Assembly: GCA_000739535.1 (NCBI GenBank)
Contig: DF820477.1
Location: 135,511 to 176,984 of the forward strand
Length of the DNA: 41,474 nucleotides
Direction: 5' to 3'
Origin: Candidatus Vecturithrix granuli
GTDB lineage: Bacteria > Moduliflexota > Moduliflexia > Moduliflexales > Moduliflexaceae
In this document: positions 1 to 41,474 of the stretch, piece by piece
Numbering within the stretch: the first letter of the stretch is position 1
Layout: each line of letters begins with the position of its first letter
Position numbers and translations under genes: made by a program
The notes under the pieces: model-generated
What the model was told of the DNA's origin: nothing
Seen by the model: the letters and a program-made list of their open reading frames with translations, nothing else
The model's database searches: none

Positions 1-121
1 AGTGTCCCAGGGCTGACACCCTGGGCTACCAGATTCCGCCCCGTTGGGGCTTACAAGCTTATCCCGAGCTCACGTTAAATACCTAAACACTTAAACACCA
101 AACATCCAAACACCCAATCCC
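1..121. repeat. Intergenic palindromic repeat at the window edge
   Basis: The stretch before panB contains a short hairpin (cccaggg-ctgaca-ccctggg, about positions 7-26) followed by a low-complexity run of AAACAC-type motifs at about 80-118. It looks like a copy of a dispersed non-coding repeat; no gene is seen. It could also act as the 3' end of the panB transcript, but there is no U-tract on the relevant side. Confidence 0.4.
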
Positions 122-979
122 TTATTCATACTGTTTGAAAAGTTCCTGGAATTTTTCTTCCTCACCCTGAATGATATGATAACAATATTCATCGGTGGGG
201 AATCGGCCTTCTCTGACATCCGCGACGTATTCTTTCATGGCATTGGTGATCACTTCAGCGACATTGGCATATTTCTTGACGAATTTCGGAGTAAAGGCGG
301 TAAATTGGCCGATCATGTCGGACACGATCAACAATTGGCCGTCGCAATCAGCGCCTGCGCCGATTGACAACACGGGAATGTGCAACTTTCTGGTAATAAA
401 GCCGGTCACTTCCGGCGGAACCGCTTCTACGAGCAGCATTTGCGCTCCAGCGTTCTGCACAGCCAGCGCATCCTCAATCACGAGTTTTGCCGATTCAACC
501 GTGCGTCCCTGAGCTTTATGTCCGCCAAGCTGCCCGGAACTTTGCGGCGTTAGTCCGATATGTCCGCAGACCACGATGCCAGCTTCGACAATGGCTTTAA
601 TCCGGGAAGTCACGCGTACTCCGCCTTCGAGTTTAATCGCATCCACGCTGGCTTCTTTTAAGAAACGTCCGGCGTTATACACCGCACTGCTGTCGGAAAT
701 CTGATAACTCATAAACGGCATGTCGCCAATGACAAAGGTATTCGGAGCGCCGCGCCGCACCGCTTCAGAATGCACAATACACTGATCCATCGTCACCGGA
801 ACCGTTCCACTATATCCATAGACGCACATTCCCAGCGAATCACCAACGAGCAGCATATCCATGCCCGCAGCCTCGGCAAACTGCGCAGTTGGATAATCAT
901 ACGCCGTTAACCAGGTAATTTTTTGCCCTTCGGCTTTCATTTTGTACAATTCGTGGATCATGAGTTTTTTCTTCGCCAT
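122..979 (-). CDS. panB: 3-methyl-2-oxobutanoate hydroxymethyltransferase (PanB)
   Basis: PanB transfers a hydroxymethyl group from 5,10-methylene-tetrahydrofolate to 2-oxoisovalerate to make ketopantoate, the first step of pantothenate/CoA synthesis in the cytosol. The 285-residue product has the expected TIM-barrel motifs: TAYDYPTA near residue 25, the metal-site GDSLGM near 46-51, the central LEGG, HIGLTPQ, and the catalytic glutamate in LLVEAVPPE near 185. The length is normal for the family with a slightly extended C-terminus. The ATG start is preceded by a clear GAGGAGG ribosome binding site. It is not next to panC or panD here. Upstream lies a block of tandem hairpin repeats separating it from the dehydrogenase gene on the same strand. 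Confidence 0.97.
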   Translation of the reverse strand: MAKKKLMIHELYKMKAEGQKITWLTAYDYPTAQFAEAAGMDMLLVGDSLGMCVYGYSGTVPVTMDQCIVHSEAVRRGAPNTFVIGDMPFMSYQISDSSAVYNAGRFLKEASVDAIKLEGGVRVTSRIKAIVEAGIVVCGHIGLTPQSSGQLGGHKAQGRTVESAKLVIEDALAVQNAGAQMLLVEAVPPEVTGFITRKLHIPVLSIGAGADCDGQLLIVSDMIGQFTAFTPKFVKKYANVAEVITNAMKEYVADVREGRFPTDEYCYHIIQGEEEKFQELFKQYE

Positions 980-1004
980 AATAAGCCTCCTCTTAGTCGT
1001 TAAA

Positions 1005-1113
1005 GTTTTTCAGAGTGCGAAAGCTCTGCTTTCGCTGTCAAAGCCGGAGTGCGAAAGCTCTGCTTTCGCTGTCAAAGCAGAGCTTTGACACTCCTATGAG
1101 CTTTGACACTCCT
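1005..1113. repeat. Tandem GAGTGCGAAAGCTC hairpin repeats
   Basis: Two near-identical ~33-bp units (gagtgcgaaagctctgc followed by tttcgctgtcaaagc) stand in tandem, followed by two copies of gagctttgacactcct. The units form hairpins. Related copies occur at 23208-23258, about 23285-23312 and about 39448-39473, so this is a dispersed repeat family of the genome rather than a gene-specific regulator. Confidence 0.75.
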
Positions 1114-1114
1114 G

Positions 1115-1990
1115 TTATTTCTCCCCGTTCAGAGTTTTGAGCGCCAGCATCAGGGCTTGAGTGCCGGAGCGGCCATGGCCCTGGGCCTGAAGCGCAATAT
1201 ATAATTGATGCACCAGGGCTAAACCCGGCAGCGACAATTTCACCGCCGCCGCCTCTTTGAGGGCAATACCCATATCTTTAATGAAATGTTCCACAAAGAA
1301 TCCGGGATCATAATTGCCTTTGACAACGCGAGGCCCCAGATTATTAATTGACCATGAACTCGCCGCACCCTGACCGATAATGTCAATGACCGCTTGTTGA
1401 TCAAGACCGACTTTTTCAGCATACAGCAATGATTCACACACGCCGATCATGTTGCCGGCGATCAAAATCTGGTTGCACATTTTGGTGTGTTGGCCGGAAC
1501 CGGCTTCGCCCATCAGGGCAATGTTTTTGCCCATACATTGAAAAAGCGGCCGTACTTCATCAAAAGCCGATTTTTCCCCGCCAACCATGATCGCCAGCGT
1601 GCCGTTTTTCGCGCCGACATCGCCGCCGGAAACCGGGGCGTCCAGACTGGCAATCCCTTTTTCTGCGGCAGCCTGCGCAATCTTCCGCGCCAACCCGGGT
1701 TCACTGGTCGTCATATCCACCACAATCCGGCACGCGCCCTTTACGCTCAAAATCCCTTGCGCTCCTAAATAGACCTCTTCAACATCAGCAGGAAATCCGA
1801 CAATAGTGAAGACCACTTCCGCGTTCTGGGCGACCTTTGCCGGTGTTGCACACCATACGGCCCCTTGAGCCAGAAGCCGTTCTGCTTTCTGTCTGGTGCG
1901 ATTGAACACATAGACTTCATGTCCGGCAGCTTGAAGGTGGCCGGCCATTGATGTGCCCATCACACCTGTTCCAATCCATCCGAGTTTCAT
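1115..1990 (-). CDS. NAD(P)-dependent beta-hydroxyacid dehydrogenase (3-hydroxyisobutyrate dehydrogenase / tartronate semialdehyde reductase family)
   Basis: Oxidoreductase acting on small beta-hydroxyacids, cytosolic. The ~291-residue product shows the N-terminal Rossmann motif GWIGTGVMG, the substrate-binding signature DAPVSGGDVGAKNGTLAIMVGG near 117-138, and the catalytic lysine in GSGQHTKMCNQ near 170. The C-terminal helical domain is complete. Family members include 3-hydroxyisobutyrate dehydrogenase, tartronate semialdehyde reductase and succinic semialdehyde reductase; the exact substrate cannot be assigned. The ATG at 1990 was chosen because AAGGAGGG lies eight bases upstream; two in-frame TTG codons precede it. 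The Lrp-family gene immediately upstream on the same strand is a plausible regulator or operon partner. Proximity to panB would fit valine/pantothenate metabolism, but that is inference. Confidence 0.92.
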   Translation of the reverse strand: MKLGWIGTGVMGTSMAGHLQAAGHEVYVFNRTRQKAERLLAQGAVWCATPAKVAQNAEVVFTIVGFPADVEEVYLGAQGILSVKGACRIVVDMTTSEPGLARKIAQAAAEKGIASLDAPVSGGDVGAKNGTLAIMVGGEKSAFDEVRPLFQCMGKNIALMGEAGSGQHTKMCNQILIAGNMIGVCESLLYAEKVGLDQQAVIDIIGQGAASSWSINNLGPRVVKGNYDPGFFVEHFIKDMGIALKEAAAVKLSLPGLALVHQLYIALQAQGHGRSGTQALMLALKTLNGEK

Positions 1991-2019
1991 CAACAACTCC
2001 CTCCTTTCAACAGTTCAAA

Positions 2020-2520
2020 TTAATTTCGCGTCTGTCCGTTTTCCAAAGACTCGACAAACAATTCATCTTCAATCGGCCATCCGCCATCGGGTTTGACTTC
2101 CGAAAGTACCAGAAACGATTCGGAACGGCTGACGCCCGGCAGGGAAGCAATCTGCGTTTTAATCAGCATACTCAGTTGTTCAAGATCGCGTACAGCCACA
2201 TGCAGCAAATAATCAAAACGACCGGTCAGGTTATAACATGCGCGAACATAGGGAATTTTACGAATACGATCTTCAAAATCCTGCAGATCTTCCATGCGAT
2301 GATGATCCAGTGTAATTGAAATAAAGCCCTGAATCGCTAATCCCAGCATGTTCGGATCAATCGCCGCTCGATACCCTCGCACCACGCCGCCTTCTTCCAG
2401 ACGACGAATCCGTTCCAGCATCGTTGATGGAGCTACCCCAAGTTCACGCGCCAGATCCGCATTTTTCTTTCGTCCGCTTAACTGCAAGGTTTTCAGAATT
2501 CTTTTATCAATATCATCCAC
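2020..2520 (-). CDS. Lrp/AsnC family transcriptional regulator
   Basis: A DNA-binding regulator of the feast/famine family, which usually responds to amino acids and assembles into octamers. The 166-residue product starts with the typical MDDIDKRILKTLQ helix, has an AsnC-type helix-turn-helix (NADLARELGVAPSTMLERIRRLEEGGVVRGY) and a RAM ligand-binding domain at about 65-145. The start is a GTG with AGGTGAG just upstream. It has a C-terminal extension of about 15 residues beyond the RAM domain. It lies only about 30 bp upstream of the beta-hydroxyacid dehydrogenase on the same strand, so the two are likely co-transcribed and the regulator may control that gene. The ligand is unknown. Confidence 0.93.
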   Translation of the reverse strand: MDDIDKRILKTLQLSGRKKNADLARELGVAPSTMLERIRRLEEGGVVRGYRAAIDPNMLGLAIQGFISITLDHHRMEDLQDFEDRIRKIPYVRACYNLTGRFDYLLHVAVRDLEQLSMLIKTQIASLPGVSRSESFLVLSEVKPDGGWPIEDELFVESLENGQTRN

Positions 2521-2675
2521 AATCTCACCTACTCTCCCAACACAAACTACACTTCCCTTACGTTGATTCTTTTTTAAGGAAATATCGAATAAAATTCTCC
2601 TGTCAAGAATTTTTACTGCATAAAATTCAAAATTTCTATTTTCTTTACGAATTTTATTCAGATGGTAAGGAAGAA

Positions 2676-4444
<1,769 letters not shown>

Positions 4445-5338
4445 TTATTGTTTGAGCAATGAGGGGAAAAGGGGATCATGCTGCTGCAGGTTGCTTCTGG
4501 CACGTTCAAAATTACTGGTAGCATAGCAGTAGCGGCAGCCATAGATGCAGGTGTCGTACATGCCGATATCGCGGCTCTCCACGCAGCCGCAGGCTTTGCG
4601 CTGGCTTTTGTCTTTCTGGTGCGTGACCTCAAAGCCGAATACCCGCGCAATATATTCGTCATCAATGCACTTGCCGGGGCGAATGCCATAGGGTTGCAAG
4701 TCAATTTCCTCGGCGCAACTGACAATTTCCATGCCGTTATCTTGCGCAATTCTCGCCAGGCTGCGCATCAGGTCAACAAACCAGGAAACCGGCTGTCCTT
4801 CATACACCTGAATCTCTATACCCTGTCGGGCTAACTCCTCAAGACGTTTTTGGGTCTTGCGATACGGATCAACTAGACTGATCACTGAACGAAATGTAAA
4901 ATCTTGCAAGGCTTCTGCGATCTCCCGGTAGGAGTGCCAATGAAAAGACGCATCCGTTTTTGGACTGAACACGATGGGGTCATAACGCCAGATCACTTTT
5001 TGCGGCCCAATCTGGCTGGCAAGTTCCCGGAACGTCCGCAGTGCCGATTCTAATCGCGGTGTATGAGGGTCAAGTTCAGGAGGATTATTGAGCAGAGTAT
5101 ATTGAACATAATAGCGAAAACCGCGCCGATCCAGTTCAGGTAAAAAAGGCAGAAGCGGTTTAGGGTTACGCGTCCAGAAGACGATCACATCCACGTCTTC
5201 CGGTTTCAGTGAAACGGATGTCGCCTGTTTGCGATTAAAAGGGTTCGGCGTCACACAATATCCGGCGCGAATGCGGCGCATGAACCACTCGGCGTAAAAA
5301 GCGGGAATATCTGTGCGACGGCTGGCGCTGATGATCAT
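4445..5338 (-). CDS. DUF1848 family protein with C-terminal CxxxCxxC cluster
   Basis: A 297-residue protein of the DUF1848 family, function not established. It begins with the family hallmark MIISASRRTDIPAF and carries PNPFNRKQ, FWTRNPKPLLPFL and IWRYDPIVF blocks consistent with a TIM-barrel-like domain. Near the C-terminus are Cys250, Cys252 and then Cys264-xxx-Cys268-xx-Cys271, the spacing used by radical SAM enzymes to hold a 4Fe-4S cluster, but placed at the end instead of the start. The gene begins two bases after the stop codon of the Uma2 gene and is surely co-transcribed with it. A distant relation to spore-photoproduct-lyase-like radical SAM proteins is plausible but not shown here. 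Confidence 0.85.
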   Translation of the reverse strand: MIISASRRTDIPAFYAEWFMRRIRAGYCVTPNPFNRKQATSVSLKPEDVDVIVFWTRNPKPLLPFLPELDRRGFRYYVQYTLLNNPPELDPHTPRLESALRTFRELASQIGPQKVIWRYDPIVFSPKTDASFHWHSYREIAEALQDFTFRSVISLVDPYRKTQKRLEELARQGIEIQVYEGQPVSWFVDLMRSLARIAQDNGMEIVSCAEEIDLQPYGIRPGKCIDDEYIARVFGFEVTHQKDKSQRKACGCVESRDIGMYDTCIYGCRYCYATSNFERARSNLQQHDPLFPSLLKQ

Positions 5339-5340
5339 AA

Positions 5341-6090
5341 TTACTCAAGTTGTTCTAATTCTTTAAGCACACGGCGCAAACCGTCCAAACCGATAATCTG
5401 CCAGGCGGTACGAGCCACATTCGGCAGGGGGCTTTGCCAGAGCCATTCAATTCGTAGCCAGAAACCTGGCAACACATTGGAGCGATAAATGCCGTTTGAA
5501 CCGGAAAAGGCAATCGCATATTGCCCGTGCTCATCCAATTGATAGCACTCTACCTGATGGCGTATGGGGTCAATCAGCCAGTACTCGGCAACGCCTCCGG
5601 CTTCGTATTCAATAAATTTGGCGCCGCGATCCCGTTCGATGCTTTCCGGGGAAACAATCTCCACGACCAAATCAGCAGGGCCTTCCAGGTAGGTTTTTTT
5701 CAGACGATCCGCATGATCTTTGGAAATATATAAAATATCTGGCTGCCGTCCTTGTTTCATTTTCATCTGAAATGGCGCGCTAATCACAATTCCCAAATAA
5801 TAATGCTCAACAAATAAACGGAGAATACTTGTCAAAAAATCTGTCATATCTTGATGCTGCAATGACGCCGGGCTACTCATAAACACCTCTCCGTCAATCC
5901 ATTCGGCCAGGGTATCTTCATTCGCCCATTCCAAAAATGCTTCATAGCTCATCTTCTGTTTTGAAGCTGACCTCGTAAAAGTCTTGCCATTTCCGAACTC
6001 TTGCAGCCAATGAGGCAAATGCTGAGACGCAATGTCTTTCAGAATGCCAGTCAATGCCTCTTTGTCCAGAATCACAACATCAGTTGCCAT
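5341..6090 (-). CDS. Uma2 family putative PD-(D/E)XK endonuclease
   Basis: A 249-residue protein of the Uma2 (DUF820) restriction-endonuclease-like family, which is greatly expanded in cyanobacteria and some other large-genome bacteria. The core has the expected residues: substrate/metal Asp in RQPDILYIS, the GPADLVVEIVSPES strand with the catalytic Glu, and the KFIEYEAGGVAEYWLIDP helix-strand. About 45 residues precede the usual N-terminus and about 30 follow the usual end, so it is longer than the common ~190-residue form. It is followed after two bases by the DUF1848 gene. Biological role is unknown for this family; an association with mobile DNA is common. Confidence 0.9.
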   Translation of the reverse strand: MATDVVILDKEALTGILKDIASQHLPHWLQEFGNGKTFTRSASKQKMSYEAFLEWANEDTLAEWIDGEVFMSSPASLQHQDMTDFLTSILRLFVEHYYLGIVISAPFQMKMKQGRQPDILYISKDHADRLKKTYLEGPADLVVEIVSPESIERDRGAKFIEYEAGGVAEYWLIDPIRHQVECYQLDEHGQYAIAFSGSNGIYRSNVLPGFWLRIEWLWQSPLPNVARTAWQIIGLDGLRRVLKELEQLE

Positions 6091-6113
6091 ACTATTTTCC
6101 TCATTCTTTGAAA

Positions 6114-6174
6114 TGTAGGTTCGTAGTTCGCGCTTGAGCGCGTCTTCCGCCTGAAGACGGAACTATGAACCTTT
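6114..6174. repeat. Palindromic intergenic repeat
   Basis: Outer arms ggttcgtagttc and gaactatgaacc (11 of 12 complementary) enclose two inner hairpins, gcgc-ttga-gcgc and gtcttc-cgcct-gaagac. It lies between the Uma2 gene and the RACo-like gene and may separate their transcripts. It is typical of REP-like elements. Confidence 0.65.
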
Positions 6175-6208
6175 CAAATTCGCTGCGATCAGGCGATCCT
6201 CCGATATG

Positions 6209-8050
6209 TCATTTATCAGGAAAGGCCATGGCTTTGGCAAACGTATGTTGAAACGCGGGATTATTGGCCAGAGCGACATGTTCTGTCATTTGAGCGATCT
6301 GATCCGCTTCACGTCGAGCTTCTTGAGAAAGTAACGCGAGTTGCGATCCGAGGCCGGCGGCGTTGCCGACTGAACGAATGCGTTCCAGGGAAATGTCAGG
6401 AATCAAGCCGATCCTGACCGCGCTCTCTTTGGCGATATAATTGCCAAACGCCCCGGCCAAAAGAATCTCGTGCAGATTCTCCGGTTCAATGTGTAAATTT
6501 TGCATCAGCATCGCAATACCGGCAGCAATCGCGCCTTTGGCAAGTTGCAGTTCACGAATATCGCGCTGAGTGATCACAATCGGTTCGCCAGTTTCGGTTT
6601 CTTCGCCATGCAGTAAAATGAAGTGCTTGTTTCGCCCCTGACTCGCAAAGCGTCGTTCCAAAGCCTCTGGCAAGGATTTCCCCTGCCGGACGATTTCTTG
6701 CGGCGCGAGCAAACGTCCCATGGGGTTGATGAGACCGGTGTCCAACATCTGAGCAATGGCATCCACTAACCCAGATCCGCAGATCCCCTGCGCTGGCACA
6801 TCGCCAATCACGCGGCAGTGCACATCGTCGTCAATCACGACCTGATCAATCGCGCCGGAAGCTCCGCGCATACCATGCGTAATCTGCGCGCCTTCAAACG
6901 CGGTCCCCGCAGCGGTTGAACAGGCCAGCAGGCGTTCACTGGTTCCTAAGACAATTTCGCCATTCGTGCCAATATCAATCGCTAATTTCAGGTCTCGACT
7001 TTTGTGCATGCCGGTCGCCAGAATGACCCCTACCGTATCAGCCCCCACAAATCCGGCGATCAATGGCAGCATGACAATCCGCGCCTGGGGCATGATATTG
7101 AGTCCCATTTCAGCGGCCGTCACAACATAGCGTTGGCGAATCGCAGCCAGATACGGGGCCATGCCCAGATGCACCGGATCAATATTCAAAAACAGATGGT
7201 GCATACAGGTATTGCCTACAATGGTCAGCTCATAAATCTGCTGCGGGGCGATGTAAGCGTCTTCGCATAACGCATCAATTAAACGATTGAGCGTCTCAAG
7301 AATGCGGAGATGCAATTTGCGCAGTCCTTGCGGATCTTGCCGTGTAAACGAGATTCTGGACATCAAATCGCCGCCGTAGAGGGCCTGCGCATTCAACTCT
7401 GAAGCAATCGCCATTTCCGCGCCGGTGTGCAAATTCAAAAGATAGCCCACGACGGTTGTCGTCCCAATATCAAAAGCCACGCCATAGAGGTGCTCAACGG
7501 TATCGCCAGGTTCAAGCGCGATCACACACTGATTCCAACATACACACGTGACATGCCGCGAATTCTGCAAGAGCAGCGCGGGGAGATGCTGCAACACCCG
7601 CGCATCAATCCGGTCAACCGGACTTGTCATCTGTTGCTGAAGTTGTTCGAAATCAGAGGTTTGTTCTTCCTGCGTCAACTCCGGTAAAATAATCGCCTGT
7701 TTTGAGATTTCGGGATCAAGGGGATACTGGAGTTTTTCAGTGTGCGACAGGATTTGATGAAAGCGTTCGACAACCGGCGGAACAATCCGCACAACTCCAT
7801 CGCTTCTGGCGGTGGTTTGGCAAGCCAGACGAAATTGACGCTGGATGCCGTGTTCCCCTAGTTCCTTATATTCCTGAACGGTTGGGGGAGAAAACTCCCC
7901 CTCTAAAATTTTGATGCGACAGCTTTTGCAGCGACCTTTCCCCCCGCAAGTCGCAATAATATCCACGCCAACCTGCTGCGCGGCCTCTAACACGGTTTGT
8001 TCCGGCAAAATCTCTATGGTTGTCCCTTCAGGAAAAAATGTCAGGTTCAT
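6209..8050 (-). CDS. ASKHA-domain corrinoid-activation / ferredoxin-type protein (RACo-like, DUF4445)
   Basis: A 613-residue protein with an N-terminal plant-type 2Fe-2S ferredoxin domain (CGGKGRCKSC near residues 35-44 and the fourth Cys in LACQT near 77), a linker, and a large ASKHA ATPase domain (GVAFDIGTTTVVGYLL near 190-205, LAIDIGTNGEIVLG, AAGTAFEGAQI, GICGSGLVDAI, LLAGAFGNYI). This is the architecture of reductive activators of corrinoid proteins, which use ATP to drive the Co(II)-to-Co(I) step in cobalamin-dependent methyl transfer. Its start codon region overlaps by four bases the end of the homocysteine-methyltransferase-like gene upstream, showing translational coupling. No corrinoid-binding protein is present in the window, so its partner is encoded elsewhere or is MetH-like. 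Confidence 0.9.
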   Translation of the reverse strand: MNLTFFPEGTTIEILPEQTVLEAAQQVGVDIIATCGGKGRCKSCRIKILEGEFSPPTVQEYKELGEHGIQRQFRLACQTTARSDGVVRIVPPVVERFHQILSHTEKLQYPLDPEISKQAIILPELTQEEQTSDFEQLQQQMTSPVDRIDARVLQHLPALLLQNSRHVTCVCWNQCVIALEPGDTVEHLYGVAFDIGTTTVVGYLLNLHTGAEMAIASELNAQALYGGDLMSRISFTRQDPQGLRKLHLRILETLNRLIDALCEDAYIAPQQIYELTIVGNTCMHHLFLNIDPVHLGMAPYLAAIRQRYVVTAAEMGLNIMPQARIVMLPLIAGFVGADTVGVILATGMHKSRDLKLAIDIGTNGEIVLGTSERLLACSTAAGTAFEGAQITHGMRGASGAIDQVVIDDDVHCRVIGDVPAQGICGSGLVDAIAQMLDTGLINPMGRLLAPQEIVRQGKSLPEALERRFASQGRNKHFILLHGEETETGEPIVITQRDIRELQLAKGAIAAGIAMLMQNLHIEPENLHEILLAGAFGNYIAKESAVRIGLIPDISLERIRSVGNAAGLGSQLALLSQEARREADQIAQMTEHVALANNPAFQHTFAKAMAFPDK

Positions 8051-8925
8051 GCGCCTTTCACCATTGCGGCAATCCGTTTTATAAATTCAGGATTCGTACC
8101 GCAGCAGCCTCCGATAATGCGCACATCCAGATCGAGCAGCGGTCGCATTTTTTCGACCATCTCTTCCGGCGTCATCGGATAAATATGTTTGCCATCCCGT
8201 ATTTCCGGCAAGCCCGCATTGGGCTGTCCGGCCAGATAGCCATCGGTCACGGCGCGCATGGCTCGCAACACGCCAACGGTCAGTTCCGGTCCGGTCCCGC
8301 AATTCGTCCCGACCACATCGGCCCCGGCTTCCTGGAGTTTTTCGACCGCCATTTCCGGCGAGACCCCCATCATCGTGCGATAGCCTTTACGCTTTTGTTC
8401 AAATGTCATGGTGGCAACCACCGGCAACTTCGTATTCTCCTTCACCGCTTTGACAGCTAACACGATTTCTTCAATGGCCGTCATGGTTTCGACAAAGATC
8501 ACATCCACTCCGCCGGCTTCCATGGCCATGGCCTGGATTGTAAAACCATTGTAGGCCTCTTCCTCTGTCATCGTCCCCAACGGCGGCAGAAAATGTCCGG
8601 TCGGACCGATTGAACCGGCCACAAAGCGGTCAGTCCCGGCCACTTCCCGGGCTAATTCCGCCGCACATTGATTCCAGGCCGCAGCTTTATCCGCGTGACC
8701 ATAATTGGCTAATTTGATCGGAGACCCCCCAAAAGTATTGGTGAGCACAATATCGCTCCCCGCATCAAAATACGCCTGGTGAATCGCTTTGACCTCTTCC
8801 GGGTGCGATTCCACCCATTCTTCAGGACACCAGCCTTGCGGCAGCCCCTTTGCAAACAACATCGTTCCCATGGCCCCATCAGCCACTAAACGACGTTTCC
8901 CTAGTTCTGTCAGAAAATTTCGCAT
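8047..8925 (-). CDS. Homocysteine S-methyltransferase family protein (MetH N-domain-like)
   Basis: A 292-residue TIM-barrel protein of the Pfam S-methyl_trans family (betaine-homocysteine methyltransferase, MetH homocysteine domain). It has VADGAMGTMLFAKG at the N-terminus, TNTFGGSPIKLA, the zinc ligand Cys in VGTNCGTGPE near 200, and the paired zinc ligands in IIGGCCGTNPEFI near 272. All three zinc cysteines expected for thiol activation are therefore present. The gene stands alone without the folate or B12 domains of MetH and overlaps by four bases the downstream corrinoid-activator gene. Context suggests it works with a separate corrinoid protein in a methyl transfer to homocysteine or another thiol; substrate unknown. 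Confidence 0.9.
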   Translation of the reverse strand: MRNFLTELGKRRLVADGAMGTMLFAKGLPQGWCPEEWVESHPEEVKAIHQAYFDAGSDIVLTNTFGGSPIKLANYGHADKAAAWNQCAAELAREVAGTDRFVAGSIGPTGHFLPPLGTMTEEEAYNGFTIQAMAMEAGGVDVIFVETMTAIEEIVLAVKAVKENTKLPVVATMTFEQKRKGYRTMMGVSPEMAVEKLQEAGADVVGTNCGTGPELTVGVLRAMRAVTDGYLAGQPNAGLPEIRDGKHIYPMTPEEMVEKMRPLLDLDVRIIGGCCGTNPEFIKRIAAMVKGA

Positions 8926-8934
8926 ACCTTTTTT

Positions 8935-9027
8935 AAGAAGTCATCGAATGGCACGAATACAACGAATTTGATTTTTATCTCGTGCGTGAATGACATTCGC
9001 GTTATTCGTGTCATTCGATGACCCCTT
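8935..9027. repeat. Palindromic element with 20-bp terminal inverted repeats (copy 1)
   Basis: Arms GTCATCGAATGGCACGAATA (8940-8959) and its complement at 9003-9022 match at 19 of 20 positions and enclose about 43 bp. The same arms recur at 29267-29379 with an unrelated middle, in both cases preceded by AAGAA. This marks a dispersed non-coding element. It fills the gap between thpR and the methyltransferase gene. Confidence 0.8.
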
Positions 9028-9038
9028 ACTTCCTACCC

Positions 9039-9617
9039 TTACTTCACTGATAAGATTTTCACTTCGGCCAGATCCGTATATTCTGACCCGGTAGGTTTGA
9101 GTTCACTCTGCACCAGATAAATCGCTTTCACGGGAATTTCTCCGACCCAGACGTTCGTCATGGACTCGATAGCGCGCAGCAGGTTGCTCCTATTCTTCTG
9201 TGACCGGACTCGTCCGAGCGTCAAATGCGGTTGAAAACGACCCTGTTCACTTTCGAATCCCAGGCGCGTTAAACGCGACTCCAGATCCTCTTGAAGGGTT
9301 TTCAGGCTGTTCTGCTCATCATCTGTCACTCCCACCCAGATAACTCTCGGAAACCGGATATTCGGAAAAGCCCCGGCATATCCAATTTGAAGCTGAAAGG
9401 GAGCGATGTTTTGAACGCTTTCCTTGATCGCGGCAATAATGTCAGCTACCTGCTTCTCCTGAATATTTCCCAGAAATTTCAGCGTCAGGTGAATATTCTC
9501 CGAATTGACCCAGGAAATATGCGCGTCGGCTTGTTTTAATTTCTCTTGAATTCCCGCAAGTTTTTCCTGAATAGTGTCAGGAATCTTAATCGCAATAAAT
9601 GATCGAATAGTATCCAT
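9039..9617 (-). CDS. thpR: RNA 2',3'-cyclic phosphodiesterase (2H phosphoesterase)
   Basis: A 192-residue protein of the 2H phosphoesterase superfamily, ThpR (formerly LigT) type, which opens 2',3'-cyclic phosphate ends on RNA. Two catalytic HxTx motifs are visible, HLTLKFLG near residue 43 and HLTLGRVRS near 128, along with the N-terminal RSFIAIKIPD. The length is normal. It lies downstream of cinA on the same strand; the thpR-cinA pairing is common in bacteria and often extends to recA. The gap to cinA is only 50 bp and is filled with 7-bp tandem repeats. Confidence 0.95.
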   Translation of the reverse strand: MDTIRSFIAIKIPDTIQEKLAGIQEKLKQADAHISWVNSENIHLTLKFLGNIQEKQVADIIAAIKESVQNIAPFQLQIGYAGAFPNIRFPRVIWVGVTDDEQNSLKTLQEDLESRLTRLGFESEQGRFQPHLTLGRVRSQKNRSNLLRAIESMTNVWVGEIPVKAIYLVQSELKPTGSEYTDLAEVKILSVK

Positions 9618-9627
9618 GAAACAATCA

Positions 9628-9680
9628 AATTGTCAATTGTCAATTCTCAATTGTCAATTGTCAATTCTCACTTGTCAATC
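9628..9680. repeat. Heptanucleotide tandem repeat TCAATTG/T
   Basis: About seven imperfect copies of the 7-mer TTGTCAA/TTCTCAA run head to tail between cinA and thpR and reach into the last codons of cinA (His-Gln-Leu-Leu-Ile-Asp-Lys stop). Such short tandem repeats can change length by slippage and here could alter the cinA C-terminus or the spacing to thpR. Confidence 0.75.
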
Positions 9681-10915
9681 AGTAATTGATGGCGTAACAT
9701 CTCTAACGCAGTTTGCGCCGTTCGTTTCTTAATCATTAAGCGATCTCCGGAAAACTGGCAGCATTTCCATTGAGTTTCCGTCTGATCGGAAGCCAGCGCA
9801 AGATATACTAACCCCACTGGTTTGATTGGCGTTCCCCCTGAGGGTCCGGCAATGCCGGTGACAGCGAGGCCATAAGAGGTCTGCGCAAGCCAACGTACCC
9901 CTTCTGCCATTGCTGTCGCTGTTTCTGCGCTAACTGCACCATGTTGTTCGATAATGTTCGGAGATACATCTAACAGCGAAATTTTGGCCTCATTGCTATA
10001 CGAAACCACCCCCCGGTCAAAATAATCTGAACTGCCCGGAATATTGGTCAACAGATTGGCAATCAGTCCCCCTGTACAAGATTCAGCTAAAGCGAGCGAA
10101 CGTTTTTTCTCACCTAACAATTTGCCGACAACTTCCTCAAGAGTCTGCGAACCCTTCCCATACAGCACATTGCCGAGTTTTTGGCGAATCTGCGCCTCAA
10201 GTTTGGTCAGTCTGGTTTCAACTTCCTGTTGTAAATCACCGCGCACGCTCACAATAATGGAAATTTCTTCGCCATCACTCACATAGGTAAGCGATTGCTG
10301 CCGGTCTTCGCGCTCAAGGCTTCTCAAGCGATCTTTGATTTGCATCAGGGGCAAACCGCAGGTTTTCAAAATTAATCCGCTGGCCGCACCCAGGCGGAAG
10401 GTCTTCGGGTCCAGCCGGGGCAGGATGTGCGTTTTCAGCATAAACTCAATGTCAGTTTCATCGCCTGGCACCAGCACCACATGTTTGTTTTCCTCAGAAA
10501 ACAGAAATCCGGGAACAATCCCCTGCTCACTCTCGAGCATCTCGGTCTGAGTCGGCACTAAGGCGCGTTTTTCTTCGGTCCGAGGCAGAACTTCTCCCTG
10601 GGCTTCGAACTGTTTTTTGAGTGCATCGAGCACTTTATAATTCAACACCAGGCGTTTTTTCAAGACCCGGGTGAGCAATTTTTTGGCGACATCGTATTCG
10701 CCGGAACTGACATTCCCAATCACAAAAATCAGCGTCGAGCGTTCAATAGACTGTCGCAGAACGTCTTCCAGGCGCGATTCCTGCCCGATCACGGAACTCA
10801 CATAATCAATTTCAATACCTGCTTCCAGCAGCAGATTGGCGATAACCGCGACTCCTGCGTGCTGATAGCGTTGGATAATATATTCGCTGCCTACAGAGAT
10901 AATTTCAACTGGCAT
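9668..10915 (-). CDS. cinA: CinA-family protein; NMN deamidase domain intact, N-terminal domain degenerate
   Basis: A 415-residue two-domain CinA. The C-terminal PncC-type nicotinamide mononucleotide deamidase domain is intact (LALAESCTGGLIANLLTNIPGSSDYF near 274-299, GAVSAETATAMAEG, AVTGIAGPSGGT). The N-terminal COG1058 (MoCF-fold, ADP-ribose pyrophosphatase) domain is recognisable by MPVEIISVGSE and the overall pattern. However, the usual TGGLGPTxDD active-site loop reads IGNVSSGEYD at about 66-75, and the usual nucleotide-binding start is altered. The first domain has probably lost its pyrophosphatase activity while the protein keeps NAD-salvage function. It is the first gene of a cinA-thpR pair. 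Confidence 0.9.
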   Translation of the reverse strand: MPVEIISVGSEYIIQRYQHAGVAVIANLLLEAGIEIDYVSSVIGQESRLEDVLRQSIERSTLIFVIGNVSSGEYDVAKKLLTRVLKKRLVLNYKVLDALKKQFEAQGEVLPRTEEKRALVPTQTEMLESEQGIVPGFLFSEENKHVVLVPGDETDIEFMLKTHILPRLDPKTFRLGAASGLILKTCGLPLMQIKDRLRSLEREDRQQSLTYVSDGEEISIIVSVRGDLQQEVETRLTKLEAQIRQKLGNVLYGKGSQTLEEVVGKLLGEKKRSLALAESCTGGLIANLLTNIPGSSDYFDRGVVSYSNEAKISLLDVSPNIIEQHGAVSAETATAMAEGVRWLAQTSYGLAVTGIAGPSGGTPIKPVGLVYLALASDQTETQWKCCQFSGDRLMIKKRTAQTALEMLRHQLLIDK

Positions 10916-11276
10916 GTTGTTACTCCCTGAGTTATCATAAACACCTTACACATTTCATTAGGGAATCAACACTGTTTGGACATATAGAACATACAAAAAA
11001 ATTCCCACAATTCACACTACAGTAATTGGATTTCATGTCAATAAATATGTTGCGCAGAACAGCAGAAAGGATATTTTCTCAAGGTGCTATGGAGGAAAAT
11101 GTTCTAAAATGTTCAAAAACAGCATGTTATGAAAGGGCAAATCATGTTTCTTGTTATTGCTTTTTTTTCGAGAAGATAGGTGATTCTACTTGACATGAAA
11201 GAAGACAAGCGTTGATCGTTTTTAAAACTGAAATGTATTTAGAAATGTCACTTTTTGAGAGATTCCGGGAGTAAGC
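10916..11276. promoter_or_regulatory. Divergent intergenic region between cinA and the GH31 gene
   Basis: About 360 bp separates the divergently transcribed cinA and glycosidase genes and must contain both promoters. It is AT-rich. A TTGACA at 11190-11195 could be a -35 box for the glycosidase, but no good -10 box lies at the right distance. No hairpin or small gene is evident. Confidence 0.35.
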
Positions 11277-13370
11277 GTGAGCGAATACCATCTGCTTTCA
11301 CTCCTCAGCTTCTACCTGAATACTATCACTATGATTCAATTTTGCCAACTCAACAATAGTTTTGTGCTCTCTTTCAAAGGGGTTTCGGTTGTCAAACATA
11401 CGCAAGATCAGCCCTGGCTCTGCGTCGGAAGAGGAAGCGGCGATTTTACGATGGTACGAGGCAATTTTCAGATTGAGGAACACTTGCATGAAAAAATTAC
11501 CCTGGATCGCTTTGATATTCAGGAACAGACTGATCAACGCCTGGCGATGCGCTGTAGCTCGTGCCAGCATCCGCAGCAGCTTGTCGTAAATTTTGAGGAA
11601 CGAGCAGGGCGTTTGGAAATGTCGCTGCAAACCTCTGATAACACGCTGAATCGTTGTTGGCTGAGGTTTTGCGCCAAGGCGGATGAACATCTGTATGGCT
11701 GCGGCGAACAATTTTCCGTGTTAGATCTGAAAGGCAGCGTTGTCCCTCTGTGGGTTGAAGAGCCAGGCGTCGGGCGCGGGCCTGATGCGGAACCGATTCT
11801 GGCGGCCGGTGATATTGGCCCCGAAGATGTGGGCGCATGGTACACGACCTATTATCCGCAGCCAACCTTCGTATCATCTGTCAATTATTTTTATCACCTG
11901 GAAAGCAGCGCTTATGCCGTGTTCGATTTTTCCGAGGTGAAAACGCACCTGCTGCACGTCTGGGAAATCCCGCCAACCATTATCTTCGATGCCTGCGAAA
12001 GCGCGCCGGCGACACTCAAAAGTGTGAGCGATTACCTGGGACGGCAGCCTGTCTTGCCGGAGTGGGTGTATGATGGCGTCTGGCTTGGCATTCAGGGCGG
12101 ACAGCAGAATGTGCAGCGCAAAATTCAATCTTGCCTGGAGGCCGGCGTCAAGGTATGCGCGGTGTGGGTGCAGGATTGGGAAGGACGGCGCGTGACCGCT
12201 TTTGGCAAACAATTGTTTTGGGATTGGAAATACGATCACATCCTCTATCCTGACCTGCCAAATTTCATTCGGCAATTGAATCAACAAGGGATCAAATTTA
12301 CGGGTTACATCAATTCCTTTTTGGCGCTTGAAGGGGAATTATACCGCGAGGCCTCGCAAAAAGGCTACCTGGTCAAGCAGCAGAACGGCGAAGAATATCA
12401 TGTCGTCGCGACCACATTCCCGGCCGCGCTGGTGGATTTCAGCAATCCGCAGGCTGTAATCTGGCTGAAAGAGGTCATCAAAAAAAATATGATTGAGATT
12501 GGACTTTCCGGCTGGATGGCGGATTATTGCGAATATCTGCCGACTGATGCGTCGCTGGCCTCCGGCGAAAACGCAGAACTCTATCATAATCGTTATCCGG
12601 TAGAATGGGCCAGGCTCAATCTGGAAGCGATTCAGGAAGCCGACAAAGCCGGTGAAATCGTGTTTTTCACCCGCTCCGGCTATACCGGCGCATCGCGTTA
12701 TTCAACCCTGCTGTGGAACGGCGACCAACTGGTGGATTGGAGTCTGGACGACGGCCTGGCGACCGTCATTCCGGCCTCATTATCGCTGGGATTCTGCGGC
12801 GTCGGTTACACCCATTCCGATACCGGCGGATTTACCACCTTAGGCCCTTATAAACGTTCGAAAGAATTGTTCATGCGCTGGACCGAACATACGGCGTTTA
12901 CGCCGGTTATGCGCACCCATGAAGGCAACCGGCCCGACGACAACTGGCAATTCGATTCTGACGCCGACACCCTGGCGCACTTTGCCCGCATGAGTCAGAT
13001 TCATGTCCGTTTGAAACCCTATCTGCTCCATGCTGCGCAGGAATATCAGGAAACAGGCCTGCCATTGATGCGGCATCCGTATCTGCACTATGAAGGGGAT
13101 GCACAAGTGCACAAGCTGCAATATCAATACCTCTTAGGCCGCGATCTGCTGGTCGCCCCGGTATATAAACCGGATCAACAGACCTGGACTACGTATCTGC
13201 CAGACGACCGTTGGGGCTTTTTATGGGATAACCAAGAATACGGGCAGGGTTGGCACACCGTAGATGCACCCCTCGGTCAGCCGCCGGTGTTTTACCGCCT
13301 GGCCTCGAAGTGGGTTGATCTGTTCCGGTCCGGATGCAGCGATGATTCGCGCATGACACATTTTTCTTGA
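11277..13370 (+). CDS. GH31 alpha-glycosidase of the YihQ subgroup, sulfonate-binding residues replaced
   Basis: A 697-residue retaining glycoside hydrolase, similar from end to end to E. coli YihQ (sulfoquinovosidase). From memory of YihQ numbering, the alignment is gapless with an offset of 11 over residues 299-519. The nucleophile Asp416 in GWMADYCEYLPTD and the acid/base Asp483 in NGDQ are present. YihQ Gln288 and Trp304 are kept (Gln299, Trp315), but the sulfonate-binding Arg301 is Gln312 and Tyr508 is Phe519. The product is therefore more likely an ordinary alpha-glucosidase of that clade than a true sulfoquinovosidase. A GTG start with GGGAG upstream is used; an ATG 18 codons later gives a length closer to YihQ but lacks a ribosome binding site. 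No signal peptide is obvious. No sulfoquinovose pathway genes are nearby. Confidence 0.93.
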   Translation: MSEYHLLSLLSFYLNTITMIQFCQLNNSFVLSFKGVSVVKHTQDQPWLCVGRGSGDFTMVRGNFQIEEHLHEKITLDRFDIQEQTDQRLAMRCSSCQHPQQLVVNFEERAGRLEMSLQTSDNTLNRCWLRFCAKADEHLYGCGEQFSVLDLKGSVVPLWVEEPGVGRGPDAEPILAAGDIGPEDVGAWYTTYYPQPTFVSSVNYFYHLESSAYAVFDFSEVKTHLLHVWEIPPTIIFDACESAPATLKSVSDYLGRQPVLPEWVYDGVWLGIQGGQQNVQRKIQSCLEAGVKVCAVWVQDWEGRRVTAFGKQLFWDWKYDHILYPDLPNFIRQLNQQGIKFTGYINSFLALEGELYREASQKGYLVKQQNGEEYHVVATTFPAALVDFSNPQAVIWLKEVIKKNMIEIGLSGWMADYCEYLPTDASLASGENAELYHNRYPVEWARLNLEAIQEADKAGEIVFFTRSGYTGASRYSTLLWNGDQLVDWSLDDGLATVIPASLSLGFCGVGYTHSDTGGFTTLGPYKRSKELFMRWTEHTAFTPVMRTHEGNRPDDNWQFDSDADTLAHFARMSQIHVRLKPYLLHAAQEYQETGLPLMRHPYLHYEGDAQVHKLQYQYLLGRDLLVAPVYKPDQQTWTTYLPDDRWGFLWDNQEYGQGWHTVDAPLGQPPVFYRLASKWVDLFRSGCSDDSRMTHFS

Positions 13371-13452
13371 CAGATGAGGATGACAAGATCGAATCTGTTC
13401 GTGAGTCTATGAGTGACGAGCAAAAGAGACCGCCGATCATTCCGTACAGAAT

Positions 13453-13497
13453 AAAAGCATCTACTATTAGATGCCATATCTAATAGTAGATGCTTTT
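13453..13497. terminator. Perfect 20-bp hairpin downstream of the GH31 gene
   Basis: The arms 13453-13472 and 13478-13497 are perfectly complementary over 20 bp with a 5-base loop, beginning AAAAGCATCTACTATTAGAT and ending in TTTT. It may terminate the glycosidase transcript. It also carries two of the five copies of a 12-bp motif described in the next entry. Confidence 0.65.
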
Positions 13498-13621
13498 CAG
13501 TGAAATCGGCATGTATATAGATATAGATGCATGTCACGAAGAAAAACGCATCTACTATTAGAGACATGGTATCTAATAGTAGAGACAAGTATCTAATAGT
13601 AGATACTCAAAAAGAGTATCT
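13460..13621. repeat. Cluster of five TCTAATAGTAGA 12-mers in both orientations
   Basis: The 12-mer TCTAATAGTAGA or its complement occurs at 13460-13471, 13479-13490, 13551-13562, 13572-13583 and 13592-13603. Copies 1/2 and 3/4 face each other as hairpins, and copies 4/5 are direct repeats 20 bp apart. An 8-bp hairpin (agatactc, loop of five A, gagtatct) closes the cluster at 13601-13621. The cluster marks the left edge of the AT-rich island and lies about 90 bp upstream of its first gene. It could be a set of protein-binding operators or a recombination site. Confidence 0.8.
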
Positions 13622-13713
13622 GGTCACCCAGATAATAACCTTGTTAGATGTTATGTGATTTTAGAAAAAGAGTCTAAAGGATTCTGATAGTAAAATTAAG
13701 GGGGGGATCTCTC

Positions 13714-15522
13714 ATGGATACATTGTATAAAGTACTCTTTAAAGGAGAAATAAAACCTGGAAGTGATATTAATCAAGTTAAACAAAAAGTTGCTGCATTA
13801 TACAAAGTACCAATAAATAAAGTAGAAGCGTTATTTTCTGGCAATCTTATAACTGTTAAAGAGAATATTCCTCATTCAGTGGCATTAAACTATAAAAAAG
13901 CATTTCACGAAGCCGGAGCTATTTGTATTATAGAGCCGCAAGAACAACAAATTCCTAATGAACTTTCATCTAAAGACCAAGCAAAAGACAAATCATCAAC
14001 CACAATGATTTGTCCAAAATGTCAATATGAACAACCTAAGTCAGAGATTTGTAAGCGATGTGGAATAGTTGTCGAGAAATATCTGTTAGTTCAACGAAAA
14101 AAAGCGGAAAAACTCAGAAAACAACAAGAAGAAACCTCTCGCCAAGAATTATTAGAACAACAAAGGCAATTAGAACAGCAAAGACAAAAAGAGACAACCC
14201 GTGCAAATGAATTTATAGCCCAAAAAAGCATGGACATTTTTGTTAAAGTGAAAAACAATGTTAAAAATCTCAGGCTTTTTAGGCAAGTTGAGTACTCTAA
14301 CAAAGCAACATTACAAAGACTTCTCCCAATTATTGTTGGAATTATCCTGTTAGTAATCATTGGTATCTATAGTGTCAATTATCTTCAATTACAGGGGCAA
14401 ATGAACGACATTCTTGAAAGCGATCAGAGAAATAATGGAATTAGGGTATCAGTTCATTATAAAAACTATATAAATCCCTCAATACTTACATACAACTTAA
14501 AATCGATTTCTGGTACAAATAGCACGGCAGATGTATTTAGGGTTTTCTTACAATTTGCTGATAGATTAAAATCGAAGAAATTTGATGCTATCCTCTTATC
14601 TTTCAGAGGTAAAGTAAAATTCAAATTAAATGGCAACTATTTCCAAATACTTGGGAAAGAATATACATCACAAAACCCTTTGTACACAATCAGAACTTTT
14701 CCTGAGAATCTTATGAATCCTGATGGCTCTAGTGCCTATTCAAAATGGACTGGAGGAATATTTGCTGTTGTAGAAAAACAAATGCAAGACTTTCAAGATT
14801 TTCACTATAAGTGGTATGCTACAGATATGATAAAATTAGGATTACTTGAAAATTTGACAGAAGAGATGGATACTGATCAAAAACAAGTTCAATTAAGCAC
14901 TAATCAAGAACAAATTCAATCAAGTAAACAAAATATTCCGGCAAGTCCAAGAAATACCAACGAGAATATATCGGAAAATAAAAATTTTGATTTCCGCCAA
15001 ACCCAATGGGGAATGTCACCATCAGATGTAATTGTGGCAGAAGGCAACCAGCCAGGAGAAATTGATCAAAAAGAACTTTTTACGATCTTCTATTTCCCTG
15101 CTACCGAAGTCCTTGAGTATAAAATGACATTGGTGTATCAATTTGCACAAGATCGCCTCATTGCGGGAAGATATGCTTTAGAAGATAGATATTCTAATCC
15201 CCAAGACTATTTCACAGTACAGAGCACATTACATGAATTACTGACATCAAAATATGGTGAACCAACAAGAGAAAATGGCATTGAAGGCATTTGGGAAAAT
15301 GATCTTTATAAAACTCGTGGTTCCAAGAACTGGGGAATGGCTGTAAGTTTGGGACATGTAGATTTTGTGACAGTATGGGAAACGGACACGACGACTATAG
15401 CACTCATTCTTACTGGAAATAATGGTGATGTTCTTTGTATGGTTCAATATGAGACTAAAGATGAAGCGCTCAAAAAACTTGAAAAGGAATCCCGCGAAAA
15501 AACTGCAAGTACAAATCTATGA
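13714..15522 (+). CDS. Hypothetical zinc-ribbon membrane protein
   Basis: A 602-residue protein of unknown function. Seen in order: a ~75-residue N-terminal alpha/beta domain (YKVLFKGEIKPGSD, KVEALFSG), a zinc ribbon with Cys100-xx-Cys103 and Cys113-xx-Cys116, a Gln/Glu/Arg-rich coiled coil at about 123-165, a single transmembrane helix at about 203-223, an extracytoplasmic domain, a Gln/Asn-rich linker, and a C-terminal domain starting FDFRQTQWGMSPSDV. That last block resembles a module found in many secreted proteins and lipoproteins. A strong GGGGGG ribosome binding site precedes the ATG. Base composition is AT-rich, unlike the genes to the left. Nothing in it points to a specific role; it may be a signal-sensing or envelope protein. 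Confidence 0.85.
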   Translation: MDTLYKVLFKGEIKPGSDINQVKQKVAALYKVPINKVEALFSGNLITVKENIPHSVALNYKKAFHEAGAICIIEPQEQQIPNELSSKDQAKDKSSTTMICPKCQYEQPKSEICKRCGIVVEKYLLVQRKKAEKLRKQQEETSRQELLEQQRQLEQQRQKETTRANEFIAQKSMDIFVKVKNNVKNLRLFRQVEYSNKATLQRLLPIIVGIILLVIIGIYSVNYLQLQGQMNDILESDQRNNGIRVSVHYKNYINPSILTYNLKSISGTNSTADVFRVFLQFADRLKSKKFDAILLSFRGKVKFKLNGNYFQILGKEYTSQNPLYTIRTFPENLMNPDGSSAYSKWTGGIFAVVEKQMQDFQDFHYKWYATDMIKLGLLENLTEEMDTDQKQVQLSTNQEQIQSSKQNIPASPRNTNENISENKNFDFRQTQWGMSPSDVIVAEGNQPGEIDQKELFTIFYFPATEVLEYKMTLVYQFAQDRLIAGRYALEDRYSNPQDYFTVQSTLHELLTSKYGEPTRENGIEGIWENDLYKTRGSKNWGMAVSLGHVDFVTVWETDTTTIALILTGNNGDVLCMVQYETKDEALKKLEKESREKTASTNL

Positions 15523-15544
15523 GAATTAAGTCTTGATATGCATG

Positions 15545-15575
15545 ACCTGACAGCTTATTAAAAATTTGTCAGGTG
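15545..15575. terminator. Possible terminator hairpin
   Basis: cctgacag and ttgtcagg form an 8-bp stem around an AT-rich loop shortly after the stop codon of the zinc-ribbon membrane protein gene. No long U-tract follows, so its termination strength is uncertain. Confidence 0.4.
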
Positions 15576-15760
15576 CTAAAAATAGGAAGATCGAATTGGC
15601 TGTGAAATATTATAGATATTCTATATAAAGGAATGACTACATAATCTTGTCATAAGAGAGCAGGTTATAAATAAATAGGATTACTATAGCATTTAAGGGG
15701 AGTATGAATGCACAACAAGTTTTGAAATAGCCACGAAGATTTTGAAGAAAAAGGAGACTC

Positions 15761-18460
15761 ATGAATAGTAAGTGTGACAGCCTAAGAGAAATTGTAATTA
15801 CATTCGATCGTAATAAACGAGTTCCTTTGGATGTTCATATGTGGTGGGCACGTCGCTATGACAGATTGATGAGGGGAATGCTCCTATCAGCTTTAGCATG
15901 TCCTGTTGAAAACATTAGCCAATTAGAATCTAGGGCTATAAGTTTCAGAGGTAAAGTTATTTTAGACCCTTTTGCAGGAAGTGGAACTACAATTGTTGAG
16001 GCTCTCAGATTAGGATGTCAGCCCATTGGTATAGATTTAAATCCCGTTGCTTGGTGGATTATGCAGAATCGTTTACTTAGGGTTGATCTAACAGTTTTAG
16101 ATGAAATCGTTGAAGAAATTTTTGACCAATGCTTAAATGAAATAGGGTATCTATATCAAACTATTTGTCCGAAATGTTTAAGTAAACTGCCAGCTAAGAC
16201 ATATATATGGGGATGGCTGATCCAATGTCCAGAATGCAAAAGAGATATTCGGGTATTACCCACTATTCAGATTGCTTCTGGAAAAAAAGAAGATATTTTG
16301 ATATGTCCAAAGTGCGGAAGACTGCATGAAGCAGGATTGCAAAGTTGTATATGTACTACATGTGGAACAGATTTGCAAAAAATTACATCAACCTATCATA
16401 GAAGTAATGTAACCTGTTTATATTGTGATTATACTTTTAAACTTGCTAGCGTAGTTAAAGAAAATACGCAGAAATTGCATCGAGAAATGCTTTTAATTGA
16501 ACTACTCTGCTCAAAGTGTGGACGGATTTTTAAGAAACCTGATCAAGAAGACCTTGATTTGATTGAACAAGGAAAGATTCTATTTTCAAAAAATCAAAAT
16601 ACTGCATTTTTACCGGATGTACAAATCCAACCTATCCCAGCTAACTTAAAAAATCTGGGCTACTATAGCTATATGGATTTATTTTCAAAACGTCAACTTA
16701 TCGTACTTAGTACAATACTGAAAGCAATTGACAGAATTGAAATAGAGGCACTTCAAGACACAGCATTAATACTTTTTTCTCGCTTACTAGATTATAATTC
16801 TATGTTTTGCTTATATAATTCGAAAACTGGTAATCAATCTACCTTTGCAAGATATTCACTTACTCCAATTTCTATTAGCTCGGAAATTAATCCATTTTTG
16901 ATAGATAATAGGGGGAGTTGGAAAAATCAATATTTTCAATATCTTCGACCCGCTAAAAAACAACTTTTACACGATTCTAGTTCGCAAATAGCTGACAGAG
17001 ATTTTGGTTGGCCTCATGTAAAATTTATCCAAAATTTCTCAGAATTAACTCAGGACTCTGTATTATTAGAATGTTCTTCTGCATTAAATTTGCCCTTACC
17101 TGATAACTCTATTGATGCAGTAGTGACCGATCCACCATACTTTGATAATATAAATTATTCCTTTCTTTCAGATTTTTTTTACGTATGGTTACAATTGATT
17201 CTATCAAAGAGATATAAAGCTTTTTCTCAATCTACCACACCTAAAGAAAAAGAAATAATCGTAGATCGTTTTAAAAAAAAGGGGGGAGATAATTATACTA
17301 CTGATTTAAGAAAGGCATTTTTAGAAATGGCTAGGGTTTTAAAGCAGGATGCCCCTTTAGTTTATATTTTTCAGACTATGAGTATAGAAAGCTTTAAGAT
17401 GACTTTAGAATGGACTCTTGAAGCAGGATTTTATATAGATGCTATTTGTCATGTCGACTTCAGTAAGAACAGAATTTTTAAACAATCATTCAAAAACCAA
17501 CTTCTTGAAGTGAGTGCAGTTTTTTATTGTTACAAACGTGGAGGCAGAGTTAGCTTAAACTGGGAATCATTTCAGAAAGACTTGATTCGTCATTTAAATT
17601 CTATTTTTGCTGAATTAAGCGATATTTCTTATGAAAAAACGAGTGATATTATATGGAGCGAATTTATTCGGAAATTTTCTTTAAGTTATCCTCATATTTA
17701 TAACTATGATAAAAGTCGAGTAACTATTTCTGAAGCAGTTAATTGGTTAATCTCTCTAATAAATATAACCCCTGGCCCTAATGTTGATTTAACAATACTT
17801 TCTAAAATACAAACGATTCGAAATCAAGTAAGTCAAGGAGAAATTGATCAGGATGGAACTGAGAATATTGCTAGATTATTAAAGGCTACAGTCCCAAGTA
17901 TTGAAACTCAACGCATCACGGATGAGCTAAAATCCCAATTAGGCGAGAACTTATGGAATAAACTGGAATCACAAACTCAGAAATTTTTAGTAAGTGCAGA
18001 ATACAATTATCAATTGTTTAAAGGCAAAGATCTTGATTTCGGTCTAACTGCTGTTGCTTTTACTAAGCCTCTTGAAAGCGAATTGCGATTGAAATTTTGC
18101 CGTCATCTTGCTCAATACATAGATTCAAATGCCCTTAATAGTCAAAGTTTAAAGGCGGGAAATTTCTTTGTTAATACAGGTAAATTAAATAAAGGAGAAT
18201 TAGAGTTAGGAAAAATTGAACATTTATTGCGCTCAATATGTTTGATAGAGAACAATGCACTTGCACATTATGTTAAAAGTTTACCTATTAAAACTGCTAA
18301 TTATGTTAAAAATATCCTTCCCGATATTATCAAGAAATTTCGTGAGAATGGACGCAATGCAGGAGCTCACATTGAATTAGTCAATCAAGAGGTTGTTGAT
18401 AGCTTACGTTCTATCGTATTGGATAGAGAAACACATTTGCAACATTGGATTAGGATGTAG
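15761..18460 (+). CDS. DPPY-type DNA methyltransferase with zinc ribbons (COG1743/DUF1156-like)
   Basis: An 899-residue putative DNA N-methyltransferase. The SAM-binding motif DPFAGSGTTIVEALRLGCQPIGIDLNP is at 69-95 and the catalytic DPPY at 457-460 (DAVVTDPPYFDNINYS). Between them are several zinc-ribbon Cys pairs (Cys136/139, 156/159, 182/185, 196/201, 219/222, 250/253). The N-terminus carries a WWARRYDRLMRGMLLSAL motif typical of the large COG1743 adenine-specific methylases found in defence loci. The C-terminal ~300 residues are not assigned. The ATG follows AAAAAGGAG. The gene is AT-rich and is followed by an HNH-like gene after 50 bp. There is no recognisable restriction endonuclease fused to it. 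Confidence 0.88.
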   Translation: MNSKCDSLREIVITFDRNKRVPLDVHMWWARRYDRLMRGMLLSALACPVENISQLESRAISFRGKVILDPFAGSGTTIVEALRLGCQPIGIDLNPVAWWIMQNRLLRVDLTVLDEIVEEIFDQCLNEIGYLYQTICPKCLSKLPAKTYIWGWLIQCPECKRDIRVLPTIQIASGKKEDILICPKCGRLHEAGLQSCICTTCGTDLQKITSTYHRSNVTCLYCDYTFKLASVVKENTQKLHREMLLIELLCSKCGRIFKKPDQEDLDLIEQGKILFSKNQNTAFLPDVQIQPIPANLKNLGYYSYMDLFSKRQLIVLSTILKAIDRIEIEALQDTALILFSRLLDYNSMFCLYNSKTGNQSTFARYSLTPISISSEINPFLIDNRGSWKNQYFQYLRPAKKQLLHDSSSQIADRDFGWPHVKFIQNFSELTQDSVLLECSSALNLPLPDNSIDAVVTDPPYFDNINYSFLSDFFYVWLQLILSKRYKAFSQSTTPKEKEIIVDRFKKKGGDNYTTDLRKAFLEMARVLKQDAPLVYIFQTMSIESFKMTLEWTLEAGFYIDAICHVDFSKNRIFKQSFKNQLLEVSAVFYCYKRGGRVSLNWESFQKDLIRHLNSIFAELSDISYEKTSDIIWSEFIRKFSLSYPHIYNYDKSRVTISEAVNWLISLINITPGPNVDLTILSKIQTIRNQVSQGEIDQDGTENIARLLKATVPSIETQRITDELKSQLGENLWNKLESQTQKFLVSAEYNYQLFKGKDLDFGLTAVAFTKPLESELRLKFCRHLAQYIDSNALNSQSLKAGNFFVNTGKLNKGELELGKIEHLLRSICLIENNALAHYVKSLPIKTANYVKNILPDIIKKFRENGRNAGAHIELVNQEVVDSLRSIVLDRETHLQHWIRM

Positions 18461-18510
18461 AAGAATACTGTATAAATGATTGCAACAATTAGAAAAAAAT
18501 AGAAAATATT

Positions 18511-19161
18511 ATGAAAAATATACAAGAGACTTGTATATATTGTGGAAAGAATCCAAAAGAAACTGATGATCATGTTCCTCCAAAGAGTTTTTATCCCAAA
18601 CCAAGACCTTCTGACTTAATAACTGTACCATCCTGTTTACGATGTAATCAAAGTGCTGGAAAAGATGAAGAGTTTTTTCTTGCAACTTTTATGTTCAGTC
18701 ACGCAGGAATTTCAAAGGCAGGACAACGCTTATGGTCAGAGAAAGTACATCGGATGTTTCAAAAGAATGTTGGACTTAAACGAAAGATAGCTGAAGGGCT
18801 AAAATATGCCAATTTAGTGACACCAGCAGGGATTTTTATTGGGCGTCGTCTACTTGTCTCAACTGATGAGACACGATTTGACAATGTAGTAAACAAAATA
18901 GTAAAAGGACTTTATTATTTTGAGTATAATGAACCTTTACCATTAGAGGCAGAAATAACAACTTTATTTTTAACTACTCAAGAAAATTTTGAACTTGTAG
19001 GTAGTTATGTCAATCAATTAGTACAAGGTTCAAAAGGTTGGAAGGGCATTTTTGAATATAAACATAATAGGGCAATGGATAGAAAAGTTGGATCTATGTG
19101 GTTGCTTTTGTTTTATAATTTTGCAGCATTTTGGACAGTCACCATAGAGAAAGAGTATTAA
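18511..19161 (+). CDS. HNH-like zinc-binding protein, possible nuclease
   Basis: A 216-residue protein. Its N-terminal 55 residues carry Cys8-xx-Cys11, Asp20-His21 in DDHVPPKSFYP, and Cys42-xx-Cys45-Asn46 in PSCLRCNQSAGKDEEFF. This matches the treble-clef zinc site and first two catalytic positions of HNH endonucleases; the third His is not seen and Lys51/Asp52 occupy that region. The C-terminal part is unassigned. It lies 50 bp after the methylase gene in the same direction and shares its AT-rich composition, so the pair resembles a methylase-nuclease module. The start has a poor ribosome binding site, suggesting coupling to the methylase transcript. Nuclease activity is inferred, not proven. 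Confidence 0.8.
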   Translation: MKNIQETCIYCGKNPKETDDHVPPKSFYPKPRPSDLITVPSCLRCNQSAGKDEEFFLATFMFSHAGISKAGQRLWSEKVHRMFQKNVGLKRKIAEGLKYANLVTPAGIFIGRRLLVSTDETRFDNVVNKIVKGLYYFEYNEPLPLEAEITTLFLTTQENFELVGSYVNQLVQGSKGWKGIFEYKHNRAMDRKVGSMWLLLFYNFAAFWTVTIEKEY

Positions 19162-19506
19162 TTAAGAAGGTAGATTGGCTAAAGATTAAAAAAAGTCCAG
19201 TTTTCGCTAATAATCGGCTTTGAGAAGGACTTGAAACCCTCTGCGCCGAGTTATGAGGGTTGCCCGCTGTTAAGCTGTTGTGTGTCACATTTTGTACTTC
19301 CGGTCAAGGGTAAGTCCTATAGTACAGGCAAACAAGCCTAATGAAATTTCTGGATGAAGCAGATATGTTTTTAACGTCACGCCATAGCTCCTATAATTGT
19401 TCTCTCAAACAAGGGATAAAAATTGACACAATACAGGTAATATGCGTATAGTGTTACAAGTTTTAGGTTACGAACAAAAAATACTTGTAAACTGCTAATA
19501 TAGAGA
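19162..19506 (+). promoter_or_regulatory. Intergenic region with a good sigma-70 promoter for the HEPN gene
   Basis: TTGACA at 19423-19428 and TATAGT at 19447-19452, 18 bp apart, make a near-consensus promoter about 50 bp upstream of the HEPN-like gene. This gives that gene its own transcript. The left part of the gap holds a hairpin with arms aaccctc and gagggtt at about 19235-19262 but no recognisable gene. Confidence 0.6.
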
Positions 19507-20193
19507 ATGAACCTGTTTCAGCAAGAATTCCGACGACTCGGTATTGATATAGATCATATTTATGGAGAACTGGATTATGGCGAACCTCTTAATTATCCGT
19601 TCGAAATAAATGCCATAGAATTTTTGCAATTTGCGGAACGTAGTTTAGAAATCGGGAATAAGCAAGGATTGATCGATTGTCTGACAAATGCAAAGCGAGC
19701 AATTGATTGTCAAATTGATAAGCTCTTGGCATGTTTTGGGTATGAGTTTAAAAAATACAGCATCCATCAGAAAATAGACTTGTTGAATAAGCTTGGTGTA
19801 ATAGTTCCAAGAATATTGCGCAAAGTAAGGTCGAAGCGAAATTTTCTTGAACATGAATATCTTTGTCCTACACAAGAGGAAACTGAAGATGCCCTTGATA
19901 TTGCAACCCTTTTTGTCTATGCATCGAATAGTTCTTTGGAACCATTTTTCCTCTCATATTCCATTGTGGAAGATAATGAAAAGGTGACTGAATCAGTACA
20001 AAAGTATGTCTATTTTGAGTTTAAGAAAGAGGAGAAAAGATTAGAAGTGTTTTTTGGTGATGGTCAAAAAGAGTGGCCTAAACTTGACTTTACTGTGAAA
20101 GATGAATTGTATCCTTATCTTTTAAGCATCTCAACAAGATTGGCAAAAACGTTGCCGATAGTAGAAACAATCGAATGTATTTTGAAACTCTAA
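19507..20193 (+). CDS. HEPN-like protein, possible RNase
   Basis: A 228-residue protein not matched to a named family. The helical segment FLQFAERSLEIGNKQGLIDCLTNAKRAIDCQIDKLL (about 39-74) followed by RSKRNFLEHEY, which contains Arg111-Asn112-x3-His116, matches the Rx4-6H motif of HEPN domains. These form dimeric metal-independent RNases in toxin-antitoxin, abortive infection and CRISPR systems. The C-terminal ~90 residues (beta-rich, VYFEFKKEEKRLEVFF) are unassigned. No classic MNT antitoxin follows. It has its own promoter and an integron attC-like site about 60 bp downstream, so it may be a cassette gene. It is AT-rich like the methylase and HNH genes. HEPN assignment rests on the motif and helix pattern only. 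Confidence 0.75.
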   Translation: MNLFQQEFRRLGIDIDHIYGELDYGEPLNYPFEINAIEFLQFAERSLEIGNKQGLIDCLTNAKRAIDCQIDKLLACFGYEFKKYSIHQKIDLLNKLGVIVPRILRKVRSKRNFLEHEYLCPTQEETEDALDIATLFVYASNSSLEPFFLSYSIVEDNEKVTESVQKYVYFEFKKEEKRLEVFFGDGQKEWPKLDFTVKDELYPYLLSISTRLAKTLPIVETIECILKL

Positions 20194-20251
20194 TTAGGAG
20201 AAGATAACATAGCATAACATAACATAAGAGAAGACGAGGAAGACGGGATGC

Positions 20252-20389
20252 TTCTAACCATCGCTTGTAGCTGACTTTTGAAGGGTGGGCGTTGTTCGGG
20301 TGTGCTGCTGGGGCAAGGGTGTCCGCCGTCGTTTAGTGTCTCGCCAGCCGCAAGCGCCCTTCAAAAGCAGCTAAAGCGTGGCGTTAGTT
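20252..20389 (+). mobile_element. attC-like integron recombination site
   Basis: The 138-bp segment begins with TTCTAAC (R'' box, 20252-20258) and ends with the core GTTAGTT (20383-20389). Its arms fold on each other: CGCTTGTAGCTGACTTTTGAAGGG on the left is complementary to the right arm except for extra bases on the left, the pattern of extrahelical bases in attC sites. It lies 3' of the HEPN-like gene in the expected orientation. A matching left boundary GTTAGAA was not found upstream, so the cassette limits are unknown. Confidence 0.7.
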
Positions 20390-20409
20390 TTTCTCGTAGC
20401 TATCAATAT

Positions 20410-20550
20410 ACAATACTTCGGACAGTTTTGATTCCCCCCCCTCAATCCCCCCGCAAGCGGGGGGAAGCGCATACGAGAGGGGTATGTCCAATTTCCCCCC
20501 GTTTACGGGGGGATAAAGGGGGGTCATACGAAAACTGTCCAAACTATTGT
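20410..20550. mobile_element. MITE-like element with 20-bp terminal inverted repeats and G/C runs
   Basis: The arms ACAATACTTCGGACAGTTTT (20410-20429) and the complement at 20531-20550 match at 17 of 20 positions. Inside are two hairpins of C6/G6 runs (20447-20464 and 20495-20512) and further G runs. The composition is unlike both flanks. It lies directly after the attC-like site and has no coding capacity of its own, so a non-autonomous mobile element is likely. Confidence 0.7.
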
Positions 20551-20559
20551 AATATATAT

Positions 20560-20806
20560 ACACGGAGGAATCCAGATTCTCACTGGGTTCCTCGTCCTGA
20601 TAAATTGCCTGGAGGAGGTTTGTACTTCAGATGTTGCGGAATTGTTATTTCCTTGACAAAAAGTAAATCTCCTTTTTTTGAATACTTCTTATAGATATTT
20701 TGCTAAAAGGCATTGCCTTGTTTGAGGAAGCATTTCCGAAGAGAACATCTATCTCTTTTAACAACACACTAACAGAAAAAATCAGCGACAATCTGAGTGT
20801 AGGAAC
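20560..20806. other. Leader region before aroKB
   Basis: An 11-bp hairpin (GAGGAATCCAG at 20565-20575 with CTGGGTTCCTC at 20583-20593) is followed by AT-rich DNA up to the aroKB start. No aromatic leader peptide or clear promoter pair was found. TTGACA at 20653-20658 has no -10 box at the right spacing. Confidence 0.35.
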
Positions 20807-22402
20807 ATGACGTCCAAACCCAACATCATCCTGACCGGGTTTATGGGGACCGGGAAAACGACGGTCGGCAAATTGCTTGCAGAGCAGCTCGGCTATGAAT
20901 TTATTGATACGGACCAATTGATCGAAGCGCGCAGCGGTATGACGATTCCGGAAATTTTCCGTCAAAAAGGCGAAACCGCTTTTCGGGAGATGGAAGCGGC
21001 GATTGTGCAAGAATTAGCTGATAAAGAAAAGGTCGTGATTTCTACGGGCGGGCGTTTGATGCTAGATGCCGCCAATGCCGCTGCGCTGAGCAAGCGGGGA
21101 CGAGTCTTCTGCTTAGTTGCGACGCCGGAAGAAATCCTGAAACGCGTTTCTCATGATACTCATGCGAAACGGCCGCTGCTGGAAACGCCGAATCCGATGC
21201 AGCGTATTGTCGAACTCTTGCAGCAGCGGAAGGAAAGCTACCATCACTTTTCACAAATGGTGACTTCTGAAAAGACTCCGGATGAGGTGACCCGGCATTT
21301 GTTCGGTATTTTTCAGGCAAATCCGGATTTGTGTGTACCGATTACGGCGCGCGATGATCGCTATGAATTCATCGTCGGCGGCGGGATTTTGCCATTTACC
21401 GCTCAATTAGCAGCAATCTCCGGGCCAATCGCCGTGATCACTGACAGCAATGTCGGCCCCCTGTATGCCAAAAGCTGCGGAACAACAGATATCGTGATCA
21501 CTGTCGCCCCCGGTCAACAGCACAAAACATTGACCACCGTGCAGTCCATCTGCGAAGAATTATTTGAAAAAGGCTTTGACCGCAGCGGCACCATCCTTGC
21601 GCTTGGCGGCTCTGTGGTCAGCGGACTGGCCGGATTTGTCGCCGGGATTTATATGCGGGGTGTTGATTGTGTGCAATGCCCCACCAGTCTGCTTGCGATG
21701 GTGGATACCAGTATCGGTGGGAAAGCGGGCATTAATCTGACCCATGGCCGAAATTTGCTCGGTGTGTTTAAACAGCCCAAAGCCGTCGTGGCTGATGTCG
21801 CCACGTTGCAAAGTCTTTCGCCGCGTGCGTTTGCCAATGGTATGGCAGAAGTCATTAAACACAGCCTGATTGCCGATACCAATTTACTTGAGAAAATTGA
21901 ACAGGGAAACTGGCAACGGGAAAACGGTTCGCTCCACTCGCCGCTTGACGAACTTCAAGCTCTGGTCGCGCAGGCCATTCAGGTTAAGATTCAAATTATT
22001 CAAGAAGATCCTTTTGAAAAGGGACGTCGCACAATTTTGAATCTGGGACATACCTTTGCTTACGCCATCGAACTTGTCAGCGAGCGAGAGATCGGCCATG
22101 GGGAAGCGGTTGCGCTGGGCCTTGTCGCGGCGGCGAATTTGTCAGCCCGTCAGGGGTATTGCGATCCTGGGTTGCAGACGCGCATTGAAGAAGTGCTCCA
22201 TGCTGCCGCGCTTCCGATTCGCATTCCCGGAACGATGAGACCTGAACAACTACTGCAAGCGATGAAGGCTGATAAGAAAAAGAAAGGCGGGCGCTTACGC
22301 TTTGTGTTACTGCGCGATATTGGGGATGTGTTTGTGACGGACGCCGTCCCTCGAATGGCTGTGCTGGAAACTATGCGAGAATTGTGCTCCCCCTCCGAGT
22401 AA
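20807..22402 (+). CDS. aroKB: Bifunctional shikimate kinase / 3-dehydroquinate synthase
   Basis: A 531-residue fusion of two shikimate pathway enzymes. Residues 1-170 are shikimate kinase: Walker A GFMGTGKTT (11-19), Asp34/Asp36 in FIDTDQ, Arg60 in AFREME, STGGR at 79-83 and the lid arginine in KRPLL. Residues about 180-531 are dehydroquinate synthase: GGGILPF, LALGGSVVSGLAGFVA, TSIGGKAGINLTHGRNLLGVFKQP, AEVIKHSLIAD and LNLGHTFAYAIE with zinc ligands. The third glycine of the usual GGG shikimate loop is arginine here. The two enzymes act at steps 2 and 5, so the fusion is not one of consecutive steps, but it is known in bacteria. The stop codon lies two bases from the convergent IclR gene. 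Confidence 0.95.
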   Translation: MTSKPNIILTGFMGTGKTTVGKLLAEQLGYEFIDTDQLIEARSGMTIPEIFRQKGETAFREMEAAIVQELADKEKVVISTGGRLMLDAANAAALSKRGRVFCLVATPEEILKRVSHDTHAKRPLLETPNPMQRIVELLQQRKESYHHFSQMVTSEKTPDEVTRHLFGIFQANPDLCVPITARDDRYEFIVGGGILPFTAQLAAISGPIAVITDSNVGPLYAKSCGTTDIVITVAPGQQHKTLTTVQSICEELFEKGFDRSGTILALGGSVVSGLAGFVAGIYMRGVDCVQCPTSLLAMVDTSIGGKAGINLTHGRNLLGVFKQPKAVVADVATLQSLSPRAFANGMAEVIKHSLIADTNLLEKIEQGNWQRENGSLHSPLDELQALVAQAIQVKIQIIQEDPFEKGRRTILNLGHTFAYAIELVSEREIGHGEAVALGLVAAANLSARQGYCDPGLQTRIEEVLHAAALPIRIPGTMRPEQLLQAMKADKKKKGGRLRFVLLRDIGDVFVTDAVPRMAVLETMRELCSPSE

Positions 22403-22404
22403 TA

Positions 22405-23181
22405 TTATAAATGTCCCAACAGCATTGACAATTTTCGGGCAAACTCCAGCAGATGGGTACACATCTCCTGAAACCGTTCGCCTGCAAATCGTTGAATCGG
22501 GCCGGCGATCGTTAAGGCTCCGACAAGGTGATCCGCATGATCAAACACAGGAGCGGCAATGCCGGCGACTTCCGGAACAACCTCGCCTATCGAGGATGCA
22601 TACCCGCGCTGGCGAATGAGTTCAAATTCTTGCTCCAGACGAGTCCGATCAATAATGGTGGTTGGCGTGATTTTTTCCAATGTTTTGGTCAGAATCTTAT
22701 GACAAAATTCTTCTGAAGAAAACGCCAGCAGCACCTTTCCACTGGCTCCGGCGTGCAATTCAAACGTTTCTCCCTCGTTGACAGCATATCGAAGCGGATG
22801 AAACCCTTCTTCCCTGATGAGACACAACCGTTTCGTGCCTTCGATCACAAAAAGCTTTGTGGATTCGCCTGTAAGCATCGCTAGTTCGTGCAATACCGGT
22901 CGGGCCAGAGAAACGAGCGAATTGGTGCGCTCATAGACTTTTCCCAGCATCATGAGTTTCGGTCCCAGGCTATACATCGCCTCATCCGATCGAATCAGAA
23001 AGCCGTGAGCCATCAGGGTGCCGCATAATCTGAGAATACGGCTTTTATACAGGCCGGTTTTTTCGCTGAGCTGTTTGAGCGAAAGTTTAGCAGTGTTGTT
23101 CGAAAAACACTCGAGAATACTCAGAGCTTTATCAACGCTTTCGATTTGCTTTTCAGACTCTTTGGGAGGTTTTTTAATCAT
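22405..23181 (-). CDS. IclR family transcriptional regulator
   Basis: A 258-residue regulator with an N-terminal winged helix-turn-helix (SVDKALSILECFSNNTAKLSLKQLSEKTGLYKSRILRLCGTL, about 15-56) and a C-terminal IclR effector-binding domain (LHAGASGKVLLAF near 142-154, GEVVPEVAGIAAPVFDHADHLVGALTIAGP near 197-226). The family senses small organic acids and often controls catabolic genes. It is on the same strand as the Gfo/Idh/MocA and HMG-CoA-lyase-like genes upstream, and likely regulates them. It is separated from the oxidoreductase gene by a hairpin repeat. Convergent to aroKB with a two-base gap between stop codons. Confidence 0.93.
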   Translation of the reverse strand: MIKKPPKESEKQIESVDKALSILECFSNNTAKLSLKQLSEKTGLYKSRILRLCGTLMAHGFLIRSDEAMYSLGPKLMMLGKVYERTNSLVSLARPVLHELAMLTGESTKLFVIEGTKRLCLIREEGFHPLRYAVNEGETFELHAGASGKVLLAFSSEEFCHKILTKTLEKITPTTIIDRTRLEQEFELIRQRGYASSIGEVVPEVAGIAAPVFDHADHLVGALTIAGPIQRFAGERFQEMCTHLLEFARKLSMLLGHL

Positions 23182-23207
23182 TATGACTCCTCATTGCCCT
23201 CTTGTAT

Positions 23208-23312
23208 AGGAGTGCCAAAGCTCATCTTTGGCTGTCAAAGTCGAGCTTTGGCACTCCTGTTTCCGATTTCAATTCCCCTGCATAATGCTACTGTCAAAGT
23301 CGAGCTTTGACA
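23208..23312. repeat. AGGAGTGCCAAAGCTC inverted repeat
   Basis: Perfect 16-bp arms at 23208-23223 and 23243-23258, plus a partial third arm (gtcaaagtcgagctttgac) at about 23288-23308. This is the same family as the tandem block at 1005-1113. It lies between the oxidoreductase and IclR genes. Confidence 0.75.
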
Positions 23313-23324
23313 CGCCGGCTTCAG

Positions 23325-24374
23325 TTAGCTACACATTACAGGAATTCCTGTGCACATCGCTTTGCTTGCTGCCAGGGTAGTTTCAAGGGTTTTCAAGCCT
23401 TCTTCGCCGGAACAGCGAGGGTCAACTCCCTTGCACACCACATCGCAGAAGTGTCGCAATTGATTTTCAAACGGAACGGTCCGCTCAACTTCGATGCGTT
23501 CATAAGAAATTGGGACTTCCCAACCTGGCTCGCCTTCGCCGCTGTAATACCAAAGCGTCATGTCAGGAAAACTTAACGTCGCTTTAGTGCCGAAAATGCG
23601 GTAACAATCCTGAAATGCCGAGGAGAGCAGAGGATTCTCACCGGTTGCAGATTCGAAATTATAGGGCGACGCTACGACATCCGAACTGAGCACTGTGCCT
23701 AACACACCGCTGCAAAATCTTATGGTGATCACGGCGGTTTCCTCGACCGGGTACCTTCTCATGCTGTTGCTTGACTCGGCATAGATGCGCTCGATGTTGC
23801 CGAACAGATATCTCAGATTATCAATATCATGAATGAGATTGATAAAAACCGGGCCGCCTCCCGGTTCCCGACGCCAGGCGACCTCAAAATAACTGGGCGG
23901 CTTCAAAACGGTCCAAAGGACATTGACCGCTGTGATCGTTCCCAATCTGCCCTCCTCAAGGATACGCTTTGTTGCCTCAATATACGCATTAAAGCGGCGA
24001 TGGTGTCCGATCAGCAGCTTAACACCTGCTTTGTTTGCGGCTTCGACCAACGTGGTCGCAGCCTTCAGATCCGAATCGATCGGTTTTTCGACAAATAAAT
24101 GAAGACCGGCCTCTGCGCATTTGATCCCGATAGGTGCGTGGGTAACGTTCGGCGTCGCAATAATCACGGCCTCGGCGTTCCCTTCTTTGAGAAAACTCTC
24201 TATATCACTGAAATATGCGGTTCCAGCATGTTCAGCAAAGGTTTTTGCAGCTGGATTTGGTTCAACGACACCAGCAAGCTGGCAGCGCGGTTCAGCCATA
24301 ATATGTTGAATGTGCCGGCGCCCAATAAGTCCAGCCCCAATTACCGCGATTCGTAAAGGCGACTCAGTATTCAT
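23325..24374 (-). CDS. Gfo/Idh/MocA family NAD(P)-dependent oxidoreductase
   Basis: A ~349-residue sugar/inositol dehydrogenase-type oxidoreductase. The N-terminal Rossmann fold has IAVIGAGLIGRRHIQHI and EPNPAAKTFAEH; the family hallmark EKPIDSDLKAA near 98-108 follows; HHRRFNAYIEATKRIL near 126-141 is the second motif; and NLIHDIDNLRYLFG near 182-195 supplies the catalytic His-Asp region. The ATG at 24374 is preferred because an N-terminal extension upstream is unlike the family and GGTGGAG lies ahead of it. Substrate unknown. It lies downstream of the HMG-CoA-lyase-like gene and upstream of the IclR gene on the same strand, suggesting a small catabolic cluster. Confidence 0.92.
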   Translation of the reverse strand: MNTESPLRIAVIGAGLIGRRHIQHIMAEPRCQLAGVVEPNPAAKTFAEHAGTAYFSDIESFLKEGNAEAVIIATPNVTHAPIGIKCAEAGLHLFVEKPIDSDLKAATTLVEAANKAGVKLLIGHHRRFNAYIEATKRILEEGRLGTITAVNVLWTVLKPPSYFEVAWRREPGGGPVFINLIHDIDNLRYLFGNIERIYAESSNSMRRYPVEETAVITIRFCSGVLGTVLSSDVVASPYNFESATGENPLLSSAFQDCYRIFGTKATLSFPDMTLWYYSGEGEPGWEVPISYERIEVERTVPFENQLRHFCDVVCKGVDPRCSGEEGLKTLETTLAASKAMCTGIPVMCS

Positions 24375-24429
24375 AATATTCTGCTCCACCCCCGGCCCCT
24401 CCCCAAAGTTCGCCCAGCCATAAATGGCC

Positions 24430-24545
24430 GGTCTCAAAGCTGAAGCAGGTTGAAGCCCGCCTGGTCAATTCCACAGGACGCTTCAGCGTCCTTTCGCTTT
24501 GAGACTGGCGATTGATCGCCAGGAGACCGGGCGCTCGAGATTATC
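24430..24545. repeat. Intergenic inverted repeats between lyase and oxidoreductase genes
   Basis: ggtctcaaagctgaagc at about 24430 and the complement of gcttcagcg...cgctttgagact at about 24482-24507 form a long imperfect hairpin, with nested hairpins gacgcttcagcgtc and ggcgattgatcgcc. This is another palindromic intergenic element. Confidence 0.6.
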
Positions 24546-24605
24546 CCTAAAATGATACCTCCCTCTGCTCTCTTTTGCGGAAGAGCTGGGAGTGGAGTTG
24601 AATTT

Positions 24606-25526
24606 TTATGCCGCTCGTTCCTGGTATTCAAGTACACGTTTCATGTGTCCCGGAAGATTGTGTTCTAATGCTTTTTCCAGATATGTCACGGCTTGACACA
24701 CAGCTTTCAAATTGACGCCAGTGGCAATCCCCATCTCCTCGAACATATTCACGGCATCTTCTGTAGAAACATTTCCCGCTGCCCCTTTGACAAAAGGGCA
24801 ACCGCCCAGACCGCCGGCGCACACATCGAAAGATCGCGCTCCGGCCTCATAACCGCTAAAAATGTTCGCCAGTCCCAGGCCGCGCGTATCGTGCAGATGG
24901 AGCGAAATACGAACATCGGGAAATTCCTGCTGACATCTGCGTAGTAAATGTCGGATCGAGTAGGGATTTGCCATGCCGCTCGTGTCAGCCAGATTAATCT
25001 CCCGCGCACCTGCCTGAATCATTTTCTCGGCCGCCGCGAGCACAGCGTCTTCGGAAATCGAGCCTTCATACACACACCCGAATGCAGATTGCAGGCCGGC
25101 GCGCACCTTCAGACCAGATTGAAGGGCTTGCGTGATGAGTTGTACCATAGCTGCAAGGGCTTCGGCGGTTGAGCGGCCTGCATTTTTGCGACTATGCGTA
25201 TCGCTCACCGAAACCGACATGCTCACATGAGGTACGCCGCACTTGATCGCGCGTTCCAGCCCTTTATCGTTTAAAATTAACGCCGAGACAACCGTATCCT
25301 CTTGTTTGCCGATGGATTGAATGAATTCATCGGTATCGGCCATCTGAGGCACAATCTTCGGATGCACAAAGGACCCCACTTGGATTCGTTTGATACCAGC
25401 ATCTTTTAACAGGTGAAAAATGTGCAGCTTTTCCTCAAGGCTGAAAATCCGCGACTCCATCTGAAGCCCGTCTCGAAGCGTTTCATCTTCGAAAAGCAGT
25501 CCGTCATTGTTTGTGCCAGCAGCCAT
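24606..25526 (-). CDS. Hydroxymethylglutaryl-CoA lyase family protein
   Basis: A ~306-residue DRE-TIM metallolyase. It has FEDETLRDGLQ (metal/catalytic Arg-Asp) near 12-21, the metal-binding HLHDTRGLGLAN, and the family signature GLGGCPFVKGAAGNVSTED with the catalytic Cys. HMG-CoA lyase cleaves 3-hydroxy-3-methylglutaryl-CoA to acetyl-CoA and acetoacetate in leucine degradation; related enzymes cleave other acyl-CoA or free acids. No leucine degradation or CoA-transferase genes are nearby, so the substrate is uncertain. The ATG at 25526 has AGAGGAG upstream. A perfect 22-bp hairpin lies in the 5' leader just upstream of that ribosome binding site. Confidence 0.9.
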   Translation of the reverse strand: MAAGTNNDGLLFEDETLRDGLQMESRIFSLEEKLHIFHLLKDAGIKRIQVGSFVHPKIVPQMADTDEFIQSIGKQEDTVVSALILNDKGLERAIKCGVPHVSMSVSVSDTHSRKNAGRSTAEALAAMVQLITQALQSGLKVRAGLQSAFGCVYEGSISEDAVLAAAEKMIQAGAREINLADTSGMANPYSIRHLLRRCQQEFPDVRISLHLHDTRGLGLANIFSGYEAGARSFDVCAGGLGGCPFVKGAAGNVSTEDAVNMFEEMGIATGVNLKAVCQAVTYLEKALEHNLPGHMKRVLEYQERAA

Positions 25527-25545
25527 GTCTGTGGTCTCCTCTGAA

Positions 25546-25605
25546 GATGTAGCGCGAAATTCCTTTTCGCGCATCAGGCCACAAAAAGGAATTTCGCGCT
25601 ACATC
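25546..25605. repeat. Perfect 22-bp stem in the leader of the lyase gene
   Basis: Arms 25546-25567 and 25584-25605 are complementary over 22 bp (starting GATGTAGCGCGAAATTCC) with a 16-base loop. It would form a very stable hairpin in the 5' untranslated region a few bases upstream of the AGAGGAG ribosome binding site. It may be a REP-like element or may influence translation. Confidence 0.75.
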
Positions 25606-25926
25606 TGTTTTTCATCATACCGCCTGTCTGCCACAGGCAGGAGTGAACGTCCCGCTCGTGACAACTCCTTTGATTTTTCGATAATTTACTCCTTGACATT
25701 TTTGGGTTGTCTTGAGGTGAGTAAAATTTAGAATAGCGTTTTAGTCAATAGAATTTAATAAAATATTTCCGTCTTTTTGAAACTCTGATCAAAGTAATGA
25801 ATTTTGAAAACTTCAAGGAAATGTCGAGGAAACGTTTTTCAAAGAAACCGGGTTTTTCGAAAAAATCCGATTTCTGGTGTGCAAAGAAATTATTTGGAAA
25901 AATGTCCGAACTATAAGGAGATTCCC
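25606..25926. promoter_or_regulatory. Divergent promoter region between lyase gene and aroE, with dispersed repeat copy B
   Basis: The 320-bp gap is AT-rich. TTGACA occurs at 25693-25698 and TAGAAT at 25729-25734, but not at ideal spacing. The segment 25824-25893 is a second copy of the hairpin repeat seen after eno: gaggaaac, then AAACCGGGTTTTT with a decayed second arm, then aaagaaatta. It lies just before the aroE ribosome binding site AAGGAG. Confidence 0.5.
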
Positions 25927-26793
25927 ATGTACTATCCTTCAATTCACACAAAGCTGGTGATCCTGTTAGGTAATCCTCTGGGACATAGCTACTCTGCGCT
26001 CATGCACAATCATGTCTTTGAAAAACTGAACATGGACTATTGCTACTGGCCGGTTGAGGTCTCGGCCGAAAATTTACCCACAGTATTTGCCGGATTAACC
26101 AGGATGAATGTGGCAGGTTTTAATGTGACCATCCCTCACAAAGTCCGCATCATTGCATTGCTTGACGAGATCGACCCATTGGCTTCTGTCATTGGAGCCG
26201 TCAATACGATTTGCATCAAAGAAGGGCGCACGCGCGGCTATAACACTGATGGGGAAGGCTTTCTGAAAGCATTGGAAGCCGAACTTGACATATCCACCGC
26301 CGGCAAGAATTTTTTCATTCTTGGGTGCGGCGGGGCCGCCAGAGCCATTGCCATGACGTTTGCCTTCCACGACGCCGGAAAAGTCTTTCTTTGCAACCGC
26401 ACGATCTCAAAAGCTGAGAAGCTTACTGCTGAAATTAATGAAAAAATTCGCCCTTGCGCCGAGGTCGTTCCGCAAATCTCGGCTGAAATGACTCCGGCGT
26501 TACGCACCTGTCAGGTGTTGGTCAATAGTACCAGCGTGGGAATGCACCCGGACGAAGATCGCATCCCGATTGACGAAGCGCTCTTATTTCAAGAGCTTGC
26601 GGTAGCCGATATTGTCTATAATCCCTTGATGACTCGTTTACTCCAGGCTGCCCAGCATACCGGCTGCCGTATTGTTAACGGACTGGGCATGTTGGTCTAT
26701 CAGGGGGCTGAAGCATTCAAACTATGGACTGGCATCACGCCTCCGGTTCGAGAGATGTTTGCGGTGCTACGTGAAGGAAAAAAGGGGACATGA
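25927..26793 (+). CDS. aroE: Shikimate dehydrogenase
   Basis: A 288-residue NADP-dependent shikimate dehydrogenase, reducing 3-dehydroshikimate. It has GNPLGHSYSALMHNHVF at the N-terminus (shikimate-binding Ser residues), the catalytic lysine in NVTIPHK near 65, NTDGEGF near 101-107, the Rossmann loop ILGCGGAARAIA near 123-134, the dinucleotide-binding NRTISKAEKL and the C-terminal NGLGMLVYQGAEAFKLWTG. The ATG at 25927 follows AAGGAG; an in-frame start 41 codons earlier falls inside the repeat and is rejected. The gene ends about 110 bp before the aromatic leader peptide that precedes DAHP synthase, so the downstream genes can be regulated separately. Confidence 0.96.
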   Translation: MYYPSIHTKLVILLGNPLGHSYSALMHNHVFEKLNMDYCYWPVEVSAENLPTVFAGLTRMNVAGFNVTIPHKVRIIALLDEIDPLASVIGAVNTICIKEGRTRGYNTDGEGFLKALEAELDISTAGKNFFILGCGGAARAIAMTFAFHDAGKVFLCNRTISKAEKLTAEINEKIRPCAEVVPQISAEMTPALRTCQVLVNSTSVGMHPDEDRIPIDEALLFQELAVADIVYNPLMTRLLQAAQHTGCRIVNGLGMLVYQGAEAFKLWTGITPPVREMFAVLREGKKGT

Positions 26794-26803
26794 TATTTTT
26801 TTA

Positions 26804-26809
26804 TTGACA
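26804..26809 (+). promoter_or_regulatory. Candidate -35 box upstream of the leader peptide
   Basis: A consensus TTGACA lies 11 bp after the aroE stop codon. No good -10 sequence occurs at 16-18 bp. TTGAAA (26863-26868) with TATATG 17 bp later is an alternative but leaves little leader RNA. The true start site cannot be fixed from sequence. Confidence 0.3.
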
Positions 26810-26900
26810 AGATTATGTTTGTCCTTCAATTGATGAACAGTATTGATTAATTTGATGTCGAGTTGAAATGTCACATACGTATTTTTATATGGAAAGCAAG

Positions 26901-27017
26901 ATGAACGTATTCGTCCCTCATATTGAAGATATGATGATTATTCCGGTACGATATTATTTTTATTTTTGGTATTGGTCCGGGGGTGGGACGACTTTAAGCT
27001 CCTGGCAAGGAGGATAA
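26901..27017 (+). CDS. Aromatic leader peptide (putative attenuator of DAHP synthase operon)
   Basis: A short open frame of 38 codons with ATG at 26901 preceded by GGAAAG; an in-frame ATG-ATG at 26931 would give 28 codons. The peptide contains eight consecutive aromatic codons, YYFYFWYW, at 26952-26975, then SGGGTTLSSWQGG and a TAA at 27015-27017. It ends 24 bp before a strong intrinsic terminator and about 220 bp before DAHP synthase. Such a run is the hallmark of ribosome-mediated attenuation, as in the trp and phe leader peptides, but here all three aromatic amino acids are represented, fitting control of the shared first step. The peptide has no other likely function. Coding is inferred from composition and context, not conservation. 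Confidence 0.8.
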   Translation: MNVFVPHIEDMMIIPVRYYFYFWYWSGGGTTLSSWQGG

Positions 27018-27054
27018 AAATGCCCCTTTGCTTCCCATGCTAAAGCCCACTCTC
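26979..27054 (+). promoter_or_regulatory. Antiterminator pairing of the aro leader
   Basis: Leader bases 26979-26987 (GGGGGTGGG, spanning the Gly codons) can pair with 27046-27054 (CCCACTCTC, with two G-U pairs), and CTTT at 26992-26995 with AAAG at 27042-27045, leaving a four-base bulge. This uses the 5' arm of the terminator and so excludes it. A ribosome paused on the Tyr/Phe codons leaves the leader strand free; one that reaches the stop codon covers it. A third segment TCGTCCC (26911-26917) is exactly complementary to GGGACGA (26985-26991) and could sequester the antiterminator when translation fails. Confidence 0.65.
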
Positions 27055-27080
27055 TTTATACAGGAGAGTGGGCTTTTTTT
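27042..27080 (+). terminator. Rho-independent terminator of the aro attenuator
   Basis: A 13-bp stem (AAAGCCCACTCTC at 27042-27054 and GAGAGTGGGCTTT at 27064-27076) with a 9-base loop, followed by seven T residues. It lies 24 bp after the leader peptide stop and well upstream of DAHP synthase. It could also be read as the aroE terminator, but the leader peptide between them argues for attenuation. Confidence 0.9.
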
Positions 27081-27237
27081 ATTGTGAAGAAGGCTTTTCA
27101 GCGAATAGTGACGATCTTCATTTCACTTGACACGAGAACATTCGACAATCTACTATTCAGGCATCCAACACAAAAATTGTTTAAGCCTTTCCCTCGGGAA
27201 GAATGTGCTTAGAGGATGTTGTTGGAAGGAGCATATC

Positions 27238-28053
27238 ATGAAGAATCTGAAATTGGCGTCTCGTGAAACCAGTGAGCGCACAATCATTCAAATCGGCGAC
27301 CTGAAAATTGGACAGGATTTTCTGCTGATCGCCGGGCCATGCAGCGTTGAAAGTGAGGAACAGATGTTTGAAACCGCTCAGGCAGTCAAACAGGCCGGAG
27401 CCAATATGTTACGCGGCGGCGCGTTTAAACCCAGAACTTCCCCGTATGCGTTTCAGGGATTAGGATTGAAAGGGTTGAAAATTCTTGAAAAAGTCGGCAA
27501 AGAAATGGAACTGCCAGTGGTTACAGAAGTGCTGGATACCCGCGATGTCTCCTGGGTGTGTGAATATGTTGACGTGCTCCAGATTGGCGCCAGAAACATG
27601 CAGAATTTTTCACTGTTGAAAGAAGTTGGCAAAACTAATAAACCGGTTGTTCTCAAGCGCGGGATGTACTCAACTCTCTCTGAATGGCTCAATTGCGCCG
27701 AGTATATTTTGAATGAGGGCAACCCACAGGTCATTCTGTGTGAGCGCGGTATCCGCACCTTTGAAACCTACACCAGAAATACGCTCGATCTGAGCGCGGT
27801 GCCTGCGATTAAGGAATTGACGCATTTGCCCATTATCGTTGACCCAACCCACGGTACAGGAAAAATCAGCCTGATTCCGCCGATGAGTTTCGCCTCGGTC
27901 GTGGCTGGGGCCGATGGACTGATTATCGAAGTCCACCATAAGCCCGAAGAGGCCAGGAGCGATAAAGAGCAGGCTTTACGGCCTGAATTGTTTGCCCAAC
28001 TTTCTGCGCAAGTCTTGAAACTGAGAAAATATTACCTTGAGGAATTACAATGA
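27238..28053 (+). CDS. aroF: 3-deoxy-7-phosphoheptulonate synthase (DAHP synthase, type I beta)
   Basis: First committed enzyme of aromatic synthesis, condensing phosphoenolpyruvate and erythrose 4-phosphate. The ~271-residue product carries [15 protein letters not shown] near 30-44, [16 protein letters not shown] near 61-76, the KRGM block, the metal ligand Cys in LLIAGPC, HGTGK near 206 and [10 protein letters not shown] near 233. The length and absence of an N-terminal ACT or chorismate mutase domain indicate a type I beta enzyme probably not feedback-regulated through ACT, so transcriptional attenuation would carry the regulation. The ATG at 27238 follows GGAAGGAG. The stop codon overlaps the start of the next gene by four bases (ATGA). 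Confidence 0.95.
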
Positions 28054-29078
28054 AGAGTTACATGATTCGCGGACAAAGCGCAACGAGTCATATCCAGCTT
28101 GGCGAACCGTTTCATCACCTTGAACAATATATCGGTAAGAGAACCGCCGCAATTGTGACTGATGAAACCGTTTATAGCGTGTATCATGACCTTATGCCGT
28201 CAAAAAATATCGCCGTGATCAAGTCAGGCGAAGCTTTCAAAACACTCCAGACGGTTGAAGCCCTCTATCAGAAATTTTTGGAATATGGTCTGGATCGCGC
28301 GGCTCTGATTGTCGCTATCGGCGGAGGCATTGTGTGTGATATTGCCGGATTTGCCGCGTCCACCTATTTGCGCGGCATTTCCTTCGGATTTGTCCCCACC
28401 ACGCTGCTCGCCCAGGTTGATGCCAGCGTGGGAGGCAAGAACGGCGTCAATTTTCATGGGTATAAAAACTTGATCGGTACTTTCAATCAACCGGAGTTCG
28501 TGTTGATTGATGTTGGCGTTCTCAAAACCCTTCCTGCCAGAACCTTAGGCTGCGGTTTTGCCGAAGCCATCAAACATGGCGCTATCGCGGATGCGCAACT
28601 GTTCGCGTTCATGGAAGATCACGCCGCTGCGATCCGAAATTTAGACCCTGACTGCCTTGAACGGATTGTGAGTGATTCGATCATTATTAAATCCTCGATT
28701 GTCAATCAGGATGAAAAAGAGCATGGGGAACGCAGAAAACTCAATTTTGGACATACGGTGGGACATACCGTTGAGAACGTGCTGGGAATTCCTCACGGCG
28801 AAGCGGTTGCCATCGGAATGGTAGCTGCCGCCGAGCTTTCCCGTCAATTCGGCTATCTTACCCAGGCTGATTTCGAAAGATTAACCAATCTGCTGACCTT
28901 ATATAATTTACCGATCACGATTGATACAACAAATCGCCAGGCCTTAAAAGAAGCCCTGCACAAGGATAAAAAACGCTATGAGGAAGTTGTCAAATTTGTG
29001 CTGCTCAAGGCCATTGGAACCGCCATTGTTCAGGATGTGCCCATTGAGGAATTAAAACGACTGCTGGAGATGTTCTAA
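28050..29078 (+). CDS. aroB: 3-dehydroquinate synthase family protein (second copy)
   Basis: A 342-residue stand-alone dehydroquinate synthase. It shows [19 protein letters not shown] near 87-105, [42 protein letters not shown] near 109-151, [12 protein letters not shown], and zinc ligands in [12 protein letters not shown] and [12 protein letters not shown]. It is shorter than the AroB half of the fusion gene 5.6 kb upstream and differs in sequence, so it is not a recent duplicate. The ATGA overlap with DAHP synthase shows translational coupling, making a two-gene unit for the first two steps of the pathway. Either this or the AroKB half may be the housekeeping enzyme; a specialised secondary pathway role is possible. 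Confidence 0.93.
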
Positions 29079-29567
29079 ACCACCATCGAACGGAATATAT
29101 CTTGCATAGCTGCCTGCCAATTGAGCATGGCGCAAAGCCATGCCTGTGCTGAACAGCCATGCCTCCGTCCGGAAAACTACTCTGCCCATGACAAAAGTCT
29201 TGGCAGGTTCGTCTGCGATTGTCATTGTATGTGAGAGACGGTTATGAATGAACCGCAGAAGAAGAAGTCATCGAATACCACGAAGAGCGCGCATGTCTTC
29301 ACGATGCTGAAAAGGCCCTGGAACGGTGAAGATGTCTCAGGAACAGACAGTATTCGTGCCATTCGTGCCATTCGATGACTCTTTTCAGCCTATCATGCCG
29401 TGTGAGCAGGAGGCTTGCCCTTGTGCTTCATCTCGAAAAAAACACGATGACCATGTAAAACGTCTTGACAGATTTACCTGCGATGCTCATTGTATGATAG
29501 AGACGGCTATAAAGCGAACCACAGAAATATGATGAGATGGACTTGTCTGGACGGTGAGGAGGATGCT
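29079..29567. repeat. Intergenic region with a duplicated ~62-bp promoter-like segment and a palindromic element (copy 2)
   Basis: Segments 29199-29260 and 29464-29526 are imperfect direct repeats (CTTGRCAG ... CATTGTATG ... GAGACGG ... GAACCRCAGAA). The second contains TTGACA and TATGAT and probably holds the xisH promoter. Between them, 29267-29379 is a palindromic element whose arms GTCATCGAAT match those at 8940-9022. A hairpin gcatggc-gcaaa-gccatgc lies at about 29126-29145. No complete gene is present. Confidence 0.65.
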
Positions 29568-29831
29568 ATGCCAGCGAAAGATATTTTTCATCATGAAGTC
29601 AGACGGGCACTGGAAAAAGACGGCTGGACGATTACCCATGATCCCGTATTTATTCGCTCCGGCGGCGTGCCGTTTCTTATGGATTTCGGCGCTGAAAAAA
29701 TGATCGCCGCCGAGAAAAATGGAGAGCAAATTGCCGTCGAGATCATCGGACAGGCTGCGATTCGCGATAATCAACTCAAACTCCTGGTGTATGATCCGAA
29801 AGAGGAGGTGATTGTCAGATGGCTGCTATAG
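29568..29831 (+). pseudogene. xisH: XisH family protein with internal deletion
   Basis: XisH proteins are PD-(D/E)XK-fold nuclease-like factors first known from the fdxN excision element of cyanobacteria and always paired with XisI. The 87-residue frame starts MPAKDIFHHEVRRALEKDGWTITHDPVFI, a clear XisH start with GAGGAGG ahead of it, and ends NQLKLLVYDPKEEVIVRW, a clear XisH end. The family is about 138 residues; about 50 residues between AVEI and IGQAAI are missing in frame. The removed part begins with the conserved Lys of VEIKSF, so the catalytic core is lost. The frame is open, so a shortened protein could still be made, but loss of function is likely. Confidence 0.8.
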
Positions 29832-30052
29832 ATGAGTACAGACGCCATGTGTAACAATTGTTGAGGGAAAATGCCGACCTGGCGGCTTCTTCAGCAATCA
29901 AGGCTGAACACGAGGTTGAGGCGGAATTGGTCTTTGACACGGAGCGCGACCACTATCAAGTCGTTGATGTCGGTTGGCAGAGAAGACATTCCCGAACTAT
30001 TATATCGAAAGAAAAGGGATGGCAGTTAGACGCTCGAAAGGAGGGAAGATAA
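29819..30052 (+). pseudogene. xisI: Broken xisI gene
   Basis: The partner of XisH. Its ATG overlaps the end of xisH as is usual for the pair. Translation gives MAAIDEYRRHV, then an in-frame TAA at codon 12, then QLLRENADLA and EVEAELVFDTERDHYQVVDVGWQ, which is the XisI core. After VDVGWQ the similarity stops and an unrelated tail runs to a stop at 30050-30052. XisI is normally about 110 residues. Both an early stop and a lost C-terminal half show that it is inactive. Confidence 0.8.
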
Positions 30053-30236
30053 GAGGGATTTTCCTCATATTCAGGATATATGGTTAATTTCGCACTTGAC
30101 AGAAAAAGTCCAAAATTATGCACAGGCCGAAAAACTTTGCATCTACGCACCGTTAGCGATTGGAAATCACGTGATTGCATTCGAGATCGGTCAAAAACTT
30201 CAACAAAGCCAAGATGAGTTTGTCATTCTCGCTTGA
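30030..30236 (+). other. Open frame without start, possible gene remnant
   Basis: A frame of 68 codons reads DFPHIQDIWLISHLTEKVQNYAQ and EKLCIYAPLAIGNHVIAFEIGQKL to a stop at 30234. Composition looks protein-like, but there is no ATG and it overlaps the end of the convergent LysR gene by 14 bases. I do not recognise it. It may be the 3' end of a gene lost in the same rearrangement that damaged xisHI. Confidence 0.3.
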
Positions 30237-31125
30237 GCGAGTTTTCCGCATTCCATACAATGAAGATGCCGTTCAGAGCAGCTTGAATTACTGGATCATA
30301 CTCGCGTTTACGTAGATAAATACAGGAGAGATCAAGGTGTAACGGGTTTTGCCGCCAAATAGTCACCTTGCCTTGCTGCTCGGCACTCACGGCGTCATCT
30401 TCGATCAGAATGGCCAGTCCGGCCCCGGAAGCGACAAGGGATTTTAAGGTCGCTTCATCGTCAGCCACCGCAACTTTGGAAGGGGTCAAATGCAAGGCAT
30501 GAAAGATCTCGCGGAGCACTTTATACTGAGGACAGTTCTCGCAACTCCAGACCCAGGGAAACGCGGCAAGATCATGCCAACCTGTGGCGCGTTCAAGGTG
30601 ATCTTTCCAACTTGCGGGGCCGATCACCAGTAAATTAAAGGTTCGCAACAAGGTCGCCTTGATATCAGGAGTTGAGTGTTCTCCAAACATATAGCCAATA
30701 TCCAGTAACTCAGTGTGAATTTCCTCTACGACCGCCCATGAAGGGCGTTGCAGCAGGTGAAATTCCAGTTGGGGATACTGTTCAGCCATCACCGAAAAAA
30801 AATCGCCGATTTTGAGAAATTCCGGGTCCGCGTTTAATCCTATTTTGATGACTCCGGCTAATTCGTTCTGCATTCGTTTGGCTTGCTGAAACAGTTCATT
30901 GATCGCGTTCAAAGAGGTTTCGGCCTGCGCCTTTAAGATCTGCCCTTCTTTTGTCAACTGCATCCCCTGCGGCGTTCGGGTAAAGAGCGTGACGCCCAAC
31001 TCTTCTTCAAGTAATTTGATATGCGCGCTCACCGCAGGTTGGCTGATGAACAAACGTCTGGTTGCACGCGTGAGATGACCTTCCTTCGCAACAGCGACAA
31101 AGCTGCGTAATTGATACAATTCCAT
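30223..31125 (-). CDS. LysR family transcriptional regulator
   Basis: A ~300-residue LysR regulator. The winged helix-turn-helix is typical (MELYQLRSFVAVAKEGHLTRATRRLFISQPAVSAHIKLLEEELGVTLF), followed by TPQGMQLTKEG, the linker helix and a type 2 periplasmic-binding-like effector domain (IKIGLNADPEFLKIGDFFSVM near 93-113). The ATG at 31125 matches the family start; 15 upstream codons are unlikely to be used. Upstream on the opposite strand lies one copy of the 180-bp repeat and then the integron cassette, so any natural divergent target gene has been separated or lost. Effector unknown. Confidence 0.93.
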   Translation of the reverse strand: MELYQLRSFVAVAKEGHLTRATRRLFISQPAVSAHIKLLEEELGVTLFTRTPQGMQLTKEGQILKAQAETSLNAINELFQQAKRMQNELAGVIKIGLNADPEFLKIGDFFSVMAEQYPQLEFHLLQRPSWAVVEEIHTELLDIGYMFGEHSTPDIKATLLRTFNLLVIGPASWKDHLERATGWHDLAAFPWVWSCENCPQYKVLREIFHALHLTPSKVAVADDEATLKSLVASGAGLAILIEDDAVSAEQQGKVTIWRQNPLHLDLSCIYLRKREYDPVIQAALNGIFIVWNAENSLKRE

Positions 31126-31164
31126 AAATGCGTTCTTTTGCCCTTCACAAGCAAGATACTTGCA

Positions 31165-31344
31165 GTACAATGCTGTTGTTTAGCGTTGTTAGGAAAAAAG
31201 TGGTAAATGTTCTTGACAAGGCATAACTTTGAAACGACCATACGAAATTGTGGATGTCAAGAAAATGTATCAAAAAATGGTGACTTATGACACGTTCACC
31301 TGGATAACATGACAAAAGCATGATATCCAGAACTGGATAATAAC
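31165..31344. repeat. ~180-bp dispersed repeat, copy 1
   Basis: This segment matches 36835-37015 at about 85% by eye, including the blocks gcgttgttaggaaaaaag, tggtaaatgttcttgacaag, gtggatgtcaagaaaatg, cacctggataacatg and ctggataataac. Inside are inverted repeats CTGGATAACAT/ATGTTATCCAG (intact in copy 2) and TTATCCAG/TTGGATAA. It is non-coding, ends three bases before the integron cassette boundary at 31347/31348, and starts beside the LysR gene. The nature of the element is unknown. Confidence 0.85.
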
Positions 31345-31347
31345 TAG

Positions 31348-32134
31348 TTAGCGGTTATGCACGGACAGTGCGAACGGACACGATGAGAAATACAGTTGAC
31401 TGTTATGTAAATCGTGACACATGAGAAAACAACGACAGAGACACCATGAAAATAGAAAAAATAAGCGAAAATAAGAAACAGTTTCTTGATTTGTTGCTCT
31501 TGGCAGACGAACAGGAAAATATGATTGACAGGTATTTGACGCGCGGAGACGTGTTCGCTTTATATGACGATGATGTGAAAAGTGTGTGCGTTGTTGTGCC
31601 AATAGACGGCCAAACCTGCGAGTTGAAAAACATCGCGACAGACGAAAAATATCAGGGCAAAGGATACGGCACAGCATTGATACACTTTATTGTTGATTTC
31701 TACAAAAACGACTACAAAACCATGCTTGTCGGGACAGGGGACACCCCGGCAATTTTGTCATTTTATGAACGTTGTGGATTTGAGAAATCATATCGGGTCA
31801 AGAACTTTTTTACAGAGAATTACGACCACCCAATGTTCGAGGGAGACATACAACTTGTTGATATGATTTATTTGAAAAGAGATTTGTAAACAGACAGAAA
31901 ATAAGATATTTGAATAATCTTGACAACTCTGCAAAATCTGAGACTTTTCGAGCTATGCGATAGGATATTGAACTGTTTGGCAGAGATGACGTTTTGGGAA
32001 ATGACAAATAAGGAGATTGGTATTGAATCGCTAACGATCTGCTTGCACCGGAGCGCAAAGGGCGGGCAGAAAATTTGGTTGCTGTATGTCGGGCTTGGTT
32101 GCTGCCCGCCCTTTCCGCTCGGTGAAGCAGGGCG
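31348..32134 (+). mobile_element. Integron gene cassette carrying a GNAT gene
   Basis: The left junction is G^TTAGCG (31347-31353). The right junction lies in the attC core G^TTAGCC (32134-32140). In the circular cassette the core would read GTTAGCG, which is the exact complement of the attC R'' box CGCTAAC (32029-32035), the diagnostic relation for a real cassette. It contains one gene in the usual orientation with attC at its 3' end. Total length is 787 bp. No integrase gene is present in the window, so the cassette is either in an array lacking intI or was inserted at a secondary site. Confidence 0.88.
31446..31889 (+). CDS. GNAT family N-acetyltransferase (cassette gene)
   Basis: A 147-residue single-domain acetyltransferase. 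The acetyl-CoA binding loop is [15 protein letters not shown]-like ([22 protein letters not shown] near 75-96), followed by the [28 protein letters not shown] region typical of GNAT motif B. Similar small GNATs are frequent cassette genes and often acetylate antibiotics or small amines, but the substrate here cannot be predicted. It begins 98 bp inside the cassette left boundary and ends 140 bp before attC. The start codon has a weak ribosome binding site. Confidence 0.93.
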
Positions 32135-32140
32135 TTAGCC
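32029..32140 (+). mobile_element. attC recombination site of the GNAT cassette
   Basis: A 112-bp imperfect palindrome: R'' CGCTAAC, then arms 32036-32069 and 32102-32133, then core GTTAGCC. The two arms pair along CTGCTT-CACCG-AGCG-AAAGGGCGGGCAG with single extra G bases on the left strand at two places and an unpaired spacer next to the cores. These extrahelical bases and spacers are the features used by integron integrases to choose the folded bottom strand. The terminal loop is about 32 bases. Confidence 0.9.
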
Positions 32141-32185
32141 TGTGCACATTAATAATTGATATACCCATAAAGAAAGGAAACCATT

Positions 32186-32341
32186 TTGAGTCTTGAACCA
32201 ATTATTGTCGTCGATCTTTTTCCGAAATTAGAACGAAAACTTTTTGAATTGCTGAACAGCTTAACATCGACTTCATCGGGTTTCACCGTATGCTGTAACG
32301 AGATGCCCGAATGGAGCAAAATACTCATCAGCAAGAAATAA
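32186..32341 (+). pseudogene. N-terminal fragment of a maleylpyruvate isomerase N-domain family gene
   Basis: A 51-codon frame with TTG start after AAAGGA, reading SLEPIIVVDLFPKLERKLFELLNSL and then a short divergent tail to TAA. The first ~28 residues resemble the start of proteins with the maleylpyruvate isomerase (mycothiol-dependent/DinB-like) N-terminal domain, which are normally about 200 residues or more. It starts 46 bp after the attC core, as the next cassette gene would. It is therefore probably the truncated remains of a second cassette. Confidence 0.45.
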
Positions 32342-32409
32342 GGATATGAAAAAGTACGTTAACGTATCAGGGGCGTATGGGCCCGAAGAAACTCTATCAG
32401 GAGCCGGAT

Positions 32410-33300
32410 ATGCGAAGCCATAAATTGAGTCAAAGAATTATTATGCTGACAATCTTTTATGTATGGTTATTGCCGCTTTTTGATAATAATGTCGCTGCTG
32501 CGCAAGCCCTTCTTCGCTTAGCGATTCTTCCTTGTAGCGATGTTGTCATCTCCTTTAAAAAATTCCATCCACTCATCACCTATCTCGAGCAGGAGACTGG
32601 TTTCAATATCCAACTTCTTGTCCCAGCAGATTTCGATGAGTTTGAGCGCTCAATGAACAATGGGGATATAGATTTTGCCTTCCAGGATCCTCATACCTAT
32701 GTGAGATTGGCTGACTTGTACGACCAAAATGCTCTTCTTCAGGCGCTCAATCGAGAGGGAACCACCATCCAGGCAGGTGTGGTTGTTGTCAGGAAAGAAA
32801 GCGGGATACACAGCATGGAGGATTTGCGCGGCAAGAATGTGATGTTTGGACCAAAACTCTCAACGACGAAATGGCTAGCAGCTAAATTGTTGTTTGAAGA
32901 GCATAAGATCAATATTGATCACGACCTGAGAACCTATTCCAATGGAGGTTGTTGTGAGGATATCGCATTTCACGTCTATCTGAAAACTGTTGATGCCGGA
33001 GTGGTGTGTGATCATTTTCTTGAGACCCATCTCAATAAACAGCAGGAACTTGGATTTGAAGCCAGCCAACTGACGATTATCGCGCGAACCAATGCCGTTC
33101 CCACGAGAGTCTTTGCTGCTCGTAAAGCATTACATTCGGACATTTTGAGCAAGGTCAATCGCGCCTTACTACTGCTGGATAACAATGACCCTGCGCATGC
33201 CCAGATTTTACAGAGTGCTGAGATAGGCGGATTTCGGGCATCTTCTGATGCGGATTATGATGATATTCGGGCGCTGATAAGCAGCATACAAGAAGAATAG
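32410..33300 (+). CDS. PhnD/TauT-like periplasmic phosphate/phosphonate-type binding protein
   Basis: A ~296-residue secreted substrate-binding protein of the phosphate/phosphite/phosphonate family (PhnD superfamily). A signal peptide (MRSHKLSQRIIMLTIFYVWLLPLFDNNVAAAQA) is followed by LRLAILPCSDVVISFKKFHPLITYLEQETG, DIDFAFQDPHTYVRL, GVVVVRKESGIHSMEDLRGKNVMFGPKLSTTKW and DAGVVCDHFL. No permease or ATPase gene is nearby. The gene is followed after eight bases by a sensor kinase, so the protein probably serves as a periplasmic ligand receptor for signalling. The ATG at 32410 follows CAGGAG. A Cys-Cys pair (GGCCED) lies in the second lobe. Ligand unknown. Confidence 0.9.
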   Translation: MRSHKLSQRIIMLTIFYVWLLPLFDNNVAAAQALLRLAILPCSDVVISFKKFHPLITYLEQETGFNIQLLVPADFDEFERSMNNGDIDFAFQDPHTYVRLADLYDQNALLQALNREGTTIQAGVVVVRKESGIHSMEDLRGKNVMFGPKLSTTKWLAAKLLFEEHKINIDHDLRTYSNGGCCEDIAFHVYLKTVDAGVVCDHFLETHLNKQQELGFEASQLTIIARTNAVPTRVFAARKALHSDILSKVNRALLLLDNNDPAHAQILQSAEIGGFRASSDADYDDIRALISSIQEE

Positions 33301-33308
33301 GATATTCG

Positions 33309-35117
33309 ATGAAACGCTTGCTGCAGAGGATACAATTGGGTTTAAGGACCAAATTAACTGTCTTAATTGAAACGTTAATTGTGCTGCTTGTCCTTGTAAC
33401 AGGCATCATCACTACCATGCGCGAAAAAGAAACCCTGGAAGATGAGCTTCGCAAAAGAGGACTTGCAGTTGCAGCGGACTTAGCCACATTTACTATACGA
33501 CCATTACTGCTAAACGATTTACCCTCGCTTCGACGTTTTGTTAATCACTCCATGGAGCAGGATTATGTGCGCTATGTGATGATCATCGATCCCCAGGGTA
33601 AGGTGATAATGCACAGCAACCTGGATGAGGTTGGCCAGATGTATCAGGATCAATTGAGTCTTGCCGCCATACATTCAGAAGTCCCTGGTTATAGCCCATC
33701 TTGTATCTTCGCTCAAGGAGAACACTGCTATGATTTATTTGTCCCCATTCAGGTATCAGGTGTCCGACTGGGAACAGTTCGATTAGGATACTCGTATATG
33801 GCTGTCGAACAGGAAGTGGCAAAGGCCAGACAACAAATCTTGTTTATTGGTTTTGTGACCACAATGATCGGCATCATATTATCCTACCTTGTAGCGACGT
33901 TTATCGCATCACCGATTAAACAAATCACCAGGGCGATTGGGAACGTCGCGAACGGCGACCTCGATACCCGCCTGATGATCAGAAGAAATGACGAGATCGG
34001 GACGCTGGCTGACTCATTCAACACAATGACTGAGGACTTACGGAGAACGACGATCTCAAAGGATTATGTTGATAGTATTATCGGAAGTATGAATGATACG
34101 CTGCTTGTAATTGCGCCGGATCTGAAAATTCGAAGTGCCAATCGGACAACATGCGAACTTCTGGGGTATTGTGAAGATGAGCTTATTGGGAAAGATATAC
34201 ATCTTTTAGTATCCCAGGAAGAGCAGGTCTTTCAGCACGAAGGATTCCAGGGGTTACTTGCGGAAGGCTCGATTGTCAATTATGAGATGGATTATATCAC
34301 CAAAAAAGGGACACTGATTCCTGTGTTGTTTTCCGCAGCGGTACTAAAGAATAAGGATGGAATGAATCTCGGCGTTGTGGGAATCGCCAGAGATGTTACC
34401 GAGCGTAAGCTGGCAGAGGAGGCGCTGCGAGAGTCAGAGCGAGAGCTTCATTTCCTCTCTTCCCAATTGCTGAAGGCGCAGGAAGAGGAACGCCGGCGAC
34501 TTTCCAGAGAACTGCATGATGAACTGGGACAGTCCCTCATGGTCTTAAAGCTGAAATTGCGATCCATTCAAACCGGATTGTTGCCAGATCAGGTGAAGTT
34601 ACAAAAAGATTGCGATGAAATCCTCAGTTATATCAATGAGGTCACTGAAAATGTTCGTCGGCTTTCCCACGATTTAAGCCCTTCTATTCTTGAAGACTTA
34701 GGACTTTCTGCTGCGATTCGGTGGCTTGTTGAAACTACCACACAATATTGTCATATTCAGAGTTCCCTTGATATGGCAGATGTTGAACAGGTCTTTTCGC
34801 AGGACAGTAAAATCATGATGTATAGGCTATTTCAAGAATCCCTGACAAACATTGTCAAACATGCCCAGGCGAGCCGTATGTCCATCGTGATCAGCAAGTC
34901 AAACGATCAGGTGGTATGTTGTATCGAAGATGATGGCAAAGGGTTTGATGTGAAAAAGATACTCCACAACAATTCCAATAAAAAGGGACTGGGATTGGTG
35001 GCCATGTATGAACGCACGCGGATGATGGGAGGGACTCTGGATATATGGAGTCAACGAGAGACAGGAACCCGAATTACGATCACGATCCCTTTCAATAATG
35101 GAGGAAGGCAACCATGA
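33309..35117 (+). CDS. Membrane sensor histidine kinase (HAMP-PAS-HisKA_3, NarX/DegS type)
   Basis: A 602-residue inner-membrane kinase. Transmembrane helix 1 lies at about 16-37, an extracytoplasmic sensor domain at 38-176, helix 2 at about 177-199, HAMP at 200-250 (SPIKQITRAIGNVANGDLDTRL), PAS at about 255-365 (MNDTLLVIAPDLKIRSANRTTCELLGY), a coiled coil, the HisKA_3 dimerisation helix with phosphorylated His403 in RRLSRELHDELGQSLM, and an ATPase domain with N box ESLTNIVKHAQ, DDGKGFD and KGLGLVAMYERTRMMGG. It is coupled to the binding protein upstream (8-bp gap) and overlaps the response regulator gene by four bases. The sensor domain probably docks the binding protein. Confidence 0.95.
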   Translation: MKRLLQRIQLGLRTKLTVLIETLIVLLVLVTGIITTMREKETLEDELRKRGLAVAADLATFTIRPLLLNDLPSLRRFVNHSMEQDYVRYVMIIDPQGKVIMHSNLDEVGQMYQDQLSLAAIHSEVPGYSPSCIFAQGEHCYDLFVPIQVSGVRLGTVRLGYSYMAVEQEVAKARQQILFIGFVTTMIGIILSYLVATFIASPIKQITRAIGNVANGDLDTRLMIRRNDEIGTLADSFNTMTEDLRRTTISKDYVDSIIGSMNDTLLVIAPDLKIRSANRTTCELLGYCEDELIGKDIHLLVSQEEQVFQHEGFQGLLAEGSIVNYEMDYITKKGTLIPVLFSAAVLKNKDGMNLGVVGIARDVTERKLAEEALRESERELHFLSSQLLKAQEEERRRLSRELHDELGQSLMVLKLKLRSIQTGLLPDQVKLQKDCDEILSYINEVTENVRRLSHDLSPSILEDLGLSAAIRWLVETTTQYCHIQSSLDMADVEQVFSQDSKIMMYRLFQESLTNIVKHAQASRMSIVISKSNDQVVCCIEDDGKGFDVKKILHNNSNKKGLGLVAMYERTRMMGGTLDIWSQRETGTRITITIPFNNGGRQP

Positions 35118-35776
35118 AATCATATCAGATTGTGCTCGCGGATGATCACGTAATGTTTCGTCAGGGTATCAAGCACATTCTTGAAGACACAACTGATCTG
35201 GAAGTTGTTGGAGAGGTTGATGATGGTCTTCAACTCATTGAATGTCTCAAAGTCGTTTCTACCGATATGGTGATTTTAGATATATCTATGCCGAATCTTA
35301 GGGGCATTGAAGCGACTCGGGAAATTAAGATCATGTTGCCGGATGTGAAAGTTTTGATCCTGACCATGCACAAAAATAAGGAGTACGTGTACCATGCTAT
35401 CGCCTCTGGCGCCGAGGGCTACCTGCTCAAAGAGGATGCCGATACAGAATTATTTGCCGCCATAGACACAATTCGTCAAGGAGGGCATTACATTTCACCG
35501 CTGTTGTCCGGGGAGTTGGCCTATGAGTTCATCCAGGCGCACCATAAGGGATATGCGGCATTGCAGTCCGATTCTTTAACGATACGTGAACGAGAAGTGC
35601 TCAAGCTCATTGCTGAAGGACTACCGAATAAAGAGATTGCAGATGTCCTGTGCATAAGTGTCCGAACCGTAGAACATCATCGTACCAATATCATGAAAAA
35701 GCTGAATATGAAGCACACTGCCAACCTGGTAAAATACGCCATCCAGGAAGGATATACCTCCTCCCATCCAGCATAA
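35114..35776 (+). CDS. NarL/LuxR family response regulator
   Basis: A 220-residue response regulator with receiver domain (Asp10/Asp11, phosphorylated Asp56 in MVILDISMPNLRG, the Thr in LILTMHK and Lys in YLLKED) and a C-terminal LuxR-type helix-turn-helix (LTIREREVLKLIAEGLPNKEIADVLCISVRTVEHHRTNIMKKL). It is the cognate partner of the kinase, whose gene it overlaps by four bases. Target genes are unknown; the secreted repeat protein 330 bp downstream is a candidate. Confidence 0.96.
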   Translation: MKSYQIVLADDHVMFRQGIKHILEDTTDLEVVGEVDDGLQLIECLKVVSTDMVILDISMPNLRGIEATREIKIMLPDVKVLILTMHKNKEYVYHAIASGAEGYLLKEDADTELFAAIDTIRQGGHYISPLLSGELAYEFIQAHHKGYAALQSDSLTIREREVLKLIAEGLPNKEIADVLCISVRTVEHHRTNIMKKLNMKHTANLVKYAIQEGYTSSHPA

Positions 35777-36103
35777 TTCCTCCTGACCTCTCTGGCATAT
35801 AGGCAGAATTACCCATGCATCAATGGGCAATGATGCTCATTGATTTTTAAGATGACAGGTATTTTATTATACACGAGAAGGTGACCGAATAGGAGCAACT
35901 TGAATGCTTCGGGCATGTTTCTATTTTTATCCCTTTTCGCTTTGATAAAAGCAACCATATAAGTATATCGAAACAAGGATGTGTTTATGGGTGGTGACAT
36001 ATACTTCTGCCTGTGATGAGCGTTCTGAATCACGTGAGTCTTGTGTTTCTCAATACGCTCTGATCGTCACACTCATGAACCATTCGCAAATGGAGGTAAT
36101 ATC
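35777..36103 (+). promoter_or_regulatory. Intergenic region with possible promoter for the secreted repeat protein
   Basis: A hairpin acccatgcatcaatgggcaatg occurs near 35813. TTGATA (35942-35947) and TATATC (35964-35969), 16 bp apart, form a moderate promoter about 135 bp before the repeat-protein gene. No gene is seen in this stretch. Confidence 0.4.
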
Positions 36104-36451
36104 ATGACAAAGGTGCTGAAATGTGGTGTTGTGTTCTTGCTGGTGGTTTTGTTGAGCGTCAGTTCTGCTCTTGCTAAGGACCAGAATCGAGACCAGAAGC
36201 GATCAAAAGATAGCTCTTGTCAGAGTAGTGCATCCCAGGATCGAGACCAAAACAAGAACCAGGATCAGGACAAAGATCAGGATCAGGACAAAGATCAGGA
36301 TCAAGACAAAGACCAGGATCGCGACAGATTGCAAGATGGTTCCTGTTTGCTCCTCCAGACTCAAGACCAAGATCGGGATCAGGATCAGAGCAAAGATAAA
36401 GACCAAAATCAGGATCGCGACAGACTGCAAGATGGCTCCTGTTTGAACTAA
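36104..36451 (+). CDS. Small secreted Asp/Gln/Lys repeat protein
   Basis: A 115-residue protein of unknown function. A strong signal peptide (MTKVLKCGVVFLLVVLLSVSSALA, cleavage after ALA) is followed by a low-complexity polar region of DQDK and DQDRDQ repeats. Three segments end in Ser-Cys: DSSC at 37-40, and two copies of DRDRLQDGSC at 72-81 and 104-113. The DNA shows tandem 18-bp units (gatcaggacaaagatcag) at about 36256-36320. The ATG follows GGAGGT. A hairpin terminator follows the stop codon. A role in metal binding, cell-surface or matrix structure, or redox through the three cysteines is possible but not shown. Confidence 0.8.
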   Translation: MTKVLKCGVVFLLVVLLSVSSALAKDQNRDQKRSKDSSCQSSASQDRDQNKNQDQDKDQDQDKDQDQDKDQDRDRLQDGSCLLLQTQDQDRDQDQSKDKDQNQDRDRLQDGSCLN

Positions 36452-36480
36452 GACATCATTATCCAGAAATATTCAAATGG

Positions 36481-36515
36481 ATGCAGCCGCCACAAAGGTG
36501 GCTGCATTTTCCCTC
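36481..36515 (+). terminator. Rho-independent terminator of the repeat-protein gene
   Basis: An 11-bp stem (ATGCAGCCGCC at 36481-36491 and GGTGGCTGCAT at 36497-36507 with one G-U pair) with a five-base loop and a short T run, 30 bp after the stop codon. Confidence 0.85.
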
Positions 36516-36834
36516 CCCAAAGCTGAGCGAACATACCGAAAAAGGCATATCTTCAAGAGATCACTAAGTCCCATAAACAGATCCTTGTAAAGCATACCAA
36601 TGCCGTATCAGAGCATTTGCAGTGGTAATATGGATGTCACAGATGCCCGATACGAGCATTCGAATAGAGAAAGAATCTTCCCACAAACCCCACCTCATTA
36701 TCAGGTTGTGTGTCACACTATGAGCTTTATAACAGCGCGAAGCAGGCGGCGTTGGAACAGGTTAGCGTGACCACCAGCCCTCTTTTGCCCCACAGATCGC
36801 CCCGGACGCCAATACCTGGCTTCAGGTGCATAGC
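36516..36834. other. Intergenic region, possible degenerate attC
   Basis: No gene is seen. TTATAAC at 36727-36733, GTTAGCG at 36761-36767 and the later GCGTTGTTAGG (in the 180-bp repeat) are core-like sequences, but the arms between them pair poorly, so a real attC is not supported. Confidence 0.3.
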
Positions 36835-37015
36835 GGTATAATGCTGTTGTCAGGCGTTGTTAGGAAAAAAGTGGTAAATGTTCTTGACAAGGCATGGCTT
36901 TGAAATGATCATGCGAAACGGTGGATGTCAAGAAAATGCGTCAAAAATGGCAACTTATGACATGGTCACCTGGATAACATGGCAAAAGGTATGTTATCCA
37001 GAATTGGATAATAAC
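36835..37015. repeat. ~180-bp dispersed repeat, copy 2
   Basis: Second copy of the element at 31165-31344. It carries a perfect 11-bp inverted repeat CTGGATAACAT ... ATGTTATCCAG (36970-36999) and the palindrome TTATCCAGAATTGGATAA, which is decayed in copy 1. This suggests copy 2 is closer to the original sequence. It lies about 250 bp upstream of the CBS-domain gene. Confidence 0.85.
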
Positions 37016-37173
37016 TTCCGAACGTAAACATCAGACTATGTGATGATAAATGACGTGATTGATTGTAATGATGATACCGAGTGGATGCTATTATGAGTAT
37101 TGAAACATCAGATTCCCCAGGCTAACCCAGAATCCCCTCACCCAAAAAATTTGATTTGTTTCTGATGTAAGAG

Positions 37174-37203
37174 TTGACAAATAGTTCGAACATTTTTTAT
37201 TAT
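37174..37203 (+). promoter_or_regulatory. Sigma-70-type promoter of the CBS-domain gene
   Basis: TTGACA at 37174-37179 and TATTAT at 37198-37203 with an 18-bp spacer, about 65 bp upstream of the start codon, which has its own GGAGGT ribosome binding site. Confidence 0.65.
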
Positions 37204-37268
37204 GTGTCCACCAGAAACAACTAAAAGCATGACTAAACTATTCCATGACAAAATTACGGAGGTCTTGT

Positions 37269-37718
37269 ATGAAAGTTGTCGAAATCTTAGCTCAAAAATC
37301 CTCGCAAGTGTACACCATCAATCCCCGCAGTCTCGTTACAGAGGCGTTACAAATGCTTGATGCCAAACATATTGGGGCTTTGCTGGTCTTAGATGAGGAA
37401 CAGAAAATTCAGGGCATCATTTCAGAACGGGATATTTTGCATCTGTTCGCTGATGCGAAACGGTCAGCGCAAGATACGCGCGTGCAAGACATTATGACGC
37501 CCGCGTCCCGCTTAATCATCGGCGATAAAGATGATGAGGTCGAGTATGTCATGAACATTATGACGAACAATCGCGTTCGTCACCTGCCAATTATTGACAA
37601 GAAAGGGACGTTGGTCGGTCTCATTTCGATTGGCGACGTGATCAAGGTGCTGCTGAAAGATGCGGAATATGAAAAGAAGTTGCTCTTAGATTATATTCAA
37701 GGGAAATACCCGGCCTGA
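37269..37718 (+). CDS. CBS domain-pair protein
   Basis: A ~149-residue protein made of two CBS domains (about 12-62 and 75-130), forming one Bateman module. Motifs include SQVYTINPRSLVTEALQMLDAKHIGALLVLDEEQKIQGIISERDI and NIMTNNRVRHLPIIDKKGTLVGLISIGDVIKVLL. Such stand-alone modules bind adenosine nucleotides or SAM and regulate partner proteins. The ATG at 37269 follows GGAGGT. It has its own promoter and is followed by an attC-like palindrome at 37890, so it may be a cassette gene. Partner unknown. Confidence 0.95.
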   Translation: MKVVEILAQKSSQVYTINPRSLVTEALQMLDAKHIGALLVLDEEQKIQGIISERDILHLFADAKRSAQDTRVQDIMTPASRLIIGDKDDEVEYVMNIMTNNRVRHLPIIDKKGTLVGLISIGDVIKVLLKDAEYEKKLLLDYIQGKYPA

Positions 37719-37889
37719 ACGCGCTGGTGTTGCAGATAAGCGTATCATGCCCTCTGGACGCGGGCCGAGAGGCAGGAGATGCGAACAAAAACGTCAAAAA
37801 GCCAATGCGCTGGTCAGTAACTCAGGTTACGTCACTCCAGTCACCTGAAAGGTAATGAAATGACTCTTTCGGAAATCTTAGTAGAGTAA

Positions 37890-38001
37890 TTCTAACGATA
37901 GGGTGAACCCAGCTTAAAAAGGCGACAGGGAAAAGTGGGTTGTATTTCTTCAGGCTCAGTGGCCGCAGCTTTTTTTCGCTGGTTATTTGTGGTCGTTAGC
38001 C
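37890..38001 (+). mobile_element. Possible attC site between the CBS and CMD genes
   Basis: The segment starts TTCTAAC (37890-37896), the same R'' as the site at 20252, and ends GTTAGCC (37995-38001), the same core as the GNAT cassette. CTAACGA pairs with TCGTTAG, and ACCCAGC with GCTGGTT one base short, followed by an A-rich/T-rich inner arm. Length 112 bp is right for attC. Pairing is less regular than at 32029, so this is probable rather than certain. The next gene starts 12 bp after the core, as cassette genes often do. Confidence 0.5.
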
Positions 38002-38012
38002 AAGGAAAGCGT

Positions 38013-38402
38013 ATGAACACAGAACAACACGATTACACGAAAGGCGTTGAAACGCTTGTTAAGCTTGTCGGGGAAACTCAGGCCGAGGCGATTATTGCGC
38101 GCTTCAAACACCTCAGCCCGGCATTCGAGCATGAGGCCATCTCCGTGGTGTTTGGCCGGACATGGTCTAGAGAGGCGATTAACCCAAAGACACGGGCGAT
38201 TTGCAGCATCGGTATCCTGGCGGCCCTGGGCCGTCACGGCGCGTTGCGCATTGTTTTCGGAATTGCGCTGAAAAATGGCGCAACGGTTGAGGAAATCACC
38301 GAGGCGCTGTTGCAGGCCGCAATCTATGCAGGATACCCGGCGGCCCTCGATGCGCTGCCAATTTTAGCAGCGGTGCTTGAGGAAAATGATCAGGTGAAGT
38401 AA
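38013..38402 (+). CDS. Carboxymuconolactone decarboxylase family protein
   Basis: A ~129-residue all-helical protein of the CMD/AhpD family. The core is FGRTWSREAINPKTRAICSIGILAALGRHGALRIVFGIALKNGATVEEITEALLQAAIYAGYPAALDAL, which matches 4-carboxymuconolactone decarboxylase-like proteins. Only one Cys is present in the place where AhpD has CxxC, so peroxidase activity is unlikely. The ATG at 38013 follows AAGGAAAG. The annotation as a decarboxylase is by family only; many members are uncharacterised. It may be the gene of an integron cassette. Confidence 0.92.
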   Translation: MNTEQHDYTKGVETLVKLVGETQAEAIIARFKHLSPAFEHEAISVVFGRTWSREAINPKTRAICSIGILAALGRHGALRIVFGIALKNGATVEEITEALLQAAIYAGYPAALDALPILAAVLEENDQVK

Positions 38403-38500
38403 GAGATGAGATTGCGTCGTTGCTGCTTAACGGCGAGGGAAGCAGCTTATTCCGTGCCCCGTTATCAGAATTGGTGAACACCTTCATCAGCACAAACGAT

Positions 38501-38528
38501 TTGACATTTCAGCGAGCAGTCGTACATT
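38501..38528 (+). promoter_or_regulatory. Candidate promoter for the SDR gene
   Basis: TTGACA at 38501-38506 and TACATT at 38523-38528 with a 16-bp spacer, about 130 bp upstream of the SDR start codon. Confidence 0.45.
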
Positions 38529-38661
38529 ACGTCTAAGTTCATCAAAAAGAACACACTATTCTCGCCTGAGATACAAGGCGATTGTATCTGAGCAGGAAAA
38601 CATCATGATGTAGGCAGGGTGTTACCATTCGGCGTACACGCATAAAACGATGGAGGACAAG

Positions 38662-39390
38662 ATGAATTTCGAGAAAAAAGTGATTATTGTTACCGGGGTA
38701 AGTTCAGGGATTGGTGAAGGCTGTGCTAAAAAATTGCTGGCTTGTAACGCTCATGTGATAGGTTTTGACCTGCGTCCGGGCAAATTGACCGAAAAGAATT
38801 ATCAACATTATCTTGTTGATGTGCGAGATGCCGCTCAGGTCAGCGCTATCGTGGATGAAGTTGCCGCTCATTTCGATAAGATAGACGGGTTGGTGAATTG
38901 TGCAGGGATATTTTCATGCTCTAAACCATTTTATGAAATGACGGTTGAAGAGTGGAACAAGGTTATTTCCATCAACCTGACAGGCACTTTTCTCTGCACT
39001 CGCTTCGTAACTCCTCACATGATCACACAGCGGCAGGGGAAAATTGTCAACATCAGTTGCATTCGTTCTCAAATTTTTAGACCCGGAATGGCTGACTATT
39101 CAGCTTCGAAAGGAGGGGTTGTCGCCTTGACCTCTGCAATGGCGTTAGACCTTGCGCCGTTTAATATTCAGGTCAATTCTGTGGGGCCCGGTTTTACGTT
39201 CACAGGCATGACCGCCGCTGAATTTTGCCGGCCAGAGGTAAAAGCAAGTTCCGAACAACTTATCCCGCTCGGCAGAATTGCGGAACCGTCCGATATTGCC
39301 GATACTATCCTTTTTCTTCTCTCCGATTTATCGAATTACATCACCGGACAGACAATTTTTACTGACGGCGGTTTCAAAATAGCCAAGTAA
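38662..39390 (+). CDS. Short-chain dehydrogenase/reductase with Ser-to-Cys change at the catalytic serine
   Basis: A 242-residue classical SDR. The cofactor loop is VTGVSSGIGEG (10-20) and Asp36 after FDL favours NAD. NCAG is at 79-82, Asn105 in INLTG, and Tyr146/Lys150 in YSASK. The catalytic serine is expected 13 residues before the tyrosine; that position is Cys133 (NISCIRSQIF), while Ser132 precedes it. The C-terminus has the usual GQTIFTDGGF. The ATG at 38662 follows GGAGGA. Substrate unknown; family members reduce 3-oxoacyl, sugar or steroid substrates. It is monocistronic between palindromic elements. Confidence 0.94.
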   Translation: MNFEKKVIIVTGVSSGIGEGCAKKLLACNAHVIGFDLRPGKLTEKNYQHYLVDVRDAAQVSAIVDEVAAHFDKIDGLVNCAGIFSCSKPFYEMTVEEWNKVISINLTGTFLCTRFVTPHMITQRQGKIVNISCIRSQIFRPGMADYSASKGGVVALTSAMALDLAPFNIQVNSVGPGFTFTGMTAAEFCRPEVKASSEQLIPLGRIAEPSDIADTILFLLSDLSNYITGQTIFTDGGFKIAK

Positions 39391-39417
39391 GGGAACACAG
39401 GGACAGGTTGAGTGAAC

Positions 39418-39556
39418 ATATACGTTGCTGTAAATGATTCTGTACCGGAGTGCGAAAGTTCTACTTTCGCGTGTGAGTAGGTGCTGAAAAGCTGACAGGC
39501 GAAAGCAGAACATTCGTCCAGCCGGCGAGCCCAGAATTCTTTACAGCAACACATAT
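39418..39556. mobile_element. MITE-like element with 25-bp terminal inverted repeats
   Basis: The arm at 39418-39442 (starting ATATACGTTGCTGTAAATG) and the complement at 39532-39556 agree at about 22 of 25 positions. Inside is a hairpin of the GAGTGCGAAAG family (39448-39473). The 139-bp element has no coding potential and lies between the SDR and methyltransferase genes. Confidence 0.7.
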
Positions 39557-39568
39557 ACTGTGGACTGT

Positions 39569-39658
39569 ATAAATTTGTGATGTTTTTAACCACTCTCTCT
39601 CAGTCCCTTCTCCTAAATTAGGAAAAGGGGGAAGGGACTGAGGTTTTCACAAATTTAT
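39569..39658. repeat. Palindromic element in the methyltransferase leader
   Basis: Arms ATAAATTTGTGA (39569-39580) and TCACAAATTTAT (39647-39658) are perfectly complementary, with an inner perfect 12-bp pair CTCAGTCCCTTC (39599-39610) and GAAGGGACTGAG (39631-39642). It ends 41 bp before the methyltransferase start. It may act as a terminator or a leader structure. Confidence 0.7.
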
Positions 39659-39699
39659 GCGGTATCAGGTATAGAAGACAACAAAAACGGAGATTCTCT

Positions 39700-40332
39700 A
39701 TGAATAGTCAACAATATTTTGATGAAGTTGCCAATCAATGGGATACAATGCGTCAAGGCTTTTTCCCTGAACATGTCAGAGAGAAAGCGCTGGCGGTCGC
39801 AGAGGTGCAAGCAGGCAGGCAGGCGGCTGACATTGGGGCAGGCTCTGGATTTATGACTGAGGGCTTGATTCAACAAGGGTTGCATGTGACAGCGATTGAC
39901 CAATCCGAGGCCATGCTCACCATCATGCAGCAGAAATTTCAGCACACGCAACACGTTGAGTATCGTCAGGGCACGGCAGAACGTCTGCCGCTTGAGGATC
40001 AGTCGATGGATTATGTGTTTGCCAATATGTATTTGCACCATGTTGAATCGCCGGCCGAGGCGATTGCGGAAATGACGCGGATTCTCAAACCGGGCGGAAA
40101 ACTGGTGATTACCGATTTAGATGAGCACCACTTTGAATTTTTGCGAACCGAACAATATGATCGCTGGTTAGGATTCAAGCGGGAAGACATTTCACGCTGG
40201 TTCGAAGCGGCTGGCCTCAAACATGTCAGCGTGGATTGCGTTGGCGACAATTGCTGCGCACAATCGAATTGCGGCTGCGAAGCAGCGGCGGTCAGTATTT
40301 TTGTCGCCTCCGGGGAACGTAATGGGTGCTGA
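39700..40332 (+). CDS. Class I SAM-dependent methyltransferase with Cys-rich C-terminus
   Basis: A 210-residue UbiE/ArsM-like methyltransferase. Motif I is ADIGAGSGFMTEGL (43-56), motif post-I AIDQSEAML, motif II RLPLEDQSMDYVFANMYLHHV and motif III ILKPGGKLVITDLDEH. The C-terminal 31 residues carry six cysteines (180, 185, 186, 191, 193, 210) in CVGDNCCAQSNCGC and the final NGC. This suggests binding of a metal or metalloid, as in arsenite methyltransferase-like proteins, but the classical ArsM cysteines near the N-terminus are missing. Substrate unknown. A GGAG ribosome binding site precedes the ATG. Confidence 0.92.
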   Translation: MNSQQYFDEVANQWDTMRQGFFPEHVREKALAVAEVQAGRQAADIGAGSGFMTEGLIQQGLHVTAIDQSEAMLTIMQQKFQHTQHVEYRQGTAERLPLEDQSMDYVFANMYLHHVESPAEAIAEMTRILKPGGKLVITDLDEHHFEFLRTEQYDRWLGFKREDISRWFEAAGLKHVSVDCVGDNCCAQSNCGCEAAAVSIFVASGERNGC

Positions 40333-40584
40333 AACAGTATAGTTTCCGGGTTCATATTACATTGTGATGTGAAGAAACTCCATTAATTTTTCGTAATAAC
40401 CTCAAATTTTACAAGGAATAACAGCATACATCGATATATACCGATGGTAGTGTCCTAAATCCGTTGATAGATATTCAAAATACCCTTAAATATGCTAAAG
40501 ACGTTCTTTGAGAGTCACTATGCTGGAAAATACGAGCATCACGCATATTTCATAACCTCGTATTAAAGCATATTTGTGAATATT
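40333..40584. other. AT-rich intergenic region, no gene seen
   Basis: Contains the small inverted repeat catcgatatataccgatg (about 40431-40447) and repeated atatgct/gcatat motifs. It lies between convergent genes, so a terminator is expected, but none is clear. Confidence 0.35.
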
Positions 40585-40992
40585 TCAATAAAAGACGAAA
40601 ACAATAGCATCAACGGATTTATGACGCCACCCACATTCACAGCGTCTTCCTCGCATTTTATAGCCGCCGTAATAGAGTATCCGTTCGATTTGCGCACTGG
40701 TGTAACTTTCGTCAATCAGGCGTTGAAATAAAGATTTCCCGGATTTTGGCAAAATCATGTCTTCTGTCTCAAAACTCATGAATGCTTCATAGGCTAAACC
40801 CTTAATACACGTTCTAAATTCCTGTCGGTCATTTTTTGAACCATGATACCCAAACAAACTGGCGGACCGCATTTTGCCTAACCGCATAAAATATTTATCA
40901 TGTCGTGCGACTAATTCTCGCTCCATATTGCTATCTTTGATACCTCGCGTTTTTAATTCCAAATATTCTGCAAGCAGTTGTCGAAAATTCAT
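40585..40992 (-). CDS. Hypothetical protein
   Basis: A ~135-residue protein not matched to a family. It is helical and charged at the N-terminus (MNFRQLLAEYLELKTRGIKDSNMERELVARHDKYF). The C-terminal part has ESYTSAQIERILYYGGYKMRGRRCECGWRHKSVDAIVF. The CECGWRH near the end could be half of a zinc site. The end may be altered, since the last residues (VFVFY) are unusual. The ATG at 40992 was chosen for lack of anything better; no ribosome binding site is visible, and a TTG at 41034 is possible. Confidence 0.5.
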   Translation of the reverse strand: MNFRQLLAEYLELKTRGIKDSNMERELVARHDKYFMRLGKMRSASLFGYHGSKNDRQEFRTCIKGLAYEAFMSFETEDMILPKSGKSLFQRLIDESYTSAQIERILYYGGYKMRGRRCECGWRHKSVDAIVFVFY

Positions 40993-41204
40993 ATTAGTAA
41001 TAGAGTTGTTGCGTAATAAAGATGCCTTATTCAAGGGGAAATTCAGAAAATATGTGTGATATGCTAAAATTTGATTTTCCCTTATTGAGAGGCTTTTTCA
41101 AAAATCGTCTTCACGATACGTCCTTTTTAAGAGAATGCAATATCGTGTCTTTGCCCTTCATAAAGGGACAGAGTGAATTTCTATTTCGCAACAACTCTAA
41201 TTCT

Positions 41205-41470
41205 ACTTTGTTAAATTCGAAAGGCGCTCCATCTCACAGCCCTGAAAGGGCGTCATCTGTCAGCATCGGGTGAAGATGGGATCGTGGCGTCGTTCGCCTT
41301 GAGCCCTGTAAGGGCGTCATCTCCGCATGCTGCCGGGATGCCGCATCCCCGAATATCCCGCCCTTTCAGGGCTGTGAGCGCGGTGCGCCATGAGGCCATC
41401 GGGCGTCACCCGATGCTGACAGATGTTGCCCTTTCAGGGCAACATGCCATGTTTTCGAATCTAACAAAGT
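41205..41470. mobile_element. Large palindromic element with 18-bp terminal inverted repeats
   Basis: ACTTTGTTAAATTCGAAA (41205-41222) and TTTCGAATCTAACAAAGT (41453-41470) match at 17 of 18 positions. Inside are nested inverted repeats: CATCTGTCAGCATCGGGTGA near 41254 with its complement near 41406-41425, ctcacagccctgaaaggg with ccctttcagggctgtgag, and further GCCCTGAAAGGGC units. The 266-bp element is non-coding and resembles the GCCCTGAAAGGGC-type repeats scattered in several large bacterial genomes. Confidence 0.75.
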
Positions 41471-41474
41471 CGTA

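Follow-up and report, generated by a model that had tools for sequence, protein, structure and literature searches.

An aromatic leader peptide and a probable ribosome-mediated attenuator ahead of the DAHP synthase gene aroF in Candidatus Vecturithrix granuli, with similar leaders in other bacteria and in Micrarchaeota

The stretch of DNA analysed here, in the following called the window, comprises 41,474 nucleotides of the Candidatus Vecturithrix granuli genome and carries the aromatic biosynthesis genes aroE, aroF and aroB, with a short leader ORF and an intrinsic terminator lying between aroE and aroF (Table 1). The aroF product scored 394 bits against TIGR01361 (cut-off 268) and lacks the N-terminal regulatory domain, its residue 2 aligning with NF006421 from profile position 67 of 338. 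To our knowledge, single-domain DAHP synthases of the aroF type are generally not feedback-inhibited, so that regulating the transcript would be an obvious way to make up for this. A second DAHP_synth_1 match in the genome (L002) was rejected as a DAHP synthase, given that its translation reads like KDO-8-phosphate synthase.

Table 1. Features of the aroE-aroF-aroB region in window coordinates, and the archaeal loci with aromatic leaders
Feature	Position or locus	Strand	Remarks
aroE, shikimate dehydrogenase	25804-26793	+	TIGR00507 from residue 52; true start probably later than 25804
Candidate promoter P1	26804-26809	+	-35 TTGACA; poor -10 TCAATT, 16-nt spacer, 9/12
Leader ORF, 38 codons	26901-27017	+	Reads MNVFVPHIEDMMIIPVRYYFYFWYWSGGGTTLSSWQGG; stop codon 27015-27017
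Pause-type stem, predicted only	26912-26990	+	CGTCCC 26912-26917 with GGGACG 26985-26990; encloses the sensor codons
Putative sensor run, Tyr-Tyr-Phe-Tyr-Phe-Trp-Tyr-Trp	26952-26975	+	TAT TAT TTT TAT TTT TGG TAT TGG
Antiterminator 5' arm, predicted	26981-26999	+	GGGTGGGacgaCTTTAaGC region; folding and complementarity
Antiterminator 3' arm, predicted	27039-27054	+	GCTAAAGCCCACTCTC; overlaps the terminator 5' arm
Intrinsic terminator	27042-27076	+	15-bp stem, 5-nt loop, T-tract
Promoter-like site P2	27127-27156	+	TTGACA-18-TACTAT, 10/12; between terminator and aroF
aroF, single-domain class I (beta) DAHP synthase	27238-28053	+	TIGR01361, full length
aroB, 3-dehydroquinate synthase	28050-29078	+	TIGR01357; 4-nt overlap with aroF
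Micrarchaeota leader loci	L034-L038, L045, L046, L050, L059, L070, L101, L104, L118, L119, L123, L125-L127, L129, L130		About 70-150 nt 5' of aroF

The ORF, its codon run, the terminator and the gene behind it were all observed directly. As an earlier sequence-only reading of this DNA had claimed, eight consecutive aromatic codons stand in a short frame, which is followed by an intrinsic terminator and then by the DAHP synthase gene. The plausible ribosome binding site that it also described was overstated, since only a weak GGAAAG (26891-26896) is found 4 nt 5' of the ATG at 26901; alternative in-frame ATGs lie further upstream at 26889 and 26868. Across all six frames of the window, the run is the only one with at least six aromatic codons. 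When the whole window was shuffled with its dinucleotides preserved, runs of at least six codons arose 0.08 times per window and runs of at least seven never. Two features expected of a ribosome-mediated attenuator are present, namely codons for product amino acids clustered in a short ORF (Phe and Tyr, Trp being doubtful as a product) and an intrinsic terminator separating the leader from the biosynthetic gene. No convincing further leader was found in the host genome at the genes checked (pheA, ilvB and hisG). The leader might be transcribed from P1, a weak candidate under the threshold of our promoter scan, or alternatively by read-through from aroE, which ends at 26793 on the same strand.

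The leader region folds better than its shuffles (z -5.4). For modelling, the ribosome was represented as a block of several footprint sizes on a transcript just reaching through the 5' arm of the terminator. Stalls at Y26952, Y26955, F26958, Y26961 and F26964 gave an antiterminator probability of 0.98-1.0 with all footprints, and a stall at the first Trp codon (W26967) gave 1.0 with all but the largest of four footprints, for which the value was 0.44. Further downstream the probability fell as the footprint grew, ranging over 0.1-1.0 at Y26970 and 0.01-0.44 at the last Trp codon (W26973), and it was 0-0.2 with the ribosome past the run, over 26976-27009. The antiterminator was still favoured without any ribosome (0.99), and the off state was partial (0.34-0.77) with a ribosome on the stop codon; equilibrium folding disregards the order of synthesis, and these two results are therefore not decisive. 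The probability of the pause stem varied widely with ribosome position. In this model, antitermination depends on codon position as it would in a classical attenuator. Taken by itself, the antiterminator complementarity of the window was not individually significant (p 0.073), with comparable sequestration reached by 9% of shuffles.

Stronger evidence comes from related genes, in which the same anatomy was directly observed in other phyla. We surveyed 107 loci with an aroF gene of the window type and scored upstream ORFs of 10-60 amino acids for aromatic codons, a sample whose counts are not phylogenetically independent and whose combined p-values ignore shared ancestry. A search of related genomes had been suggested by the sequence-only reading. 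ORFs with at least six aromatic codons out of eight were found at 24 of the 107 loci, where shuffles gave 0.3 and the minus strand 2, and with at least five out of eight at 43 (shuffles 2.9; minus strand 6), eight out of eight being seen in the window only within the sampled set. Groups with leaders, as judged by record title, include Spirochaetota, Desulfobacterota, Syntrophus, Aminicenantes and Micrarchaeota. At 23 of 33 bacterial loci with a leader, an intrinsic terminator separates it from aroF (1.7 expected), compared with a terminator at 5 of 58 loci without one. Across 23 loci, the segment behind the run can pair with the terminator's 5' arm beyond what shuffles give (combined p 4e-15 by Fisher's method; 13 loci <0.05 on their own), as in GTCCATCCGG with CCGGGTGGAC in Desulfobacterota or GCACCCATGG with CCATGGGTGC in Syntrophus, and a sigma-70-like promoter lies directly 5' of the leader in 18 of 31 cases (5.2 expected). 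The leaders of Spirochaetota, Desulfobacterota, Syntrophus and other groups thus share with the window the aromatic run, the terminator and the complementarity behind the run, mostly ahead of a single-domain aroF, although the peptides themselves (e.g. RFFFSFRSVHP, FGYFYFYFYG) have no recognisable similarity to that of the window beyond the aromatic run. Eight Desulfobacterota leaders (L049, L055, L075, L079, L083, L088, L091 and L108) have a common motif around FFF.FRSVHP, and in several of them the Phe codons lie within a hairpin like GGACGCTTC/GAAGCGTCC.

The nearest aroF, from candidate division KSB3 DOLJORAL78 (L033), is 83% identical to that of the window, and both leader and terminator are absent upstream of it (L033/L004; the upstream sequence of L004, from genome G001, is the same, so that the two loci come from one organism or from two almost identical ones). 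This shows that the device is not common to the family of bacteria to which the window belongs. Relatives that lose the codons yet keep the terminator, a pattern named beforehand as speaking against attenuation, are not what these loci present, both elements being missing there. Given that leaders are present in some relatives and absent in others, the device has been gained and lost. Leaders were found with 48 of 91 single-domain and 10 of 35 extended aroF genes (Fisher p 0.017), a difference that is only suggestive because of uneven sampling. The two-domain archaeal aroF genes at L134-L137 have aromatic leaders too, and the tie between the leader and loss of the regulatory domain is therefore not strict.

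On sequence evidence, we read the locus as a ribosome-mediated attenuator that governs transcription of aroF-aroB, with a probability of about 0.78. Attenuation ahead of a DAHP synthase gene, as proposed by the sequence-only reading, is well supported by the family-wide evidence, which does not extend to the reasons given there for the sensing of all three aromatic amino acids. Coupling of transcription and translation, ribosome stalling and the amino acids sensed are inferred. RNA polymerase would transcribe the leader with a ribosome following closely. When charged tRNA-Tyr or tRNA-Phe, possibly also tRNA-Trp, is scarce, the ribosome would stall within 26952-26969 and break the pause stem, leaving 26981-26999 free to pair with 27039-27054; this pairing would tie up the terminator's 5' arm, and the polymerase would read through into aroF-aroB. 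With charged aromatic tRNAs available, the ribosome would advance over 26981-27010 and mask the antiterminator arm, so that the terminator (27042-27076) could form and transcription would end near 27080.

The main competitor to this reading accepts the leader and the terminator as real and supposes that P2 mainly drives aroF, the attenuator having a minor effect on the enzyme and just tuning read-through from aroE or P1, or yielding a short RNA; we regard this as possible, though less probable than not. P2 lies between the terminator and aroF, within a long gap of 161 nt from the terminator to the aroF ATG, and the segment containing its -35 element (TTTCRCTTGACAC, window 27121-27145; TTTCRCTTGACACnnGAAC) stands at -117 from the aroF ATG in the window and at -118 in L033, where the leader is absent. 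The two segments, from two genera and independent of the leader, are identical at 16 of 19 positions, which 0 of 500 shuffles reached. However, sites of the P2 type occur at chance level in the promoter scan (1 found, 1.4 expected), the -10 element of P2 is not clearly conserved in L033, and most relatives with a leader have a recognisable promoter 5' of it. A leader-independent promoter 3' of the terminator probably provides a basal supply of aroF, and part of aroF transcription may escape the leader; given P2, full control is uncertain. It is far less probable that the terminator simply belongs to aroE, or to a short RNA upstream, with the aromatic ORF being a T-rich coincidence. The codon run is indeed T-rich, its ribosome binding site is weak and the leader is missing in the nearest relative, but dinucleotide-preserving shuffles of the local intergenic sequence yield a run of eight at a frequency of 5e-5, and several bacterial phyla show the same association of aromatic ORF, terminator and complementarity. 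Aromatic genes in other bacteria are under T-box or riboswitch control, and direct binding of uncharged tRNA or of a metabolite might in principle control the terminator. We consider this hardly credible here, as it leaves the aromatic codon run unexplained and no Rfam covariance model matched the locus at gathering score. The sole Rfam match in the window, which comes from a KSB3-type genome, was an Acido-Lenti-1 RNA (RF01687, 45.5 bits) at positions 6-51.

Within the attenuator reading, the amino acids sensed have to be weighed separately. The argument that sensing all three aromatic amino acids fits the shared step is weakened, because TrpE/PabB (PF00425) and TrpC (PF00218) had no match in the host genome (G000) or in its family relative G001 and because stalls at the final Tyr and Trp codons were not reliably antiterminating in the model. 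Controls for this search matched in 14 of 14 cases, both families are present in the order-level relatives G002 and G003, and the host genome of 8.4 Mb is estimated to be 94% complete with 10.75% contamination, which makes the gene absence strong but not final. On the Trp side, the host genome has just TrpB-like proteins that score under the family cut-off (e.g. in L149); a chorismate mutase-prephenate dehydratase with an adjoining prephenate dehydrogenase-like gene is also present. Both organisms are probable tryptophan auxotrophs as judged by gene content and, since TrpE/PabB and TrpC are absent from them, Trp is probably no product of the pathway in the host, in which the shared step would serve Phe and Tyr only. 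Nor does the premise that classical attenuators sense one amino acid hold as it stands, given that multi-sensing has a precedent in the Phe-Tyr-Phe leader aroR of C. glutamicum (PMC4046766, PMC11802643). The chances are about even that the leader effectively senses Tyr and Phe only, its Trp codons being relics or placed where stalling is immaterial. In addition to the missing TrpE and TrpC, this fits the inability of the last Trp codon to antiterminate in the folding model and the scarcity of Trp, which makes up 12 of the 225 aromatic residues in the bacterial leaders. It is also consistent with aroR, which reportedly responds to Phe limitation and not to Tyr limitation (PMC11802643), so that some leader codons may not count. 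On the other hand, the first Trp codon (26967) antiterminates for most footprint sizes, and absence from a genome that is 94% complete is no proof. Sensing of Tyr and Phe is likely, and that of Trp doubtful.

Aromatic leaders also precede aroF at about 20 Micrarchaeota loci (e.g. FFYYFSFSYRYQENHK, GFFSFSY; motif FFSF[SG]Y). An archaeal TATA-binding protein was present in all eight Micrarchaeota genomes examined, and the L037 leader is not a bacterial contaminant, because this protein, the leader and aroF lie on one contig of 577 kb (G061:C9). Bacterial-type terminators are rare in this group (4 of 26). A hairpin, often with a U-rich loop, spans the last leader codons and the stop codon and folds better than shuffles (20 loci, combined p 5e-13, shared ancestry ignored). 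By inspection, its arms differ among loci yet remain complementary. Leader and hairpin are a candidate archaeal attenuator. That aromatic aroF leaders are one class of switch across two domains, whose Micrarchaeota version regulates the aro operon at the transcriptional or translational level without a bacterial-type terminator, is a tentative proposal to which we give slightly less than even odds.

Several amino acids are sensed by the thrL and ilvL leaders. The window resembles these in joining several related amino acids in one leader, and it differs in its aromatic mix, in preceding a first-step gene and in the pathway. With pheL-pheA and trpL-trpE of E. coli it shares leader codons, a pause stem and mutually exclusive antiterminator and terminator (predicted for the window); these systems, unlike the window, each respond to one amino acid and act on a terminal branch, and the trp attenuator is represented in Rfam as RF00513, whereas the window locus is unmatched by any Rfam model. 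In C. glutamicum, the DAHP synthase gene aroF likewise lies behind a short leader, aroR, whose aromatic codons (Phe-Tyr-Phe) stand side by side (PMC4046766), and PMC11802643, citing Neshat 2014, reports that expression rises through ribosome stalling. The window has eight aromatic residues against three, the reported aroR run is without Trp and the phylum is another; the likeness is one of analogy. In 2010, PMC2965389 described leader-peptide attenuation as demonstrated only in Proteobacteria and Actinobacteria and itself added Firmicutes, with aroF unmentioned there. Our literature search, thin on subscription journals, returned no report of an aroF leader outside Corynebacterium and none of leader attenuation in Micrarchaeota. 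The window element follows the known aroR-type precedent in a lineage for which the literature searched has no such element on record, and it probably belongs to a broader, apparently little-described class of translation-coupled switch, as judged from the related loci.

The per-codon anatomy of the leader allows a sharp test of which codons matter in the run of eight. If the archaeal cases are true, one may ask whether a stalled ribosome can control an RNA polymerase that, in archaea, stops at U-tracts. Taken together, the findings suggest that, in phyla without a prior record in the literature searched, aromatic-leader attenuation is a widespread control of DAHP synthases that lack an allosteric domain.

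Follow-up and report, generated by a model that had tools for sequence, protein, structure and literature searches.

The DAHP (3-deoxy-7-phosphoheptulonate) synthase gene of Candidatus Vecturithrix granuli is preceded by a leader that very probably acts as a ribosome-mediated transcription attenuator sensing charged aromatic tRNAs, as judged by reading and folding the sequence. By every defining feature for which the analysis gave an answer, the modelled leader is an attenuator of this kind. A homologous leader stands upstream of aroA; in both copies the short leader ORF has control codons that match the product amino acids (YYFYFWYW here, YFYYFWY in the aroA copy), and in the computation the antiterminator and the terminator are mutually exclusive, the former being freed by a stall at the control codons. 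We infer that the leader is transcribed and translated, that real stalls occur, and that the antiterminator persists long enough kinetically.

The leader ORF and its surroundings

Positions below refer to the window, which is the whole stretch of DNA that was analysed (41,474 nucleotides). The leader and its neighbouring genes are as follows.

25924-26793, plus strand: aroE, shikimate dehydrogenase, upstream of the leader (TIGR00507, 260.7 bits, above cut-off)
26804-26809, plus strand: TTGACA, candidate leader promoter
26901-27017, plus strand: leader ORF of 38 codons, MNVFVPHIEDMMIIPVRYYFYFWYWSGGGTTLSSWQGG and stop; the peptide is 58% identical to that of the paralogous aroA leader
26952-26975, plus strand: control codons 18-25, Tyr Tyr Phe Tyr Phe Trp Tyr Trp, read from the sequence; the stall position here decides computed antiterminator formation
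27238-28053, plus strand: DAHP synthase, first enzyme of the shikimate pathway (TIGR01361, 393.9 bits, above cut-off)
28050-29078, plus strand: aroB, 3-dehydroquinate synthase, overlapping the DAHP synthase gene by 4 bases (TIGR01357, 353.5 bits, above cut-off)

The eight aromatic codons stand in a row and the antiterminator arm comes immediately after them: GGGGGTGGG forms leader codons 27-29 (Gly Gly Gly), so the arm is itself coding sequence. The ORF has an extra in-frame ATG at 26889. In an alignment, the candidate promoter region shares TTGACAAGATT with the sequence ahead of the aroA leader. The TTGACA at 26804-26809 has no good -10 hexamer, and a consensus scan did not recover the site. 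Read-through from aroE is another possible source of leader transcripts.

We also note a second small ORF at 27020-27043, encoding MPLCFPC in seven codons and ending at the terminator stem. It has a good Shine-Dalgarno sequence, AAGGAGG, and a well-spaced ATG (27007-27043 as a whole), and it has no counterpart in the aroA copy of the leader.

Alternative stems

The sequence-only reading had proposed that GGGGGTGGG and CTTT pair with the 5' arm of a 13-bp terminator, and that TCGTCCC can in turn pair with GGGACGA to release the terminator. All of these segments lie where they were said to lie and are able to pair. The elements are listed below.

26911-26917, plus strand: outer segment 1, TCGTCCC, pairing with GGGACGA (duplex -13.3 kcal/mol; pair probability 0.97 in the full transcript)
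26941-26946, plus strand: inner segment 1, TTCCGG, pairing with CCGGGG at 26977-26982 (pair probability 0.99 in the full transcript; same in the aroA leader)
26977-26999, plus strand: segment 2 from folding, the protector 3' arms CCGGGG and GGGACGA, overlapping the antiterminator 5' arm GGGGGTGGG plus CTTTA.GC (CCGGGGGTGGGACG is the same in the aroA leader)
27005-27031, plus strand: hairpin between the antiterminator arms, GCAAGGAGG with CCCCTTTGC, one mismatch (pair probability about 0.9 or more with the ribosome stalled in the aromatic run)
27039-27054, plus strand: segment 3 from folding, the antiterminator 3' arm, of which 27042-27054 doubles as the terminator 5' arm
27042-27083, plus strand: intrinsic terminator, stem 27042-27076 with loop TATAC and a T run after it (-24.3 kcal/mol)

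The terminator stem has 13 Watson-Crick pairs, or 15 when the inner ones are counted, and a terminator separates the leader ORF from the structural genes in both copies (-20.5 kcal/mol in the aroA copy). GGGGGTGGG at 26979-26987 pairs over nine of nine positions, two of them G-U, with CCCACTCTC at 27046-27054, and CTTT extends to CTTTA-A-GC (26992-26999), which finds its partner in GC-TAAAG (27039-27045). The computed energy of the antiterminator duplex is -18.5 kcal/mol, and that of the antiterminator fold 26975-27057, which includes the internal hairpin at 27005-27031, is -28.7 kcal/mol. An antiterminator far too weak to compete had been named as the result that would speak against the idea; these energies are not of that sort.

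TCGTCCC and GGGACGA (26985-26991) are complementary at all seven positions. Together with the inner stem TTCCGG:CCGGGG, this outer stem gives a protector fold of -29.8 kcal/mol (26901-26995, computed). The inner stem, which encloses the aromatic codons, and the hairpin at 27005-27031 were both absent from the sequence-only reading. The minimum free energy of 26889-27095 has a z-score of -4.7, owed in large part to the terminator.

A strong leader fold with alternative stems would also be expected of a metabolite-binding riboswitch or a protein-binding leader, for which translation is not needed. We regard this as extremely improbable, given that the ORFs of both copies contain seven or eight consecutive aromatic codons and that there is little conserved structure beyond what attenuation explains. 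Moreover, no leader family was matched by Rfam covariance models at gathering score. The only match in the window was an Acido-Lenti-1 RNA (Rfam RF01687, 45.5 bits) at 6-51.

Folding with a stalled ribosome

The ribosome was represented as a masked footprint extending from 13 bases before to 15 bases after the first base of the P-site codon, and the remaining RNA was folded by partition function, the transcript being cut off where segment 3 ends. Two variants of the model were used, in which pairing between the RNA on either side of the ribosome was allowed or forbidden.

With flank pairing allowed, the antiterminator forms with a probability of 0.86-1.0 when the A site is at codons 18-24; with flank pairing forbidden, the values are 0.91-1.0 at codons 18-23 and 0.62 at Tyr24, the range at Tyr24 across both variants being 0.62-0.87. 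A stall one codon later, at Trp25, gives 0.005 (allowed) or 0.17 (forbidden) for pairing to GGGGGTGGG, and from Ser26 onward the antiterminator probability is 0 in the forbidden variant. With the ribosome at codons 37-39 and flank pairing allowed, it is 0.01-0.12, and the outer protector stem stands at 0.85-0.96; at the stop codon the antiterminator is thus prevented in the DAHP synthase copy, and less clearly so in the aroA copy. The same method applied to E. coli trpL and pheL gave 0.62 and 0.87, respectively, at the control codons and 0 at the stop.

The model therefore reproduces the three-state logic of trp-type attenuation that had been suggested, with a sharpness like that of trpL and pheL, and it bears out the expectation that Tyr or Phe pauses would leave the antiterminator free (0.86-1.0 at codons 18-23 over both variants). 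A pause at the last Trp codon of the run had been thought to cover the antiterminator in part, and in the model a stall at Trp25 blocks it; Trp23, the first Trp of the run, instead behaves like the Tyr and Phe codons.

Stalls ahead of the aromatic run, at codons 2-17, favour the antiterminator too, so a general slowing of translation early in the ORF would read as shortage. When no ribosome is present, the protector is formed in a transcript that stops short of segment 3 (0.97-1.0 for GGGACG), and in a transcript reaching to segment 3 the equilibrium favours the antiterminator (0.84); the outcome without translation therefore depends on kinetics. Once the transcript is complete, equilibrium folding always favours the terminator, which implies that the modelled switch is kinetic and that the antiterminator has to be in place before the terminator 3' arm has been transcribed. 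This is the usual assumption for known attenuators.

Comparison was made with 400 synonymous recodings, using local codon usage, and with 400 dinucleotide shuffles. Mean antiterminator occupancy at the aromatic stalls of the DAHP synthase leader is 0.92, against means of 0.35 in the recodings (none of 400 as high) and 0.39 in the shuffles (2 of 400 as high). Discrimination between a stalled ribosome and one that has passed is 0.83, a value reached by 0/400 recodings and 0/400 shuffles. The score and the codon range were picked after the fold had been seen, and the counts in both comparisons are thus a guide and not a strict test.

These comparisons bear on a rival explanation, in which the terminator merely ends aroE transcription, the DAHP synthase gene has its own promoter, and the leader ORF and its alternative pairing are there by coincidence. 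A promoter-like sequence, TTGACA-18-TACTAT (27127-27156, 10/12), does lie between the terminator and the gene, and TTGACAC recurs at the aligned place in another genome of the family (G001), which has no leader. Such sites are however at chance level in a scan of the stretch (1 found, 1.5 expected), the switch score lies above that of all recodings, and the aromatic run, antiterminator and terminator recur jointly upstream of aroA, so that we consider this explanation very improbable. If the site is used, it could give basal expression that bypasses the switch.

A second leader upstream of aroA

A search of the organism's own genome (8,384,694 bases in 21 contigs) found the homologous leader at G000:C20:896257-896409, where some 150 bases are 73% identical in DNA sequence (E 1.5e-16). 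Its peptide is MSTFGFPIHPMMIIVPAGAYFYYFWYKAGGGTVLRSWQGG followed by a stop. GGGGGTGGG, GGGGGTGGGACG and the terminator arm core are common to both leaders. The second leader precedes aroA, an unassigned gene (x), aroC, chorismate mutase/prephenate dehydratase (pheA) and a prephenate dehydrogenase-like gene (tyrA); six enzymes toward Phe and Tyr thus stand behind the two leaders combined. The gap between aroC and pheA (L043 6740-6830) contains short direct repeats, about attcgttgtattctcaa.

With flank pairing forbidden, stalls from Phe21 to Trp25 of the aroA copy give antiterminator probabilities of 0.81-0.99, with 0.55 at Tyr20 and 0.62 at Tyr26, and later stalls leave at most 0.1 to segment 2. 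With flank pairing allowed, most aromatic stalls give just 0.15-0.27, and Trp25 gives 0.84; the low values arise from an upstream element, UCCCAUUC, which is able to pair with GGGUGGGA. By chance such an occupancy is seldom reached (2/400 recodings, 6/400 shuffles). The discrimination is not unusual, being reached by 88/400 recodings and 31/400 shuffles when any upstream pairing is counted, mainly because the first codons can pair over 4 bases with the terminator arm; if segment 2 alone is counted, pairing is at most 0.04 once the ribosome stands at the stop codon. The aroA copy supports the leader anatomy more firmly than it does the modelled sharpness of the switch.

The two copies, which are the only clear ones, were also compared position by position. 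MAFFT places a 2-base gap wrongly at the antiterminator/terminator core, and the core was compared by direct reading. Both leaders have the same antiterminator core, GGGGTGGG with CCCACTCT, down to the wobble positions, so that covariation speaks neither for nor against it. The thirteenth terminator pair changes from C-G to A-U on direct reading. In the aligned columns of the outer protector stem there are three changes from C-G to U-G, one from U-A to U-G, and one mismatch gained, and the inner protector stem is invariant. In the hairpin at 27005-27031, one A-U becomes G-U and the mismatch is gone, leaving it fully paired in the aroA leader. Covariation supporting the terminator alone had been proposed as a counter-argument; the sequence comparison supports the attenuation idea, covariation does not settle it, and with two related sequences none of the changes is strong evidence.

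The same comparison bears on the possibility that the nascent peptide is itself the sensor, its conserved C-terminal GGGTxLxSWQGG arresting the ribosome on a free ligand (an aromatic amino acid or a pathway compound), as TnaC does for tryptophan. The leaders agree in ten of their 12 final residues, and both have Leu32 despite a change from TTA to CTG. The conserved stretches, however, coincide with segments that pair in the RNA, namely segment 2 and the hairpin at 27005-27031, with conservation of wobble positions too, and both replaced residues fall in the linker between them. In addition, a ribosome halted at the stop codon would promote the protector stem and hence termination. We therefore judge peptide arrest to be very improbable.

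Proposed mechanism

In the attenuation model, a ribosome would translate the 38-codon peptide while RNA polymerase transcribes the leader. If Tyr-tRNA or Phe-tRNA (or Trp-tRNA at codon 23) were scarce, the ribosome would stall in the aromatic run and disrupt the protector stem, leaving GGGGGTGGG free to capture the terminator 5' arm before its 3' arm is made, and transcription would continue into DAHP synthase and aroB. If charged tRNAs were plentiful, the ribosome would reach the stop codon, TCGTCCC:GGGACGA and TTCCGG:CCGGGG would re-form behind it, the terminator would fold, and transcription would stop. The second copy would control aroA-x-aroC-pheA-tyrA in the same manner. The downstream target genes lead to the very amino acids that the leader codons read.

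A more specific version is one that we hold only tentatively. In this variant of attenuation the antiterminator arm lies inside the ORF, at Gly codons 27-29, and termination would come from protector stems re-forming behind the passed ribosome, not from a ribosome masking segment 2 at the stop. The module would have been copied onto two operons to co-regulate a large part of the Phe/Tyr pathway, with the final Trp codon of the run so placed that its stall leaves the genes off, in a lineage seemingly unable to make tryptophan.

Tryptophan synthesis

Neither the Candidatus Vecturithrix granuli genome nor G001 yielded TrpE, TrpD above cut-off or a standard TrpB above cut-off (weaker TrpB-like matches were the only ones); genomes G002 and G003 do have TrpD and TrpB. 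The lack of three genes in two genomes suggests that the family does not make tryptophan, an assembly gap being conceivable for one gene. The leaders carry Trp codons although the family may be unable to make the amino acid. If so, a response to Trp shortage would be useless, which fits the silent Trp25 and does not fit the active Trp23.

Relation to known systems

Closest in target are the leaders AroR of Corynebacterium glutamicum and uORFC-13-1 of Acholeplasma, both set beside the present leader by their descriptions. AroR lies upstream of the aroF operon and contains Phe-Tyr-Phe, at which ribosome stalling raises transcription (Neshat et al. 2014, as described in PMC11802643); it responds to Phe and not to Tyr (PMC11802643). 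As described, it resembles the present leader in having aromatic codons in a leader peptide before a DAHP synthase operon, and differs in that the present leader has eight aromatic codons, with all three amino acids represented, and recurs in a second copy on aroA-x-aroC-pheA-tyrA. The uORFC-13-1 motif, upstream of aroF, consists of a predicted uORF with one or more Phe codons and a terminator, and has been described only from Acholeplasma and environmental sequences (PMC8632094). By that description it too combines a uORF with Phe codon(s) and a terminator before a DAHP synthase gene, in a different lineage.

With E. coli trpL and pheL the leader shares control codons, antiterminator, terminator and the same type of computed stall profile. 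In trpL and pheL, with the segments under their customary names, segment 2 starts after the stop codon, as read from their sequences. Here, by contrast, segment 2 lies within the ORF, where it is read as Gly codons, and the stop comes later, so that GGGGGTGGG is left uncovered by a ribosome that has reached the stop. This is the standout difference from trpL and pheL, the two leaders compared, and no uniqueness is claimed for it.

A survey in 2010 found leader-peptide attenuators to be known mainly from Proteobacteria and Actinobacteria, and added cases from Firmicutes (PMC2965389). The present leader adds a well-supported computed case in KSB3, from an uncultured wastewater bacterium, with one module on two operons of a single pathway, and it clearly predicts the amino acids that are sensed and the codon that stays silent.

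Search for further leaders

A profile search of 59 relatives found the leader in the Candidatus Vecturithrix granuli genome only. BLAST against four genomes of the phylum gave weak matches in G002 and G003, which are not leaders, and there is no such leader directly upstream of the DAHP synthase genes of these two genomes. A scan of the genome_contigs collection for the coding motif GGGT.L.SWQGG returned 12 matches, all in open frames of at least 240 codons and none an aromatic-run leader. Among 77 TWY-TTY-TGG-TWY sites in the genome, no short ORF with a convincing terminator was found besides the two aro leaders and one further candidate; a site at L079 proved to be inside a protein-coding gene.

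The further candidate (L042 2359-2448, on contig G000:C20) encodes MMTIQTGRQAGYFWFFSGYGGVCPVPEIL and a stop, with a strong terminator after it. The genes downstream are those for a PAS-domain sensor kinase, another kinase, a response regulator and a TRAP transporter. Past the aromatic run, CTATGGC can pair with the terminator arm. The stall profile of this candidate has no clear fall at the stop codon, and it was therefore kept out of the main claim despite its equal layout.

The aro genes of G001, which is of the same family, form one cluster with no leader of this kind (L136, G001:C23:176000-195900): aroF, aroB, aroD-like, aroE-like, aroK-like, aroA, aroC, pheA-like and tyrA-like, several of these names being inferred from the first residues only. 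In Candidatus Vecturithrix granuli the same genes are in at least two places, each with a leader.

Follow-up and report, generated by a model that had tools for sequence, protein, structure and literature searches.

A complete integron cassette joined to a repeated attI-like leader in Candidatus Vecturithrix granuli

How does a single gene cassette come to lie among ordinary host genes, with no integrase beside it? The question is raised by a 41,474-nucleotide stretch of the Candidatus Vecturithrix granuli genome, the whole of which was analyzed here and is called the window (G000:C7:135511-176984, the right end of contig C7). The draft assembly comprises 8.38 Mb in 21 contigs, with gaps; its listed completeness is 93.8% and its listed contamination 10.75%, which leaves some doubt about where individual contigs come from. 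A sequence-only reading had described one complete integron cassette in the window, without an integrase in view (for coordinates, see Table 1). The window also contains an Acido-Lenti-1 RNA (RF01687; positions 6-51, 45.5 bits) and a low-complexity tandem repeat (36241-36445, DQDKDQDQ-rich) within the ORF at 36041-36451.

Table 1. Coordinates of the cassette, the three leader copies with the units behind them, and the intact integrase genes (positions without a contig name are those of the window)
Feature	Position	Strand	Remarks
Left core site GTTAGCG	31347..31353	+	cleavage after G31347
Cassette proper	31348..32134	+	787 bp, from T31348 to G32134
GNAT acetyltransferase ORF	31446..31889	+	147 aa, acetyl-CoA motif QGKGYG
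attC	32029..32140	+	R'' CGCTAAC 32029-32035, stem arms, loop, R' GTTAGCC 32134-32140
attI-like leader repeat, copy 1	31162..31346	+	185 bp, ends exactly at cassette boundary
Leader copy 2	36833..37014	+	85% identical to copy 1 over its length
CBS-domain ORF	37245..37718	+	between leader copy 2 and its attC; PF00571 4.5e-22
Decayed attC of second unit	37890..38001	+	R1 36.2 bits, E 7.6e-9; R2 39 bits, E 1.1e-9
Leader copy 3	C16:25135-25265	-	83% identical to copy 1
Unit behind leader copy 3	attC C16:24425-24534		DUF2889 protein, then attC
Intact intI	C3:83860-84843		TIGR02249 450.9 bits (cut-off 265)
Intact intI	C13:256328-257284		TIGR02249 438.5 bits (cut-off 265)

We find that window positions 31348-32134 are one complete integron cassette, confirmed by its boundary, its GNAT ORF, and its attC. 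The left core GTTAGCG is the exact complement of the R'' box CGCTAAC and the right core reads GTTAGCC, both as the sequence-only reading had stated. R'' and R' boxes with AAC and GTT, an imperfect hairpin with bulged bases, an unpaired spacer, and a left core that is the complement of the R'' box in the same cassette are all present. The R'' box differs from RYYYAAC at its first two bases; R'' boxes elsewhere in the genome vary too. For 30 of 55 strong genomic attCs, a perfect complement of the seven R'' bases lies upstream, compared with 9% of decoy boxes, and these complements mostly fall exactly on the R' box of the preceding attC.

The bottom strand of the window attC folds into a hairpin whose loop is 32 nt long and whose stem carries bulged bases and unpaired spacers (-39.4 kcal/mol, z = -7.6; equaled by none of 200 shuffles), in agreement with the extrahelical bases and spacer noted earlier. 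When the cassette was compared with its own genome by BLAST, the attC alone matched, at some twenty other places, the best of them 93% identical. In an alignment of 15 attC sites from this genome, 96% of the cells of a 28-pair helix are paired, and 19 of the 28 pairs have changed on both sides. None of 500 shuffles matches the observed value on any measure of covariation, and pairing falls to 41%-51% if the partner is shifted by one to three columns. An independent covariance model (R2), trained on ten divergent attCs of this genome after exclusion of the window site and the four sites closest to it in sequence, scores the site at 91.3 bits (E = 1.4e-25), far from the background score that would have spoken against the sequence-only reading; the full model (R1) gives 112.7 bits and has no match at E ≤ 0.01 in seven unrelated genomes. 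Another reading would make the stem-loop a repeat of the host, for instance a terminator or intergenic palindrome, next to which the boundary is coincidental. We found no support of weight for this and regard it as scarcely credible: the stem-loop has no poly-T tail, its helix covaries, and like sites form arrays beside intact intI genes with matching boundaries; the array evidence refutes this reading.

The cassette gene matches PF13508 (7.3e-13) and the structure PDB 6ao7 (2.3e-25). Its nearest plasmid-borne relatives are 53%-60% identical and occur mostly in anaerobes. Its GC content (39%) is below the window mean (45%) yet inside the spread. The same GNAT gene with the same flanks did not turn up in many genomes lacking cassette boundaries; had it done so, this would have counted against a mobile unit.

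In the wider genome there are some 55-90 attC sites, part of them grouped in arrays and others standing alone; model R1 reports 93 attC-like sites, some of them weak, in 42 groups. Arrays are located on contigs C14, C15, C21, C18, C13, C3, and C20, and the many isolated sites are spread across 16 of the contigs. A third attC-like site of the window itself (20252-20389; 43.6 bits, independent model) follows a 228-aa ORF with no Pfam match.

The genome also encodes integron integrases: two intact genes, one that is catalytically altered, and two broken copies, on C14 and C18. The match of the genome's IntI to the IntI4 structure 2a3v has an E-value of 1.7e-93. Tyrosine recombinases use R, K, HxxR, H, and Y as catalytic residues, and all are present in both the C3 and the C13 protein. 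On C13 two intI genes stand in tandem, only one of them intact (L002 and L004; 256328-258508); the second carries R-to-Q, K-to-E, and H-to-R changes at catalytic positions and, judged from its sequence, is probably inactive. In the search of the genome contigs, no intI was found on C7 and no intI remnant on C7 or C16. The absence of an integrase thus holds for the window and fails for the genome: since intact intI genes lie elsewhere, it is an effect of the window. A genome search of the kind that the sequence-only reading had proposed thus yielded both intact integrases and dozens of further attCs, and its claim of cassette movement in this genome is supported by the arrays, the matching boundaries, and the intact intI genes, the movement being read from this anatomy. 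One locus (L033; C3:84830-88360) is a complete integron, with intact intI and an attI ending in ..GTCTAATTCAAA followed by GTTAGCC; the ORF of its long first cassette is caspase-like in appearance, as judged by eye only.

The core that had been named as the left boundary is confirmed, although the description was incomplete: the core stands at the end of an attI-like leader of which a genome search found exactly three copies. The first (nhmmer, E about 1e-40) contains an inverted repeat, CTGGATAACATG..CATGATATCCAG (hairpin z = -3.8), and the terminal sequence AACTGGATAATAACTA. Similarity among the copies ends at the cassette boundary, and all three are followed by one ORF and one attC on the same strand within 1.1 kb. 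For a random oriented point, the probability of an attC so near downstream is about 0.006, and for the two leader copies that were not chosen beforehand the chance is about 4e-5. GTT is kept at the same position in two of the three copies, where, as in an attI, the first cassette starts at the G^TT core. On C16 the cassette begins at that same GTT, with GTTTGGCG against the R'' box CGCCCAAC (one mismatch); leader copy 2 is followed by CCGAACG, its core GTT having decayed. A recurring CTGGATAA motif in the leader is only suggestive, on sequence grounds, of an attI accessory repeat. No match to the leader was found in plasmids, phages, or viral contigs.

None of the three copies adjoins an intI gene, and we therefore name the leader attI-like rather than attI. 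A second leader family offers a parallel. Beside the broken intI of C18, the attI can be located because the first cassette begins with GTTAGAAC, matching the R'' box TTCTAAC. Over the 74 bp that lead up to this core, the sequence has 97% identity with the head of the C15 array, in which one N may indicate an assembly join. On C11 (around 28670), the leader of C18, its intI-proximal part included, occurs again in front of two attCs without intI; copied attI regions without intI therefore exist in this genome. By analogy, the window leader may be a family of the same kind. In a genome of the same order, an intact intI is followed by ..CAATAACTT and then GTTAGGC, close to the ..GATAATAACTT that precedes GTT in the window; the two junctions are also written ..ACTATACAATAACTT before GTTAGGC and ..ACTGGATAATAACTT before GTT, respectively. 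In a profile comparison, the window leader and the C18 attI show no significant similarity (E about 7), and the short core motif AATAACTTGTTNGN has no genome-wide enrichment, for which reason we dropped it as an attI finder by itself; owing to these two results, the leader's role as an attI is put forward here as a conditional one.

Arrays of palindromes were likewise considered as a general mark of attI and set aside, being strong only at C8 and C14 (four palindromes each; two or more occur in 0.3% of random segments) and absent from the window leader. The leader of the C8 attC (L105; C8:75901) is an array of perfect palindromes TCGCTAGATCTAGCGA, and that of an array head on C14 (L040; C14:354401) has perfect palindromes TCGTATATACGA and TCTTATATAAGA. 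These arrays differ in sequence, and both precede CAGCCTAAnnCCT joined to GTTAGCCC; palindromes that resemble them are present upstream of the C13 intI. An isolated attC on C21 (L130; 20126-20264, minus strand) has an apparent left boundary after GTGACTATATAGTCAC-like repeats and TTATCCAGATAATAACATT, followed by GTTAGCC, a sequence that resembles the end of the window leader.

Since an ORF and an attC stand behind each leader copy, and since another leader family behaves alike, the most likely location of the cassette is an orphan, attI-like docking site. We put the probability that a single cassette was integrated there in trans by an integron integrase at about 0.6. Under this model, the attC of the circular cassette would fold into a bottom-strand hairpin, and IntI from an intact gene elsewhere (C3 or C13) would recombine it with the G^TT that ends the repeated leader. 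The cassette's own TTAGCG would then adjoin the leader, the displaced target TTAGCC would come after the attC, and the acetyltransferase gene would end up first behind the leader. An empty leader junction would read ..AATAACTA followed by GTTAGCC, with ..AATAACTA joined directly to GTTAGCCTGTGCAC. No empty site was found when the neighboring LysR gene was searched for in 40 genomes and in named genomes, which gave no syntenic locus; within the family, the nearest relative of LysR has 48% identity and a different neighborhood. An XisH-like ORF (29490-29831; PF08814, 1e-26) lies near this LysR gene. Recognition of the window leader as an attI, the action of the integrase in trans, and expression of the gene are steps that we infer.

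The locus might instead be what is left of a complete integron that once stood here, its intI deleted and its array shrunk to one cassette; such a degraded CALIN, with its attI kept, would have worked by the same chemistry but would by now be a relic. CALINs (attC-bearing cassettes with no intI nearby, as found here) are proposed in PMC9024848 to be degraded integrons in general; two intI loci of this genome are already broken, and leader copy 2 and its attC have decayed. We nevertheless consider this unlikely, given the lack of any intI remnant on C7 or C16, the differing, ordinary host genes that flank the three leader copies, and the good preservation of the window attC, whose 93% identical counterpart belongs to the C21 array. 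The leader site itself would have arisen either from an integron that lost its intI or as a duplicated docking site. Insertion at an ordinary secondary attG site, for which a degenerate GTT core suffices and the upstream repeat is irrelevant to recognition, was our first explanation. It is established that IntI inserts cassettes at attG sites, which are widespread (Loot et al. 2024, as cited in PMC12901181 and PMC12444791), and many attCs of this genome are isolated. However, the insertion point coincides with the end of a repeat that has three copies, with an attC behind every copy, where an attG would have a degenerate core and no integron-related flank; the explanation was downgraded once the leader had been found and now appears very improbable.

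The preferred reading, a docking site filled in trans, shares features with several known systems. As in sedentary chromosomal integrons, the cassette has one ORF, an attC of a genome-specific family, and G^TT boundaries, and arrays beside intI do occur in this genome; unlike in those integrons, many attCs are isolated. The unit resembles the IntegronFinder class of CALINs or single attCs that lack an integrase, and with one attC it falls below the usual CALIN threshold of two (PMC9024848). CALIN cassettes can be moved in trans according to PMC9668308. The window cassette differs from a CALIN in keeping an attI-like leader, present in three copies that are each followed by one cassette-like unit, and in the presence of intact intI genes elsewhere in the genome. 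Like an attG insertion in the sense attributed to Loot et al. (2024), it lies outside an integron platform, whereas its target is a repeated and loaded leader rather than a random degenerate core. Like an integron attI, the leader ends in a G^TT core after an AATAAC-like box, and another leader family of the genome is an attI beside intI; the window leader differs in having no adjacent intI, and its recognition by IntI is putative. It is the repeated attI-like leader that sets this case apart from both CALINs and attG insertions.

Cassettes that lack an integrase are usually taken for off-target insertions or for integrons in decay; in this genome they can be linked to repeated attI-like leaders, and one leader family is an intI-attI spacer of which copies stand where intI is absent. 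According to PMC9024848, attI sites beyond those of class 1 integrons are poorly described, for which reason sites like these would escape annotation tools. As a tentative and rather doubtful extension, the genome may hold dispersed orphan attI docking sites with one or few cassettes each, filled in trans by distant integrases. If so, integron-delivered genes would be placed beside many host genes rather than in one array, and if the leaders work in trans, many chromosomal positions could be fed by one integrase.
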